Source: Propionibacteriaceae bacterium
GTDB lineage: Bacteria; Actinomycetota; Actinomycetes; Propionibacteriales; Propionibacteriaceae
Length of the DNA stretch: 50,298 nt
NCBI GenBank assembly: GCA_031262485.1
Contig: JAISHO010000034.1
Span: forward strand, 1-50,298
Direction: 5' to 3'
Position numbers and translations under genes: made by a program. The notes under the pieces are model-generated. The model was not told where the DNA came from. It saw only the letters and a list, made by a program, of their open reading frames with translations, and did no database searches. Below are positions 1 to 50,298 of this stretch, in pieces (the first letter of the stretch is position 1; each line of letters starts with the position of its first letter).

Positions 1-45
1 CGGATCGACACAATTCCACACCCTCCCATTAGTAATTTCGTCATT

Positions 46-875
46 GTCGGATTCGACGTACCGCTAAATAGCGGATAGAAACCACGAGTAGTCAGCGCGG
101 AGGGCAGGAGTCTCGAAGCGTCGGATTCGACGTACCGCTAAATAGCGGATAGAAACCAATGCTTGACTAACGCGTCAGCCAATGCGATACCGTCGGATTC
201 GACGTACCGCTAAATAGCGGATAGAAACTCGTTCCAGTTATGGGATATCAGGGAATGATGACGGTCGGATTCGACGTACCGCTAAATAGCGGATAGAAAC
301 TGCGGTGACGATCGCCGTCGCCCCGGTGGCGAGGTCGGATTCGACGTACCGCTAAATAGCGGATAGAAACACCACCGGTATCGCATATGCGCCGATCTGG
401 AGCAGTCGGATTCGACGTACCGCTAAATAGCGGATAGAAACTTGCGGCGTTTCTTCGCGCTGCCATCGTTGACGATGTCGGATTCGACGTACCGCTAAAT
501 AGCGGATAGAAACGTGAATGAAGTCTCCGAGATCTGAGAGCGTCTCGTGTCGGATTCGACGTACCGCTAAATAGCGGATAGAAACCCCAGTCGACAACCG
601 GAATGGCCTCGTTGAAGAAGTCGGATTCGACGTACCGCTAAATAGCGGATAGAAACTTGGCATGGAGTTCCGGCGTCGCCGCGACTGCGACGGTCGGATT
701 CGACGTACCGCTAAATAGCGGATAGAAGCATTTCGTTCCAGTCTTCATATTTCATTCCCCGGTCTGTCGGATTCGACGTACCGCTAAATAGCGGATAGAA
801 ACCAGAGAGTATCACCGGAAATAACTGTGTATTCACAGGTCGGATTCGACGTACCGCTAAACAGCGGATAGTAAC
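46..875 (+). CRISPR. CRISPR array, 12 repeats and 11 spacers, continuing off the left edge
   Basis: Twelve 37-nt repeats start at 46, 120, 192, 264, 334, 405, 477, 549, 620, 693, 766 and 839. Each begins GTCGGATTCG and ends GGATAGAAAC; spacers are 33-37 nt. An internal hairpin (CCGCT, loop AAAT, AGCGG) is visible. Repeat 10 ends GAAGC, and repeat 12 has two changes (AAACAGCGG and GATAGTAAC). Decay at the right end suggests that this is the leader-distal end, so transcription is left to right and the leader and cas genes lie outside the window. Bases 1-11 (CGGATCGACAC) resemble the end of another repeat, and 12-45 would then be a 34-nt spacer. The GAAAC end and stem are common in class 1 systems, but the subtype cannot be named without cas genes. 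Confidence 0.98.
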
Positions 876-911
876 ATGGCGAAATTTTTACGTTCGACGC
901 GTTCGTGACAA

Positions 912-1028
912 GTTGGATTTGAACCAACGATGACTTGTGGATATAAGTTTGAGTGACTGCACTTCCGACACGGGGACATCTCGCCGTAGTCGGATTCTCC
1001 GTACTTTTAAAAATTCCGGACAGAAATC
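912..1028 (+). repeat. Two decayed CRISPR repeats at the trailer end
   Basis: Beginning at 912, GTTGGATTTGAACC aligns with the repeat start, and GGATATAAG aligns with its end. At 989, GTCGGATTCTCCGTAC and CCGGACAGAAATC match both repeat ends. The intervals from the last good repeat to these copies (36 nt, then about 40 nt) match spacer length. These look like ancient array units that have drifted. Confidence 0.7.
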
Positions 1029-1306
1029 TCGCACCAAGGAGTGCAGGATGTAGTGACGAATTGTTTAATTATGTCACCGTTGAATAAGTGGATTGCGGCC
1101 ATTCGTTACCCTCATATTGTTCTCTAATATGACGAAGTTGTACTGCAACTATGCGGTTGTATCGAAGCATGAAAAATGGTTTTACTTGGGCGTAGGCCGT
1201 GTCCCCGCTGTCTCAGTTGACATGAGGAAGAGAGACGTCGGTCATTGTCGGACATAGCCATGGTGAGGTATTATTGTTACGGAGATAATCATGAAGGATA
1301 TGAGAG

Positions 1307-1555
1307 GTGATACAACTGAAAGCGCCTGAGAAAGAAAACAATCTATCTTCGTTGATAGAGTGCGCGCGGGATTGGGATGATGCCATCATTTCCTCGTGCC
1401 AAGTTTTGAGGACGATGATCGTCTCAAACGATGATGAGCCCTTACGGGGGAGTGGTGCTTCGCTTCTCACTTTTTTCAATAGTGATTACGTTTCGACGAG
1501 AACACTCGAAGAAGTAGACAAAGCTATTGAAGAAGAGCGCAATTCATGGGATTGA
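1307..1555 (+). CDS. Small hypothetical protein, 82 aa
   Basis: I do not recognise the family. The protein is acidic and probably mostly helical, ending in a charged segment (LEEVDKAIEEERNSWD). The frame opens with GTG at 1307, which has a poor ribosome site. A better start, ATG at 1291 six bases after CGGAG, is in another frame and stops at 1329 after 12 codons (MKDMRGDTTESA). The two frames overlap, so either a short upstream ORF is translationally coupled to this gene or a frameshift has separated an original N-terminus. GATAAT at 1284-1289 could be a -10 box. The region from the CRISPR trailer to here has visibly lower GC than the rest of the window, suggesting acquired DNA. Confidence 0.45.
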   Translation: MIQLKAPEKENNLSSLIECARDWDDAIISSCQVLRTMIVSNDDEPLRGSGASLLTFFNSDYVSTRTLEEVDKAIEEERNSWD

Positions 1556-1586
1556 TCTATCTTGCTTCTTACTCTGTCGCTCGATT

Positions 1587-2609
1587 TTAACGCTGTGATG
1601 GTCGATCGACCCGGTTGATCATGAAGTCGACGGCCGGGTTCGCACCGCTCACGTCAAGCTGAATATCGGGGTGCGCGTTCTGCCAGACACGGAAGAGTTC
1701 GTCGGCGAACCCTTGGCCGACGAAGGTGACCCCGGTGAAGTCGAGGATGACGTGTGTGAATTGTTCGAGGCCGAGGGCGAACCGTTTCGCTTCGCTGCGG
1801 CTAATGAATCCGCCGACGGAGTCGATGAGGGAGATGCGAGGGGTGGTGAGAACGAACTCTCCGTCTTCGGTGTGGCGTTTGAAGACGTCGACGAGTTCGC
1901 GTGTCGTGTCGAGGTCGAGCCGCAGTGTCACCTCGGTGCCCGCGTTGAATGATTCTCCGAGGGCGATATCGTCGATGAGGTTGTCGAACATGACGGCGTA
2001 TCCGTTGGCTGCGATGGTGAACACGTCGACGGCCTTCGAGGTGAAGAAGATGCCCTCGCCAGAATGACGGTCGGGCGCCGTGGTTCGTTTCCCCTTGGTG
2101 ATCTCGACGAGCGCGTCTTCGGGCTGGGCGAAGGAGAATTCGTCGGCCATGCGCTGGAAGGCTCCGACGCCATCGTCGAGGATCGTCACGGTGAGAACGC
2201 GCCCCATGATAACCGCGCCGATAGTCACCTGGGCTCCACCCGAGTGATCGATCGCGTTGTTGACCATTTCGGTGACGGAGTACGCGAGGATGACGTCGGC
2301 GCGTTTGGGAACGGCTCCTTCTCTATCGACGAGTGCGGAGCGAAGTGCGCCCCACGTCTCCTCCTCGTGGAGACCTCTCAACGGGAGGGTCTGCGACCAG
2401 AAAGCGGATTCCTCGTTTGGGCGGGCGGCGTCTGGACCACCTTTCCAGGCTTTCCATTCGCCCATGAGGGTCTCGCGGTCGTAATGGCGGTGCCCACCGG
2501 GAGTGAGCGATGATGAGAGCACGCCTTCGCTGGTAAGGAGCCTCACCTGGCTCGGGGAGACGCCGAGGAGTCGGGCCGCCTCCCCGATGCGCAACGGTTT
2601 TCCGGGCAT
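1587..2609 (-). CDS. HTH, histidine-kinase-like ATPase and STAS-like DUF4325 protein
   Basis: Three modules are visible in 340 residues. Residues 1-55 form a MerR/excisionase-type HTH (IGEAARLLGVSPSQVRLL, then TPGGHRHYDRETL). About 75-225 is a GHKL ATPase: N-box EMVNNAIDHSGG, G1-like DDGVGAF, and a later GEGIFFTSKAVD. About 240-330 is a STAS-like DUF4325 domain (FTHVILDFTGVTFVGQGFADEL). DUF4325 and such ATPase domains are known to occur together, often with an HTH, but the role is poorly defined. No histidine phosphoacceptor is evident. ATG at 2609 follows GAGGAG on the minus strand. The gene is divergent from the 2826 gene across a repeat-rich control region, so autoregulation is likely (inferred). 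Confidence 0.85.
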   Translation of the reverse strand: MPGKPLRIGEAARLLGVSPSQVRLLTSEGVLSSSLTPGGHRHYDRETLMGEWKAWKGGPDAARPNEESAFWSQTLPLRGLHEEETWGALRSALVDREGAVPKRADVILAYSVTEMVNNAIDHSGGAQVTIGAVIMGRVLTVTILDDGVGAFQRMADEFSFAQPEDALVEITKGKRTTAPDRHSGEGIFFTSKAVDVFTIAANGYAVMFDNLIDDIALGESFNAGTEVTLRLDLDTTRELVDVFKRHTEDGEFVLTTPRISLIDSVGGFISRSEAKRFALGLEQFTHVILDFTGVTFVGQGFADELFRVWQNAHPDIQLDVSGANPAVDFMINRVDRPSQR

Positions 2610-2626
2610 GTGGTCTCCTCACGAAT

Positions 2627-2735
2627 GAAATCTACAGAGATTCTATAGAATCATCCCGTTGGAATCTAGAATTTTGTAGATTCGAGAACGGAGCAGGGCG
2701 TTCTCCTCTAGAAGTTATAGATTTGATGTAGATTC
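2627..2735. promoter_or_regulatory. Divergent operator region with repeated TAGATTC boxes
   Basis: A perfect 14-bp palindrome, GATTCTATAGAATC, lies at 2639-2652. GTAGATTC occurs at 2676-2683 and 2728-2735, TATAGATTT at 2716-2724, an inverted GAAATCTAC at 2627-2635, and GGAATCTAGAATT from 2661. This density of AGATTC/GAATCT half-sites between divergent genes fits binding by the HTH domain encoded at 1587-2609. The link to that protein is inference. Confidence 0.7.
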
Positions 2736-2825
2736 AAGGTGATTCGTGCGTGTCCTGGGCATGAGTCGGCACCCGGTGATCCCATGTGGTCGGTAGACTC
2801 TGTGGAAAGAGGAGAAAGAGATCTG

Positions 2826-3281
2826 GTGTCAACGTTCACGTATGACGGGATCGATCCCGTGGTGCTTTACGAAATGTTTGTTGAGTCCGCCACTCGCTTG
2901 GGCGGAACTTATATCAGCTTCTCTTACCAGACTGAGGACCCATCAGAACTTGACATGTGGCTGAGAGCTGACCGCGCCGTGATGAATGAACGTCTTGCCA
3001 TCAGCCCCGACGATCGGGAAGCCCAGATTGCGGCTATTGAGCGCTGGAACTCGGAATTGAATCGTGTGACGGCAGCCCGGGCCTTGGGGGCTTCTCGAAG
3101 TCTCGCCGGGGTTGAGGTTGATCTGGACATGGCCAGGATCAACCTCGGCGACTGTGATGGGCAGCGTCATTTTGGCAGCAGCGGGGGTGAACTTGGTGAA
3201 TGGCAGGGGCAGATCAGTGAGGACCCCCCCTCGAACCATTCGATTCGGAAGATGAGGCGACCGATTTCGTCACGACAGTGA
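2826..3281 (+). CDS. Hypothetical protein, 151 aa, probable frameshift in a C7 run
   Basis: The start chosen is GTG 2826, giving STFTYDGIDPVVLYEMF, because AGAGGAGAAAG (2808-2818) precedes it and TAGACT (2793-2798) could be a -10 box; the in-frame upstream sequence looks unlike protein. The N-terminal 100 residues look like a soluble helical protein of unknown family. After the homopolymer at about 3225-3231 the current frame becomes basic and ends at 3281. One added C would instead give an acidic tail, LEPFDSEDEATDFVTTVSRR, ending at 3307. The long form therefore looks ancestral: a real frameshift, slippage, or a homopolymer sequencing error. Its position opposite the HTH-ATPase-DUF4325 gene suggests co-regulation. 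Confidence 0.6.
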   Translation: MSTFTYDGIDPVVLYEMFVESATRLGGTYISFSYQTEDPSELDMWLRADRAVMNERLAISPDDREAQIAAIERWNSELNRVTAARALGASRSLAGVEVDLDMARINLGDCDGQRHFGSSGGELGEWQGQISEDPPSNHSIRKMRRPISSRQ

Positions 3282-3340
3282 GCCGGAGAATGCTCAATGA
3301 AGCGTAGTGAAGTTTGGGTCCCTTAACGCCGACTACTAAC

Positions 3341-4867
3341 TCACAGCGCCGGCAACGGCGCCTCGTGCCCGTCCATCGCCTTGTGGGGGTGCCGCCGGTG
3401 GGCGTCGAAGCCGGCGATGACGGCGGCGCAGGCGACGAGCGCAGCCGAGAGCATGAGCGCGCTCCCGGCGGCCAACTCGGCGGCGGCGGCTTGGCCCAGG
3501 TCGGCTTGGCGGCTGGCGACGATGGAGAAATACACCGCCAACACGACGGAGACGCCGATGGCGGAGCCGACCCGTTGGCCGACTTGGAGCACAGCCCCGG
3601 CGACCGAACCCAACGAGGGCGGCACGTGGGCGAAAGTCAGCGTCTGGTTGGGTGAGATGACGGCTCCGTTGCCGGCCCCGGCGATGATGAGGATGAGCGC
3701 CATCCACAAGCCCAGATGGCTCGGCCCGGCCAGGCGGAGCAGCAGGATGAGCCCGACGAGGCCGATGAGCATGCCGAGGATCCCGGCGACGACGACGGGC
3801 CGCCCCCACCGGTTGACGAGACGGCCGGAGAGTTGGGCGACGAACCCGGAGGCGATGGCGTAGGGCACGCCGACGAGCCCGGCCTCGAGCGGGGTGTACC
3901 CCAAGCCGTTCTGCAACACCATCGTGATGATGAGGAACAACGCGGTGAAACCAGCGAAATACGCCACCCCCAACGCTGCCCCGAAGACGAAACCGGGGTC
4001 GCGCAGCAGCACCGGGTTGAGCACGGCCGCGCCCGTCCGCCGCTGATACGACTTCTCCCACAGATACGCCAGCGGCGCCAAGACGACGGCCGGAGCCAAC
4101 CACCACCAGCGTTGCGGATCGTCGAAGAAGCCGCTGTCCGGCGTCGTCACGAACGGCGCCATGAAACACATCGTGCCCAGCGCGATGAAGACGACACCGA
4201 TGAGGTCGAGGGGTTGCTTGAGGGTGGAGGCGTGTTGGCGGGGCAGGAGCCGCCACCCGAGGATGACGACGGCCAAACAAATCGGCACGTTGACCCAGAA
4301 CACCCAGCGCCACCCGTGCTCCGAGCCGAAGGCCGCCAGGAGCAGGCCGCCAGCGAGCGGGCCCAGCGCCGTCGAGACGCCGATGACCATGCCGAACAAC
4401 CCGAACGCTTTGCCCCGCTCCGGGCCACGGAACAACGATTGGATGATTCCGGAGGTCTGCGGGTTGAGCATCCCGGCCGACGCGCCTTGCAGGAGCCGCA
4501 AAACCGCCAGCATGGTGTCGTTTTGGCTCAACCCGGCCAGCAGGCTCGTCACCCCGAAACAGGTGACGGCGATGAGGAACATCGTCCGCCGCCCGCGCAC
4601 GTCGCCGAGACGCCCGGCCGGCACGAGCATGAGCCCGAAGGCGAGCGTGTACCCGGCGACGATGAATTGGAGCTGTGTCGCCCCGGCGTGCAAAGCGGCC
4701 TGCATCGACGGCAAAGCCACATTGACGATCGAGACGTCGAGCATGGTGACGAACCCGGCCGCGAAGCACACCCACAGGGCCTTCCAACGGTTCGGGTCGG
4801 GGACGTAAGTATCCGCCGCCGGGGGGATCGCCCCGGCCCCATCGGTTCCCGCTGTGCCCTGGCTCAT
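3341..4867 (-). CDS. MFS drug:proton antiporter, DHA2 (EmrB/QacA) type
   Basis: This is a 508-aa integral membrane protein with about 14 hydrophobic helices, the normal DHA2 size. Visible family motifs are [13 protein letters not shown] in helix 1, the loop 2-3 motif A ([13 protein letters not shown]), and the segment around [15 protein letters not shown]. It is expected to export a hydrophobic or drug-like compound in exchange for protons; the substrate is unknown. Its ATG overlaps the stop of the upstream FAH-family gene (ATGA, 4864-4867), so the two are translationally coupled. This suggests that the pump exports a substrate or product of that enzyme (inference). Confidence 0.9.
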
Positions 4868-5637
4868 GCCGCGACGACGGGGTTCCGCAATTCCCCGATC
4901 CCTTCGACCGAGCAGACCACGGTGTCCCCACCGGTGAGCGGACCGACCCCGGCCGGCGTGCCCGTCAAGACGACATCGCCCGGCAACAACGTCATCACCG
5001 TAGAAGCGAAGGCGATGAGATGGGCGACGTCGACGACGAGATCACACGTCGTGCCGTCTTGGCGCAGCTCCCCGTTGACGTGGCAGCGCAACGCCAGATC
5101 GGCCGGGTCGAGCCCGGTGACGATCCACGGCCCCAGGGGGCACGACGTGTCGAAAGCCTTGGCTCGCACCCACTGCGGCTCCGTCTTCTGCACGTCACGC
5201 GCGGAGACATCATTGCCGACGGTGTACCCGAAGACATACGACAACGCCTCCTCGGGAGCGACGTTGCGCGCCGCGCGCCCGATGACGACGGCCAACTCGA
5301 CCTCATGGTCGACGTCCGACGAATACGACGGCAGCACGATCGGCTGGTTCGGCCCGACGACCGCGCTCGGCGGTTTGAGGAAAAGCATGGGGGAAGCGGG
5401 CACCTCGGCGCCCGTCTCAGCGGCGTGGGCCGCGTAGTTCTTCGCCACACAGACGATCTTCGACGGCGTGACCGGCGCCAGCAGCGTCGCCGCCGCCATC
5501 GGATAACTCTTGCCCGTGTCGGCGACGTCCCCGGCCACCGGGTCGCCCGTCAACTCCTCGACGATCTCCGAGCCGGCCTCCCCGCTGATGGCGGCGTGAA
5601 TGATCCGTCCTTGGACCTTGCAGCGCGCGATTCTCAT
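4864..5637 (-). CDS. Fumarylacetoacetate hydrolase (FAH) family protein
   Basis: The 257-aa FAH fold is seen from [29 protein letters not shown] (acidic metal ligands), [29 protein letters not shown] and the C-terminal [13 protein letters not shown]. Members hydrolyse or decarboxylate acylpyruvates and 2-hydroxyhepta-2,4-dienedioate-like compounds using a divalent metal; the exact substrate cannot be told. I chose the inner ATG at 5637 (MRIARCKV) because AAGGAT precedes it and the family usually begins this way; the frame itself is open 12 codons further upstream. It is first in an operon with the 3341-4867 exporter and divergent from an alpha/beta hydrolase. Confidence 0.9.
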
Positions 5638-5686
5638 ACCGATCATCCTTCCACGATCGTCCGTCACCCTCATTCTCCGCGAAAAG

Positions 5687-5752
5687 TGTGAAATCTCACA
5701 GCTATCAGATATCAGATACCACAGAGAGGGGCTTGCCCGACCCCCCTAGTAT
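5687..5752. promoter_or_regulatory. Divergent promoter with TGTGA-N4-TCACA operator
   Basis: TGTGA at 5687-5691 and TCACA at 5696-5700 form an inverted repeat separated by AATC. It is followed by the direct repeat TATCAGATATCAGATA. TAGTAT at 5747-5752 lies seven bases before the ATG at 5760 and reads as the -10 box of a leaderless hydrolase gene. The regulator is not in the window. Confidence 0.55.
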
Positions 5753-5759
5753 CATCACC

Positions 5760-6740
5760 ATGATGGTAGATGAGACGACTTTTGTTGAGAAACAAGTGAC
5801 CACTCCCGAGGGCGGCGTCATCAACTACGGCGAGAGCCCCGACGAGGGCGGCGACCCGCTCCTCCTCATCCCCGGCCAATGGGTCTTCTGGCAAGACTAT
5901 CTGCCGGTCGCCGAGCGTCTGGCCGGCGCGTACCACGTCTTCGTCGTTGACGTCTACGGCCACGGCGGCTCGAGCATGGATCCGGAGCTCTACCCCGTCA
6001 ACGCCAACGGCCGCGATCTGGCCTGGCTCATCGACAACATCATCGGCGCGCCCGCGGTCGTCTCCGGGCACTCCTCCGGCGCGCTCATCGGCGCCTGGAT
6101 GGCCAGCCGCCACCCCGATTCGGTGCGCGGGCTCGTCCTCGAGGATCCGCCCTTCTTCTCGATCAGCCCCGAACGGCGCGGCGAGACGGCGGCGTGGAAA
6201 CAACACGTCTCCGTCATCCATGATTTCCTCCAGCAGAGCGAGGAGACGAATTACACCAAGTTCTGGCTCGACCACACCTACCTGCGTCAGTTGTGGGGCG
6301 CGTCGGCTTGGGACAACGCCGTCAAGCGCGGGGCGCTGACCGCCATGGAACGCCACCCCGGCCAGATGCCGAAGCTGACGAGCCTCGCCGCCATGGCCAA
6401 CAAGCCACTCTTGGCGACCCGGAACACCCACGACGGCACCGGCCCCTACGATCTCCAATACGCCGAAGTCATCGACACCGACGTCTGGTTCCAGGATTGG
6501 GACGACGCCGAGATCATCGCCAGCATCACCTGCCCGACGATCCTCATGCACGCCGCCGCCAGCTACAACAAGGACAACGTCCTCATGGGGGCGATGGACG
6601 ACGACGACGTCAAGCGGTTCCGTGAGCTTCTCCCCGCCGCCACGGTCATCGACGGCATCGCCGGCGGCCACGAGATCCACGAGAACAATCCCGATCTCTA
6701 CGTCGACACCCTCCTCGACTTCCGCTACCAGCTCATCTGA
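5760..6740 (+). CDS. Alpha/beta hydrolase
   Basis: The 326-aa protein has the alpha/beta-hydrolase fold. LLLIPGQWVFWQDYL supplies the oxyanion region, VVDVYGHGGSS follows strand 4, GHSSGALIGAW is the nucleophile elbow (Ser), and AGGHEIHENNPD carries the likely catalytic His. The frame is open from 5688, but that stretch covers the operator and -10 box, so ATG 5760 (or the adjacent ATG 5763) is the start. There is no Shine-Dalgarno sequence, consistent with leaderless translation. Divergence from an FAH-fold enzyme and an exporter suggests a small catabolic or detoxification unit for an ester or acylpyruvate-like compound; the substrate is unknown. Confidence 0.85.
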   Translation: MMVDETTFVEKQVTTPEGGVINYGESPDEGGDPLLLIPGQWVFWQDYLPVAERLAGAYHVFVVDVYGHGGSSMDPELYPVNANGRDLAWLIDNIIGAPAVVSGHSSGALIGAWMASRHPDSVRGLVLEDPPFFSISPERRGETAAWKQHVSVIHDFLQQSEETNYTKFWLDHTYLRQLWGASAWDNAVKRGALTAMERHPGQMPKLTSLAAMANKPLLATRNTHDGTGPYDLQYAEVIDTDVWFQDWDDAEIIASITCPTILMHAAASYNKDNVLMGAMDDDDVKRFRELLPAATVIDGIAGGHEIHENNPDLYVDTLLDFRYQLI

Positions 6741-6885
6741 GACGAGCGAGAGCACGACGGTTGGCGCGGACGACGTCCAGTGATCCACAGAGGGACGATC
6801 TGGGTCGTCGAGCCTGTGGACGATGAGGAGAATTCGCGTCGCCGGCCCCATCGCCCTGTCATAGCCGGTCGATAGGCTGGGAGGC

Positions 6886-7848
6886 ATGAACCTCGCCCTT
6901 CCGATGGCGCCGCTCCAGATCGTCTGGGAGTGGCCGCACACCGCTCTGGTGATCCTCATCACGATCGCCGGCGCGATCGCCGCCGACATCGTCGTCCGCT
7001 GGATCATGCGTCGTGCCTTGTCGCAGGCCGAGAAGCGGGCCCAGGAGGGGCGGCTCGGCGAGCACCGCTGGCCGTCGTTGGCCATCCGCGGCCACGTCGA
7101 GGACGAGGCGCGCCGCAAAGCGATCCGGGAGGCCCGCCAACGCGCCCTGCCGCGCACGGCCGCCGTCGCGCATTTGCTGATGTCGCTGTGGCACTTCGCC
7201 ATCACCCTCATCGTCGTCCTCATGATCCTCGAGACCCTCGGCATCCCGATCGCGCCGATCCTCACCAGCGCCGGCATCGGCGGCGTCATCCTCGCCTTCG
7301 GCGCCCAATCGCTCATCAAGGATTACTTCTCCGGCATCTTCCTCATCCTCGAGGATCAATACGGCGTCGGCGACCAGATCACCGTCGGCACGATCACCGG
7401 CACCGTCGAGGACGTGACGCTGCGCATCACCAAGCTGCGCGACACCTCCGGCATGGTCTGGTACGTCCGCAACGGCGAGATCCTCCAAGTCGGCAACATC
7501 TCACAGGGTTTCTCGACGGGCCTCATCGACGTCCCGGTGGCCTATGATGCCGATGTCGTCACCGTGACGAGAGTGCTCGAGGGGGTCGTGGCCAAGCTCG
7601 AGCACGATCCGGACATCGCCGAGCAACTCTTGGAGCCGGCGAAACTGCTCGGGGTCGAGTCGATCACCGCGACGACGCTGACGATGCGGATCCTCATCAA
7701 GACTCCGCCTAATCAGCATTTCGCATTGGCTCGTGAGATCAGGGAGCGGGCCATCGAAGCGCTCAACGACGCCGGGGTGCCAGGGCCTAAGCTCATGTCC
7801 ACGACCGGCGTCTTCAAAGCGATGACGGGGTTAACGGGGGAGAAATGA
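6886..7848 (+). CDS. Small-conductance mechanosensitive channel, MscS family
   Basis: The 320-aa protein has three membrane segments at about 10-35, 98-120 and 122-142. The pore-lining helix is ILTSAGIGGVILAFGAQ, and the beta-domain sequence is GIFLILEDQYGVGDQI. It opens under membrane tension to release solutes during osmotic downshock. ATG 6886 follows GGGAGG. Residues 45-85 form a charged cytosolic linker rich in Arg, Glu and Ala between helices 1 and 2. The stop overlaps the start of the next gene (ATGA, 7845-7848), so the two are probably co-translated. Confidence 0.95.
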   Translation: MNLALPMAPLQIVWEWPHTALVILITIAGAIAADIVVRWIMRRALSQAEKRAQEGRLGEHRWPSLAIRGHVEDEARRKAIREARQRALPRTAAVAHLLMSLWHFAITLIVVLMILETLGIPIAPILTSAGIGGVILAFGAQSLIKDYFSGIFLILEDQYGVGDQITVGTITGTVEDVTLRITKLRDTSGMVWYVRNGEILQVGNISQGFSTGLIDVPVAYDADVVTVTRVLEGVVAKLEHDPDIAEQLLEPAKLLGVESITATTLTMRILIKTPPNQHFALAREIRERAIEALNDAGVPGPKLMSTTGVFKAMTGLTGEK

Positions 7849-8777
7849 CGCAGTATCAACAGTGGGACGCGGATCCGTCCGCCGGCCCGCCCGCCACCGC
7901 CGGGCCTGACATGCTCCCGCCCGGGGCCGTCCCACAAGGAATGGTTCCTCCTGGAGCGTTCCAGTCCGGGGCGGCACAGCCGGGGCCGGTGCATCCCGGT
8001 GTCGCTCAGCCCGGAGCAGCTCAAGCCGCGGCGGTCTATCCTGGCGCCGCCCAACCGCCGGTCTATCAACCGCCCTATCAGCAGCCCGCCCAGCCGTATC
8101 CCCAGCCCTACTACGGGCAAGCAGCTGGTGCAGGGCAGCCCGTGCCCGCCCCTCAGGCGGCCGTTCCGCCGCGGCCCGTCGCGCCGCCCACGTGGGGATC
8201 GCCGGTTCCCCAGCCGGCCCGGCAGCCGGCGGATCCGCCGGTCAGCGGACGATCGGTGGTGGCGTGGCTCATCGCCGCCGTCCTCACCCTCATCGTCATC
8301 CCCGGGGCCATCCTGTGGGGTGGTTGGCGCGGCATGAACGAGTCGATCAACGACTTCATGTCCGGGCAGACGTTCGTACCCGGCCAATCGGCCGTCGCGC
8401 GTCTCGACGCCGGTGAGCACGCGCTGTGGGGGGTCTCCACCCCGCTCGCCCAATGCTCCGTCAGCGATCCGAGCGGCGCCGACGTCCCCATCGACACGAG
8501 CGTTTCCTCGTCACTGTCAGCCGACGCCCTCTTCCGTTACGGCGTCTTCACCGCGCCGCACAACGGGGATTACAGGATCATGTGCGCCGCCGGCGCCACC
8601 GGCGATGTCGGCATGGTCGGCCCGCCCGATCCCGTCTTCGACGCCACCGAGGCCCTCCTCCTCTCCTTCGGCGTCGCCTCGCTCATCGGCGTCGGCGGCA
8701 TCGTCGTCACGGTCTTCGCCGTCATCCGCTTCCGGAAATACAACCGGCAGCCGAGGGGCTACCCCTCATACAACTGA
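7845..8777 (+). CDS. Proline-rich two-helix membrane protein with extracellular two-cysteine domain
   Basis: In 310 residues, the first 135 are Pro/Ala/Gln/Gly/Tyr-rich (YQPPYQQPAQPYPQPYYGQ) and probably cytosolic. A membrane helix (WLIAAVLTLIVIPGAILWG), an exposed domain and a C-terminal helix (SFGVASLIGVGGIVVTVFAV) follow. The domain contains QCSVSDPSGADV and YGVFTAPHNGDYRIMC; the two Cys probably form a disulphide. The gene at 12559-13560 encodes the same core with the disordered tail at the other end. The family is unknown to me. Coupling to MscS suggests an envelope role, which is inference. Confidence 0.75.
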   Translation: MTQYQQWDADPSAGPPATAGPDMLPPGAVPQGMVPPGAFQSGAAQPGPVHPGVAQPGAAQAAAVYPGAAQPPVYQPPYQQPAQPYPQPYYGQAAGAGQPVPAPQAAVPPRPVAPPTWGSPVPQPARQPADPPVSGRSVVAWLIAAVLTLIVIPGAILWGGWRGMNESINDFMSGQTFVPGQSAVARLDAGEHALWGVSTPLAQCSVSDPSGADVPIDTSVSSSLSADALFRYGVFTAPHNGDYRIMCAAGATGDVGMVGPPDPVFDATEALLLSFGVASLIGVGGIVVTVFAVIRFRKYNRQPRGYPSYN

Positions 8778-8825
8778 GGACTCTGCCCTCAAGGGGAACG
8801 GTTTCGGCCTGTCGCGCCTCAATGT

Positions 8826-8872
8826 TGTCTTCGTAGCGCCCGGTAGTGCCCCCAGCCGCGTTGTCGTTGCCG
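8826..8872. repeat. Dispersed intergenic repeat, copy 1
   Basis: The segment GTTGTCTTCGTAGCG, CCCGGT and then CCCCAGCCGCGTTGTCGT closely resembles 38269-38317, with the last 18 bases identical. Both copies lie just downstream of a gene in otherwise noncoding DNA. The nature of the repeat is unknown. Confidence 0.45.
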
Positions 8873-8911
8873 GGGGAGCGCATCGTCGATCCTGCTCCGC
8901 GACACTCCGTG

Positions 8912-10285
8912 TCACAAGACGAGGGGGAAGACGAGCGCGACGATCGCCGCCCAGACGAGGTAGACGGGCAGATAGTCGGTCTGCCACTGCTCGAGCGCGG
9001 TGATCGGCCGACGCCCGCGCAGGAACCCGGTCAGCAAAACCGCCGACCAGGCCAGGTTGGAGAGCAGGATGATGTTGAGGCCAAGCGAGGCGATCTTGTT
9101 GGCGCTGAAGCCGAAGGCGCCGATCCGCGACACCATGGCGATGAGCACATAGAGGTCGATGGCGAGCGCCGCGACGAGGAGGACGAGCTGCAATCGGTCG
9201 AACAATCCGACGGGGCGCTGCGGATCACGCGCCGAGAGGCTGTAGAGGAAGAGCGCGAGAACGACGAGGAGCAACAAGTCGAAGATGATGAGGAACTCGC
9301 GTTCGACGTCGACCGGCGGCTGCCAGGCCAACGTCACGAGGAAGACGAGGAGGAGCACCGTGAACAAGGGGGTGAAGATCTTCGTCAGCACCGGCGCCAT
9401 GTTCTCCACGACGCTCTGCTTGGCTTCGACGAGCCACGTCGCCACGAGGGTCGCACCGGCCGCCCCCAACGGGAGCACCCAGGTGACGATCGCCTCGGCG
9501 GCCGCCTCCTCGGCTCCGACGGCGGAGAACACGGCGATCGTCAGTCCGCACAACACCCCGCCGCCCAAAGCGATGAGCACGTAGTAGATGAACCATTCCC
9601 CGCTGAAGCGGATGAAATCCATGCGCGCTCGGCTCGAATTCCACCCGACGGCGGTGTAGGCGAGGCCGATCAGCAGCCACATGACGACGGGCAGATGGAT
9701 CGCGGTGAGCACGAACGTCGAACCATCGCCGGTGATGTCGAACGGGGTGAGGTTGACGGTGACGATCGCGACGACGTACGCCGCCGCCAACACCGCCAGC
9801 ATCCGAGCCGGCAGACGGCGCCGCCAGGCGAAATACGCCGTCATGAACGGCAACACCAGGAATGAGATGTTGTGCAGGTAGAAGATGATGAGGGAATTCT
9901 CGGAGACGACGTCGCTGAACAACGAGGGAATCTTGGCGGCCAGCCCGGCGCCGGCCCCCAAGGCGAGGGCGACGAGGAGGCGGCGATCCCCCAGCGAGGA
10001 ACGTTCGGGTGCGGGCGAGGGCGATCCGACGAGCTGCTTCCACAACTGCGTCGAGTAATCCCGGGCGAACTCGAGGGAGAGATGGTCGAGGGCTCCGAGC
10101 CGTTTGACGGCGACGAGGAAGGCCTCCTCGGCGCTCAACCCCGCCGCCCGCAGATCATCGATCTGATCGCGCAGATGCCCCTCCAACTCGTCGGCGTCGC
10201 TCGCCGAGATCGTCTGGCGGCGCTCGACGAAGGCGCGCCAATCGGCGATCCGCGCCTCCAGATCGGCGTCCGAAATCGTTGTCAT
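8912..10285 (-). CDS. Multi-spanning membrane protein with N-terminal permease-prefix domain
   Basis: The 457-aa protein starts with a soluble segment of about 80 residues (LEARIADWRAFVERRQTI, DELEGHLRDQIDDLRAAGLS, EEAFLVAVKRLG). This is the permease-prefix-type domain typically encoded beside PadR regulators. About ten hydrophobic helices follow. ATG 10285 overlaps the padR stop by 4 nt, so the pair is one transcript. The longer frame starting at 10354 runs through padR and is rejected. No ABC ATPase is adjacent. The function of the membrane part is unknown; it may respond to or mediate the stress sensed by PadR. Confidence 0.8.
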   Translation of the reverse strand: MTTISDADLEARIADWRAFVERRQTISASDADELEGHLRDQIDDLRAAGLSAEEAFLVAVKRLGALDHLSLEFARDYSTQLWKQLVGSPSPAPERSSLGDRRLLVALALGAGAGLAAKIPSLFSDVVSENSLIIFYLHNISFLVLPFMTAYFAWRRRLPARMLAVLAAAYVVAIVTVNLTPFDITGDGSTFVLTAIHLPVVMWLLIGLAYTAVGWNSSRARMDFIRFSGEWFIYYVLIALGGGVLCGLTIAVFSAVGAEEAAAEAIVTWVLPLGAAGATLVATWLVEAKQSVVENMAPVLTKIFTPLFTVLLLVFLVTLAWQPPVDVEREFLIIFDLLLLVVLALFLYSLSARDPQRPVGLFDRLQLVLLVAALAIDLYVLIAMVSRIGAFGFSANKIASLGLNIILLSNLAWSAVLLTGFLRGRRPITALEQWQTDYLPVYLVWAAIVALVFPLVL

Positions 10286-10635
10286 CGTCGTTCTCCTTCT
10301 GTCGGGCCCTCGTCGTGCCACACCTTTTTCAGGGTTCGCACGACGACCTCCCACTGCTGGCGCTGCTCGGCGAGAAAGGCGAGCCCCTGCTCGGTGATCG
10401 TGTAGTGCTTGCGCTTACGCCCCGTCTCCGCGACCGACCACGCGGCGTCGACGTGGCCGAGCCGCTCGAGTCGGTGGAGGAGCGGGTAGAGCATGCCGTC
10501 GTCCCACTCCAACTCCCCGCCCGACAGCTCCGTCACCCGCTTGGAGATGGCGTACCCGTAGGACTCGCCCTCGGCCAGGATGCTGAGGACGAGCGGCGTC
10601 GCCACCGCGGCCACCAGGTCTTTGCCGAGACGCAT
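10282..10635 (-). CDS. PadR family transcriptional regulator
   Basis: The 117-aa protein has the PadR winged helix: TPLVLSILAEGESYGYAI, LEWDDGMLYPLLHRLERLGH and RKRKHYTITEQGLAFL, with the usual basic wing. The start is ATG 10635, preceded by GGAGAGGAGGCG. PadR proteins repress divergent or downstream genes and release DNA upon binding small molecules or sensing membrane stress. The gene precedes and overlaps its membrane-protein partner. A perfect 25-bp palindrome about 95 bp upstream is the obvious operator. Confidence 0.93.
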   Translation of the reverse strand: MRLGKDLVAAVATPLVLSILAEGESYGYAISKRVTELSGGELEWDDGMLYPLLHRLERLGHVDAAWSVAETGRKRKHYTITEQGLAFLAEQRQQWEVVVRTLKKVWHDEGPTEGERR

Positions 10636-10715
10636 GGGCCGCCTCCTCTCCCGTCGCCTCTCCGCCTGATCCCTCACGACGATGCGGTCGCAGGGAACCG
10701 AGGCAGCGCAAGCCT

Positions 10716-10753
10716 CATACCTAGATCTGTATACCTTGAAGTTCAAGGTATAC
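10716..10753 (-). promoter_or_regulatory. padR promoter with perfect 25-bp operator
   Basis: GTATACCTTGAA (10729-10740) and TTCAAGGTATAC (10742-10753) flank a central G: a perfect palindrome with 12-bp arms. On the minus strand TTGAAC is followed after 17 bp by TAGGTA, giving a promoter whose -35 lies inside the palindrome. Repressor binding there would block RNA polymerase, so PadR autorepression is a strong inference. Confidence 0.8.
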
Positions 10754-10910
10754 GAGGACGCGGACTCCCGCAACTCGTCGAGTGGAGAGACGATGCCAGC
10801 GATCGAAGATGTCGCGATGGCGTCAGAACAAGGTGATATCCAGGACAAGGGACGCCTGCGGCGTCAGCCCGTGATCGTGGCATGGCACGACGCCGCCAGG
10901 GCATGAGAAA

Positions 10911-10948
10911 GGGGGAGGCCCGAGCGACTCAAACTCAGGCCTCCCCCC
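10911..10948 (-). terminator. Intrinsic terminator after the CAP-protein gene
   Basis: GGGGGAGGCC (10911-10920) pairs with GGCCTCCCCC (10938-10947). On the minus strand the hairpin follows the 10984-11997 gene and is followed by TTTCTC. Confidence 0.7.
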
Positions 10949-10983
10949 AACTCACTTAGGGGCAAGGGAAGGGGTTAAAGGGG

Positions 10984-11997
10984 CTAACCCATGAAGTTTT
11001 GGGTGGCGTAGCAATCGCCGTCGGCGGAGAAGGCGATGCCCACGCCGCTCGTCGTGAAGGAACCGTCGACCATGCTGCGATGGTGGCCCGGGGATCCGAT
11101 CCAGGCGTAGACGATGAGGGAGGCGAGCTCATAGGTGGAGTAGTTCTGGGCGTCGGGGTAGCGGATGACGTTCTCGCCGGTCTTCGTCATGGCGCCGACA
11201 ATCTGAACGGAGTAATTCGGGTTGTGGCCAAGCGAGGCACGGGCGGCCATCGAATCGCTCCACCCTTGGGCGACGCCGGCGACCTGACCACTCCAACTGA
11301 GGGAGTGCAGCCCTTGGGAGACGCGATAGGCGTTGACCTCGTCGTGGACGGCGACGGCCAGGGAATACGGATCGATTCCGGTGGAGACGACGGGTTCCGG
11401 TTCCGGCTCGGGCGCCGGCGGTGGCGGCGGAGCGGGGGCGGTCGTTTGGGGAGCTGAGGAGGTGGCGGGGGCGGCGGCCTGAGCGACCGGGGCGGCGGCG
11501 GGAGCGCTCGAGGCCGGCGGATTCGTTCGCCCGGCGGTGGCGGCCGATGAGGCGGCCAGCGCGGAGGAAGTCTCGGCCGAGTCGGAATCCATCGCGGCGT
11601 CGAAGGTGGCTGGATCGGTCGGATCGATGAGCCCCTGCTCGACCGCGGCGGTCGTGGCCGGATCGCTGGTGGCTCCATCGGTGGCGTCGGGCACGACCGG
11701 TGAGGCGGCGGCGATCGGCCCTTCAATCGCCGGAGCGGCGGCAGTGGAGGGATCGCCCGGTTCTCCGACGGGGGCGAGCTCGTCGGACTGGGCGGGTTCC
11801 GTCTCGTCGAAGGAGAGCGGGGCGGTGGAGGCGGCGTCGGGGGCGATCGCCGCGATGCCGGTGAGAGGAGAGAAAACGCGCGCGAGTGCTTCGATCGGAG
11901 CTCCGCTGGAGAGACCGGCGAACGAGGCGTTCACCGCGATGATGAGACACACCACAGCGCTCAGGGTCGTGATGCGTCGACGGGAGAAGTTCCGCAT
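10984..11997 (-). CDS. Secreted or anchored CAP (SCP-like) domain protein
   Basis: The start is ATG 11997 after a strong AAAGGAGGT. The 337-aa product begins MRNFSRRRITTLSAVVCLI, a signal sequence or anchor. It continues with about 170 residues of low-complexity Ala/Ser/Pro/Thr (including PAPPPPPAPEPEPEP), then a CAP domain at about 211-337. Seen there are AVHDEVNAYRVSQGLHSL, ASLGHN, GENVIRY, and WIGSPGHHRSMVDGSF, which contain the expected His and Glu residues, and two late cysteine/aromatic positions (GDCYATQNF). Bacterial CAP proteins act at the cell surface; their substrates are mostly unknown. A cell-wall-spanning linker is the likely role of the Pro/Ala region. Confidence 0.88.
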   Translation of the reverse strand: MRNFSRRRITTLSAVVCLIIAVNASFAGLSSGAPIEALARVFSPLTGIAAIAPDAASTAPLSFDETEPAQSDELAPVGEPGDPSTAAAPAIEGPIAAASPVVPDATDGATSDPATTAAVEQGLIDPTDPATFDAAMDSDSAETSSALAASSAATAGRTNPPASSAPAAAPVAQAAAPATSSAPQTTAPAPPPPPAPEPEPEPVVSTGIDPYSLAVAVHDEVNAYRVSQGLHSLSWSGQVAGVAQGWSDSMAARASLGHNPNYSVQIVGAMTKTGENVIRYPDAQNYSTYELASLIVYAWIGSPGHHRSMVDGSFTTSGVGIAFSADGDCYATQNFMG

Positions 11998-12149
11998 AGA
12001 CGACCTCCTTTCGCTGAAGATCAAAGGGGACCGAACCAACCGTGACGTCCCCTCCCCCCTGATTCCCAGTGGCGGGGTTGTCGTCGGCGACCGGTGACCC
12101 ATCGGAGAGAGAAGACGACGGGTGCCGGATGTCGGCGCCGCCGCCACAC

Positions 12150-12540
12150 TAGCCGACTTTCGGAAGAATTTCTCAGTCTCTTCTCAAGTTCGACCCATGG
12201 TCGTAGGACGCTGGTTCGAAGTCGACAGAGGCATCGATCATCGCGCTTTCTCCCTTGTGAAACGACAGTACAACAAGTTTGGTAAGAAAATTGAAGGTCG
12301 GCAACCCTTCTTCTAAATTGCCATGAATCATTAACAATTCTCATGCTCATTTCTCAGGTGCTTCTCAGATGCGGGTTTGACAAATGTCAGGGAACCACCT
12401 CGGGGAGCGCTTTCCTCCCGCGGATGTGCGGGCACCGTGAGCCGCACGTGGGGATTTCGCAGAGGCCGGATCACGCCATCGACTTTCCTCCCCGCCCTTC
12501 CTTCTCGCGTGCGACAACGGACAGTAGACTGGGTGTAAAG
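12150..12540. promoter_or_regulatory. Intergenic control region with paired TTCTCA repeats
   Basis: TTCTCA occurs at 12170 and 12181, and again at 12351 and 12362; both pairs are 11 bp apart. Another copy is at 12338. Helical-turn-spaced direct repeats are typical of OmpR-family response-regulator sites. The pairs lie between the divergent CAP gene and the 12559 gene. TAGACT at 12525-12530 is a candidate -10 for the plus-strand gene. Confidence 0.45.
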
Positions 12541-12558
12541 CGAACGAAAGGCGTGACC

Positions 12559-13560
12559 ATGTCACTTCCCCAAGCGGCGCCCTATGGTTCCGATGGGCCG
12601 AATCTGCCGAAGAAGCCGGGGATCGCCGGCATCGTCGTCGGCATCCTTCTCATGGTCCTCGTCCCGATCATCTGCGTCGTCATCGGCATCACGGTGACGA
12701 CGATGCGGAGTTCCGCGCTCGTCCCCGGCGGGGAATCGAACGATGTCACCTTCCCCATCACCGAGGCCGCCACCATTGAATCGAACGGTTCGACCGTCCA
12801 CTTCATCTGGGGCTCCCCGAACGCGCCGGAAACCTGCGGCGTCACCGATTCCTCCGGCGCCTCGATCACCGTCGAACCGCTCGGCGACACCCCGGCCACA
12901 GTCGACGGCGTCGAATACTCTGCGACGGGAGTGTTCCAGCCGCCCCAGGCGGGCGATTACCTCGTCTCGTGCATGGCTGGTTCCGAACCCGTCGATGAGA
13001 TCGTCATCACTTCGCTCGACGCTCTGGCAACTATCATTCCCATTATTATCGCGTTGGCGGTCGGCGGGCTCTTCTTCGTCGCTGGCCTCGTCCTCCTCAT
13101 CATCTCCATCCTGCGTCGCAACCGCTGGAAGAAGGATCATCAAGCCGCCCTCGCCGCCGCCTACGACGCTTCCGATCCCTATGGCTACGCCAACCGTCCC
13201 GAGACGTTCGCCGGGGAGCCGACGCTCAACCGTGAGAGTTTGGCCAGACGTTCGCCGTCGAGCCCGTCACAGGATGACGCCGTCAGCACGGCCTACGACG
13301 CCGTGCCCACCTATGGGAACAGTCAGAGCTACGGCGCCGGGCCCGCCTACAGCGCCGGCCAGAGCTACGACCAGGCCCCGGACTACGCGGACGACCAAGA
13401 CCACGGCGCCGCGCCCCGATATGGCGGCGGCCCCAGCCACAACGATCCCCCAACCGGGCAGAGCGGTCCGAGCTACGGATCATCCGGCTCCTCGCCGTCC
13501 TATGGCGCCCGCGCTTATCCGAGTGAGGACGAGGAACGCTGGAACGGTCCATCGCGCTAA
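12559..13560 (+). CDS. Two-helix membrane protein with extracellular two-cysteine domain and disordered tail
   Basis: The start is ATG 12559 after GAAAGG; the frame upstream (from 12343) covers the promoter. The 333 residues comprise a short head, a helix (GIAGIVVGILLMVLVPIIC), an exposed domain with ETCGVTDSSGASITV and ATGVFQPPQAGDYLVSC, and a second helix (IALAVGGLFFVAGLVLLII). About 155 cytosolic residues follow, rich in Tyr, Gly, Ser, Pro and Asp (YGNSQSYGAGPAYSAGQSYD). The Cys-Val-x-Asp and GDYxxxC pattern matches the protein at 7845-8777, so the two are paralogs. I do not recognise a named family. It precedes the CCA-adding enzyme gene but is not clearly in its operon. Confidence 0.78.
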   Translation: MSLPQAAPYGSDGPNLPKKPGIAGIVVGILLMVLVPIICVVIGITVTTMRSSALVPGGESNDVTFPITEAATIESNGSTVHFIWGSPNAPETCGVTDSSGASITVEPLGDTPATVDGVEYSATGVFQPPQAGDYLVSCMAGSEPVDEIVITSLDALATIIPIIIALAVGGLFFVAGLVLLIISILRRNRWKKDHQAALAAAYDASDPYGYANRPETFAGEPTLNRESLARRSPSSPSQDDAVSTAYDAVPTYGNSQSYGAGPAYSAGQSYDQAPDYADDQDHGAAPRYGGGPSHNDPPTGQSGPSYGSSGSSPSYGARAYPSEDEERWNGPSR

Positions 13561-13635
13561 AATCGTTCAGCCTGAACCGGCTCGCGGGGTGAGAACGTCG
13601 CACCTGTGCGTGGCCGCCGCCTGTGAGGAGCTGAG

Positions 13636-15084
13636 ATTTCCGAGCAAACGCCCCCTGTCGCCGAGCATGTCCGCGCCGAGCTCGAGCGCATCAGTCCTGC
13701 CACCGATCCGCTGACGCGTGCCTTCGACGAGGCCGGCCAGTCGCTTTTCCTCGTCGGCGGCCCGGTGCGCGACGCCTGCCTCGGTTTGACCTCGCACGAC
13801 CTCGATTTCACGACCTCGGCTCGCCCCGAGGAGATCGAGCGGATCCTGCGCGGCCTGGGCGGCCCGATGTGGGATATGGGCCGAGAGTTCGGCACGATCG
13901 GAACGATGCTCCAGGCCGCCGGGCAGTCCTGGCAGATCGAGGTGACGACGTTCCGCGCCGACAGCTACGACGCCGATTCCCGCAAGCCACAGGTCCGCTT
14001 CGGCGACACCATCGAGGGCGACCTCGTCCGACGCGACTTCACCGTCAACGCCATGGCGATCGATCTCATCAACCGTCGCTTCATCGATCCCCACCAGGGG
14101 TTGCGCGATCTGGCGGCTAAGCGTCTGCGCACCCCGGGCACCGCCGAACAATCTTTTTCCGACGATCCGCTGCGCATGCTGCGGGCGGCCCGTTTCGCGG
14201 CCCGTCTCACCTTGCGGCCCGACCCGGACGTCGTGCGCGCCATGATGGCGATGGGGGACCGCCTCGCCATCGTCTCGGCCGAACGGATCCGCGACGAGTT
14301 CAGCAAGCTTCTTCTGACGAACGCGCCGCGCACCGGCCTCGACCTCCTCGTGCGCACCCGGTTGGCCGATCAATTCATCCCCGAGTTGGGGGCGTTGCGC
14401 CTGGAGATCGACGAGCACCACCGGCACAAGGACGTCTACCAGCATTCCTTGACGGTGCTCGACCAGGCGATCGGGTTGGAGAAGGCGCGTCACCACGAGC
14501 CCGACCTCGTCTTGCGTTTGGCCGCCCTTCTTCACGACATCGGCAAACCGAAGACGCGCCGCTTCGAACCCGGCGGCAAGGTCTCCTTCCATCACCACGA
14601 CGTCGTCGGCGCCAAGATCGTCCGCAAACGCTTGACGGCGCTGAAATATCCCAACGACGTCATCGATTCCGTCAGTCAACTCATCGAATTGCACTTGCGC
14701 TTCCACGGTTACGGCGACGCCGAGTGGACGGATTCCGCCGTCCGCCGCTATGTCCGCGACGCCGGGCCCGAGCTCGAACGCCTCCACATCCTCACCCGCT
14801 CCGATTGCACGACCCGCAACGCCGCCAAGGCGACGCGGTTGCGCCGCGCCTACGACGAGTTGGAGTGGCGGATCGACGAGTTGGCCGCCCAAGAAGAGCT
14901 CGACTCCATTCGCCCCGATCTCGACGGCCACCAGATCATGGAGATCCTCGGCATCAAGCCGGGGCGGGACGTCGGCGCCGCCTACAATTTCCTCCTCGAA
15001 CGCCGCCTCGACCGCGGTCCGGCGAGCGAAGACGAGGCGAAGGCGGAATTGCTCCAGTGGTGGGAGCAGCGCCAAGCCGGGTGA
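13636..15084 (+). CDS. cca: CCA-adding tRNA nucleotidyltransferase, apparent ATT start
   Basis: The enzyme adds CCA to tRNA 3' ends. Motifs seen: LVGGPVRDACLG and HDLDFTTSARPEE (nucleotidyltransferase), RRDFTVNAMAIDL, the head/neck segment SFSDDPLRMLRAARFAARL, and an HD domain (HRHKDVYQHSLTVLDQA, RLAALLHDIGKPKTR). The first standard start in frame, GTG 13765, would cut into GGPVRD, so the true N-terminus must be upstream. The frame opens after TGA 13624-13626 and has no ATG, GTG or TTG before 13765. ATT at 13636 lies five bases after TGAGGAG and gives a normal 482-aa protein. The pairing of cca with the DUF6049 and murJ genes nearby is a known actinobacterial neighbourhood, here interrupted by cstA and a toxin pair. 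Confidence 0.9.
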   Translation: MSEQTPPVAEHVRAELERISPATDPLTRAFDEAGQSLFLVGGPVRDACLGLTSHDLDFTTSARPEEIERILRGLGGPMWDMGREFGTIGTMLQAAGQSWQIEVTTFRADSYDADSRKPQVRFGDTIEGDLVRRDFTVNAMAIDLINRRFIDPHQGLRDLAAKRLRTPGTAEQSFSDDPLRMLRAARFAARLTLRPDPDVVRAMMAMGDRLAIVSAERIRDEFSKLLLTNAPRTGLDLLVRTRLADQFIPELGALRLEIDEHHRHKDVYQHSLTVLDQAIGLEKARHHEPDLVLRLAALLHDIGKPKTRRFEPGGKVSFHHHDVVGAKIVRKRLTALKYPNDVIDSVSQLIELHLRFHGYGDAEWTDSAVRRYVRDAGPELERLHILTRSDCTTRNAAKATRLRRAYDELEWRIDELAAQEELDSIRPDLDGHQIMEILGIKPGRDVGAAYNFLLERRLDRGPASEDEAKAELLQWWEQRQAG

Positions 15085-15357
15085 ACCGCTAGCGACTTCG
15101 AGCCCTGGCCTGTTCCTCACAACCCAGCGGAGCGCGACGTCTCTTCTTGAAGCGGCTCAGGTGACGTCGTCATGAGGTGATAGGTGGCCCCAGGGCGCCC
15201 AAGACGACGATGAGAATTCAGTGAATTTGCCGCTGCGTCTTCCCTTCTCACCCTTGTCTTGGATAGGTTCGCCGTGGACGAGCCTCCTGATCCTCAACGT
15301 CGAGCGGGTTAGGGGCGGTCGTCCTCGCGACAACCCCTCGCTGCGAAGGAGCAGACC
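15085..15357. other. Noncoding leader region upstream of cstA
   Basis: No gene is seen. Near the cstA start, AGGGG (15311-15315) pairs with CCCCT (15334-15338) around an inner GTCG/CGAC stem (15318-15321 and 15328-15331), ending just before the GAAGGAG ribosome site. This may modulate translation, but it matches no riboswitch I know. Confidence 0.3.
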
Positions 15358-17898
15358 ATGAGTGTGACGACGGCGCCCGATCCGACACCCGGCGCCCCCG
15401 CCTCTTCCCGGTACACACCCGAGGAAGAAAAACACATCATCCGCAACAAGGAGGGCATCCCCGTCGGGATCGCCGTCCATGAGAACTGGACGCCGCTCAA
15501 GATCGTCATCTGGGCCGCCATCGCGCTCTTCGGGGCGGTCGGCTGGACGATGCTGGCGATCGTGCGGGGCGAGAACGTCAACACCGTCTGGTTCGTCGTC
15601 GCAGCCGTCTGCACCTATCTCATCGCCTACCGCTTCTACGCGCTCTTCATCCAGAAGAAGATCATGCGCCCGGACGACACCAACGCCACCCCGGCCGAGC
15701 GGATCAACAACGGGCAGGATTACGACCCGACCGACCGGCGCGTCCTCTACGGCCACCACTTCGCCGCCATCGCCGGCGCCGGCCCCCTCGTCGGCCCCGT
15801 CCTCGCCGCCCAGATGGGCTATCTGCCAGGCACGATCTGGATCATCGTTGGCGTCTGCCTGGCTGGCGCCGTCCAAGACATGCTCGTCTTGTTCTTCTCG
15901 CTGCGTCGCGGCGGCCGCTCGCTCGGCCAGATGGCGCGCGACGAGATCGGGACGATCGGCGGCACCGTCGCCATGATCGGCGTCTTCGTCATGCTCATGA
16001 TCGTCCTGGCCGTCCTCGCGCTCATCTGCGTCAACGCCATGACGGGTTCCCCCTGGTCGGTCTTCTCGATCGGCTGCACCATCCCGATCGCCCTCCTCAT
16101 GGGGCTTTACCTACGATATCTGCGCCCCGGGCGGGTCTCCGAAGTCTCGATCCTCGGCTTCATCCTCCTCATCACCGCCATCATCGCCGGCAACTGGGTC
16201 GCCCAATCGCCGCTCGGCGACGTCCTCACCCTCTCCGGCCCGCAACTGGTGCTGTGCATGGTCGTGTACGGTTTCTTCGCCGCCGTCTTGCCGGTCTGGC
16301 TGCTGCTCACCCCGCGTGATTACCTGTCGACGTTCATGAAGGTCGGCACGATCGTCCTGCTGGCTGTCGGCATCGTCCTCGTCCAGCCGATCGCCCAGAC
16401 GGCCGCCGTCACCGAGTTCGCCTCCAATACTGAAGGGCCCGTCTTCGCCGGCGCGCTCTTCCCCTTCCTCTTCATCACGATCGCCTGCGGGGCGCTCTCC
16501 GGCATGCACGCCACTGTTTCTTCGGGGACGACCCCGAAGATGATCCAGAAAGAGTCGCAGGCCCGCATGGTCGGCTACGGCGGCATGATCATGGAGTCCT
16601 TCGTCGCCATCATGGCCTTGGCCGCCGCCGTCTCGATCAACACCGGGGTGTATTTCTCGATGAACATGTCGACGGCCGGCATCACGAACTTGGCTCACTC
16701 GGCCGTCGAGGCCGGCGTCCTCGTCGACGACAACGGTGACGTCTACCAGGCGGGCGACGACGCTCCGACGACGGCGCGAGCCTTGACCGCCGACCAGGTC
16801 GACCAGTGGGCCGAGGACATCCGGCTCGGCTCCGCCACCGGCGCCTCGGCCGAGCAGGTCGCCGCCGGCAACGCCGCCCGGGCCGAGTCGGCCGCCGTCG
16901 CCGTCACCCAGCTCAACGTCACCGACGCCAAGGGCGAGCGGCCCAAGGTGCTGTGGGACGAGGAGATCGACGGCGCCATCGTCTCCTTCCAGGACCGCGA
17001 GGCCCTCGAGCAACTGGCCGAGGACGTCGGCGAACCGTCGATCGTCTCGCGCACCGGCGGCGCCCCGACGCTCGCCGTCGCCATGGCCGACATCCTCCAC
17101 CGCGTCTTCGGCGGGCGGGGCATGATGTCGTTCTGGTTCCACTTCGCCGTCATGTTCGAGGCGTTGTTCATTCTCTCCGCCGTCGACGCCGTCACCCGCG
17201 TCACCCGCTTCCAGCTCTCCGAGGCGATCGGCAACTGGGTGCCGAAGTTCCGCGACACCTCGTGGCGCCCGGGCGCCTGGCTGTGCACCGCACTCGTCGT
17301 CGCCAGCTGGGGATCGCTCTTATATATGGGTGTGACGGATCCGCGCGGCGGCATCCAGACCCTCTACCCGCTCTTCGGCATCGCCAACCAGCTCATCGCC
17401 GCGATCGCGCTCATGATCTGCACCGTCGTCGTCGTGCGCAAGGGGTATGTCAAGTGGATGTGGATTCCCATCATTCCGCTCGTGTGGGATGTGGCGACGA
17501 CGTTCACCGCCTCGTTCTACAAGATCTTCTCCGCCGACCCCGCCCTGGGCTACTGGAAGCAATGGTCGAACGCGAGGGCGACGAAGGCCGACGGCGGACT
17601 CGACGAGACCACCTTGCAAGCCACCGACGCGACGATCCGCAACACCTTCATTCAAGGCACTTTGTCGATCGTCTTCCTCGCCATCGCCGCGACCGTCCTC
17701 GTCGCTTGCGTCATCCGCATCGTCACGACGATCCGTTCGCAGCGCTTCTCCTCGTCCGAGGACCCCTACCAGGAGTCCCGCTACTTCGCCCCCGTCCACT
17801 TCCTCGCCACCGGCTTGGAGAAGAAGGTCGAGCGCGAATACGCCGAGGTCGGCGACCCCGCCCTCCTCGCCGGCCACGGTGGGAAACCGTCGCACTGA
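15358..17898 (+). CDS. cstA: CstA family peptide/pyruvate transporter
   Basis: The 846-aa polytopic protein has the CstA signatures YGHHFAAIAGAGPLVGPVLA, LPGTIWIIVGVCLAGAVQDM, RRGGRSLGQMARDE, LFPFLFITIACGALSGMHAT and FGIANQLIAAIAL. CstA-type carriers take up pyruvate or peptides and are induced on carbon starvation. A soluble insert of roughly 120 residues at about 455-575 (AEDIRLGSATGASAEQVAA, GEPSIVSRTGG) sits between membrane helices; this is common in longer family members. The start ATG 15358 follows GAAGGAG. A YbdD-type partner follows directly, as is usual. Confidence 0.95.
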   Translation: MSVTTAPDPTPGAPASSRYTPEEEKHIIRNKEGIPVGIAVHENWTPLKIVIWAAIALFGAVGWTMLAIVRGENVNTVWFVVAAVCTYLIAYRFYALFIQKKIMRPDDTNATPAERINNGQDYDPTDRRVLYGHHFAAIAGAGPLVGPVLAAQMGYLPGTIWIIVGVCLAGAVQDMLVLFFSLRRGGRSLGQMARDEIGTIGGTVAMIGVFVMLMIVLAVLALICVNAMTGSPWSVFSIGCTIPIALLMGLYLRYLRPGRVSEVSILGFILLITAIIAGNWVAQSPLGDVLTLSGPQLVLCMVVYGFFAAVLPVWLLLTPRDYLSTFMKVGTIVLLAVGIVLVQPIAQTAAVTEFASNTEGPVFAGALFPFLFITIACGALSGMHATVSSGTTPKMIQKESQARMVGYGGMIMESFVAIMALAAAVSINTGVYFSMNMSTAGITNLAHSAVEAGVLVDDNGDVYQAGDDAPTTARALTADQVDQWAEDIRLGSATGASAEQVAAGNAARAESAAVAVTQLNVTDAKGERPKVLWDEEIDGAIVSFQDREALEQLAEDVGEPSIVSRTGGAPTLAVAMADILHRVFGGRGMMSFWFHFAVMFEALFILSAVDAVTRVTRFQLSEAIGNWVPKFRDTSWRPGAWLCTALVVASWGSLLYMGVTDPRGGIQTLYPLFGIANQLIAAIALMICTVVVVRKGYVKWMWIPIIPLVWDVATTFTASFYKIFSADPALGYWKQWSNARATKADGGLDETTLQATDATIRNTFIQGTLSIVFLAIAATVLVACVIRIVTTIRSQRFSSSEDPYQESRYFAPVHFLATGLEKKVEREYAEVGDPALLAGHGGKPSH

Positions 17899-17909
17899 GG
17901 CGCCGACAC

Positions 17910-18266
17910 GTGGATCCATCCGTTCCTGACACTGCTCGGCCCGTGCCCGTCGCCCCAGGCGGCGGGGCGGGCCGAGCGCCGTCCCTGCCCGCCCGGACAC
18001 GCTCCTTCCCAACCTGGGCGTCGTCGCTCCTCGCCCGAGCCTGGTCGTCCGTCCGCTCGATCGCCGCGACGGTGCGCTGGTACACCCGCGAGCTCATGGG
18101 CGACGCCGCCTACGACCACTACCTCGCCCGCTGGGCCGTCGAGCACCCGACTGAGGGAAGCGGCGCCCACCACGACGGGGCTAGTGACGGACACGCCCCG
18201 ATGAGCCGCCGTGAGTTCTGGCGCCACCGGATCGACTCGACTCCGGTCGAGGGGCGCTGCTGCTGA
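17910..18266 (+). CDS. ybdD: YbdD/YjiX family small protein, CstA partner
   Basis: The conserved C-terminal half (TVRWYTRELMGDAAYDHYLARW, given here as YTRELMGDAAYDHYL, then PMSRREFWRHR and the terminal CC) identifies the YbdD/YjiX family, which accompanies CstA/BtsT transporters. Position 11 bp after cstA supports this. GTG 17910 has TGAGG upstream and gives 118 aa, longer than the usual 60-70 residues. The extra N-terminal part is Pro/Ala/Arg-rich, so a later start such as GTG 18072 is possible. Confidence 0.75.
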   Translation: MDPSVPDTARPVPVAPGGGAGRAPSLPARTRSFPTWASSLLARAWSSVRSIAATVRWYTRELMGDAAYDHYLARWAVEHPTEGSGAHHDGASDGHAPMSRREFWRHRIDSTPVEGRCC

Positions 18267-18344
18267 GTTCAGGGAGACAGGAGAAAGAGGCGCTCAAGAA
18301 GAGGGATGTACTACCTATGTCAGATCGACTGGTAAAATTCTCTT

Positions 18345-18629
18345 ATGCGTACGATCTCAGCGAGAGAACTGAATCAGCACACGGGAAAGGTGCTCGACTC
18401 CGTCACGGCGTCGGGGGAATCGGTTTTAGTGACGAGGCGCGGGCGCCCTGGGTGGATGATCGTTCCAGCGGAGCAGGCGACTTCACGGTTATCACGAATC
18501 GATCAGTTGGTTCTTTCGGGGGCGCTCATCCCTCCCACCTTTGAAGGGGAATTGCCGGATCACCCCCATCCGATTCCATCGGGGCGCACGGTCGAGGAGC
18601 TCATCGCCGATGTCTCATCAGATCACTGA
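18345..18629 (+). CDS. Phd/YefM-type antitoxin
   Basis: The 94-aa protein begins MRTISARELNQHTGKVLDSV and continues ESVLVTRRGRPGWMIVPAE, the Phd/YefM fold that binds DNA with its N-terminus and neutralises a toxin with its C-terminus. TAAAAT at 18333-18338 is seven bases before the ATG and there is no ribosome site, so the gene appears leaderless. Its end overlaps the PIN-domain gene by 20 bp. Autorepression of the pair is typical for the family. Confidence 0.9.
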   Translation: MRTISARELNQHTGKVLDSVTASGESVLVTRRGRPGWMIVPAEQATSRLSRIDQLVLSGALIPPTFEGELPDHPHPIPSGRTVEELIADVSSDH

Positions 18630-19029
18630 TCCCAAGCCAGGCTGGTACATCGATTCATCGGTGCTTCTTCATGCCATCTTGGGCACAGATGACAAAGCGA
18701 TCGCATGGTTCAAGAGGTCCATTTCCCAGGGGCAGCTGACTTCATCGTCCCTCCTTCGTCTTGAAGTGGTGCGAACGCTCCGTCGCGAGGGCCTGAGCCT
18801 GTCGATGGCGAATCCATTCCTCAACTGGTTGTATTGGGCGCCGATCGGGGAAGATGTGCTGAACCTGGCGGCCTCACTGCCTGGCCACGTGAAATCTCTG
18901 GACGCCATCCACTTAGCCACGCTCTCCATCATTGATCCGACAATGACACTCATCACCCACGATCGCATGATGACAACCGCTGCAATCGGCATGGGAGTCG
19001 ATGTTATGGATCCTTTATCGGAGAACTAA
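18610..19029 (+). CDS. vapC: PIN-domain toxin, VapC type
   Basis: The 139-aa product has the PIN acidic residues: IDSSVLLHAI (first Asp), LRLEVVRTL (Glu), SLDAIHLATL (Asp) and LITHDRMM (Asp). VapC toxins are Mg-dependent ribonucleases that cut tRNA or rRNA. ATG 18610 lies inside the end of the antitoxin gene, so translation is coupled. Phd-type antitoxins paired with PIN toxins are known. All four catalytic positions are present, so it looks intact. Confidence 0.9.
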   Translation: MSHQITDPKPGWYIDSSVLLHAILGTDDKAIAWFKRSISQGQLTSSSLLRLEVVRTLRREGLSLSMANPFLNWLYWAPIGEDVLNLAASLPGHVKSLDAIHLATLSIIDPTMTLITHDRMMTTAAIGMGVDVMDPLSEN

Positions 19030-19040
19030 CAACGGTATAT

Positions 19041-19064
19041 CGCCCCTGAGGGCGGTAGTAGTTT
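19041..19064 (+). terminator. Weak intrinsic terminator after the toxin gene
   Basis: CGCCC (19041-19045), loop CTGA, GGGCG (19050-19054), followed shortly by TTTT. The stem is short, so termination may be partial. Confidence 0.4.
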
Positions 19065-19199
19065 TCCCCCTGAGACTGCGTCGGGGAAGAGAAATCAGCG
19101 TGATTCATGCACCTGACTCTCTAGGTCATGCCCCGACCGGCCCGTTCCGTATTAGGCTGACGGCTTAATCGAGCGGTTGTCCCCAAGGGTCGGGGCGAC

Positions 19200-21293
19200 G
19201 TGGACGCGAAAGGCGTGGTTGCGATGCCAAGTGATGGGGCAGGCGCAGGGCCGCGTCCCCGATCGTCGCTCACCCGTCGTTCTTTCGCGCGCTTTCTCGC
19301 TTTCTGCGTCACACTTCTGCTCGCGTTCGTCGTGCCGCTCGGGGGGGCGGCCATGGCCCAAGCCGACGAGGGGGTGGCCGCCGCGTCGATCACGTTGACG
19401 GAGGTGACGACGACGGACACGGGCGTCACCTTGGCGGGCACGGTGAAGAACACTGGTGACCTCGACCTCGATCTAGCGGAGATCCTCACCTGGGTCGACG
19501 ACACACGGTTGGAGACCTCCGAGGAGATCGCGGCGGCCGCTGCCGACACCGACGACACCGAGGGGGAGCGCCTGGGGGCGGCGGGATCCTTCGCTCCGCT
19601 CACCGCCACCGGGCAGACCTTCGCGGCGGGGGCCTCGGTCGGGTTCTCGGTGACGGCGACCTGGGCCGACCTCGGGCTCGACCAGGCCGGCGTCTACCGC
19701 CTCGGGGTGCACCTTTTCGCCTTGCCAGAGGGGGAGAAGCGGGGCGATCTCGTGGGCCGGTCGCGGGTTTTCGTGACGCGTCCGGGGACGGCCAAGGGGA
19801 CCCGCAGCGACATCGTCGTCCTCTCCAGCACACCGTCGCTCCTGCACGACGACATCTTCCTCGACGATCATCTCGCCGAGGAGTTGACGGGTCGTCTCTT
19901 CGCCCTCGTCGGGGCGGCCGGCAACGCGGACAACAGTTGGATCATCGACCCGGCGCTCTACGACGAGGTCGCGGCGATGGCCGACGGCTACCAGGTCCGA
20001 GCGGCCAACGGTTCGCTCTCCGCGGGGACCGGTCAGGCCGCCGCCCAGCAGTGGCTCGCCGCCGTCAACGCCCTCGACCGCAACCGGGGCTATCGCCTGC
20101 CCTGGGGCGATCCGGACCTCATGGCCACCGGCGCCGGCACCCCCGTCGTCAACCTCGACCTGGTCGGCCGCAGCGAGTCGGTCTTGCCCGACGACCACCC
20201 TCTGGCCGGCCTGCCCCTCGTCGTCAGGCCCGCCAATGGCCTGGTCGACGAGAGGTTCGTCGCGGCCGTCGAGGGCTTCTCCCCCCGCCTCGTCCTCGCC
20301 TCCTCGCTCGGCGGCAACGCCACGATCGGTTCGGTCGAATCGGCCTTGTTGGCCCAGACTTTGCCCGTCGCCTACCCGGACGGCCCGGGCCCGGATGACG
20401 CCGCCTCCCTCCTGCAACGACGCCAGCGCGCCCAGGCCGAGGATTACGCCGCCGCTCTGGCCGGGATCACCGCGATTCGCCTCCTCGCCACCGTTGAGGA
20501 CGTCGCCTTGGCCCAAGAGCCGCTCGCCCCCTGGATGACCCGGGTGCGCTTGGGAACCGTCCTCGCCACGTCCACCTGGGATCCCGACGACGCGCTCGGT
20601 TCCGCCGCCGGGCCGCTCTCCCCAGCGAGCGTCGCGGCCGCTTCCCGCCTCGTCGCCGACGGGCTGGTCTACGGCAATCTCGTCGCCGATGCCACCGCCG
20701 CCCAGGCGATGATCGATCCGCTCGTCTGCCGCGGCTTGTCGCAATCGTGGCCCTCCGAAGATCGGGCGCTGTCTTACCTAGCGGCGGCCGGGTCATGGAT
20801 CGGTTCGCTCAACAACAGCCTCTCGTTGGAGATCGCCCCGAGGGTGGCGTTGACGGCCCGCTCGACCGTTTTCCCCGCCACCATCACGAACAATTTGCCG
20901 ACGGCGGTGCGCGTGCGGATCGAGACGGTCTCCTCCTCGCCGGTGCGCGTCACCGTGCCCGCCTCCGACCTCATCGAGATCGAAGCCGGTGACAAGGTGA
21001 CTGTCACCCTGGCCCCGGACATCGTCGCCGACGGCGTCGTCACCCTCACCGCCCGCCTCGCGACCGAGGAGGGCGACACCGTCGGCACCCCCGTCGACGT
21101 CGAACTGACCGCCAGCGAATCGGCCTGGATCGCTTGGGTCGTCGTGCTGAGCTCCGGCTCCGTCTTCGTCATCGGCACCGTCTTGCGCGTGCGCACCGTC
21201 GCCCGGAAACGCTGGGGCGCCGTCGCCCAACAGGCCGCCTCCGGCCACCTTCGCGGCGCCGATCCCGATGACGTCGTTGGGGCGAAGGGGTAG
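19200..21293 (+). CDS. DUF6049 family envelope protein
   Basis: The 697-aa protein has an N-terminal signal sequence (FLAFCVTLLLAFVVPLGGAA followed by AMAQADE). A large extracellular region follows with beta-rich segments at both ends (SITLTEVTTTDTGVTLAG and VTLAPDIVADGVVTLTARL) and a C-terminal membrane helix (IAWVVVLSSGSVFVIGTVL) with a short basic cytosolic tail. This layout and the position directly before murJ identify the actinobacterial DUF6049 family, thought to act with MurJ in cell-wall assembly. GTG 19200 is the longest start; ATG 19224, behind GAAAGG, is a good alternative. TAGGCT at about 19153 may be the -10. A 9-bp inverted repeat (GCCCCGACC at 19130, GGTCGGGGC at 19188) precedes the gene. 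Confidence 0.82.
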   Translation: MDAKGVVAMPSDGAGAGPRPRSSLTRRSFARFLAFCVTLLLAFVVPLGGAAMAQADEGVAAASITLTEVTTTDTGVTLAGTVKNTGDLDLDLAEILTWVDDTRLETSEEIAAAAADTDDTEGERLGAAGSFAPLTATGQTFAAGASVGFSVTATWADLGLDQAGVYRLGVHLFALPEGEKRGDLVGRSRVFVTRPGTAKGTRSDIVVLSSTPSLLHDDIFLDDHLAEELTGRLFALVGAAGNADNSWIIDPALYDEVAAMADGYQVRAANGSLSAGTGQAAAQQWLAAVNALDRNRGYRLPWGDPDLMATGAGTPVVNLDLVGRSESVLPDDHPLAGLPLVVRPANGLVDERFVAAVEGFSPRLVLASSLGGNATIGSVESALLAQTLPVAYPDGPGPDDAASLLQRRQRAQAEDYAAALAGITAIRLLATVEDVALAQEPLAPWMTRVRLGTVLATSTWDPDDALGSAAGPLSPASVAAASRLVADGLVYGNLVADATAAQAMIDPLVCRGLSQSWPSEDRALSYLAAAGSWIGSLNNSLSLEIAPRVALTARSTVFPATITNNLPTAVRVRIETVSSSPVRVTVPASDLIEIEAGDKVTVTLAPDIVADGVVTLTARLATEEGDTVGTPVDVELTASESAWIAWVVVLSSGSVFVIGTVLRVRTVARKRWGAVAQQAASGHLRGADPDDVVGAKG

Positions 21294-21356
21294 GCTACTG
21301 AGCCGGCACGGAGCAGCTGCCGCGCTCGCGGCCCTCGCCCCCGAGAGGAGAACGCC

Positions 21357-23063
21357 ATGAGTGATCCCGGCGTTCCCGAGAACCCCGCCGAGGCCGCCGG
21401 GACCCCAGAGACCACGCCGGCCGCACGCGTCAGCTCCAAGCTTCTCTCCGCCACCGCCCTCATGGCCTCCGGCACGGTCGTCTCACGCGTCCTCGGCTTC
21501 GTGCGCGTCCTCCTCGTCGCCTACGTGCTGGGCACCCAGACCCGTCAGGCCGACATGTTCGCCGTCGCCGCCGGCGTGCCCAACATGCTCTACTTCCTCT
21601 TCGCCGGGGGCATGGTCAACGCCATCCTCGTGCCCCAGATCGTCCGCGCCGCCAAGCGCGACGACGACGGCGGCGTCGCCTACACCAACCGCATCCTCAC
21701 CGCCTTCCTCGGCTTCATCGCCATCGTCACCGTCCTGCTCATCGCCGCCTCACGCGGAGTCACCTGGCTCTACTCGGGCGCCGATTGGCACACCGCTGAA
21801 ATGGCCGCCCACTTCAATTCGATGGTCTTCTTGACGACGTTGCTGCTGCCGGAAGTCTTCTTCTACGGTGTCTTCTTCGTCTTCGGCCAGGTCCTCAACT
21901 CGCGCGACTCCTTCGCCCCGATGATGTGGGCGCCGGTCGCCAACAACGTCGTCCAAATCCTTGTCACCGGCACCTATGCCGCCCTCTGGGGCTTCTACAC
22001 CCCGGAGACGACGGCCTCGCCCTTCACGACTCCGCAGACCCTCGTCCTCGGCCTGGGCACCCTGCTCGGCGTCGTCGTCCAGGCGATCATCCTCATCGCC
22101 TGCCTCAAGCGCGTCGGCTACCGCTACCGCCCGCGCTTCGACCTGCGCGGCACCGGGCTGGGCCACACCTTCTCCGTCGCCAAGTGGACGCTCGCCTTCA
22201 TGGTCGTCTATCAGATCGGCTGGATCGTCGTGCAACGGCTGGCCACCTCGGCCACCGCCGGCAGCGACGGCGCCGGGCTGACGGTCTATAACAACGCCAA
22301 TCTCATTTGGATCATCCCCCATTCCCTCTTGACGGTGGCTTTGGCGACGGCCCTGCTGCCGGGGTTGTCGCGGTTGTGCGCCGACGGGGCGATGCGCAGT
22401 TTCGCCGACACCCTCACCCACGGCATGCGGATCGTCGCCGCCGCCATCGGCCCGATCGGGGCGCTCTTCGTCACGACCGGCCTGCTCATCGGCGCCGTCA
22501 TGTTCCGGGGTGGAGGGGGCGGCGGCATCGGTGGCGACTACATCGGGATGACGCTCACCGCGATGGCCCCGGGCCTGCTCTTCTTCTCCCTCCAGTTCAT
22601 GATCGTGCGTGCCTTCTACGCGCTCGAGGACACCTTCTCCGCTTTCCTCTTGCAAATCGTCATCTCCGGCGTCCACGTCGTCGCCGCGCTCGTGGCGATC
22701 TCCCTCCTTGACGTCCCGCCGAACTGGGTGGCGCCGTGTCTCGGCTTGGCGGAGACGCTGTCATATATCGTCGGGTTCATCGTCTCGATGATCCGTTTTC
22801 ATCGATTCGTGCCAGAATTCAAACAGGGACCCCTCTACCTCTTCCTCCTGCGGGTGATCGTCGCCTCGCTGCCCGGAGCCCTCCTCGGCGGTGTCATCGC
22901 ATGGCTCGTGTTCGGCAACTCGGAGAGTCTCGTCGCCGACTTGCTGGGCTTGGTCGCCGGAGGATTGGTCGCCGCTGGTGTGTACTTAGGAATGGCGAAG
23001 CTCGTCCAGGTCAAAGAGGTAGGTGAAGTCGTCACGATGGTGCGGTCAAAGCTCGGACGGTGA
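21357..23063 (+). CDS. murJ: Lipid II flippase MurJ
   Basis: The 568-aa MviN/MurJ protein has about 14 helices: TALMASGTVVSRVLGFVRVL at the start, AGGMVNAILVPQIVRAAKR, PEVFFYGVFFVFGQVLNSR, and FYALEDTFSAFLLQI. MurJ moves lipid-linked peptidoglycan precursor across the membrane. ATG 21357 follows GAGAGGAG. In mycobacteria the flippase and a pseudokinase form one polypeptide; here MurJ ends at a normal length and the kinase-like part is the next gene, 18 bp downstream. Confidence 0.95.
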   Translation: MSDPGVPENPAEAAGTPETTPAARVSSKLLSATALMASGTVVSRVLGFVRVLLVAYVLGTQTRQADMFAVAAGVPNMLYFLFAGGMVNAILVPQIVRAAKRDDDGGVAYTNRILTAFLGFIAIVTVLLIAASRGVTWLYSGADWHTAEMAAHFNSMVFLTTLLLPEVFFYGVFFVFGQVLNSRDSFAPMMWAPVANNVVQILVTGTYAALWGFYTPETTASPFTTPQTLVLGLGTLLGVVVQAIILIACLKRVGYRYRPRFDLRGTGLGHTFSVAKWTLAFMVVYQIGWIVVQRLATSATAGSDGAGLTVYNNANLIWIIPHSLLTVALATALLPGLSRLCADGAMRSFADTLTHGMRIVAAAIGPIGALFVTTGLLIGAVMFRGGGGGGIGGDYIGMTLTAMAPGLLFFSLQFMIVRAFYALEDTFSAFLLQIVISGVHVVAALVAISLLDVPPNWVAPCLGLAETLSYIVGFIVSMIRFHRFVPEFKQGPLYLFLLRVIVASLPGALLGGVIAWLVFGNSESLVADLLGLVAGGLVAAGVYLGMAKLVQVKEVGEVVTMVRSKLGR

Positions 23064-23081
23064 CGCTGAGAAGGAGTGAAG

Positions 23082-25985
23082 ATGGTCGTCGATCCCCCGG
23101 CGAAGGTCGAAGAGAAGCGCAACGACGAAGAAGTCGTTGTGGATTTTGGTGTGAGTTCGCCCAGCGAGACGAATGATGTCCCGGAGAAAGCGGACGGGCC
23201 CGCCGCCCGACGGGCGAGAACGAAGCGCAACGCCTCCACTCGGGCGTCTGGCCATTCCGCGCGGGCGTCGAGGAAAAACGAGGCTGAGATCGCCAGTGTG
23301 ATCCAGCCCTTGGACACATCCGAACCCGCTGAGCTGGAATCCGCCGAGCCCGATGTCGTCGAGCCTGAAGTCGAGGATTCCCGGCGCGAGGAGTTCGAGG
23401 CCATGGTGGCCGATTTCACGAACGAGCCGACGGAGTTGCTCGACGAGCCGCCCTCCCCGGTCACCTCGCCTGTCGTCCCTGCCTCGCCGTCCTCCCCGTC
23501 GGCTCCGGGGCGTCGGCGCTCCTCCACCCGTTCGCGCGACCGCGATCGTGATCGGAGCCGTGATGACAAGGCGAAAGAGGAGAAGAGCGGGGAGGATTCC
23601 CTCGTCGGCGAGGAGAATTCCCGCCCTGATCTGACGGACACGTCGAGCCAACCAGTCCTCGCCGGGCTCGAGCCCATGGTCGTCGGCGCGCTCGTCGGCG
23701 ATCGTTACCGGTTGACGGAGGCGCTCGGCCAGGAGGGGATCGCCTCGCGCTGGGTCGCCACCGACGAGGTCCTCGCGCGCACCGTCATGGTGTGGACGGT
23801 CGAGGAACAAGGTCCTCGGGCCGATCGGGTGCTCAAGGCGGCGCAACGGGCCGCGGCGGTCATGGACGCCCGCTTCGTGCGTGTCCTCGACGCCGGTCTA
23901 GGAGTCGACGGCGCCTACGTCGTCTCCGAATGGATCGAGGGAACCACCTTGTCGGAGCTGTTGAGCTCGGTCGGCCCTCTCCAGGGGTTCGAATCGGCCT
24001 GGCTCATGCACGAGATCACCGACGCGCTGGCCGGGATCCACGCCCTCCACCTCGCCCACGGGCGGATCGATCCACGGCACATCCTCGTCACCTCGACAGG
24101 ATCGGTCCGGTTGGCCTCTCCGGCCGTCGTCGCGGCGGTCGAGGAAACGGGCAACACGAGCAAGACGGTCACCGTCGACGACGATGACGATCCGGCCCAG
24201 CGGGCCCGGCGGGAGCGCCGCGACCTCGTCGACTGTGGCAAGGTGCTCTACGCCTGTTTGACCGCTCGGTGGATCGGCTCGAGCGACATGGGCTTGCCGG
24301 AGGCGCCGCGCAGCGGCGAGGGCTGGGAGTCGCCCATCAAGATCAACCCGGGGGCCTCGGTCGCCCTCGACCGGCTCGTCTACCGGATCCTTTCCCCCTC
24401 GTCGACGCCGCGCCAACCCGTCCTCGAGACGGCCGCCGACATCGACGCCGAATTCAAAGCCATCATCGGACCGGTCAACGCCTCGGCCGATCTGCGCCGT
24501 CGCGTCGAATCGATGGAACCGCCGCTCGACCTCTTCCAAGCGCCCCCGTCGGGGAAGGCGGCCGTCGCCGCAGGCTCCGCCAACGCCGCGCTGGGCTCCG
24601 ACAGATCCGCGTCGTCGAGAGAACCGGACGCCGCGACGACGGAGGCGGGCCTGGGCGAGACCGAGAGGGGTTCCTTCGAAGCTGACGATGCCGCCGCCCC
24701 AGCGTCCGGTAGTGAAGACAGCCTGCTGTCGCGCTCGGCGGGCGACGCGTCCGACGAGATGGTCACCGAGGTCGTGCCACCGCCGGACTCCTTCGACGAC
24801 CAGGCCGAGGGGGCCGCGGCGGGCCGCGGGCGCCGACGCCGTCGCGGGATCGCCCAATCGCCGGTCATCGTGCCGGTCGGCGGAAGCCTGCCCGGTTCCG
24901 GGGCGGATGACCGTCTCGAGGGATCGGAGGACAGCTTCCGTTCCGCGGCGGTCGACACGTCGATGGCGGCGTCCTCGGCGACAGCGGCGCTCTACCAGCG
25001 CTCACGCAATCGCGGCGCCACCGATTCCTACGATCACCCTCGCCACCCCTACGACACGGATGATTCCTTCGTGGCGGAGGACAGCTTGGCGCTCGTCACA
25101 CCCGTCGAGGCCGAGGGCGAGGAGATCGACGATCGTCGCTCCTCCCGGGCCGCCGGCGCGGCGGGGGCGGTCATGGCGGGCGCGGCCGGAGCGGCCGGCG
25201 CCGCCGTCGCCAAGCTCGCGCGGGTCCCTGACCGGCTCAAAGCTGTGCTCCCACGGGGCCGCGACGACCTCAAGGAGGAATCGGCGGTCGCGACGAGCCC
25301 GGTGGGTGAGCGCGACGCCCGCACCTGGGCGCTCGTTCGGCTCATCCTCATCGTCGTCATCATCCTCGCGATCCTCACGGCCATCATCGTCGCCCTCTAT
25401 CGCAGCGCCGGTGGCGGGGACGACGATCCCGCCGCCCCCCCGGCCACGCCGACCAGCGAGGTGACTGATGGAACCGGCGGCGAAGAACCGGTCGCCGAGC
25501 GCATCCCGGTGCCGATCATCGGCTCGGCCGTCATGGACGCGGCGAACGACGGTGGCGACGCGTCGGAGAACAACCAGTGGACGTACTTGGCGTACGACCA
25601 CGACGCTGAGACGTATTGGACGACGGAGTTCTACGGCGCCAACTTCGGCTTCGGCACGACGGGCAAGCCCGGTGTCGGCATCGTCGTCGACTTCGGTTCG
25701 CCGGCAACGATCGACGCGGCCGACTTCATTCTCCGCGGCGAACCGTCGACGCTTCAGATCCGCGTCCCCGAGGGCGACGCCGCCACCGTCGAAGAGGCTC
25801 CGATGGATTCGTCGAACCAGTGGCGCACGGTCGCGACGGTGAACGCGCCGATGAACACGGCGACGACGTCCTTCGAATCCGTCACGACGCGCTACGTCCT
25901 CGTTTATTTCACCGCCCTGCCCGAGGCCGAACCCGGCCGTCTGCAAGGCGGGATCACCGAAATGGAGTTCTTCAGCGCGAACTAA
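23082..25985 (+). CDS. Membrane pseudokinase with C-terminal discoidin-like domain
   Basis: The start is ATG 23082 after AAGGAG. Of 967 residues, 1-200 are charged and disordered. About 205-470 is a Ser/Thr kinase fold (LVGDRYRLTEALGQEGIASR) that lacks catalytic residues: the VAIK-like position reads RTVMVWTV, the HRD loop reads HGRIDPRHIL, and no DFG is present. After a long acidic linker comes one membrane helix (about 748-775, LILIVVIILAILTAIIVAL), then an extracellular F5/8-like domain (YLAYDHDAETYWTTEF, GIVVDFGSPATIDA). The MurJ-associated pseudokinase of mycobacteria binds an FHA protein when phosphorylated and regulates MurJ; a similar role is inferred. NTSKTVTVDDDDD is a conspicuous Thr-containing acidic patch. 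Confidence 0.85.
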   Translation: MVVDPPAKVEEKRNDEEVVVDFGVSSPSETNDVPEKADGPAARRARTKRNASTRASGHSARASRKNEAEIASVIQPLDTSEPAELESAEPDVVEPEVEDSRREEFEAMVADFTNEPTELLDEPPSPVTSPVVPASPSSPSAPGRRRSSTRSRDRDRDRSRDDKAKEEKSGEDSLVGEENSRPDLTDTSSQPVLAGLEPMVVGALVGDRYRLTEALGQEGIASRWVATDEVLARTVMVWTVEEQGPRADRVLKAAQRAAAVMDARFVRVLDAGLGVDGAYVVSEWIEGTTLSELLSSVGPLQGFESAWLMHEITDALAGIHALHLAHGRIDPRHILVTSTGSVRLASPAVVAAVEETGNTSKTVTVDDDDDPAQRARRERRDLVDCGKVLYACLTARWIGSSDMGLPEAPRSGEGWESPIKINPGASVALDRLVYRILSPSSTPRQPVLETAADIDAEFKAIIGPVNASADLRRRVESMEPPLDLFQAPPSGKAAVAAGSANAALGSDRSASSREPDAATTEAGLGETERGSFEADDAAAPASGSEDSLLSRSAGDASDEMVTEVVPPPDSFDDQAEGAAAGRGRRRRRGIAQSPVIVPVGGSLPGSGADDRLEGSEDSFRSAAVDTSMAASSATAALYQRSRNRGATDSYDHPRHPYDTDDSFVAEDSLALVTPVEAEGEEIDDRRSSRAAGAAGAVMAGAAGAAGAAVAKLARVPDRLKAVLPRGRDDLKEESAVATSPVGERDARTWALVRLILIVVIILAILTAIIVALYRSAGGGDDDPAAPPATPTSEVTDGTGGEEPVAERIPVPIIGSAVMDAANDGGDASENNQWTYLAYDHDAETYWTTEFYGANFGFGTTGKPGVGIVVDFGSPATIDAADFILRGEPSTLQIRVPEGDAATVEEAPMDSSNQWRTVATVNAPMNTATTSFESVTTRYVLVYFTALPEAEPGRLQGGITEMEFFSAN

Positions 25986-26004
25986 CAGCTGGCGCGCAAA
26001 CTAA

Positions 26005-26055
26005 CAGCTGGAGGACCTTGGTGCGGTTGCTGCTCCGTCCACGGCCCTCCAGCTG
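26005..26055. terminator. Hairpin between convergent genes
   Basis: CAGCTGGAGG (26005-26014) pairs with CCTCCAGCTG (26046-26055). It sits between the convergent pseudokinase and semialdehyde dehydrogenase genes and can serve both. An AACTAACAGCTGG unit is duplicated at 25980-25992 and 25999-26011. The rest of 25986-26149 is low-GC noncoding DNA. Confidence 0.55.
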
Positions 26056-26149
26056 ACAATCAAACTTTTCACCAGATCTGAAAAATAAACAAGTACAAAC
26101 GTCGGCGTGTTGGATGAATTCGTTGTTGACGTCGGCGCCGATCCGGACC

Positions 26150-27619
26150 TCAGGCGGGCAAGCCGATGTACTGCGTCTCGAGGTATTCGTCGATCCCCTC
26201 CGAGCCGCCCTCGCGGCCGAGGCCGGAGAGTTTGACTCCGCCGAAGGGGGCGGCGGCGTTGGAGATGGTGGCGGTGTTGACGGAGAGCATGCCGACTTCG
26301 AGGAGGCGGGCCAACCGCGTGACACGGGCCGAGTCGGCCGTGTGGAGGTAGCCCTGGAGGCCGAAGTCGCTGGCCTGGCAGCGCTCGACAACCTCGTCCT
26401 CGCTCGTGAACGTGACGACGGGCGCGACCGGCCCGAAGATCTCCTCGGTGGCGATCCTGGCGTCGCCCGGCACGTCGGCGAGCACGGTGGCGGGGTAGAA
26501 GAACCCGGGCCCATCCGGCGCTGTCCCGCCGGTGAGGACGGTGGCGCCCCGTGCGACGGCGTCGTCGACCAACTCCGCGACGGCGTCGCGCTGTTCGGCG
26601 CTGGCGAGGGCTCCCAAGGAGACTCCGTCGTCGAGCCCGGGGCCGAGGCGGACGGCCGCGAACCGCTCGGCCAACCCGCGCGCGAAGGCGGCGGCGACCG
26701 GCGCCTCGACATAGAACGTGTTGGCGGCGTTGCAGGCCTCCCCGTTGGAGCGCAGCTTCGTCGCGACGGCCGCGTCGAGGGCACGGTCGAGGTCGGCGTC
26801 GGCGAAGACGATGAAGGGCGCGCACCCGCCCAACTCCATCGACGTCCGCAACACCCCGTCGGCGGCGTCCTTGAGGAGGCGCTGGCCCACCGCCGTCGAA
26901 CCGGTGAATGAGAGTTTCCGCAATCGTCGGTCGCGCAGGATCGGCGCGCTGATCCGCGAGGCCGACGAGGCCGTCACGATGTTGACGACGCCTGCGGGGA
27001 CCCCGGCCTGGTCGAGGAGGGCGACGAAGGCGAGCGCCGTCAAGGGCGTCAACTGGGCCGCTTTGAGGACGCACGTGCACCCGGCGGCGAGGGCTGGAGC
27101 GATCTTCCGCGTCGCCATGGCCAGGGGGAAATTCCACGGGGTGACGAAATAGCACGGCCCGACGGGGCGCTTCGCCGTCAAGACCTGGAGGTTCCCTTCC
27201 GGGGTGAGGGTGGTCCGCCCGTTGATCCGCACCGCCTCTTCGGAGAACCAGCGCAGGAACTCGGCGCCGTAAGTGACCTCGCCTCGGGCGTCGGCCAAGG
27301 GCTTGCCCATTTCCAGCGTGATGAGTGTCGCCAACTCCTCGCGGTGGGCGATGACAAGGTCGAAGGCGCGTCGCAGGATCTCGCTGCGGGCCCTCGGGGC
27401 CGTCGTCGACCAGTCCGCTTGAGCCCGCGCCGCCGCGTCGATGGCGGCTTCGGCGTCGGCGGCCGTCGCGTCCGCCACCGAGGCGATCACCGTCTCCGTG
27501 GCGGGGTCGACGACGTCCAACCGCGCGCTGTCAGAGGCCGGTCGCCACTGGCCGTCGATGAACAAGTCCGTCGGGGCCAGTGCGAGCGCGGCGGCGACGT
27601 CAGCTGAGGTGTCAGTCAT
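26150..27619 (-). CDS. gabD: Succinate-semialdehyde dehydrogenase (NAD(P)+)
   Basis: The 489-aa aldehyde dehydrogenase carries the Rossmann/active-site features FTGSTAVGQRLLKDAADG, MELGGCAPFIVFADADLD (catalytic Glu) and SNGEACNAAN (catalytic Cys), plus GPVAPVVTF. It would oxidise succinate semialdehyde to succinate, the last step of GABA breakdown. The N-terminal DLFIDGQWRPASDSARLDV is typical of GabD. It is the last gene of a minus-strand run with a permease, a second aldehyde dehydrogenase and GabT, which supports this substrate among the many of the superfamily. Confidence 0.85.
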   Translation of the reverse strand: MTDTSADVAAALALAPTDLFIDGQWRPASDSARLDVVDPATETVIASVADATAADAEAAIDAAARAQADWSTTAPRARSEILRRAFDLVIAHREELATLITLEMGKPLADARGEVTYGAEFLRWFSEEAVRINGRTTLTPEGNLQVLTAKRPVGPCYFVTPWNFPLAMATRKIAPALAAGCTCVLKAAQLTPLTALAFVALLDQAGVPAGVVNIVTASSASRISAPILRDRRLRKLSFTGSTAVGQRLLKDAADGVLRTSMELGGCAPFIVFADADLDRALDAAVATKLRSNGEACNAANTFYVEAPVAAAFARGLAERFAAVRLGPGLDDGVSLGALASAEQRDAVAELVDDAVARGATVLTGGTAPDGPGFFYPATVLADVPGDARIATEEIFGPVAPVVTFTSEDEVVERCQASDFGLQGYLHTADSARVTRLARLLEVGMLSVNTATISNAAAPFGGVKLSGLGREGGSEGIDEYLETQYIGLPA

Positions 27620-27694
27620 GGATTCATCCTCTCGGACAAGGGTGGTCTGTCGTGTCTGAAACTCACCATGTCAGACGAACCAAGCCACGAGTGT

Positions 27695-29281
27695 TCAGGC
27701 GAAGCTCTCTCCCGGCGTGGCCTCGTCGATCTCCTCGTCGGTCAGAGCGTGGAAGTGGCGGTCGATCCCCTCGCCCACGGCGGCCCCGATCGGGATCGTC
27801 TCATGGCGGAAGAAGCCGGGGTTCTTGACCCGGTTGACGATCATGAGGACGACGCCGAGCAGGAGGATCGCGACCGTCAGAAGGAAGACGACGTTGACGC
27901 CGCCGAGTTTGGCGCCGGAGCCGTACTCGTCGTCGAGCAGCGACCAGTAGAGCTCGTGGAAGAACATGAAGGCGAGGAAGAGGCCGCCGATGAGCGGAAA
28001 GACGAGCTTGAAGAAGACGTTGCGCACGCTCGTCGTCCATTGCTTGCGGAAATACCAGACGGCCGCCAGCGAGGTCAGGCCGTAGTAGAAGCAGATGAAG
28101 ATCGACGTCGTCGCGACGGTGTCGGTGAGGACGTTCTCGGAGATGGGGCGCATGAGGGCGTAGTAGCCGCCGGCGACGATCCCGGCGGCCACGGTGGCGC
28201 GCCCGGGGGTGGCGAACTTCGAGGTCTTCGCGAAGCTGGGCGGAAGCGCCCCGTAGTGGCCCATGGCGAGCATGGTGCGGGCCGGGGAGACGAAGGTCGA
28301 TTCGAGCGAGGCGACGGAGCTGGAGAGCACGGCCAACGAGACGATGATGGCGAACCCGCCCATGACCGGCTCCGCCAGGGCGACGAAGACGTTGTCGGAT
28401 TCGGTGATGACGGCGCCGGGGCCGGCGAACATGATCGACGACGTCGCGACGAAGAGGTAGTAGACGGTGACAAGGACGATCGTCCAGGCGGCGGCCCGTC
28501 CGGGGGTGCGGCGGGAGTCCTTCGTCTCCTCGGTGATCGTCAGGACGACGTCCCAACCCCAGAAGATGAACACGGCGATGGTGATGCCGCTGATGAGGGC
28601 GGGGAAATCACTGATGGCGAAGGGGTTGAACCAGTTCCAGCTGAAGGGGACGCTCTCGGCGCCGGCGACGGCGGGGGAGTTCGGGGCCGTCCCGTTGGCG
28701 TACTTGATGGTCGCGACGAGGCCGAAGATGAAGACTGCCAGCAACTGGAAGGCGACGAGGACGTATTGCAGTTTCTCCGTCACCTGGACGTCGCGGTAGA
28801 CGAGCCAGGTCGCTCCGGCCATGAAGGCCACGACCGACAGCACATTGACGAAGATGTTGTCGTTGAGTTCGGCGAAGAACGGCGTGCGGAAGATCTGCGT
28901 CAGCGTCTGGTAGAAGAACGTGACGGCGATCTGGGCCAGGGATGCCAACACGATGATCGTCGAGGCGATGAGCCCCCACCCGCTCAGCCAGCCGAACCAG
29001 GGGCCGAAGGCCCGCGCGCCCCAGGTGAAGGAGGTGCCCGAGTCGGGGATGGCCCGGTTCATCTCCCGGTAGCCGAGGGCGACGAACAGCATCGGGAACA
29101 GGCCGACGAGCACGACGGCGGGGGTGAATTGCCCGACGGTGTCGACGGCGTACCCGAGGGTGGCGGACATCGTGTAGTCCGGGGCGATGCAGGAGATGCC
29201 GATGGCGATGGCGCCGATCAACCCGATCGACCCCTTCGACAACCCCTTCGCCGACAGTTGCTTCTCAGCGACAGCGCTCAT
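27695..29281 (-). CDS. APC family amino acid/polyamine permease
   Basis: The 528-aa protein has about 12-14 helices and APC motifs (LIGAIAIGISCIAPDYTMSA, ALGYREMNRAIPDSGTSFTW, FGPWFGWLSGWGLIASTII). It imports an amino acid or amine by proton symport. Its place between gamma-aminobutyraldehyde and succinate-semialdehyde dehydrogenase genes suggests GABA or putrescine as substrate (inference). ATG 29281 follows AAAAGGAGCG on the minus strand. Confidence 0.88.
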   Translation of the reverse strand: MSAVAEKQLSAKGLSKGSIGLIGAIAIGISCIAPDYTMSATLGYAVDTVGQFTPAVVLVGLFPMLFVALGYREMNRAIPDSGTSFTWGARAFGPWFGWLSGWGLIASTIIVLASLAQIAVTFFYQTLTQIFRTPFFAELNDNIFVNVLSVVAFMAGATWLVYRDVQVTEKLQYVLVAFQLLAVFIFGLVATIKYANGTAPNSPAVAGAESVPFSWNWFNPFAISDFPALISGITIAVFIFWGWDVVLTITEETKDSRRTPGRAAAWTIVLVTVYYLFVATSSIMFAGPGAVITESDNVFVALAEPVMGGFAIIVSLAVLSSSVASLESTFVSPARTMLAMGHYGALPPSFAKTSKFATPGRATVAAGIVAGGYYALMRPISENVLTDTVATTSIFICFYYGLTSLAAVWYFRKQWTTSVRNVFFKLVFPLIGGLFLAFMFFHELYWSLLDDEYGSGAKLGGVNVVFLLTVAILLLGVVLMIVNRVKNPGFFRHETIPIGAAVGEGIDRHFHALTDEEIDEATPGESFA

Positions 29282-29366
29282 GACGCGCTCCTTTTCTCAT
29301 GGGTGTCCCAGGCTGGTCGCTCGCCGGCATGTGGCGCGCAGCCAGCCCGAGCTGACGGCGGTGGCC

Positions 29367-30794
29367 CTAAGCGGCGCTCATGATGTGCTTGACGCGCGTG
29401 TACTCCTCGACGGAATACAGCGAGAGGTCTTTGCCATAGCCGGAGGCTTTGAAACCGCCGTGGGGGAATTCAGCGACGAGGGGGATGTGCGTGTTGACCC
29501 ACACACAACCGAAGTCGAGTTCGCGGGTGGCGCGCTCGGCGGCCTTGTGGTCGTTCGTCCAGACCGACGACGCCAAGCCGAAGTCGACGTCGTTGCCCAG
29601 CTGAATGGCCTCGTCGAGGTCGCGGACGGCCTGGACGGTGATGACCGGGCCGAAGACTTCCTGCTGGACGATCCGGTCGCTTTGTTCGACGCCGGTGACG
29701 ACGGTGGGCGCGTAGTAATACCCCCGCTCGCCGACGCGTTTGCCGCCGGTCGCGACGGTGGCGTGGGCGGGCAGCTCGTCGATGAAACGCTGGACGTTGG
29801 CGAAATGCTGGGCGTTGTTGAGCGGGCCGTAGTCCGTCGTGTCGTCGGAGGCGTCGCCGGTGCGGGTGGCCTCGGCCGCCTTGACCAACTCGGCGACGAG
29901 CGCGTCATGAAGGCTTTCTTGGACGAGCACCCGGGTGACGGCCGTGCAATCCTGCCCGGCGTTGAAGAAGGCCGCTCCGGCTAGGGCGGAGGCGACTTCC
30001 ACCGGATCGACGTCGGCCAGCACGAGGGCCGGGGCCTTGCCGCCCAGCTCGAGGTGGCAGCGTTTCAGCGTCGGCGCGGCGGATTCGGCCACCTTGATCC
30101 CGGCGGCCACGCTGCCGGTGATGGAGACGAGCCCGGGGACGGGGTGGCGCACGAGGGCGTCGCCAGTGACGGAGCCGGAGCCGAGGATGACGTTGAGGAC
30201 GCCGTCGGGCAGGATCCCCTGGCTGATCCGGGCCAGCTCGAGAGTGGATTCCGGGGTCGTCGAGGCCGGTTTGAGGACGACGGTGTTGCCCGCCGCCAAG
30301 GCGGGACCGATCTTCCAGATCGCCATCATGAGCGGGTAGTTCCACGGGGCGATCTGGGCGACGACGCCGATCGGCTCGCGGCGCACGTAGCTCGTCATCC
30401 CCTCCATATATTCACCGGCGGCGATGCCGTCGAGCCGGCGGGCGGCCCCGGCGAAGTAACGCAGTTGGTCGGCGCCGACGGCGACCTCCTCCTGGGCGAT
30501 GATCGGCTTGATCTGGCCGGTGTTGCGATGTTGGGCTTCGACGAGCGCGTCGCTGTTCGCCTCGAGCGCGTCGGCCAGGGCGAGGAGGGCTTTCTGACGG
30601 GCTGACGGCGTCGCTTTGCCCCAGGTGGCGGCGGCGTCCTTCGCTGTGGTGACGGCGGCGTCGACGTCGGCTTCGGTGGAGACGGGCTGGATGGCGACGA
30701 CCTCTTCGGTGGCCGGATCGACGACGTCGATCGTCTGCTCGGTCTGTGGTTCGACGAAGTCCCCGCCGACGAAGTTCTTCAAGGGTGACGACAC
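29367..30794 (-). CDS. Gamma-aminobutyraldehyde dehydrogenase-like enzyme
   Basis: The 475-aa product starts at GTG 30794 (SSPLKNFVGGDFVEP), preceded by GGGAGCC; an upstream ATG at 30830 lacks such a site. Active-site features are SITGSVAAGIKVAESAAP, LELGGKAPALVLADVDP (Glu) and NAGQDCTAVTRVLV (Cys), and the C-terminus ends SVEEYTRVKHIM, very like PatD/Prr enzymes. It would oxidise 4-aminobutanal from putrescine to GABA. Neighbouring gabT and gabD complete the path to succinate. Confidence 0.88.
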   Translation of the reverse strand: MSSPLKNFVGGDFVEPQTEQTIDVVDPATEEVVAIQPVSTEADVDAAVTTAKDAAATWGKATPSARQKALLALADALEANSDALVEAQHRNTGQIKPIIAQEEVAVGADQLRYFAGAARRLDGIAAGEYMEGMTSYVRREPIGVVAQIAPWNYPLMMAIWKIGPALAAGNTVVLKPASTTPESTLELARISQGILPDGVLNVILGSGSVTGDALVRHPVPGLVSITGSVAAGIKVAESAAPTLKRCHLELGGKAPALVLADVDPVEVASALAGAAFFNAGQDCTAVTRVLVQESLHDALVAELVKAAEATRTGDASDDTTDYGPLNNAQHFANVQRFIDELPAHATVATGGKRVGERGYYYAPTVVTGVEQSDRIVQQEVFGPVITVQAVRDLDEAIQLGNDVDFGLASSVWTNDHKAAERATRELDFGCVWVNTHIPLVAEFPHGGFKASGYGKDLSLYSVEEYTRVKHIMSAA

Positions 30795-30840
30795 GGTGGC
30801 TCCCTTAGTTCGATGGATCGGTGCGGTCATCGTGTCCCTG

Positions 30841-30876
30841 GATTATTACGAACGCGTCAAAACGTTCACCACGTGG
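30841..30876 (-). promoter_or_regulatory. Promoter and operator of the aminobutyraldehyde dehydrogenase unit
   Basis: The inverted repeat GAACG (30850-30854), N8, CGTTC (30863-30867) lies beside the 8-bp palindrome CCACGTGG (30869-30876). On the minus strand TAATAAT (30841-30847 complement) can be a -10 box, placing these repeats in the -35 region. The regulator is unknown. The remainder of 30795-30998 shows no gene. Confidence 0.45.
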
Positions 30877-30998
30877 ACACTATGGGAGAGGGAACCACGG
30901 CCCACTAGGTGTTTCAACCGTCCATCAGGTGGGAAAGATCACGCGCGGGCAGGTGACGCTCGGCACTGTCGTGCCGGTGAGAGAACGTGGTGCAAGGG

Positions 30999-32375
30999 TC
31001 ACGCGCAGGCGGCGAACGCGTCGGCCACCACACCCATCCCGTCGTCGAGCAGCTCGTCGGAGATCGACAGCGGCGGCAGGAGCCGGATGACATTGCCCCA
31101 GGTGCCGCAGGTGAGGAGGATGACGCCGTTGGCATGGGCCTGGGCGGCGATCCGTTTGGCCAAGGCGCCGTCGGGTTCGCCCGTGCTCGGGTCGACGAGT
31201 TCGAGGGCGATCATGGCGCCCCGCCCGCGGACGTCGCCGACGCGGGGATCCTTCTCCTTGAGGCTCGTCAGGGCGGCCAGCAGGCGAGTCTCGATGGCGC
31301 GGGCCCGGGCGACGAGATCGTCGCTTTCGATGGTGTCGAGGACGGCGAGGGCCGCCGCGCACGCGACCGGGTTTCCACCGTAGGTGCCGCCGAGGCCGCC
31401 CGGTTGGGGCACGTCCATGAGGTCGGCCCGCCCGACGACGGCCGACAGCGGCAGCCCCCCGGCCACGCCTTTGGCGATGGTGACGAGGTCGGGCACGACG
31501 CCTTCATGCTCACAGGCGAACATCGCCCCGGTGCGGGCGACGCCGGATTGGATCTCGTCGGCGATGAAGACGGCCCCGTGGGCGTGGCACCACTCGAGCA
31601 AAGCGGCCAGGAAACCGGGCGCGGGCACGATGAACCCACCCTCGCCTTGGATCGGTTCGATGACGAGGGCGGCGACCTGGTCGGCGCCGATCTGGGCCTC
31701 GATCCGTTCGATCGCCCGCTTCGCCGCCTCCGCCCCGGTGAGACCGTCGCGGTAGGGGTAGGAGAGGGGGGCGCGATAGATCTCGCCGGCGAAGGGGCCG
31801 AAGCCGGTCTTGTACGGCGCGGCCTTGGCCGTCATCGCCATCGTCAGGTTGGTGCGGCCGTGGAAGGCATGGTCGAAGACGACGACGGCGTCACGGCCGG
31901 TGGCGCGCCGGGCGACTTTGACGGCGTTCTCCACCGCCTCCGCCCCCGAGTTCACGAGCATCGCCTTCTTCGGGAAATCGCCCGGGGTCAGCGCTGTCAG
32001 CTTCTCCGCCACGGCGACGTAAGCCTCGTAGGGCGTCGTCATGTAGGCGGTGTGGGTGAAGGCGGCGGCCTGCGCGCCGACCGCCTCGACGACAGCCGGG
32101 GCGGCGTTGCCGACCGTCGTCACGGCGATCCCGCAGCCAAAGTCAATAAAGGAGTTGCCGTCGACGTCGACGAGCACCCCGCCCCCGGCCGCTGCCGCGA
32201 ACACCGGCATCGTCGTCGAGACGGCCGCCGAGACGGCCTGACGGTGACGCTCGGCCAAGGCGCGGGAGCGCGGCCCGGGGATCTCGGTGACGAGACGACG
32301 GACCTGGGGCAGCCCAGGCCCTCCGACGGCGGGCGCCGACGTGGGGACAGATGTGGAAGAAGCAGTGTTACTCAT
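30999..32375 (-). CDS. gabT: 4-aminobutyrate (GABA) aminotransferase
   Basis: This class III PLP enzyme (458 aa) transfers the amino group of GABA to 2-oxoglutarate, giving succinate semialdehyde. Motifs: VDVDGNSFIDFGCGIAVTTV, MLVNSGAEAVENAVKVARRA, DHAFHGRTNLTMAMTAK, EPIQGEGGFIVPAP, FIADEIQSGVARTG and the PLP lysine in DLVTIAKGVAGGLPLSAV. ATG 32375 follows GAGGAG. It is followed by the two dehydrogenases and the permease, all on the same strand. Confidence 0.93.
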   Translation of the reverse strand: MSNTASSTSVPTSAPAVGGPGLPQVRRLVTEIPGPRSRALAERHRQAVSAAVSTTMPVFAAAAGGGVLVDVDGNSFIDFGCGIAVTTVGNAAPAVVEAVGAQAAAFTHTAYMTTPYEAYVAVAEKLTALTPGDFPKKAMLVNSGAEAVENAVKVARRATGRDAVVVFDHAFHGRTNLTMAMTAKAAPYKTGFGPFAGEIYRAPLSYPYRDGLTGAEAAKRAIERIEAQIGADQVAALVIEPIQGEGGFIVPAPGFLAALLEWCHAHGAVFIADEIQSGVARTGAMFACEHEGVVPDLVTIAKGVAGGLPLSAVVGRADLMDVPQPGGLGGTYGGNPVACAAALAVLDTIESDDLVARARAIETRLLAALTSLKEKDPRVGDVRGRGAMIALELVDPSTGEPDGALAKRIAAQAHANGVILLTCGTWGNVIRLLPPLSISDELLDDGMGVVADAFAACA

Positions 32376-32434
32376 TGGAAACTCCTCACGTCGGCGCTCG
32401 GTCGGGTGACGGGTGACGTCACTTCGTCACGTGG

Positions 32435-33811
32435 TCACTTGGTCAGTTCGAAAGCCATCTCGTCGAAGGCGGTGACGTAGGCGTCGATCGCCTCGTCGGT
32501 GTGGGTGATGGACAAGGTCCACTCCTCTTCACGGCCCGGGGTCATGAAGATCTTCCGGTTCATGTTCCAGAACCATGCCAGTTCGGTGACCTCGGCGTTC
32601 TGGTTGGCGATGTACGACTCGTAGTCGGTGATCTTGGCGGTGGAGAAGGTGACGCAGCCCTTCGAGGCGAGGCCGACAGCGTACCCGGGCAGGTTGTAGC
32701 GCTTGATGACGTCGTTGCACCCGTCGACGATGCGGTCGGAGAGGTGGTTGAGCCAGGTGTACGCCTCGGGGGTGAGGACCTCGAAGAGGTTGGCTTTGGC
32801 GGCCGACATGACGAGCGGGTTGCCGTTGTAGGTGCCGACTTGGTAAACGGAGTGGTCCTCGACGACGCTCATGACTTCTTCGGTGCCGCCGATGGCTCCG
32901 GTGGGCAGGCCGCCACCGAGGGATTTCGCCATGGTGACGAGGTCGGGGGTGACGCCGAACAACTCGGTGGCGCCGCCGGCGGCGACGGTCAGACCCGTCT
33001 TGACTTCGTCGAAGATGAGGACGATGCCGTATTTCTTCGTCAGCGCGCGGACGGCTTCGAGGTAGCCGGGTTCGGGCAAGACGATGCCGAGGTTCATCAT
33101 GGCGGGCTCCATGATGACGCAGGCGGGCAGGCGCCCCTCGGATTCGAGCTCCTTGACGCGCGCCTCCATGGCGTCGATGTCGTTGAAGGGGACGGGCACC
33201 GTCATGTGGACGGTGGCGTCGGGGATGCCGGCCCCGTAGGGGAGCGATTCGAGGTGGTTGCGGTCGCCGATCTTGTCGTAGGGGATGCCGATCGAGACCA
33301 TGACGGTGTCGTGGTGGCCGTGGTACGAGCCGAAGATCTTCATGACGGTGTCGCGTTTGGCATACGCGCGGGCGATGCGGATGGCGTCCATCGTCGCCTC
33401 GCTGCCGGAGTTGACGAAGCGCCACTTGGGGAGCCCGAAGCGCCGCGACAGTTCGCCGGAGACGTCGATGATCTCCTCGACGGCGCTGCCGAAGTGGGTG
33501 CCTTTCGGGTAACGCTGTTGGAGTGCGGCGCCGATGGCGGGATGGGCGTGGCCTTGGAGCATGGACCCGTAGCCGTTATGGAAGTCGAACATCTCATTGC
33601 CGTCGACGTCCCAGATCTTGCAGCCCTCGCCGCGGTCGATGTAGATCGGCCACGGGTCGCGCAGTTGGTAGGAGGAGGCGACCCCGCCGGACAGATGGGT
33701 GCGGGCTCGCTCGTACATCGCCTTCGACGCCTGAGTCCGCTCATTGAGACGGCCCTCTTCGCGTTCGGTCAGTTCCTTGACCCGGGTCGGGTCGATCATG
33801 GTGTGACTCAT
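32435..33811 (-). CDS. Class III aminotransferase, glutamate-1-semialdehyde aminomutase-like
   Basis: The 458-aa PLP enzyme has FVNSGSEATMDAIRIARAY, GSYHGHHDTVMVS, VIMEPAMMNLG, LIFDEVKTGLTVAAGG and the lysine segment LVTMAKSLGGGLPTGAI. The YHGHHD and EVKTG features resemble aminomutase-like class III members rather than GabT. It may act on putrescine or another amine feeding the GABA route; this is not provable here. ATG 33811 has AGAGTA (33818-33823; TACTCT on the minus strand) six bases upstream and no ribosome site, so it looks leaderless. An ATG at 33826 would overlap that box. It is the first gene of the minus-strand cluster. Confidence 0.85.
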   Translation of the reverse strand: MSHTMIDPTRVKELTEREEGRLNERTQASKAMYERARTHLSGGVASSYQLRDPWPIYIDRGEGCKIWDVDGNEMFDFHNGYGSMLQGHAHPAIGAALQQRYPKGTHFGSAVEEIIDVSGELSRRFGLPKWRFVNSGSEATMDAIRIARAYAKRDTVMKIFGSYHGHHDTVMVSIGIPYDKIGDRNHLESLPYGAGIPDATVHMTVPVPFNDIDAMEARVKELESEGRLPACVIMEPAMMNLGIVLPEPGYLEAVRALTKKYGIVLIFDEVKTGLTVAAGGATELFGVTPDLVTMAKSLGGGLPTGAIGGTEEVMSVVEDHSVYQVGTYNGNPLVMSAAKANLFEVLTPEAYTWLNHLSDRIVDGCNDVIKRYNLPGYAVGLASKGCVTFSTAKITDYESYIANQNAEVTELAWFWNMNRKIFMTPGREEEWTLSITHTDEAIDAYVTAFDEMAFELTK

Positions 33812-33851
33812 GGCGTCAGAGTACATCGCGACAGATGACTAGGATGAGTCG

Positions 33852-34556
33852 ATGAGACGCTCCCCTTTCCCGTTGATCCTGGGGGCGTTCTGCCTAGGCC
33901 TCGTGACGCTGTCGGCGGCCAATCCGCCCACGTGGCGTCTGTCTTTCCCCGAACTGCCTCCCCCTCCCGTCGGTCCTCTCGAACTCTCCACCCCCGCGGC
34001 GATGACGCCGGTGGGGGACACTCCCCCCATGGAGCCCTATGCCGGCGAGGGGATTCCCGGCTGGGTGTGGTGGACGATCACGATCCTCGTCGCTGTCGTC
34101 GTGCTCGTCCTCGTCGTCCGCATCGCCGCCCGGATCATCCGGGCTTTGCGGGCCGAGACGATCATCGACGCACCGAAGGTCGACTCACTGGCCAACGGCC
34201 GGGGCATCAGTGTGGCGACGTTGACGGACGAGGAGTTGGACGACGCCGTCACCCGTTCGTTGCGTCGTCTCGACGCGGCCGCCCACCCGGGCGACGCCAT
34301 CGTCGAAGCCTGGCTCGCCCTCGAGGAATCGGCCGCCGACAAGGGGATTGATCGTGATCCGGCGAGCACGCCGACGGAGTTCACCCTCGAGGTGCTCGAT
34401 CGCACCGCCGCCCCGCCCGAGGCCGTCCGCCGCCTGCTCCACCTCTACCACGAGGCCCGCTTCTCCCATCGCGTCATCACCGTCGCCGACGTCGCTGTGG
34501 CTAGGGAATCCCTCCTCGCCATCGCCGGCGTCCTCGTGGGGTCGGAGGGCCGATGA
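33852..34556 (+). CDS. DUF4129 domain membrane protein
   Basis: The 234-aa protein has an N-terminal signal/anchor (FPLILGAFCLGLVTLSAA), an extracellular Pro-rich stretch, a helix (WWTITILVAVVVLVLVVRI) and a C-terminal DUF4129 domain (AIVEAWLALEESAADKGI, PTEFTLEVL, LYHEARFSHRVIT). DUF4129 proteins usually sit beside MoxR ATPases and DUF58 proteins. The stop overlaps the next start (ATGA, 34553-34556). Confidence 0.88.
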   Translation: MRRSPFPLILGAFCLGLVTLSAANPPTWRLSFPELPPPPVGPLELSTPAAMTPVGDTPPMEPYAGEGIPGWVWWTITILVAVVVLVLVVRIAARIIRALRAETIIDAPKVDSLANGRGISVATLTDEELDDAVTRSLRRLDAAAHPGDAIVEAWLALEESAADKGIDRDPASTPTEFTLEVLDRTAAPPEAVRRLLHLYHEARFSHRVITVADVAVARESLLAIAGVLVGSEGR

Positions 34557-34948
34557 CGCCGAAATCCATCTTCGTGGTCGTCGTCGCGCTCGTCGCGGTG
34601 GTCTCCCTGGTCACCGGGACGCTCGATGTCGGCCACACACTCATCCTCGCGGCGACATTGATCGCGATCCGTCTCATCTGGCCCACCGGCCTCGCCCACG
34701 AGGACGCTCTGCCCGCATTGGCGACGAGGACGCGATCGGGCGGCCGCAAGGATCCCTCCGACCTGTCGTGGGCCGCCTTCGACAGCAATGGCGTCGCCTC
34801 GGGGAAATTGCGCCGCCGTCTCAGTGACCTGTGTGGCGATGACGTCGCGCTGCGCCTTGTCAAAGCGGAGATCGACACCGCCACGAACGCGAACAAGTCG
34901 ACGGTCTTGCGTTGGCTTCGTCTCATCGAACAGGAGAGGACCCCATGA
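34553..34948 (+). CDS. Small membrane protein of the MoxR operon
   Basis: The 131-aa product has two adjacent hydrophobic segments (IFVVVVALVAVVSLVTGTL and LILAATLIAIRLIW) followed by a soluble C-terminus (LCGDDVALRLVKAEIDTA). No named family is recognised. ATGA overlaps on both sides tie it to the DUF4129 and MoxR genes, so it is likely a component of the same membrane unit. Confidence 0.75.
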   Translation: MTPKSIFVVVVALVAVVSLVTGTLDVGHTLILAATLIAIRLIWPTGLAHEDALPALATRTRSGGRKDPSDLSWAAFDSNGVASGKLRRRLSDLCGDDVALRLVKAEIDTATNANKSTVLRWLRLIEQERTP

Positions 34949-35937
34949 GCCCCGACCATTCCCCGACCCCACCGCTGCCTCCCGCCGAGGTCGCCGCTCA
35001 TGGGGCGCGCGTCCTCGACGCCGTCGGCCAAGCGGTCGTCGGGATGCGCGAGCCCCTGACGATCGCCCTAGCCGCGCTCATCTCCGGCGGCCATATCCTC
35101 TTCGAGGACGTTCCCGGGGTGGGGAAAACCCTCGCCGCCCGCAGCCTCGCCGCCGCCCTCGGGCTGGAGTTCACCCGCCTGCAGTGCACCCCCGACCTCT
35201 TGCCCGGCGACATCACCGGCTCGACGGTGTTCGACCCGAAGACGCGCGCCTTCGATTTCCGCCCCGGCCCCATCTTCACCGGCCTGCTCCTGGCCGACGA
35301 GATCAACCGGGCCGGGCCCAAGACGCAATCAGCTCTCCTCGAGGCGATGGCGGAGCGTCACGTCTCCGTCGACGGCGTCAGCCATCCGCTGCCCGACCCC
35401 TTCCTCGTCATGGCGACGTCGAACCCGGTCGAATACGAGGGCACCTATCCCTTGCCCGAGGCCCAACTCGACCGCTTCATGATTCGCCTTGCCGTGGGCT
35501 ATCCCGACGCCGATCAAGAACGCGACATCTTGCTTCGGCGGGTCGGTCGGCGATCCGAGGAGGCGGTCGTTCCCCAGATCGTCGACGCCGAAATAGTGCG
35601 ACGGATGCGCGCCGGCGTCGAAGCGGTCGACGTCGACGACGATGTCGCCCGGTATTGCGTCGATCTGACGGCCGCGACCCGCCACCACCCCCAGCTCGAC
35701 ATCGGCGCCAGTCCCCGCGGCTCGCAGAACCTCCTCCTGCTGGCCCGTGGCCTCGCCGTGCTCGACGGGCGCGACTACGTCATCCCCGAGGATGTCAAAC
35801 GCGCCGCCGTCCCCGTTCTCAGCCACCGCGTCGTCCTCACCCCGGCCGCCTGGGCCGAGGGGGTGGGCACGGAGAAGATCATCGCCCAGATCCTCACCCG
35901 GATCGCCGGCCCGTCGGCGGCGGGGCACAGCGAGTGA
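34945..35937 (+). CDS. MoxR family AAA+ ATPase
   Basis: The 330-aa protein has Walker A FEDVPGVGKTLAARSLAAA, Walker B LLLADEINRAGPKTQSALLE, sensor MATSNPVEYEGTYPLPEAQL and a C-terminal lid domain (GASPRGSQNLLLLARGLA). MoxR ATPases act as chaperones for vWA/DUF58 partner proteins. ATG 34945 follows GGAGAGGA and overlaps the upstream stop; it is followed after 4 bp by the DUF58 gene. Confidence 0.94.
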   Translation: MSPDHSPTPPLPPAEVAAHGARVLDAVGQAVVGMREPLTIALAALISGGHILFEDVPGVGKTLAARSLAAALGLEFTRLQCTPDLLPGDITGSTVFDPKTRAFDFRPGPIFTGLLLADEINRAGPKTQSALLEAMAERHVSVDGVSHPLPDPFLVMATSNPVEYEGTYPLPEAQLDRFMIRLAVGYPDADQERDILLRRVGRRSEEAVVPQIVDAEIVRRMRAGVEAVDVDDDVARYCVDLTAATRHHPQLDIGASPRGSQNLLLLARGLAVLDGRDYVIPEDVKRAAVPVLSHRVVLTPAAWAEGVGTEKIIAQILTRIAGPSAAGHSE

Positions 35938-35941
35938 GACG

Positions 35942-37564
35942 GTGAGCCCCTTCGCCGAGGAGGCCGACCAGCGCGTCGTCTGGTCGGAGAGGAAGAGCGA
36001 CGACGAGACGACGCGGCACCCCGCGCGGACGATCGCCGTCACGCTCGGAGTCGTCCTCGCCGGTCTCGGCCTCGTGGTCGGACGCCCCGATCTTGTCATC
36101 CTTGTAGCACCCCTGCTGCTAGGTGTTTTATGGTCAGCGCCGGTGGTGGGGCGACCGGTGCTCCTGAGTCGACTGATCTCATCGCGCGCTCGTTCGTCGC
36201 GATCGAGGAAGGTTGGTTCCACCGACAGTTCTGGTCTCGTCCTCGCAGCCGCCATCACCGCCGAGCCGAGAGTGGTCACGATCGTCAGCGAGGGTGTGGG
36301 CCTCGTGCGGTTGCGGATCGACGCTGACGGCCATCGTCCGGTCGAGGCTGTCCTCGACGCCCGTCCGCTTCGGGTGAACGATGCCCTGCCGCAAGGTGAG
36401 AACAAGCAGGGTGACCCCGTCGATGGCACGGTGGCCGGCGACGGGAAGACGGCGCTCGACCGTCAGGCGATGATCGTCTCCGCGCCGGCCGTCGAATCTG
36501 CTCGCGTCAGCGCGGCTTGGCGGAGACGTCAACTGGGACGGGACGTCCCGGTGACGGGAATCGGGGTGGCCGCCGAGGCGGGCGATCCCTCCAGCAACCA
36601 TGCGGCGGTGACGGAGTTGTCCTACCGGTTGACGACGGAACGAACCGGTCCTCAGCCGCGTGTCAGGCTCGACGCCGACGGTTTCTCGGACGGTTTCGAG
36701 TGGCAGACCCCGTCGGTGACGCGTCTGTCCGAGGTCAGCGTCGTGCTGCCGGCCGCTGTTCCGCTGGGGCGAGTTCCGGAGTCGAGACGTTTGCGCGGGG
36801 CGACCGGGCCGGTCGACTCGCCGCGCCCGGGCGATGGGTTGGAGTTCCGCGACGTCCGCGAGATGCGGCCGGGGGATTCCTGGCGACGGATCGATTGGCG
36901 GGCTTCCGCGCGGACGGCCGGCGACGAAGTCTGGGTGCGGGGGACCCACGCGACCGGCGAGACGGTCGCCGTCCTCATCGTCGATTCGCGCGATGACGTC
37001 GGCCCCAGCTTGCGCAGTTGGCGCGGCCTCATTCCAGCCCGGGTCGACGAGCCGAGTTCCCTCGATTTGGCCCGCACCGCCGCCGCCTCGCTGGCCCACT
37101 CCCTCATCGAAGCGGGCGCCCGCGTCGGGCTGACCGACCTGGCGACGAGCCGACGCATGCTCGCCCCCGCCTCGGGCGTGCGGCAGGAACGGCGGATCAC
37201 TCACATGCTCGCTCTCTCCGCCCCGGTCGGCTCCCCGGCGCGGCGGGTCCGGGCCCCCCAGATGCCGACCGACGCCATCGTCTACCTCTTCACCACCCTG
37301 CTCGACGACGAGTCGCTGCGCCTCACCCTCGGCCTGCGCCGCACCGGGCACCGTGTCATCGTCGTCGACACCTTGCCCGAGATCCGCCCGACCTCGGAGA
37401 TCGGCATGGAGATCGCCTGGCGCATCATCGCCCTCGAACGCCAAGCCCGGATCGAAGGGCTCGAGGCGCAGCGTGTCCCCGTCATCGCCTGGGCCGGCCA
37501 GGCCCGCGATAGGGCCGGGGAACGGCTCGCCGGGCTGCGGGCCGAGGAGAGGAGGCGCCGATGA
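35942..37564 (+). CDS. DUF58 domain membrane protein
   Basis: The 540-aa protein begins at GTG 35942, just after the moxR stop; the frame upstream runs through moxR and is spurious. There are two N-terminal hydrophobic segments (TIAVTLGVVLAGLGLVVG, LVILVAPLLLGVLWS), a beta-rich central region, the DUF58 signature (FRDVREMRPGDSWRRIDWRA), and a vWA-like C-terminus (VAVLIVDSRDDVG, DAIVYLFTTLLDDE). It is the expected MoxR partner. No strong ribosome site is seen, so translation probably depends on coupling. Confidence 0.9.
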   Translation: MSPFAEEADQRVVWSERKSDDETTRHPARTIAVTLGVVLAGLGLVVGRPDLVILVAPLLLGVLWSAPVVGRPVLLSRLISSRARSSRSRKVGSTDSSGLVLAAAITAEPRVVTIVSEGVGLVRLRIDADGHRPVEAVLDARPLRVNDALPQGENKQGDPVDGTVAGDGKTALDRQAMIVSAPAVESARVSAAWRRRQLGRDVPVTGIGVAAEAGDPSSNHAAVTELSYRLTTERTGPQPRVRLDADGFSDGFEWQTPSVTRLSEVSVVLPAAVPLGRVPESRRLRGATGPVDSPRPGDGLEFRDVREMRPGDSWRRIDWRASARTAGDEVWVRGTHATGETVAVLIVDSRDDVGPSLRSWRGLIPARVDEPSSLDLARTAAASLAHSLIEAGARVGLTDLATSRRMLAPASGVRQERRITHMLALSAPVGSPARRVRAPQMPTDAIVYLFTTLLDDESLRLTLGLRRTGHRVIVVDTLPEIRPTSEIGMEIAWRIIALERQARIEGLEAQRVPVIAWAGQARDRAGERLAGLRAEERRRR

Positions 37565-37638
37565 TCTCCGTCGAACGCGGAGCCTCCCAGCGCACGAGCA
37601 CTCTCCGTCGGCGGGTCGACGAGAGGGGGCGGCGATGA
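37561..37638 (+). CDS. 25-codon micro-ORF bridging two genes
   Basis: ATG 37561 overlaps the DUF58 stop (ATGA), and its own stop (37636-37638) overlaps the ATG of the next gene (ATGA). The frame is exactly 26 codons including stop. The peptide begins MISVERGASQ and is strongly basic (LRRRVDERGRR). It may be a translated bridge that carries ribosomes to the next gene, or a genuine small protein; the paired overlaps argue against chance. Confidence 0.5.
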   Translation: MISVERGASQRTSTLRRRVDERGRR

Positions 37639-38204
37639 CCCTCGTCGAACGGGCCGTCGCCCAGTACCGGCGCTGGCGCTACCGCGAACGTCCCATTCCC
37701 GCCGTCGTCCTCGAGGCGCCTAGTCTCATCCCCGCCCTGGTCCCCCGGGTGGTGGCGGCTCTTCTGCTCGGCGTCCTCGTCCTCGTCCCCGCCCTGTGGG
37801 TCGGGTTGGCGCCCATTCCCCTGGCGATCGCTGTGCTGGGGGTCGTGGCCGCCGCGATGGGGATGCCGGGGGCCATCGTCGCCGCCGTCGCGACGGGGAT
37901 CGCCGCCTTCTTCCTCGCCATCGGCCCGGCTCCCACGATCGGCCCGGCCATCCTTGCTCTCGTCTGCTGCGTTCACGTCGGGTGGCGCCTCGCCGTCGTC
38001 GCCGGATTGACCGGGTGGCGGGGATGGATCCAAGCCCACGCTCTCCTTTCGTGGCGTGACGTCGTCGTCCTTCTCATCGCGGCAGTGCTGTGGCTCATCA
38101 GCCTCGTTCCCGTGCCAGCGCCCGTCCCCCTAGCGATCGTCGGGGCGGTCGCCCTCGTCGTCGCTGTGCTCCGTGCGGCGCCCGGCGGTCGACGACGCTC
38201 CTGA
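37635..38204 (+). CDS. Polytopic membrane protein at the end of the MoxR operon
   Basis: The 189-aa protein starts at ATG 37635 after GAGAGGGGG. It has a basic head (MTLVERAVAQYRRWRYRER) and about five to six helices (VAALLLGVLVLVPALWVGL, AIVAAVATGIAAFFLAI, VVLLIAAVLWLISLV). No family is recognised. The position suggests a membrane partner of the MoxR/DUF58/DUF4129 set. Some operons of this kind end with a transglutaminase-like gene; none is present here. Confidence 0.75.
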   Translation: MTLVERAVAQYRRWRYRERPIPAVVLEAPSLIPALVPRVVAALLLGVLVLVPALWVGLAPIPLAIAVLGVVAAAMGMPGAIVAAVATGIAAFFLAIGPAPTIGPAILALVCCVHVGWRLAVVAGLTGWRGWIQAHALLSWRDVVVLLIAAVLWLISLVPVPAPVPLAIVGAVALVVAVLRAAPGGRRRS

Positions 38205-38268
38205 GCGGCGCGGCGTGATGATCGGTCGTCGCCACGATCATTGTTGTTCTAGTGGTCTGTCGCGTCTC

Positions 38269-38317
38269 TCTTGTCGTGTTCGTGGCGTCCGGTGTGGCCC
38301 CAGCCGCGTTGTCGTCG
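38269..38317. repeat. Dispersed intergenic repeat, copy 2
   Basis: TTGTCGTGTTCGTGGCG, TCCGGT and CCCCAGCCGCGTTGTCGT match copy 1 at 8826-8872 with a few substitutions and gaps. It lies directly after the MoxR operon. Confidence 0.45.
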
Positions 38318-38375
38318 TCGCCACGACATCGTCTCTCTTGTGGCGAGGCGGAGACACGCCCGCTCTCACGTCCGG

Positions 38376-38417
38376 TTGCGTCGATGTCATCCCTGTGCAA
38401 AACTGGAATCATTCCAG
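38376..38417 (+). promoter_or_regulatory. Putative promoter with Fur-family 7-1-7 palindrome
   Basis: CTGGAAT, C, ATTCCAG at 38403-38417 is a perfect 7-1-7 inverted repeat, the geometry bound by Fur, PerR, Zur and CatR-type repressors. TTGCGT (38376-38381), a 17-bp spacer and AAAACT (38399-38404) form a weak promoter that the palindrome overlaps. Downstream are a ribosome site and a small cysteine-rich ORF. Confidence 0.5.
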
Positions 38418-38442
38418 ATTACAAAGAGCCAAGGAGGTTTCC

Positions 38443-38529
38443 GTGCTTCGTCATTCGCGGCCGTCGCTGGATATCTCTTGTGGCTCTTGGTGTGTCTGCG
38501 TGAGGAGCTACCGCTGCGATCAGTGGTAG
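38443..38529 (+). CDS. 28-aa cysteine-rich small ORF
   Basis: AAGGAGG (38431-38437) is five bases before GTG 38443. The peptide contains CGSWCVCVRSYRC: four cysteines within 13 residues, plus two Trp. It is preceded by the Fur-type palindrome. It may be a metal- or redox-related peptide or a leader peptide whose Cys codons sense cysteine supply, followed by the structured RNA and terminator ending at 38822. No family is recognised. Confidence 0.4.
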   Translation: MLRHSRPSLDISCGSWCVCVRSYRCDQW

Positions 38530-38630
38530 GTGTTGTGACCCCCCGGCCAGCTCGCTCCGATGCTCGGTCAGGGCGCTCGTCCGCCTCACGGTGGGCGCAG
38601 TGTCCCATTTGTGGAGGGGCGAGCCATCGA

Positions 38631-38822
38631 GGTGGGGGCCGCGCGGATGGATCTCAGCGGCCCCCACCGACTCCTCAAGGTGGGGAAACGTCTCGGCGGT
38701 CGTGCCTGACAGCGCCGCGTGGGATGCGAGGGGAAGAACCATACGTGTGGGGTCGGGGCCGATAGTCGCCCTTGGGGCTTCGGCCCCACCGATGGATCTC
38801 TCTGCCAGGCCGACCGTTTTTT
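38631..38822 (+). ncRNA. Structured RNA element with duplicated loop sequence, ending in a terminator
   Basis: A 12-bp stem is formed by GGTGGGGGCCGC (38631-38642) and GCGGCCCCCACC (38657-38668). A TGGGGC, TTCG, GCCCCA hairpin follows (38773-38788). GATGGATCTC occurs in the loop of the first stem (38646-38655) and again at 38791-38800. The element ends with GGTCGG/CCGACC pairing and T6. The 5' end is not defined; it may be the tail of the transcript encoding the Cys-rich peptide or a separate small RNA. No known RNA family is recognised. Confidence 0.4.
38751..38822 (+). terminator. Intrinsic terminator with T6
   Basis: GGTCGG (38751-38756) pairs with CCGACC (38810-38815), extended by GGCC-type pairing and enclosing the UUCG hairpin. 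TTTTTT follows at 38817-38822. Confidence 0.6.
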
Positions 38823-38941
38823 CCGGGACGACGATGTCGCCTGACCCGGCCTCATGGTTCCACTTTCCTCTGTTTATCCCTTGTCAAAGCCTTTTCGGAC
38901 GCGTTCGGGCGACGGTATCTCGACCCTCAAAGGAGGACGAG

Positions 38942-38970
38942 TTGACGAACCCTGTAACGCGTTATAGAGT
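38942..38970 (+). promoter_or_regulatory. Strong promoter for the Y-RNA locus
   Basis: TTGACG (38942-38947), a 17-bp spacer and TAGAGT (38965-38970) fit the housekeeping consensus (TANNNT -10). The predicted start near 38977 coincides with the beginning of the terminal stem of the first RNA element. Confidence 0.65.
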
Positions 38971-39031
38971 AGGCGATGTCGCGGGCCGAACAGGGGCCGT
39001 TATCAACTTTGGTGTCACTATCTACGGATAG
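38942..39031 (+). CDS. Doubtful 29-aa small ORF overlapping the promoter and RNA element
   Basis: AAAGGAGG at 38929-38936 is followed five bases later by TTG 38942, opening a 29-codon frame. It contains VGDVAGRTGAVINFG and stops at 39031. The ribosome site is excellent and the peptide looks protein-like. However, the same DNA makes a consensus promoter and the paired strands of an RNA element. It could be a decayed gene start; I give it low weight. Confidence 0.25.
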   Translation: MTNPVTRYRVGDVAGRTGAVINFGVTIYG

Positions 39032-39102
39032 TCCGGTTCGACTCCGGGGAGCCGAGGGGAAACCCGAGGCTCATCTCGGCCCCTACCGCCATGCCCGCGA
39101 CG
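38977..39102 (+). ncRNA. Structured RNA with T-arm mimic (second Y-RNA-like element)
   Basis: The ends pair: GTCGCGGGC (38978-38986) with GCCCGCGAC (39093-39101). A second helix pairs AGGGGCCG (38992-38999) with CGGCCCCT (39077-39084). Inside are ACTATC, UACG, GATAGT (39017-39032); a tRNA-type T-arm CCGG, TTCGACT, CCGG (39033-39047); and GAGCC, GA, GGG, GAAA, CCC, GA, GGCTC (39049-39072), a GNRA hairpin with tandem G-A mismatches. The order T-arm then closed hairpin also occurs in the next element. No D-arm is evident. It is probably a noncoding RNA of the Ro system; the class is uncertain. Confidence 0.6.
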
Positions 39103-39111
39103 CTCGACAAT

Positions 39112-39314
39112 TGCACACGACATCCATCGCACTGTGGTCCGAGTATGGGCCGAAGGCCTCCGGTTATCTCTGAGGAAGCACGGGTTGCGGGTTCGAGTCC
39201 CGTCGGCTTCACGGCCGTAGCTCAACTGGCAGAGCAGTGGCCCGGCATCGCCGGGTATTCCCGGGGCCACACCATGTCCGTGCCCGGTCCACAGGGCGAT
39301 GGTGTCGTGTCGCA
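39112..39314 (+). ncRNA. yrlA: Bacterial Y RNA, YrlA-like, with permuted tRNA mimic
   Basis: The terminal stem pairs 39115-39122 (ACACGACA) with 39303-39310, leaves T39123 bulged, then pairs CCATCGC (39124-39130) with GCGATGG (39296-39302), CTGTGG (39132-39137) with CCACAG (39289-39294), and CCG with CGG. GGTCCGAG at 39136-39143 resembles the conserved 5' strand of animal Y RNAs. GCACGG (39178-39183) pairs with CCGTGC (39278-39283). Next come a T-arm (GCGGG, TTCGAGT, CCCGT; 39187-39203), a capped mini-acceptor (CGGC, GCCG; 39204-39217), TA as tRNA positions 8-9, and a D-arm (GCTC, AACTGGCA, GAGC; 39220-39235). YrlA RNAs are known tRNA mimics that bind Ro and tether partners such as PNPase. 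No clear promoter of its own is seen. Confidence 0.82.
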
Positions 39315-39370
39315 CGAGCCCACTCCTGTGGCGGCCCACTGCTGGGTCCGTCCTGCGGAAGGAAAACACT

Positions 39371-41023
39371 ATGGGAATCACGGATGCTTTGCGCACGATC
39401 AACGTTCGTGCCACGCCTCAATCGGCGCCGGCAAGCGCCGGTCAGGTCGTGAACTCGGCCGGTGGTTTCGTCTTCACCGTCGACGATCGCACCCGGTTGC
39501 GCCGCTTCCTCACGCTCGGCACGGAAGCCGGCTCCTACTACGTCACCGAACGCGAGCTGACGAAGCAGAACGCCCGCTTCCTCATCGCGTTGGCCCAGCG
39601 CGATCCCCGTCTCGTCGTCGACGAGGCGGTGGCGATCTCCCTGGCCGGGCGGGCGCCGAAGCAGAATCCCACGCTCTTCGCCCTCGCGGTCGTCGCCGGG
39701 GTCGCCGACGAGGACGGTCGCGCCTATGCGTTGTCTCGCCTCGCCGAGGTCGCCCGCACGGGAACCCACTTGGCGCTCTTCGTCACCTACGTGCAACAGT
39801 TCCGCGGTTGGGGCCGTGGGCTGCGCCGGGCGGTCGGCCAGTGGTATTCCGAGAAGACACCCGACGCGGTGGCTTATCAGACGCTCAAGTACCGCTCCCG
39901 CGAGGGGTGGACTCCGCGCGATCTCCTGCGCAAGTCGCACCCGGTGGCCCACGACGAGGCTCAGGCCCGTCTCTTCGACTACATCACCCATGGCGTGCCC
40001 GAGGGTGGTGTCGTCCCTGAGGGGTTGCCGGCTCTCGTGGCGGCGTATGAAGAGGCCAAGACGGCGTCGGTTCCCCGGCTCGTCGAGCTCATCGCTCAGC
40101 AGCCGTTGTCATGGGAGATGTTGCCGACGGAGGCGCTGGCCAGCCGCGAGGTCTGGGAGGCGCTCATCGAGCAACGCATGCCGGTCATGGCGCTCATGCG
40201 TCAGTTGTCGCGCTTGACGCGTCTCGGGGTGCTCGACGGCGCTTGTGGCGCCGAAGTCGCCCGTCGCTTGAGTGATCGGGACACCTTGGTCAAGGCCCGG
40301 GTGCACCCGATCTCCGTCCTCGTGGCCCTGCGCACCTACGCCTCCGGGCGCGGGGCGCGCGGTTCGGGCACGTGGGAGCCGATCGGTCGGATCGTCGACG
40401 CGCTCGACGCCGGCTTCTACGCCGCCTTCCAGGCGGTCGAGCCGACGGGCAAGCGCACCTTGTTGGCCCTGGATGTCTCCGGGTCGATGGTCATGCCGAT
40501 CGGCGGAACGCCGTTGACGTGCCGTGACGCCTCGGCGGCGCTCGCCCTCGTCACCGCCGCGACGGAACCGGATCACGAGATCCTCGGCTTCACCGCCAAG
40601 GGCAAGGATTCCTTCACCGTGTCCGGTGGCGCCCGCTCCTATGGCAGTGCGATCGCCCGGTTGCCGATCACTCCGCGACAACGTCTCGACGATGTCATCA
40701 AGGTGGTCGATCACCTGCCCTTCGCCGGCACCGATTGCGCCTTGCCGATGCTGTGGGCGACGGAGCAGAAGACACCGGTCGACACCTTCGTCGTGTACAC
40801 CGACAACGAGACGTGGGCGGGAGACATCCACCCGCGCCAGGCCTTGCGTCAGTACCGTGAGGTCATGGGGATCCCGGCCAAGCTCGTCGTCGTCGGCATG
40901 ACGGCCACACAGTTCACGATCGCCGATCCCGATGACGCCGGCATGCTCGACGTCGCCGGGTTCGACGCCTCCGTGCCCACCGTCATCGCGGATTTCTCCT
41001 CCGCCGAGGTCCCGTCCGCATGA
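39371..41023 (+). CDS. rsr: Ro60-like RNA-binding protein (Rsr), TROVE plus vWA
   Basis: The 550-aa product starts at ATG 39371 after GGAAGGAAAA. Residues about 15-345 form the TROVE HEAT-like ring (FVFTVDDRTRLRRFLTLGTE, ALFVTYVQQFRGWGRGLRRA, YQTLKYRSREGWTPRDLLRK). About 362-545 is a vWA domain with MIDAS residues in ALDVSGSM, GTDCALPM and VVYTDNETW. Ro proteins bind Y RNAs on the outside and misfolded RNA ends in the cavity, working with exoribonucleases in RNA decay and stress survival. The Y-RNA element ends 56 bp upstream. All key domains look complete. Confidence 0.95.
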   Translation: MGITDALRTINVRATPQSAPASAGQVVNSAGGFVFTVDDRTRLRRFLTLGTEAGSYYVTERELTKQNARFLIALAQRDPRLVVDEAVAISLAGRAPKQNPTLFALAVVAGVADEDGRAYALSRLAEVARTGTHLALFVTYVQQFRGWGRGLRRAVGQWYSEKTPDAVAYQTLKYRSREGWTPRDLLRKSHPVAHDEAQARLFDYITHGVPEGGVVPEGLPALVAAYEEAKTASVPRLVELIAQQPLSWEMLPTEALASREVWEALIEQRMPVMALMRQLSRLTRLGVLDGACGAEVARRLSDRDTLVKARVHPISVLVALRTYASGRGARGSGTWEPIGRIVDALDAGFYAAFQAVEPTGKRTLLALDVSGSMVMPIGGTPLTCRDASAALALVTAATEPDHEILGFTAKGKDSFTVSGGARSYGSAIARLPITPRQRLDDVIKVVDHLPFAGTDCALPMLWATEQKTPVDTFVVYTDNETWAGDIHPRQALRQYREVMGIPAKLVVVGMTATQFTIADPDDAGMLDVAGFDASVPTVIADFSSAEVPSA

Positions 41024-41032
41024 GCCTGCGGT

Positions 41033-41085
41033 CACACCATCCCGGCTCGTCCCCAGCGCGGGGGCGGGCCGGGTGGTGTGATTTT
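41033..41085 (+). terminator. Intrinsic terminator after rsr
   Basis: CACACCA (41033-41039) and CCCGGC (41041-41046) pair with GCCGGG (41068-41073) and TGGTGTG (41074-41080), with T41040 bulged, followed by ATTTT. Confidence 0.75.
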
Positions 41086-41150
41086 GCCGGTGGGGCGGCG
41101 GCGATCCTGCCGTTGTGGCGTGTGGGCGGGTGTGCTCGAGGGGCGCGGTA

Positions 41151-41354
41151 GTGGATATCAGAGTCCAGCAGGCCCGCGAGCACGACGCCGCCGCCGACGA
41201 GGCGAGGCAGGTGGTGGCTTCTCACTTGGCGCAGCGCGATCACCTCATCCGCATGCTCTACGCCGAAGGCACATGGTCGTACGCCAAGCTCGCCAAGGCG
41301 GTGGGTCTGACTCCGGAGCTCATCGCCAAGATCATCAAGCCGCAGCGTCGGTGA
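41151..41354 (+). CDS. Small helix-turn-helix protein, 67 aa
   Basis: GTG 41151 follows GAGGGG. The N-terminal part is a charged helix (QQAREHDAAADEARQVVASH), and the C-terminal part is an HTH like those of sigma or resolvase proteins (GTWSYAKLAKAVGLTPELIA). It lies just beyond the rsr terminator. Such small HTH proteins are common in actinobacteria; no specific role is known. Confidence 0.65.
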   Translation: MDIRVQQAREHDAAADEARQVVASHLAQRDHLIRMLYAEGTWSYAKLAKAVGLTPELIAKIIKPQRR

Positions 41355-41385
41355 TCCTTCGTCTCCAACTTCTGAACGGCCCCGT

Positions 41386-41423
41386 TTGATTTTCCGACGG
41401 GCACCTGTTAGAGTTCCAACAGG
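41386..41423 (+). promoter_or_regulatory. marR promoter with overlapping operator
   Basis: TTGATT (41386-41391), a 17-bp spacer and TAGAGT (41409-41414) form the promoter. CCTGTT (41404-41409) and AACAGG (41418-41423) are the arms of a 20-bp imperfect palindrome covering the -10 box. This is typical of MarR autorepression. Confidence 0.7.
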
Positions 41424-41479
41424 CACCGGTCAAAGGGGGCCGGTCCTCATGAACGTCACGAAGAAACGGAGACTCCACC

Positions 41480-42142
41480 ATGGAGAACACCATCACTCAC
41501 GAACTCAATGAACGCTTTCGGCAGCTGAACTGGTTGCTGCGCCGTCACGGTCGTCCGCACCGTGGGCCCCACGGGGGCCCGGCGGCCGATCCCGAGCAGG
41601 GGCAGGGGCGCATCCTCGCGATGCTCAAGCTGCGCGACGGCATCTCGACCAAAGAGCTGTCCTACTTGCTCGGCATCCGCACCTCCTCGCTCAATGAATC
41701 CCTCGCCCGGATGGAACGCGCCGGTCTCGTGCGCCGCGAACCTTCCGAGGAGGATCGCCGCGTCATGCTCGTCCACCTGACGGACGAGGGGCGCGCCACC
41801 GATCAAGAGGAACCGGCCGCCGACGGCGTCTACGCCTGCCTCACCGCCGAAGAGCAAACGACTCTGCTGGGTTATCTCGATCGTCTCGTCGAGGCGGCCG
41901 AATCCTCGATCGGCGAGGAGGCCCGCGAATCCTTCGAGCGGATGCGCGAGGCCCGCACCCGCTTCGGCGGCGGCATGACCGGCGGTTTCTCCGCCGAATT
42001 CCGAGGCGGCTGGAGCGCCGGCGGCCGTCGCCCCGGCGGCCCCGAGGGCGGCCATGGCCCGCACGACGGCCCGCCCCACCGTGGCCCCCGCCACCCCGGC
42101 CGCGGTCGTCATCATCACGACGATGACCCGTCCCGCTTCTGA
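41480..42142 (+). CDS. MarR family regulator with Gly/His-rich tail
   Basis: In 220 aa, residues about 1-150 form a MarR winged helix (GRILAMLKLRDGISTKELSY, LLGIRTSSLNESLARMERAG, REPSEEDRRVMLVHLTDEG). Residues about 165-220 are Gly, His, Pro and Arg-rich (GGHGPHDGPPHRGPRHPG, GRGRHHHDDD), and a further His-rich patch lies near the N-terminus (RRHGRPHRGPHGGP). Such tails may bind metal or RNA. A promoter-operator overlaps upstream at 41386-41423, indicating autoregulation. No target gene is adjacent, which is unusual for MarR. Confidence 0.88.
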   Translation: MENTITHELNERFRQLNWLLRRHGRPHRGPHGGPAADPEQGQGRILAMLKLRDGISTKELSYLLGIRTSSLNESLARMERAGLVRREPSEEDRRVMLVHLTDEGRATDQEEPAADGVYACLTAEEQTTLLGYLDRLVEAAESSIGEEARESFERMREARTRFGGGMTGGFSAEFRGGWSAGGRRPGGPEGGHGPHDGPPHRGPRHPGRGRHHHDDDPSRF

Positions 42143-42264
42143 TCGCTGCGGAGATCACCTCCTCTGAGAGGGTGAAACATCAAGGTCGGCGGACTCCTCA
42201 TGGGGTCCGCCGACGTCGTCTCTCTCCCCACCGCCTCACAATCACGGCGCCTTGTTATGCGACA

Positions 42265-42588
42265 TCACATGAGACCGGATTGGTCGGCCAGGTCGCGCAG
42301 GGCGGCGAGATGGCCTCGCAGCCGGGAGCGGCCCTCCTCGGTGAGGCCGACCCAGGTGCGCACGTGTTTGCGTTCTGTGGCTTTGCGGATCGTGAGATAG
42401 CCGCCCGACTCGAGGCGGGAGAGGTGCTTGGAGAGGACGGAGTCGCTGACCTCGAGACGCTCGCGCAGGGTCGTGAAGTCGATCTCGTCGGCCGCCCCGA
42501 GAAGGGCGCAGATCCGAAGACGAAGGGGGGCGTGGATCTCTTCGTCGAACCGGGGCACGACCTGTTCTGGAGCGTCGCGTCGGCTCAC
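42265..42588 (-). CDS. Winged-helix transcriptional regulator (ArsR/MarR-like)
   Basis: GTG 42588 overlaps the stop of the upstream membrane-protein gene (GTGA). The 107-aa product reads FDEEIHAPLRLRICALLGAA, FTTLRERLEVSDSVLSKHLS and RLESGGYLTIRKATERKHVR: a small winged helix often paired with a membrane protein. It probably represses its own operon through the palindrome at 43071-43108. Confidence 0.87.
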   Translation of the reverse strand: MSRRDAPEQVVPRFDEEIHAPLRLRICALLGAADEIDFTTLRERLEVSDSVLSKHLSRLESGGYLTIRKATERKHVRTWVGLTEEGRSRLRGHLAALRDLADQSGLM

Positions 42589-43079
42589 GCCACGATCCCG
42601 CGAGGACGGACGGAGAGGAGCCACCGTGTGAGCATATATTCGGTCAATCCGAAGACGGGGCCGGCGATCAGCCAGAACCACCAGGGGAAAGACACCCAGA
42701 ACGCCGCGATCAGGACGCCGATGAGGGCAAGCAACCATAATCCGAGCCCCACCGTGGGAGCGATCGGCAAAGGCTCACGGGGTTTGAGGACGCCGCTATC
42801 CGTTCGCTTCACGATGAGGAGGCTGCCGACGAAGACGCCTACCGTGATCAAGCATGAGAGGACGAGTCCGAGCCAGACCACCGGTATCGCTCTCGTCATC
42901 AAGACCGCTGCGACCCCCACGCTGATGAGGACCCACATCGACACTGGAGGTTGCCCATCGTGGAGAAGCCCCACCTGCTCCGATTTCAGGTCTTCTAGCA
43001 GAGTTGTTGCTTGATCGGGCGAGAGAGCCTCCGCGTCGCGACCACCCATGGTGGGCTCATCCCTCAATTCACTTTCCAT
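42585..43079 (-). CDS. Four-helix membrane protein, partner of winged-helix regulator
   Basis: The 164-aa product has a soluble head of about 45 residues and four helices (MWVLISVGVAAVLMTRAI, LGLVLSCLITVGVFVGSLL, VGLGLWLLALIGVLIAAFW, WWFWLIAGPVFGLTEYML). The family is not named by me. The ATG at 43079 has -10 CATACT eight bases upstream and no good ribosome site, so it looks leaderless, with the operator covering the start codon. Confidence 0.78.
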   Translation of the reverse strand: MESELRDEPTMGGRDAEALSPDQATTLLEDLKSEQVGLLHDGQPPVSMWVLISVGVAAVLMTRAIPVVWLGLVLSCLITVGVFVGSLLIVKRTDSGVLKPREPLPIAPTVGLGLWLLALIGVLIAAFWVSFPWWFWLIAGPVFGLTEYMLTRWLLSVRPRGIVA

Positions 43080-43116
43080 GATGGAAAGTATGGACCTCCA
43101 CTTTCCATACCGTCAA
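43071..43116 (-). promoter_or_regulatory. Promoter with perfect 9-1-9 operator over the start codon
   Basis: ACTTTCCAT (43071-43079), G, ATGGAAAGT (43081-43089) is a perfect palindrome containing the start codon. A third ACTTTCCAT half-site is at 43100-43108. On the minus strand TTGACG (complement of 43111-43116) and CATACT (complement of 43087-43092) are 18 bp apart. Confidence 0.75.
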
Positions 43117-43202
43117 GTAGACAGCCAGGCGGGACACGAGAAGCAGGATCGGCTTGACGGCTCCGTAGTAGTCTGAGCCTCATCCCTAACCCGATTGGAA
43201 CA

Positions 43203-43760
43203 ATGATGTCGACTTCGACTCTCGCTCTTCCCCTGCGCTTGTCGGCCACGAAGGCCGCCGCGCTCAGCTTCGGCTTCCTCGTCATGGGGCTCGTGCTGCC
43301 TCAGGCCGTCACGCACATCCCCGTCATCGGGTCGATGCTGTTGCCGATGCACATCCCGGTGCTGCTGTGCGGGCTCGTTTGCGGGTGGCGCTATGGCGCT
43401 CTCGTCGGGGCCGTCGTGCCGCTTCTATCGTCGGCCATGTTCGGGATGCCGCCGCTCATGCCGATCGGGCTGGCGATGGTTCCCGAGTTGGCCTGCTACG
43501 GCCTCGTCGCCGGGCTGCTCGGCGCGCGGCTGCCGCAGAACCTCCTTGGTCGTCTCGGCGCCCTCGTCGGCGCGATGATCGCCGGGCGTCTCGTCTGGGG
43601 GCTGGCCAGCCTCATCATTTTCACCGCTCGTGACACCGCCTTCACCGGATCCGCCTTCATCTCTGGCGCCGTCCTCGGCTCGTGGCCCGGCATCATCCTC
43701 CAGCTCATCCTCATCCCGCTCGTCATGCTGGGTGTGGATCACTATGCGAAGCAGCGCTGA
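43203..43760 (+). CDS. ECF transporter S component
   Basis: The 185-aa protein has about six helices: AAALSFGFLVMGLVLPQAV, the substrate-loop region SMLLPMHIPVLLCGLVCGW, and LLSSAMFGMPPLMPIGLAM. These fit the vitamin-type S components that capture substrate for an energy-coupling module. No EcfA or EcfT is nearby, so a shared module elsewhere must serve it. The end overlaps the start of a P-loop kinase gene, suggesting that the imported compound is phosphorylated (inference). Confidence 0.82.
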   Translation: MMSTSTLALPLRLSATKAAALSFGFLVMGLVLPQAVTHIPVIGSMLLPMHIPVLLCGLVCGWRYGALVGAVVPLLSSAMFGMPPLMPIGLAMVPELACYGLVAGLLGARLPQNLLGRLGALVGAMIAGRLVWGLASLIIFTARDTAFTGSAFISGAVLGSWPGIILQLILIPLVMLGVDHYAKQR

Positions 43761-44604
43761 GACCCATTCTTGGGACGACGTCGTCGATCGCCTCGCGGAG
43801 ATCGCCGACGCGTCGAGTTCTGCCCAGGGACGGATCATCATCGGCATCGACGGACGGTGCGCCGCGGGGAAGACGACGCTGGCGCAGCGTTTGCGTGAAC
43901 GCCTCGACGAACGATTCGAGGTGGAGGCGCCCGTCTCCCCCACGGTCGCCTCGCGTCGCCCGCCGACCCTCGTCTCCTCACCCCGTCTGCTGGCCGCCGA
44001 AGCCGGGGAGACCCTCTCGCCGGACTCGCCCGCGCCCGCGACGATGACCCCGCCGACCGCCGTGATCCCGATGGATCATTTCTTCCTGCGGCCCGAACAG
44101 CGCACCGCCGAACGGTTCGCGGAGCCAGGCGGCAACATCGACTACGAACGATTCTCCGACGAGGTGATCGAACCGTTGCGCGCCGGACGCCCGTTCTCCT
44201 ACCAGCCCTTCGACTGCCAGGCCGGAGAACTGGGCGCCCCGATCGAGGTGACGCCGAGCCGCGTGACGATCGTCGAAGGGTCGTACGCCCTTCACCCGCG
44301 ATTCGCCGACGCCTACGGGCTCAGCGTGCTCCTCACCGTCGACCCGGACACCCAACGGCATCGCCTCGAGGAACGTTCCCCGGGACTCGTCGACCGGTTC
44401 GAACACGAATGGATCCCCCTCGAGGAGCGCTATCTCACCGCCACGGGGATCGCCCACCAGGTCGACGCCATCATCGACACGAGCGACGGCGACACTCTCA
44501 CGGTGACGGCAGTGGAAGGGGAAGGGGACGGCGCCGGGATCGGCGTCACCTCCACCACCGCTCATGCAGCCGTCGTCACCAGCACTACCACCCCACCGGC
44601 CTGA
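43744..44604 (+). CDS. Uridine kinase-like P-loop kinase
   Basis: ATG 43744 lies within the end of the S-component gene. The 286-aa protein shows GIDGRCAAGKTTLAQRLRER (Walker A), IPMDHFFLRPEQRTAERF, GNIDYERFSDEVIEPL and IVEGSYALHPRFADAYGL, typical of the uridine kinase/phosphoribulokinase family. A Pro/Ser/Thr-rich insert follows the P-loop region (about 65-100), and the C-terminal 40 residues are low-complexity Thr/Gly. The substrate is unknown; it may be a nucleoside or vitamin-like alcohol brought in by the neighbouring S component. Confidence 0.8.
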   Translation: MRSSAETHSWDDVVDRLAEIADASSSAQGRIIIGIDGRCAAGKTTLAQRLRERLDERFEVEAPVSPTVASRRPPTLVSSPRLLAAEAGETLSPDSPAPATMTPPTAVIPMDHFFLRPEQRTAERFAEPGGNIDYERFSDEVIEPLRAGRPFSYQPFDCQAGELGAPIEVTPSRVTIVEGSYALHPRFADAYGLSVLLTVDPDTQRHRLEERSPGLVDRFEHEWIPLEERYLTATGIAHQVDAIIDTSDGDTLTVTAVEGEGDGAGIGVTSTTAHAAVVTSTTTPPA

Positions 44605-44641
44605 GAGGGCCTTGACACCCACCATGAGATCGGAAGGCACC

Positions 44642-45514
44642 ATGACCGAAACACCGTCATCAGCCAGCACTGTCTATTTCACGAAAGCCATCACTCCGGC
44701 CGGCCTTCGGGCCGCCTACGACGCCCTGAAGTGGACGCCGACGGGCAAGGTCGCCGTCAAACTCTCCACCGGCGAAGAGGGCAACCCGAATTATCTCCAG
44801 CCCGCCCTCATCAAGGACCTCGTCCACCACGTCGACGGCACGATCGTCGAATGCAACACCGCTTACGGCGGCGCGCGCTCGACGACGGAGAGCCACTACA
44901 AGGTCGCCGCCGACCACGGCTTCACCGAGATCGCCGACGTCGACATCATGGACGCCGACGGTCAGGTCGAATTGCCCGTGCCGAACGGCTCCGTCCTCAG
45001 CGTCGACCGCGTCGGATCGCATGCGCTGAACTACGACTCCTACCTCGTCCTCACCCACTTCAAAGGCCACCCCATGGGCGGCTTCGGCGGCGCGCTCAAG
45101 AACATCTCGATCGGCATGGCCTCGGCCGAGGGGAAGATGTGGCAGCACTCCGGCGGCAAGAACAACGAGTCATGGGATGGCGATGACGACTTCCGACGTG
45201 CCATGGCCGAAGCGGCGTCCGCCGTCGCCGCCCACTGGGGCGACCGCATGGTCTACGTCAGCGTCATGAACAACATGTCGGTTGACTGTGACTGCGCCGG
45301 CGAACCCGCCCCCGTCGACATGGCCGACATCGGCATCCTCGCCTCGACGGACCCCGTCGCCCTCGACCAAGCCTGCATCGACCTCGTCTGGGCGGCCGAC
45401 GACAACGCCTCCATGAAGGAACGCGTCGAGAGCCGTCACGGGCTCATCACCATCGACCACGCCGCCGAGATCGGCGTCGGCAGCAAGGAGTACACCTTGG
45501 TCAACCTCGACTGA
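44642..45514 (+). CDS. DUF362 domain protein
   Basis: ATG 44642 follows GGAAGG. The 290-aa protein has the DUF362 features GKVAVKLSTGEEGNPNYL, ECNTAYGGARSTTESHY, VLTHFKGHPMGGFGGALKN and MNNMSVDCDCAGEPAPVDM, with conserved Cys and the DPVALDQACIDLV segment. DUF362 proteins are often associated with iron-sulphur centres, but the reaction is unknown. No ferredoxin-type four-Cys cluster is present. Confidence 0.85.
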   Translation: MTETPSSASTVYFTKAITPAGLRAAYDALKWTPTGKVAVKLSTGEEGNPNYLQPALIKDLVHHVDGTIVECNTAYGGARSTTESHYKVAADHGFTEIADVDIMDADGQVELPVPNGSVLSVDRVGSHALNYDSYLVLTHFKGHPMGGFGGALKNISIGMASAEGKMWQHSGGKNNESWDGDDDFRRAMAEAASAVAAHWGDRMVYVSVMNNMSVDCDCAGEPAPVDMADIGILASTDPVALDQACIDLVWAADDNASMKERVESRHGLITIDHAAEIGVGSKEYTLVNLD

Positions 45515-45831
45515 TCGGCTCGATTCGACTCGATCCGGGGTCCGCGACGCGTTCATTTGCAGCGTGTTCGCCCTTGTCACGGCCCCGAATCTCCGTCAGG
45601 TCATCTCATCGCTCGGCCCGGGATGGTTCGCCATCGCCGGGCCGAGTCGCGTCTACTTTATGTAAGCGAGTGCTTGTCGCTCTCTGACCGGCATCGAGGT
45701 GTCCTCGGCTGGGGCTAAGAGAAAATGAAGGGCTGCCACAGAACAGCAGACCAAGCACCGCATGTCCCACACCTTCAGCGTTCGTGTGGATCGGTCTGCC
45801 TTCAGCCGGGTCGCCTGAGATCCCGAGGATG
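45515..45831. other. Intergenic stretch without a recognised gene
   Basis: It lies between the convergent DUF362 and 45832 genes. A short palindrome AAGC, GAGT, GCTT is present near 45664. I see no convincing gene or RNA here. Confidence 0.4.
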
Positions 45832-47490
45832 TCACGCGATCGTGAAAGATCCCGATGGCGAGCCGATTCCGTCGAGGGCGCGGGCCATCTGACCGTCGGA
45901 TCCTGGTGCTGTCAGTGTCCAGGTGTAGACGCCCGAACCCAGCCACACATCATCGATCGTGATGTCACGCAGAGAGCCATCAGGAGAGGCAGGGGTTGGA
46001 ATCGTTGCGACGATATCTCCGTACCCATCGGTGATCGACAATTCCCCCTCGGCGAGCGGTTCGGTGAAGTCAAGGGTGAGTGCGATGTGAGAGATATCGG
46101 AGACGACCTCGTCATCACCGATCGCCCCGAGAAGAAGAGCGGGCGACTCCCCTCCGAAAGGAAGCTGGACGATCTTCACCGCGAAATGATCGGGGGAATT
46201 CAAGGATGAGTCCCGTAAAGCGATGAGATCACCGGCATGAGCATGACCAAGATTGCTCGAGGTTCTATCAGCTGCCGGCGTGAAAGGGCCCAAATCTATC
46301 ATCGTGGCGGGATCATCAGTATCAATGGCATAGAAAGCCTCTTCGAAAGAAGGGGTGAGAGAACGAAGAAGCGCCGAGCCATCGCTGATGGATTGAATGG
46401 ATAACGACGTCACCGAACTATCCATGGATAGAGGAATGGAGCTCTCGTGACCTGCCACGTAATCCCAGGTGTGAAAAGCGAACTGGGGAACGGCTCCCGA
46501 ATCGTCCTCGGTGATCCAATGGACCCGGTTGCCCCAGATACCGATATCGATCGGCGCCCCGTCCTCAGCACGTTCATCAGATCCTCCGGGAAGCTGAATC
46601 TCCCACCACTCACCCGTGACAGGATCCCCGACCGCATATCGCCCCGTTCTTGTGGGGATCTCGCCCTCAGTAACCTCAGTGCTCTCCGTTAAAAGGAGTC
46701 GCGAGCCGAACAATCCGATCTGATCGAAGCCTTCAGACAGAGTCCAGCCGTCCCCCGTTTGACCGAGATGAATCAGTTGCTGAAGGGCATACGGATCATC
46801 AGAGGAGCCGACCACGGCCCAGGGACCACTCATCAGAGTTTCCCAAGGATGAAAGGACCGACTCGATTGTTTCTCCTCCAGATGAGCCGTTTCCTCTCCC
46901 CGGTAGTAGACGCGCATCCAATTTGTCATCATCCAGGCGCCCGAAGCGATGTTTGCGAAGGCATCACTCATCGGGAGTGTCTCCTCCGGTCCAACGGTGT
47001 CGTCCGTCAGATCACGGGAATAGATGGGTCGATCGACTGAATAACGAGGCGTAAAGCAGTAGTCGTTTCCCAACGTCTCGGACGCTTGGTAATACACCGC
47101 ATCAGGAGTCAGCGAGAGATAAAGCGGGCATGGCACGTAAGAGATTGGCGCCTGCCCAGGAATCGTCTCATGTTCCACTATCGGCTGGGTCTCTCCCGCT
47201 GTGAACGACGCGATGACTTTCAGCGATGGGTCAGGGGTGGCAGTCTGCGGTGGTGTCGTGGGGATTGTCGCTTCTGGAAAAGGGTCCAAGATCTCACTCG
47301 GCGAGGGAGAAGGGGTTGAGATCACTCTTGGCGATGGGGAAGTTGCAGAGGCTTCCCGTGAGCCGTCCTCTGTTCTAGAGAGCAGAGCGAACCATGCTGA
47401 TCCCGCAGCGAGGAGCAGGACCAGGGACGCGGCAACAACTAATCTCGGGTCATGAGAGCCGTCTCGGGGTTTTCCCGATGAGCTAGACAT
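45832..47490 (-). CDS. Membrane-anchored extracellular protein, 552 aa, lower GC
   Basis: ATG 47490 follows AAAGGAG. A membrane anchor (LVVAASLVLLLAAGSAWFALL) is followed by a Ser/Pro/Thr linker (SPSPRVISTPSPSPSEI), a long region of beta-strand repeats rich in Trp, Asp and Ser that may be propeller-like, and a C-terminal FlgD/Ig-like segment (LAEGELSITDGYGDIVATI, GVYTWTLTAP). The function is unknown; it is probably an exported surface protein. Its GC is visibly lower than that of neighbours, suggesting recent acquisition. Confidence 0.75.
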   Translation of the reverse strand: MSSSSGKPRDGSHDPRLVVAASLVLLLAAGSAWFALLSRTEDGSREASATSPSPRVISTPSPSPSEILDPFPEATIPTTPPQTATPDPSLKVIASFTAGETQPIVEHETIPGQAPISYVPCPLYLSLTPDAVYYQASETLGNDYCFTPRYSVDRPIYSRDLTDDTVGPEETLPMSDAFANIASGAWMMTNWMRVYYRGEETAHLEEKQSSRSFHPWETLMSGPWAVVGSSDDPYALQQLIHLGQTGDGWTLSEGFDQIGLFGSRLLLTESTEVTEGEIPTRTGRYAVGDPVTGEWWEIQLPGGSDERAEDGAPIDIGIWGNRVHWITEDDSGAVPQFAFHTWDYVAGHESSIPLSMDSSVTSLSIQSISDGSALLRSLTPSFEEAFYAIDTDDPATMIDLGPFTPAADRTSSNLGHAHAGDLIALRDSSLNSPDHFAVKIVQLPFGGESPALLLGAIGDDEVVSDISHIALTLDFTEPLAEGELSITDGYGDIVATIPTPASPDGSLRDITIDDVWLGSGVYTWTLTAPGSDGQMARALDGIGSPSGSFTIA

Positions 47491-47637
47491 AACAACTCCT
47501 TTGGTCGTATGTGAATCGCCCCGATTTCCAAGCGACCAGTGAACACAGCAATGTTCTAGATCAAGTTACATTACTCCCACATGACTCACAGGCATTTTTC
47601 CCTTTTGCGTGTCATCGTCTGTTCCGATTCGCGGCCA
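47491..47637. other. Promoter region of the 45832 gene
   Basis: Low-GC noncoding DNA between two minus-strand genes. It contains TGTTCTAGATCA near 47553. No further feature is claimed. Confidence 0.3.
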
Positions 47638-48978
47638 TCACCGTGAAGACAGTTGTTCTATCTGCCTGACGATGTCTGGCCTCAGGTCACGGTGAGCCTG
47701 AGCATGTGACTCTTCGTCGTTTGCCGCTTCGGCGAGAGCTCTGAGTGTTTCCATCACCACGTCTTGTGCTCCGGCTAGCCCCCAGCTCTCGGCTTCGGCG
47801 ACAATGTCGGCTGAAGTGAGCGCATGGATCGAATAGACCCCGTTGATCGCGAGCGCGAGCTTGCCGTCGGTGGATTGGTGCAACATCGGAACCATGTCGT
47901 AGACGGGGGCGAGGCGAGCCGTTCCGTCGGGAAGATGCAGAATCGACAGGTTCTTCCCATGCATGTCGAGGTTGCCGATCGCGGCGGCCATCGTCACCTG
48001 GCGGAGCAGGCGAACCAGGCTTGCGGCATCGAGGCGAGCGAGCAAAGCCGCGATCCGCCGCAGCGTCATGGCGCCACCGTGCTCTTGGTATTTCTGGATC
48101 CCCCCGACCCCGAGGGCTTGATTCATGTCTTCTTGATGGATGCGCCACGGGATCGCCCCATCGCCGAACAGGGAGATGTCATCGCCACTGGCGCCTCCCT
48201 TCTCCTCGGGTGAAGCATCATCCCCACGCCTTGTCGCCACGGCGTCCGGGGTCGGAGCCGAGCCCGACGCCACCCCCTGCTCCGCAGAAGCACGGTCGTA
48301 CCGCTCGACGACGAGACAATCCAGCCCATCGAAATCCACCACGGCGACCTCGTAGTCGAGCAGACCGATTCGACGAGCCAAACGGGCGCCGTACTCCTCG
48401 TCGTAGATCATCGTCGGATGGACCGGAGACACCGGCTTGACGATATGAGTGGACGGATAGCCCCCCAGCGGCTGGCACCATCGTGCGCCATCCCACGTCA
48501 ACGTGAACTTGCTCTGGTATCCACCCAAGGAGATCCGGCCGGAGATGGGATCATTCCCCAATGGCAGGTCGGCGGCCGACGTGGCGACGCGATGGATGTC
48601 GTGATCCGATAGCGCCCGCAACCCCGGCTCCGGCGGTTCGAAAGGTGAGGACGGATCGAAGACTTCGACAGCGCCGGCGACATCACGCCCATAGCGGCGC
48701 AACAACCCGATGACATCGTCCATCATCAGACCCGCCTGCCGTGCCATCTGCTCCCGGGCGAGGCCCTCGGGCAACAGCTCAGCGAAGAAATTCCGCCGTC
48801 TCGCCGCATGACCGCGCGTGAGGACCGGTTGAAGCGGAATCGAACACGACAACACCGTCGACATCACAGGGAAATGGGAAAAGATCTCCTCGTCGATCCT
48901 CAGATCGAAGTCCCGGGCGCCCGAGCCGGTCAACACACCAAGGGGGAAACCGTAGAGGTGGACGCTCAACTCACCCAC
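47638..48978 (-). CDS. hipA: HipA family serine/threonine kinase toxin
   Basis: The 446-aa protein has the HipA N-terminal domain (FAELLPEGLAREQMARQAG), GRISLGGYQSKFTL (P-loop-like), HIVKPVSP, the catalytic GNLDMHGKNLSIL and the metal-binding YDMVPML. HipA toxins phosphorylate aminoacyl-tRNA synthetases and induce dormancy. A Gly/Ala/Ser/Asp-rich insertion of about 40 residues (near 232-272, GVASGSAPTPDAVATR and PEEKGGASGDD) separates conserved parts. The start overlaps hipB by 8 bp. Catalytic residues are intact. Confidence 0.93.
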   Translation of the reverse strand: MGELSVHLYGFPLGVLTGSGARDFDLRIDEEIFSHFPVMSTVLSCSIPLQPVLTRGHAARRRNFFAELLPEGLAREQMARQAGLMMDDVIGLLRRYGRDVAGAVEVFDPSSPFEPPEPGLRALSDHDIHRVATSAADLPLGNDPISGRISLGGYQSKFTLTWDGARWCQPLGGYPSTHIVKPVSPVHPTMIYDEEYGARLARRIGLLDYEVAVVDFDGLDCLVVERYDRASAEQGVASGSAPTPDAVATRRGDDASPEEKGGASGDDISLFGDGAIPWRIHQEDMNQALGVGGIQKYQEHGGAMTLRRIAALLARLDAASLVRLLRQVTMAAAIGNLDMHGKNLSILHLPDGTARLAPVYDMVPMLHQSTDGKLALAINGVYSIHALTSADIVAEAESWGLAGAQDVVMETLRALAEAANDEESHAQAHRDLRPDIVRQIEQLSSR

Positions 48979-49213
48979 GGGTGTCGTCCGTTCCGATCGT
49001 CGCCGTCAGCGTCATCCCTGTCGCCCGCATGGCGGCGAAGAGGCGCCGGGCCCAGATCGTCGGTTCGCCGGATTCCAAATCCCAGACGTAACGCTGCGAC
49101 ACCCCCATCTCGGCAGCGAGATCGCGCTGCGACATCCCCTTGAGCAGGCGCGCCTGAGCGACGAACTGCCCGAGCGTCTCGGCGTCCTGGACGGGACCTG
49201 AGTAGGTCGGCAT
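48971..49213 (-). CDS. hipB: HipB-type antitoxin, XRE HTH
   Basis: The 80-aa protein contains a standard XRE HTH (LKGMSQRDLAAEMGVSQRYV, WDLESGEPTIWARRLFAAMR). ATG 49213 follows CAGGAG. It precedes and overlaps hipA. HipB neutralises HipA and represses the operon; TGACG boxes upstream are the probable operators. Confidence 0.92.
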   Translation of the reverse strand: MPTYSGPVQDAETLGQFVAQARLLKGMSQRDLAAEMGVSQRYVWDLESGEPTIWARRLFAAMRATGMTLTATIGTDDTRG

Positions 49214-49235
49214 GACACTCCTGACTACAAAAATA

Positions 49236-49298
49236 TCGTCATCTAAGGTTGACGAAGAATTTGACGTCAGACTAGCGTGATGCTGAAATTCACGTCAA
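49236..49298 (-). promoter_or_regulatory. hipBA promoter with TGACG operators
   Basis: TCGTCA (49236-49241) and TGACGA (49250-49255) form one inverted repeat. TGACGTCA lies at 49262-49269. TTGACGT (49261-49267) and ACGTCAA (49292-49298) form another. On the minus strand TTGACG (complement of 49293-49298), 18 bp and TAGTCT (complement of 49269-49274) make the promoter, so bound HipB would cover it. Confidence 0.7.
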
Positions 49299-49377
49299 GA
49301 GCGTCTCCCGAACGCGCCACAGCCGGGCCGAACCTCCCCAGCCGGAGGGACATCACATGATCTGCTCAAAGCCTGAA

Positions 49378-49404
49378 TCCGCGTTCGCAGTGGGCCAACG
49401 CGGA
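49378..49404 (-). terminator. Hairpin after the NAD(P)-binding protein gene
   Basis: TCCGCGTT (49378-49385) pairs with AACGCGGA (49397-49404) over an 11-nt loop, just past the stop at 49412 on the minus strand. No clear T-tract follows. Confidence 0.4.
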
Positions 49405-49411
49405 ACTCCTA

Positions 49412-50056
49412 TCAGTAGGCGAGGGTGAAGCGTTGACGATGATGGGCTGGGCTCTCGATCTCGTCGACGAAGGCCACAGCGAAGTCGGCGCCGGAGATAT
49501 CGGAGCCACCCTTGTCGTCCCACAAGGCGACATCGCCGCCGAGGCGGAACACTCCGGTGCGCTCCCCCGGGTCGGGCGGGCTGAAGCCGGGCGCCGGGCT
49601 GAGGAAGAACCAGTCGAGCGCCTCGTCGCTGGCCCGCAGATCGGCCAAGACACGGGCCATCTCGTCGGCCTCCGGCTTGAACGACGGCGGGAAATCAGCC
49701 GTCTCGGCCAGCATCGGCCCACCTGGGGCGACGAGCAGGGAACCGGCGCCGCCGACGACACCGAGGCGCTCCCCCGCCGCCTGCGCCAGGTTTGCGACCG
49801 CTTGGACCGCGCCTTCGACCTTGCCTTCCATCGGCCCCCGCGGCGACAGGGCCATGACGACGACATCGGCGTCCGCCGTCGCCTGGCGCTCGATCTCAGG
49901 ATCGAGGACATCGCCCGCCAGATACTCCACCCCCGGCGTCTGCTCGGTCGGCACGCTCCGCGACCACGAGCGCACCGTGTGCCCCCGGGCCGCCGCCTCG
50001 CGCACGATGCATCCCCCGGCGAAGCCGCTGCCTCCGATGACGTTGATCCGTGTCAT
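49412..50056 (-). CDS. NAD(P)H-binding Rossmann-fold protein
   Basis: The start chosen is ATG 50056 (MTRINVIGGSGFAGGCIVRE), preceded by GGAAGGGGA; the longer frame covers the promoter. The 214-aa protein has the atypical-SDR dinucleotide motif GGSGFAGG and reads LAGDVLDPEIERQATADAD and DISGADFAVAFVDEIESPAH, like NAD(P)H-binding YwnB/YwnA-type proteins. Members bind dinucleotide and may sense redox state or reduce small substrates; the substrate is unknown. Confidence 0.87.
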   Translation of the reverse strand: MTRINVIGGSGFAGGCIVREAAARGHTVRSWSRSVPTEQTPGVEYLAGDVLDPEIERQATADADVVVMALSPRGPMEGKVEGAVQAVANLAQAAGERLGVVGGAGSLLVAPGGPMLAETADFPPSFKPEADEMARVLADLRASDEALDWFFLSPAPGFSPPDPGERTGVFRLGGDVALWDDKGGSDISGADFAVAFVDEIESPAHHRQRFTLAY

Positions 50057-50104
50057 GATTCCCCTTCCCAGCCGGTGTTCCCCGGCATCCCAGACAACAC
50101 TGTA

Positions 50105-50118
50105 AACCAGTTCTGGTT
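50105..50118 (-). promoter_or_regulatory. Candidate operator upstream of the NAD(P)-binding protein
   Basis: AACCAG, TT, CTGGTT is an inverted repeat with 6-bp arms. On the minus strand TACAGT directly after it may be the -10 box. No regulator is adjacent in view. Confidence 0.4.
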
Positions 50119-50189
50119 GCCTCTGATCCTGGGGACTACTCTGCGAGAGTGGGCCATTGAGATGCGTAACGCTGCAAACCACGGGTTAC

Positions 50190-50298
50190 TCAAAGTCCGA
50201 TGAGGTTGGCTGTGGCTTGGGGTTTTGCTGCGTTGATGCGGAGGTTTCGGGCGATGTCGGTGATGCCGCGCAGGTGCAGAAACGAAATGATGATGTTG
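50190..50298 (-). pseudogene. C-terminal end of a probable IS transposase, cut by the window edge
   Basis: On the minus strand a frame enters from the right edge and ends at TGA (50190-50192). Its last residues include SFLHLRGITDIARNLRINAA and KPQATANLIGL. The style matches C-termini of DDE transposases, but only about 36 residues are visible. Whether it is intact cannot be judged, and no terminal inverted repeat could be fixed between 50119 and 50189. Confidence 0.4.

What the first reader, a model, noticed from the sequence alone, without database searches (positions are those of the whole stretch)
39112..39314. YrlA-type Y RNA directly upstream of a Ro60-like gene, with a circularly permuted tRNA mimic
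Both ends pair over about 25 bp with a single bulged base (T39123), and GGTCCGAG recalls the animal Y-RNA 5' strand. Above the stem are a T-arm with a correct TTCGAGT loop, a closed 4-bp acceptor-like hairpin, TA at tRNA positions 8-9, and a D-arm GCTC/GAGC with GG in the loop, in the order T, acceptor, D. That order cannot make a normal tRNA and matches the known idea that bacterial YrlA RNAs mimic tRNA. The complete rsr gene starts 56 bp later.
Basis: partly seen in the sequence, partly recalled or inferred. Interest (0 to 1): 0.9.

Follow-up and report, generated by a model that had tools for sequence, protein, structure and literature searches.

The report
Tandem Y RNAs before a Ro60 gene
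A bacterium of the Propionibacteriaceae carries two small structured RNAs, one of them shaped like part of a tRNA, right in front of the gene for the ring protein they are expected to bind; RNAs of this kind share a short sequence signature with the Y RNAs of animals.

Summary
The finding is real. Window 39112-39314 is a YrlA-type Y RNA (Y-B) 56 bp upstream of a complete rsr (Ro60-like) gene. Rfam's YrlA model aligns over its full length, though under its curated cut-off (40.1 against 69 bits). In 22 aligned sequences the basal stem, T-arm, acceptor-like hairpin and D-arm show strong compensatory change (0 of 500 shuffles as good). A second Y RNA candidate, Y-A (38974-39106), was missed; it has a T-arm but no D-arm and lies just behind a promoter-like site with a palindrome (38942-38970).

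The wider result is more interesting than the window. A Ro-site followed by GUUA(U/C)C lies near rsr in 63 of 80 named loci from many phyla (antisense strand: 1 of 80). UUA(U/C)C is a loop motif of nematode and vertebrate Y RNAs. Rfam's nematode model, run on 37 whole bacterial genomes chosen for having rsr, gave 22 hits in 15 genomes, all beside rsr. The window RNAs themselves do not reach that model.

The parts
38942..38970 (+). promoter-like TTGACG-N17-TAGAGT overlapped by an imperfect palindrome (about 38949-38970, CCCTGTAACGCGTTATAGAG)
   Evidence: the only promoter-like site found in 38500-39420 (mean 0.2 in shuffles); (I4); palindromes of the CTGTAAC/GTTACAG or GTGTGTAG/CTACACAC type lie upstream of the first Y unit in 18 of 25 relatives printed (by eye)
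38974..39106 (+). Y-A: second Y RNA candidate, T-arm but no D-arm
   Evidence: MFE -70.7, z -4.4; R1 hit 25.4 bits, E 0.012 in 602 kb and E 0.055 in the whole genome, not in the training set; Ro-site GGGCCGAA 38983, UUAUC 39000-39004
39033..39072 (+). Y-A T-arm (39033-39047) and following hairpin (39049-39072)
   Evidence: GGTTC-A--CC kept in 15 of 15 chosen T-only units (Y-A and 14 from relatives), GGTTCRANTCC in 14 of 15
39112..39314 (+). Y-B: YrlA-type Y RNA with extended basal stem (core 39137-39289)
39147..39154 (+). Y-B Ro-site 5' strand GGGCCGAA; 3' side ACACCAUGUCC 39269-39279
   Evidence: (invariant and nearly invariant columns)
39155..39168 (+). Y-B upper stem 5' strand GGCC(U)CCGG (pairs with 39261-39268) followed by UUAUC 39164-39168
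   Evidence: GTTAYC in 17 of 22 rows of A2; across phyla
39187..39203 (+). T-arm, loop UUCGAGU
   Evidence: (99.1% cells paired)
39204..39217 (+). closed acceptor-like hairpin
   Evidence: 5 of 5 pairs with double changes, 94.2% cells paired
39218..39235 (+). UA (tRNA positions 8-9) and D-arm 39220-39235 with GG in the loop
   Evidence: (100% cells paired, double change in 1 of 4 pairs)
39241..39255 (+). possible extra 6-bp hairpin after the D-arm, 3-nt loop
   Evidence: best structure containing it is 2.8 kcal/mol above the MFE; a hairpin-like insert at this place is visible in 7 of 22 rows (by eye)
39357..39363 (+). ribosome-binding-site-like GGAAGGA of rsr
   Evidence: read
39371..41023 (+). 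rsr, 550 aa, Ro60 orthologue
   Evidence: PF05731, PF25045; 2nvo Rsr E 8e-110; Ro60 9nen E 5e-115

Best explanation
The locus is one transcription unit, promoter - Y-A - Y-B - rsr, in a bacterium of the Propionibacteriaceae. Y-B is a YrlA-type Y RNA: its basal stem with the GGGCCGAA / ACACCAU site holds Rsr (the Ro60 orthologue made by the next gene), and the tRNA-like module above it (T-arm, closed acceptor hairpin, D-arm, in permuted order) is folded and modified like a tRNA and presents Rsr to a partner, most likely PNPase, as in the RYPER RNA-degradation machine. Y-A is a second Rsr ligand with only the T-arm half of the mimic. Shown here: the sequences, their conserved structures, the adjacency, the family of the protein. 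Inferred: co-transcription and processing in the stems, Rsr binding, tRNA-type modification, PNPase tethering.
For: RF02553 full-length alignment. Covariation. R1 model: 106.7 bits here (R1 was trained with it), and 66 hits with E <= 1e-5 in 50 sources that I picked from 81. RF02553 hits at E <= 0.5, all under the cut-off, lie beside rsr in 25 of 27 Propionibacteriaceae rsr loci searched (the misses are L009 and L003, the latter with only 88 nt upstream; two loci with cut rsr genes, L029 and L030, were not searched). The Ro60 histidine H187 that contacts Y RNA (PMC4030889, passages) aligns by my count with H190 here, invariant in 15 Rsr proteins; K173 and R177, whose equivalents I recall as Y-RNA contacts, are invariant too. 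PNPase and TruB are encoded in the genome (all 14 control genomes ring as well, so this is weak). RYPER and DusA/TruB modification of YrlA are described for other bacteria (PMC8394870 passages).
Against: The Rfam score is under the curated cut-off, and the whole-window gathering search was empty. No transcript data. No terminator-like site was found before rsr, so a free RNA needs processing that has not been seen. PMC7790460 (passage) says that the functions of bacterial Rsr and Y RNAs had been studied only in D. radiodurans, so the PNPase tether is carried over by analogy.
Confidence: 0.85

Rival explanations
1. A decayed junction of two tandem tRNA genes: the 3' half of one followed by the 5' half of the next also gives the order T-arm, acceptor, D-arm.
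For: The tRNA-like letters are close to real tRNA (my reading). RF02553 rings below its cut-off in 10 of 14 control genomes, and R1 hits at 19.7-32.0 bits in this genome lie where ARAGORN finds tandem tRNA genes.
Against: The acceptor hairpin is closed on itself and covaries within the unit; it is nested in a covarying stem with a Ro-site, beside rsr, in many species. Score 106.7 bits against at most 32.0 for the tandem tRNAs. No tRNA is found in the window.
Confidence: 0.03
2. The Y RNAs act mainly in cis: as the 5' leader of rsr they let Rsr bind its own mRNA and set its level.
For: Same strand, close spacing, no terminator-like site between Y-B and rsr. A 15-nt, 87% complementary alternative pairing links the Y-B apex (39233-39247) with the rsr leader (39329-39343).
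Against: Bacterial YrlA is described as a discrete RNA of 90-150 nt (PMC8394870 passages). In Salmonella the Y RNA genes follow rsr (rsr-yrlBA-rtcBA, PMC7790460 passages), and one hit here (L082) is downstream of rsr. Conservation of the alternative pairing was not tested.
Confidence: 0.2
3. The tRNA-like module works as a decoy for tRNA-binding enzymes or nucleases and not as a tether.
For: YrlA was proposed as a possible competitive inhibitor of an anticodon nuclease (PMC7790460, passage). Y-A keeps a T-arm without a D-arm.
Against: No direct test here; the PNPase tether is described from experiments elsewhere (passages).
Confidence: 0.12

Closest known systems
YrlA Y RNAs (Rfam RF02553; Salmonella, M. 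smegmatis)
   Same: T-arm, closed acceptor hairpin, D-arm in permuted order on a long basal stem beside rsr; full-length model alignment
   Different: 29 bits under the Rfam cut-off; different upper stem; carries GGUUAUC after it, where the aligned Rfam consensus shows no UUAUC; basal stem of about 35 bp; a second, T-arm-only Y RNA candidate on the promoter side
Nematode sbRNA (RF01656) and vertebrate Y RNA (RF00019)
   Same: GGNCCGRAG Ro-site, upper stem, then UUA(U/C)C at the 5' side of the loop
   Different: No tRNA-like module is described for them in the passages I saw; the window RNAs give no hit to either model. RF00019 gave rsr-adjacent matches only in G227 (L107), none over the cut-off
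Deinococcus Y RNA (RF01053)
   Same: Rsr-adjacent Y RNA; D. radiodurans-type Rsr 2nvo is a close protein relative
   Different: No hit to this model at the window; the one place seen, 37.1 bits with cut-off 80, is in the Armatimonadetes locus L107/L126, and a search of a shorter stretch there did not list it
RYPER (Rsr - Y RNA - PNPase)
   Same: Rsr, Y RNA and PNPase genes all present
   Different: No biochemical evidence in this organism

Membership tests
YrlA class of bacterial Y RNA | encoded next to an rsr/Ro60 gene | tested here: met
   rsr at 39371, same strand
YrlA class of bacterial Y RNA | basal stem joining 5' and 3' ends with a conserved Ro-site | tested here: met
YrlA class of bacterial Y RNA | T-arm, closed acceptor-like stem and D-arm, with covariation | tested here: met
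   99.1, 94.2 and 100% cells paired; double changes in 3 of 5, 5 of 5 and 1 of 4 pairs
Rfam RF02553 as curated | score at or above gathering cut-off 69 bits | tested here: not met
   40.1 bits; 0 of 147 genomes of the family group reach it, so the model looks narrow
YrlA class of bacterial Y RNA | stable RNA bound to Rsr, modified by TruB/DusA | not testable with these tools
   needs RNA and protein experiments
Ro60/Rsr protein | TROVE and Ro60 vWA domains, Y-RNA-contact residues | tested here: met
RYPER | Rsr tethered to PNPase by Y RNA | not testable with these tools
   PNPase gene present, not informative
Animal Y RNA / nematode sbRNA | match to RF01656 or RF00019 | tested here: not met
   window RNAs: no hit. 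Other bacteria: RF01656 over its cut-off in 3 of 37 genomes
Y-A as YrlA | D-arm | tested here: not met
   no D-arm in Y-A; it is filed as a Y RNA candidate, not as YrlA

The most novel reading that the evidence does not exclude
Bacterial and animal Y RNAs are one homologous family in more than the Ro60-binding stem. The UUA(U/C)C loop motif, studied in animals as a DNA-replication element, is an ancient part of the Ro ribonucleoprotein. It sits at the hinge between the Ro60-binding stem and the effector module, and it was inherited by animal Y RNAs from a bacterial-type Y RNA. In bacteria the effector module above this hinge varies freely: full tRNA mimic, T-arm-only half mimic (as Y-A), or none.
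Probability: 0.5. Interest if true: 0.8.

Novelty: new member of a known kind. Interest (0 to 1): 0.55.

Why it matters
The window RNA adds a divergent YrlA that standard annotation misses (no Rfam gathering hit, no tRNA call) and a companion with half a tRNA mimic. If the shared UUA(U/C)C element is inherited, it gives a bacterial, genetically easy system to ask what this element does, a question so far asked in animal DNA replication. A review in the library states that bacterial Y RNAs are not homologous with the vertebrate clades and that the D. radiodurans Y RNA lacks similarity in the upper stem domain (PMC4726728, passages); the comparisons here speak against the general form of the first statement. 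Another review (PMC4030889, passages) already proposes an ancient common origin on the evidence of the stem.

Tried and rejected
Rejected: tandem tRNA remnant (see rivals). Rejected: GGTCCGAG at 39136 as Ro-site (not conserved). Tried without support: vertebrate Y_RNA model RF00019 in 27 Propionibacteriaceae genomes: 2 genomes with weak matches (E 0.62 and 0.96), neither near rsr, while 4 of 14 control genomes ring. RF01656 in 195 genomes of the family group: 6 genomes with one hit each, 5 of the 6 hits just upstream of rsr, the sixth (G101) in a genome where no Rsr was found, no hit in the window's own genome (Rsr places); one of 14 control genomes, Caulobacter, also rings and was not followed up. 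RF00019 in 37 other genomes: 3 matches in 2 genomes, two upstream of rsr in G227 and one (G224, E 0.315) on another contig; 2 of 14 controls ring. My census regex missed Y-A and every unit of L026 and L027, so its class counts (31 T+D, 19 T, 2 D, 15 neither, in 27 loci, window included) are rough, the first unit list, holds false units that I judged by eye. Papers not held: Chen 2014, Sim and Wolin 2018, Wang 2018, Chen 2013, so I could not check whether the UUA(U/C)C motif in bacteria is in print; the search 'UUAUC' + 'Y RNA' (4 papers) and searches showed no such statement in the listings and passages that I saw.

Full report
What is there. The stretch 39112-39314 folds into one long hairpin (MFE -110.3, z -5.3). 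The basal stem is about 35 bp with a few flaws. Above it lie the conserved Ro-site GGGCCGAA (39147), a short upper stem, UUAUC (39164-39168), a T-arm (39187-39203), a closed acceptor-like hairpin (39204-39217), UA, and a D-arm (39220-39235). ARAGORN finds no tRNA in the window. Rfam with gathering cut-offs finds nothing in the whole window, but the E-value search of 601 bases gives YrlA RF02553 at 39157-39270, model 1-114 of 114, 40.1 bits, E 2.2e-7, cut-off 69. The gene 39371-41023 is a Ro60 orthologue, the only match to its own protein in the genome.

Relatives. An Rsr match was found in 31 of 198 genomes of the family group (one, G117, is marginal at E 7e-4, and two, G181 and G193, are partial). 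In the window's genus it was found in 2 of 19 genomes. The window's own species is not known. Rfam YrlA hits at E <= 0.5 stand beside rsr in 25 of 27 relatives' loci. By a rough pattern 22 of 27 loci (window included, counted with one) hold two to four Y-like units in tandem: some with T-arm and D-arm, some with a T-arm alone, some with neither.

Covariation. I aligned 22 D-arm-bearing units, the window's and 21 from relatives. These are a choice. Left out: both units of L013 (near-copies of L012), L006, L025 and L028 (3' end not clear), the units of L009 and L017, and further copies in L012, L020, L023 and L024; L026 and L027 were not recognised by my pattern. On the four helices 95.1% of cells are standard pairs, 18 of 26 pairs have changes on both sides, and 0 of 500 shuffles reach any of the five measures; sliding the partner by 1-3 columns drops pairing to 35-46%. 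The 3' ends of these units had been chosen partly by complementarity to the 5' strand, which favours the basal stem. I therefore repeated that helix with 3' anchors chosen by sequence alone: 54 units from 23 loci, 6.28 of 8 outer pairs within a unit against 4.05, sd 0.17, between units. T-arm, acceptor and D-arm were not affected by that choice.

Second Y RNA. At 38974-39106 lies Y-A (MFE -70.7, z -4.4) with GGGCCGAA, UUAUC and a T-arm, but no D-arm. The R1 model, trained without it, gives 25.4 bits, E 0.012, E 0.055 against the whole genome: weak on its own, but in place. Fifteen chosen T-only units (Y-A and 14 from relatives) all keep GGGCCG, GTTA-C and GGTTC-A--CC. The only promoter-like site in 38500-39420 ends at 38970, and no terminator-like site separates Y-A, Y-B and rsr. 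A palindrome overlaps this promoter; palindromes of two related types lie upstream of the first Y unit in 18 of the 25 relatives printed (by eye, no statistics; for L008 the printed stretch was not the right one).

Across phyla. R1 finds Y RNAs at rsr in many phyla (203 hits with E <= 1 in 81 sources; 66 with E <= 1e-5 in 50 of these sources). In the three phages that I looked at (of 344 records with Rsr) R1 hits lie upstream of the Rsr gene: Gordonia phage Cashline 118 bits and Mycobacterium phage Mangeria 90.6 bits within about 0.2 kb, Streptomyces phage Tribute 34.5 bits about 0.8 kb away with two genes between. UUA(U/C)C occurs near the expected place in 59 of 66 of the R1 hits and GTTAYC in 17 of the 22 training units, but R1 contains the motif. 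Without R1: a Ro-site followed after 5-14 nt by GTTAYC within 1.5 kb of rsr occurs on the sense strand in 63 of 80 loci and on the antisense strand in 1 of 80; it is present in every one of nine groups that I formed from the record titles. In one search a stricter pattern gave 140 sites in 152,403 bases near rsr (58 of 80 loci) and 18 in 951,385 elsewhere. Among all 6-mers after 178 Ro-like sites upstream of rsr, GGTTAT (65) and GTTATC (63) rank first; after 1,214 such sites elsewhere in the loci they occur 33 and 34 times.

Link to animal Y RNAs. [quoted passage not shown] Rfam's nematode model RF01656 searched in 37 genomes (about 212 Mb by the table), which I chose among those of the 80 named rsr loci, gave 22 hits in 15 genomes. 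All 22 are on the rsr strand: 21 upstream within 1.3 kb, one 151 nt downstream. Three genomes pass the curated cut-off of 38 bits: G213/L072 42.4, G227/L107 41.9, G211/L068 38.2. The alignments show CGGGCCGAAG, UGGGUUAUC, CCCA and CACCAACUUG (best in L072) against the nematode consensus. The vertebrate model RF00019 reaches 28.8 bits, E 0.0019, in G227, upstream of rsr, and a neighbouring unit aligns GUGGGUUAU with it at 22.5 bits. Against this: 22 of 37 genomes had no RF01656 hit, the window's genome had none, the genomes were chosen because they hold rsr, RF00019 stays under its cut-off and has one stray match and two ringing controls, and RF01656 rings in one control. Convergence on Ro60 binding can explain the stem; it explains the loop motif less easily.

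Verdict. The finding is a true YrlA-type Y RNA and, as to identity, an ordinary member of a known kind. What raises its interest is the company: a half-mimic Y RNA, tandem arrays, and the loop motif shared with animals. Function remains inferred.

Noticed in passing
L126 1380-1487 (Armatimonadetes rsr locus), L055 1935-2539: Among tandem Y RNAs the D-arm of one and the T-arm of the next seem to be read by Rfam as an ordinary tRNA with a long insert (41.8 bits in L126, 39.9-48.3 in L055, over the cut-off of 29), a possible source of false tRNA annotation.
   Followed up: partly
window 38949-38970; L002, L005-L007, L009-L015, L017, L018, L020, L022-L025: Palindrome (CTGTAAC/GTTACAG or GTGTGTAG/CTACACAC type) upstream of the first Y unit, often over the promoter-like site, as for a dedicated regulator (by eye).
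   Followed up: partly
window 39233-39247 and 39329-39343: 15-nt, 87% complementary alternative pairing between the Y-B apex and the rsr leader.
   Followed up: no
window 39299: An in-frame ATG inside the Y-B 3' strand would give a 574-aa rsr; the ribosome-binding-site-like GGAAGGA and the starts of relatives favour 39371.
   Followed up: partly
L019 189-963 and 3187-3514: rsr locus inside a tRNA array (9 ARAGORN tRNAs) with a sub-threshold type III hammerhead match at 909-963 (34.3 bits, cut-off 48.5).
   Followed up: no
L145 2191-2346 (Mycobacterium phage Mangeria): The YrlA-like hit overlaps two annotated hypothetical proteins.
   Followed up: no
phage collection: 344 phage records hold an Rsr relative, 312 of them Mycobacterium or Streptomyces phages.
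   Followed up: partly
window 41480-42142: MarR-family regulator gene downstream of rsr; link to the promoter palindrome untested.
   Followed up: no
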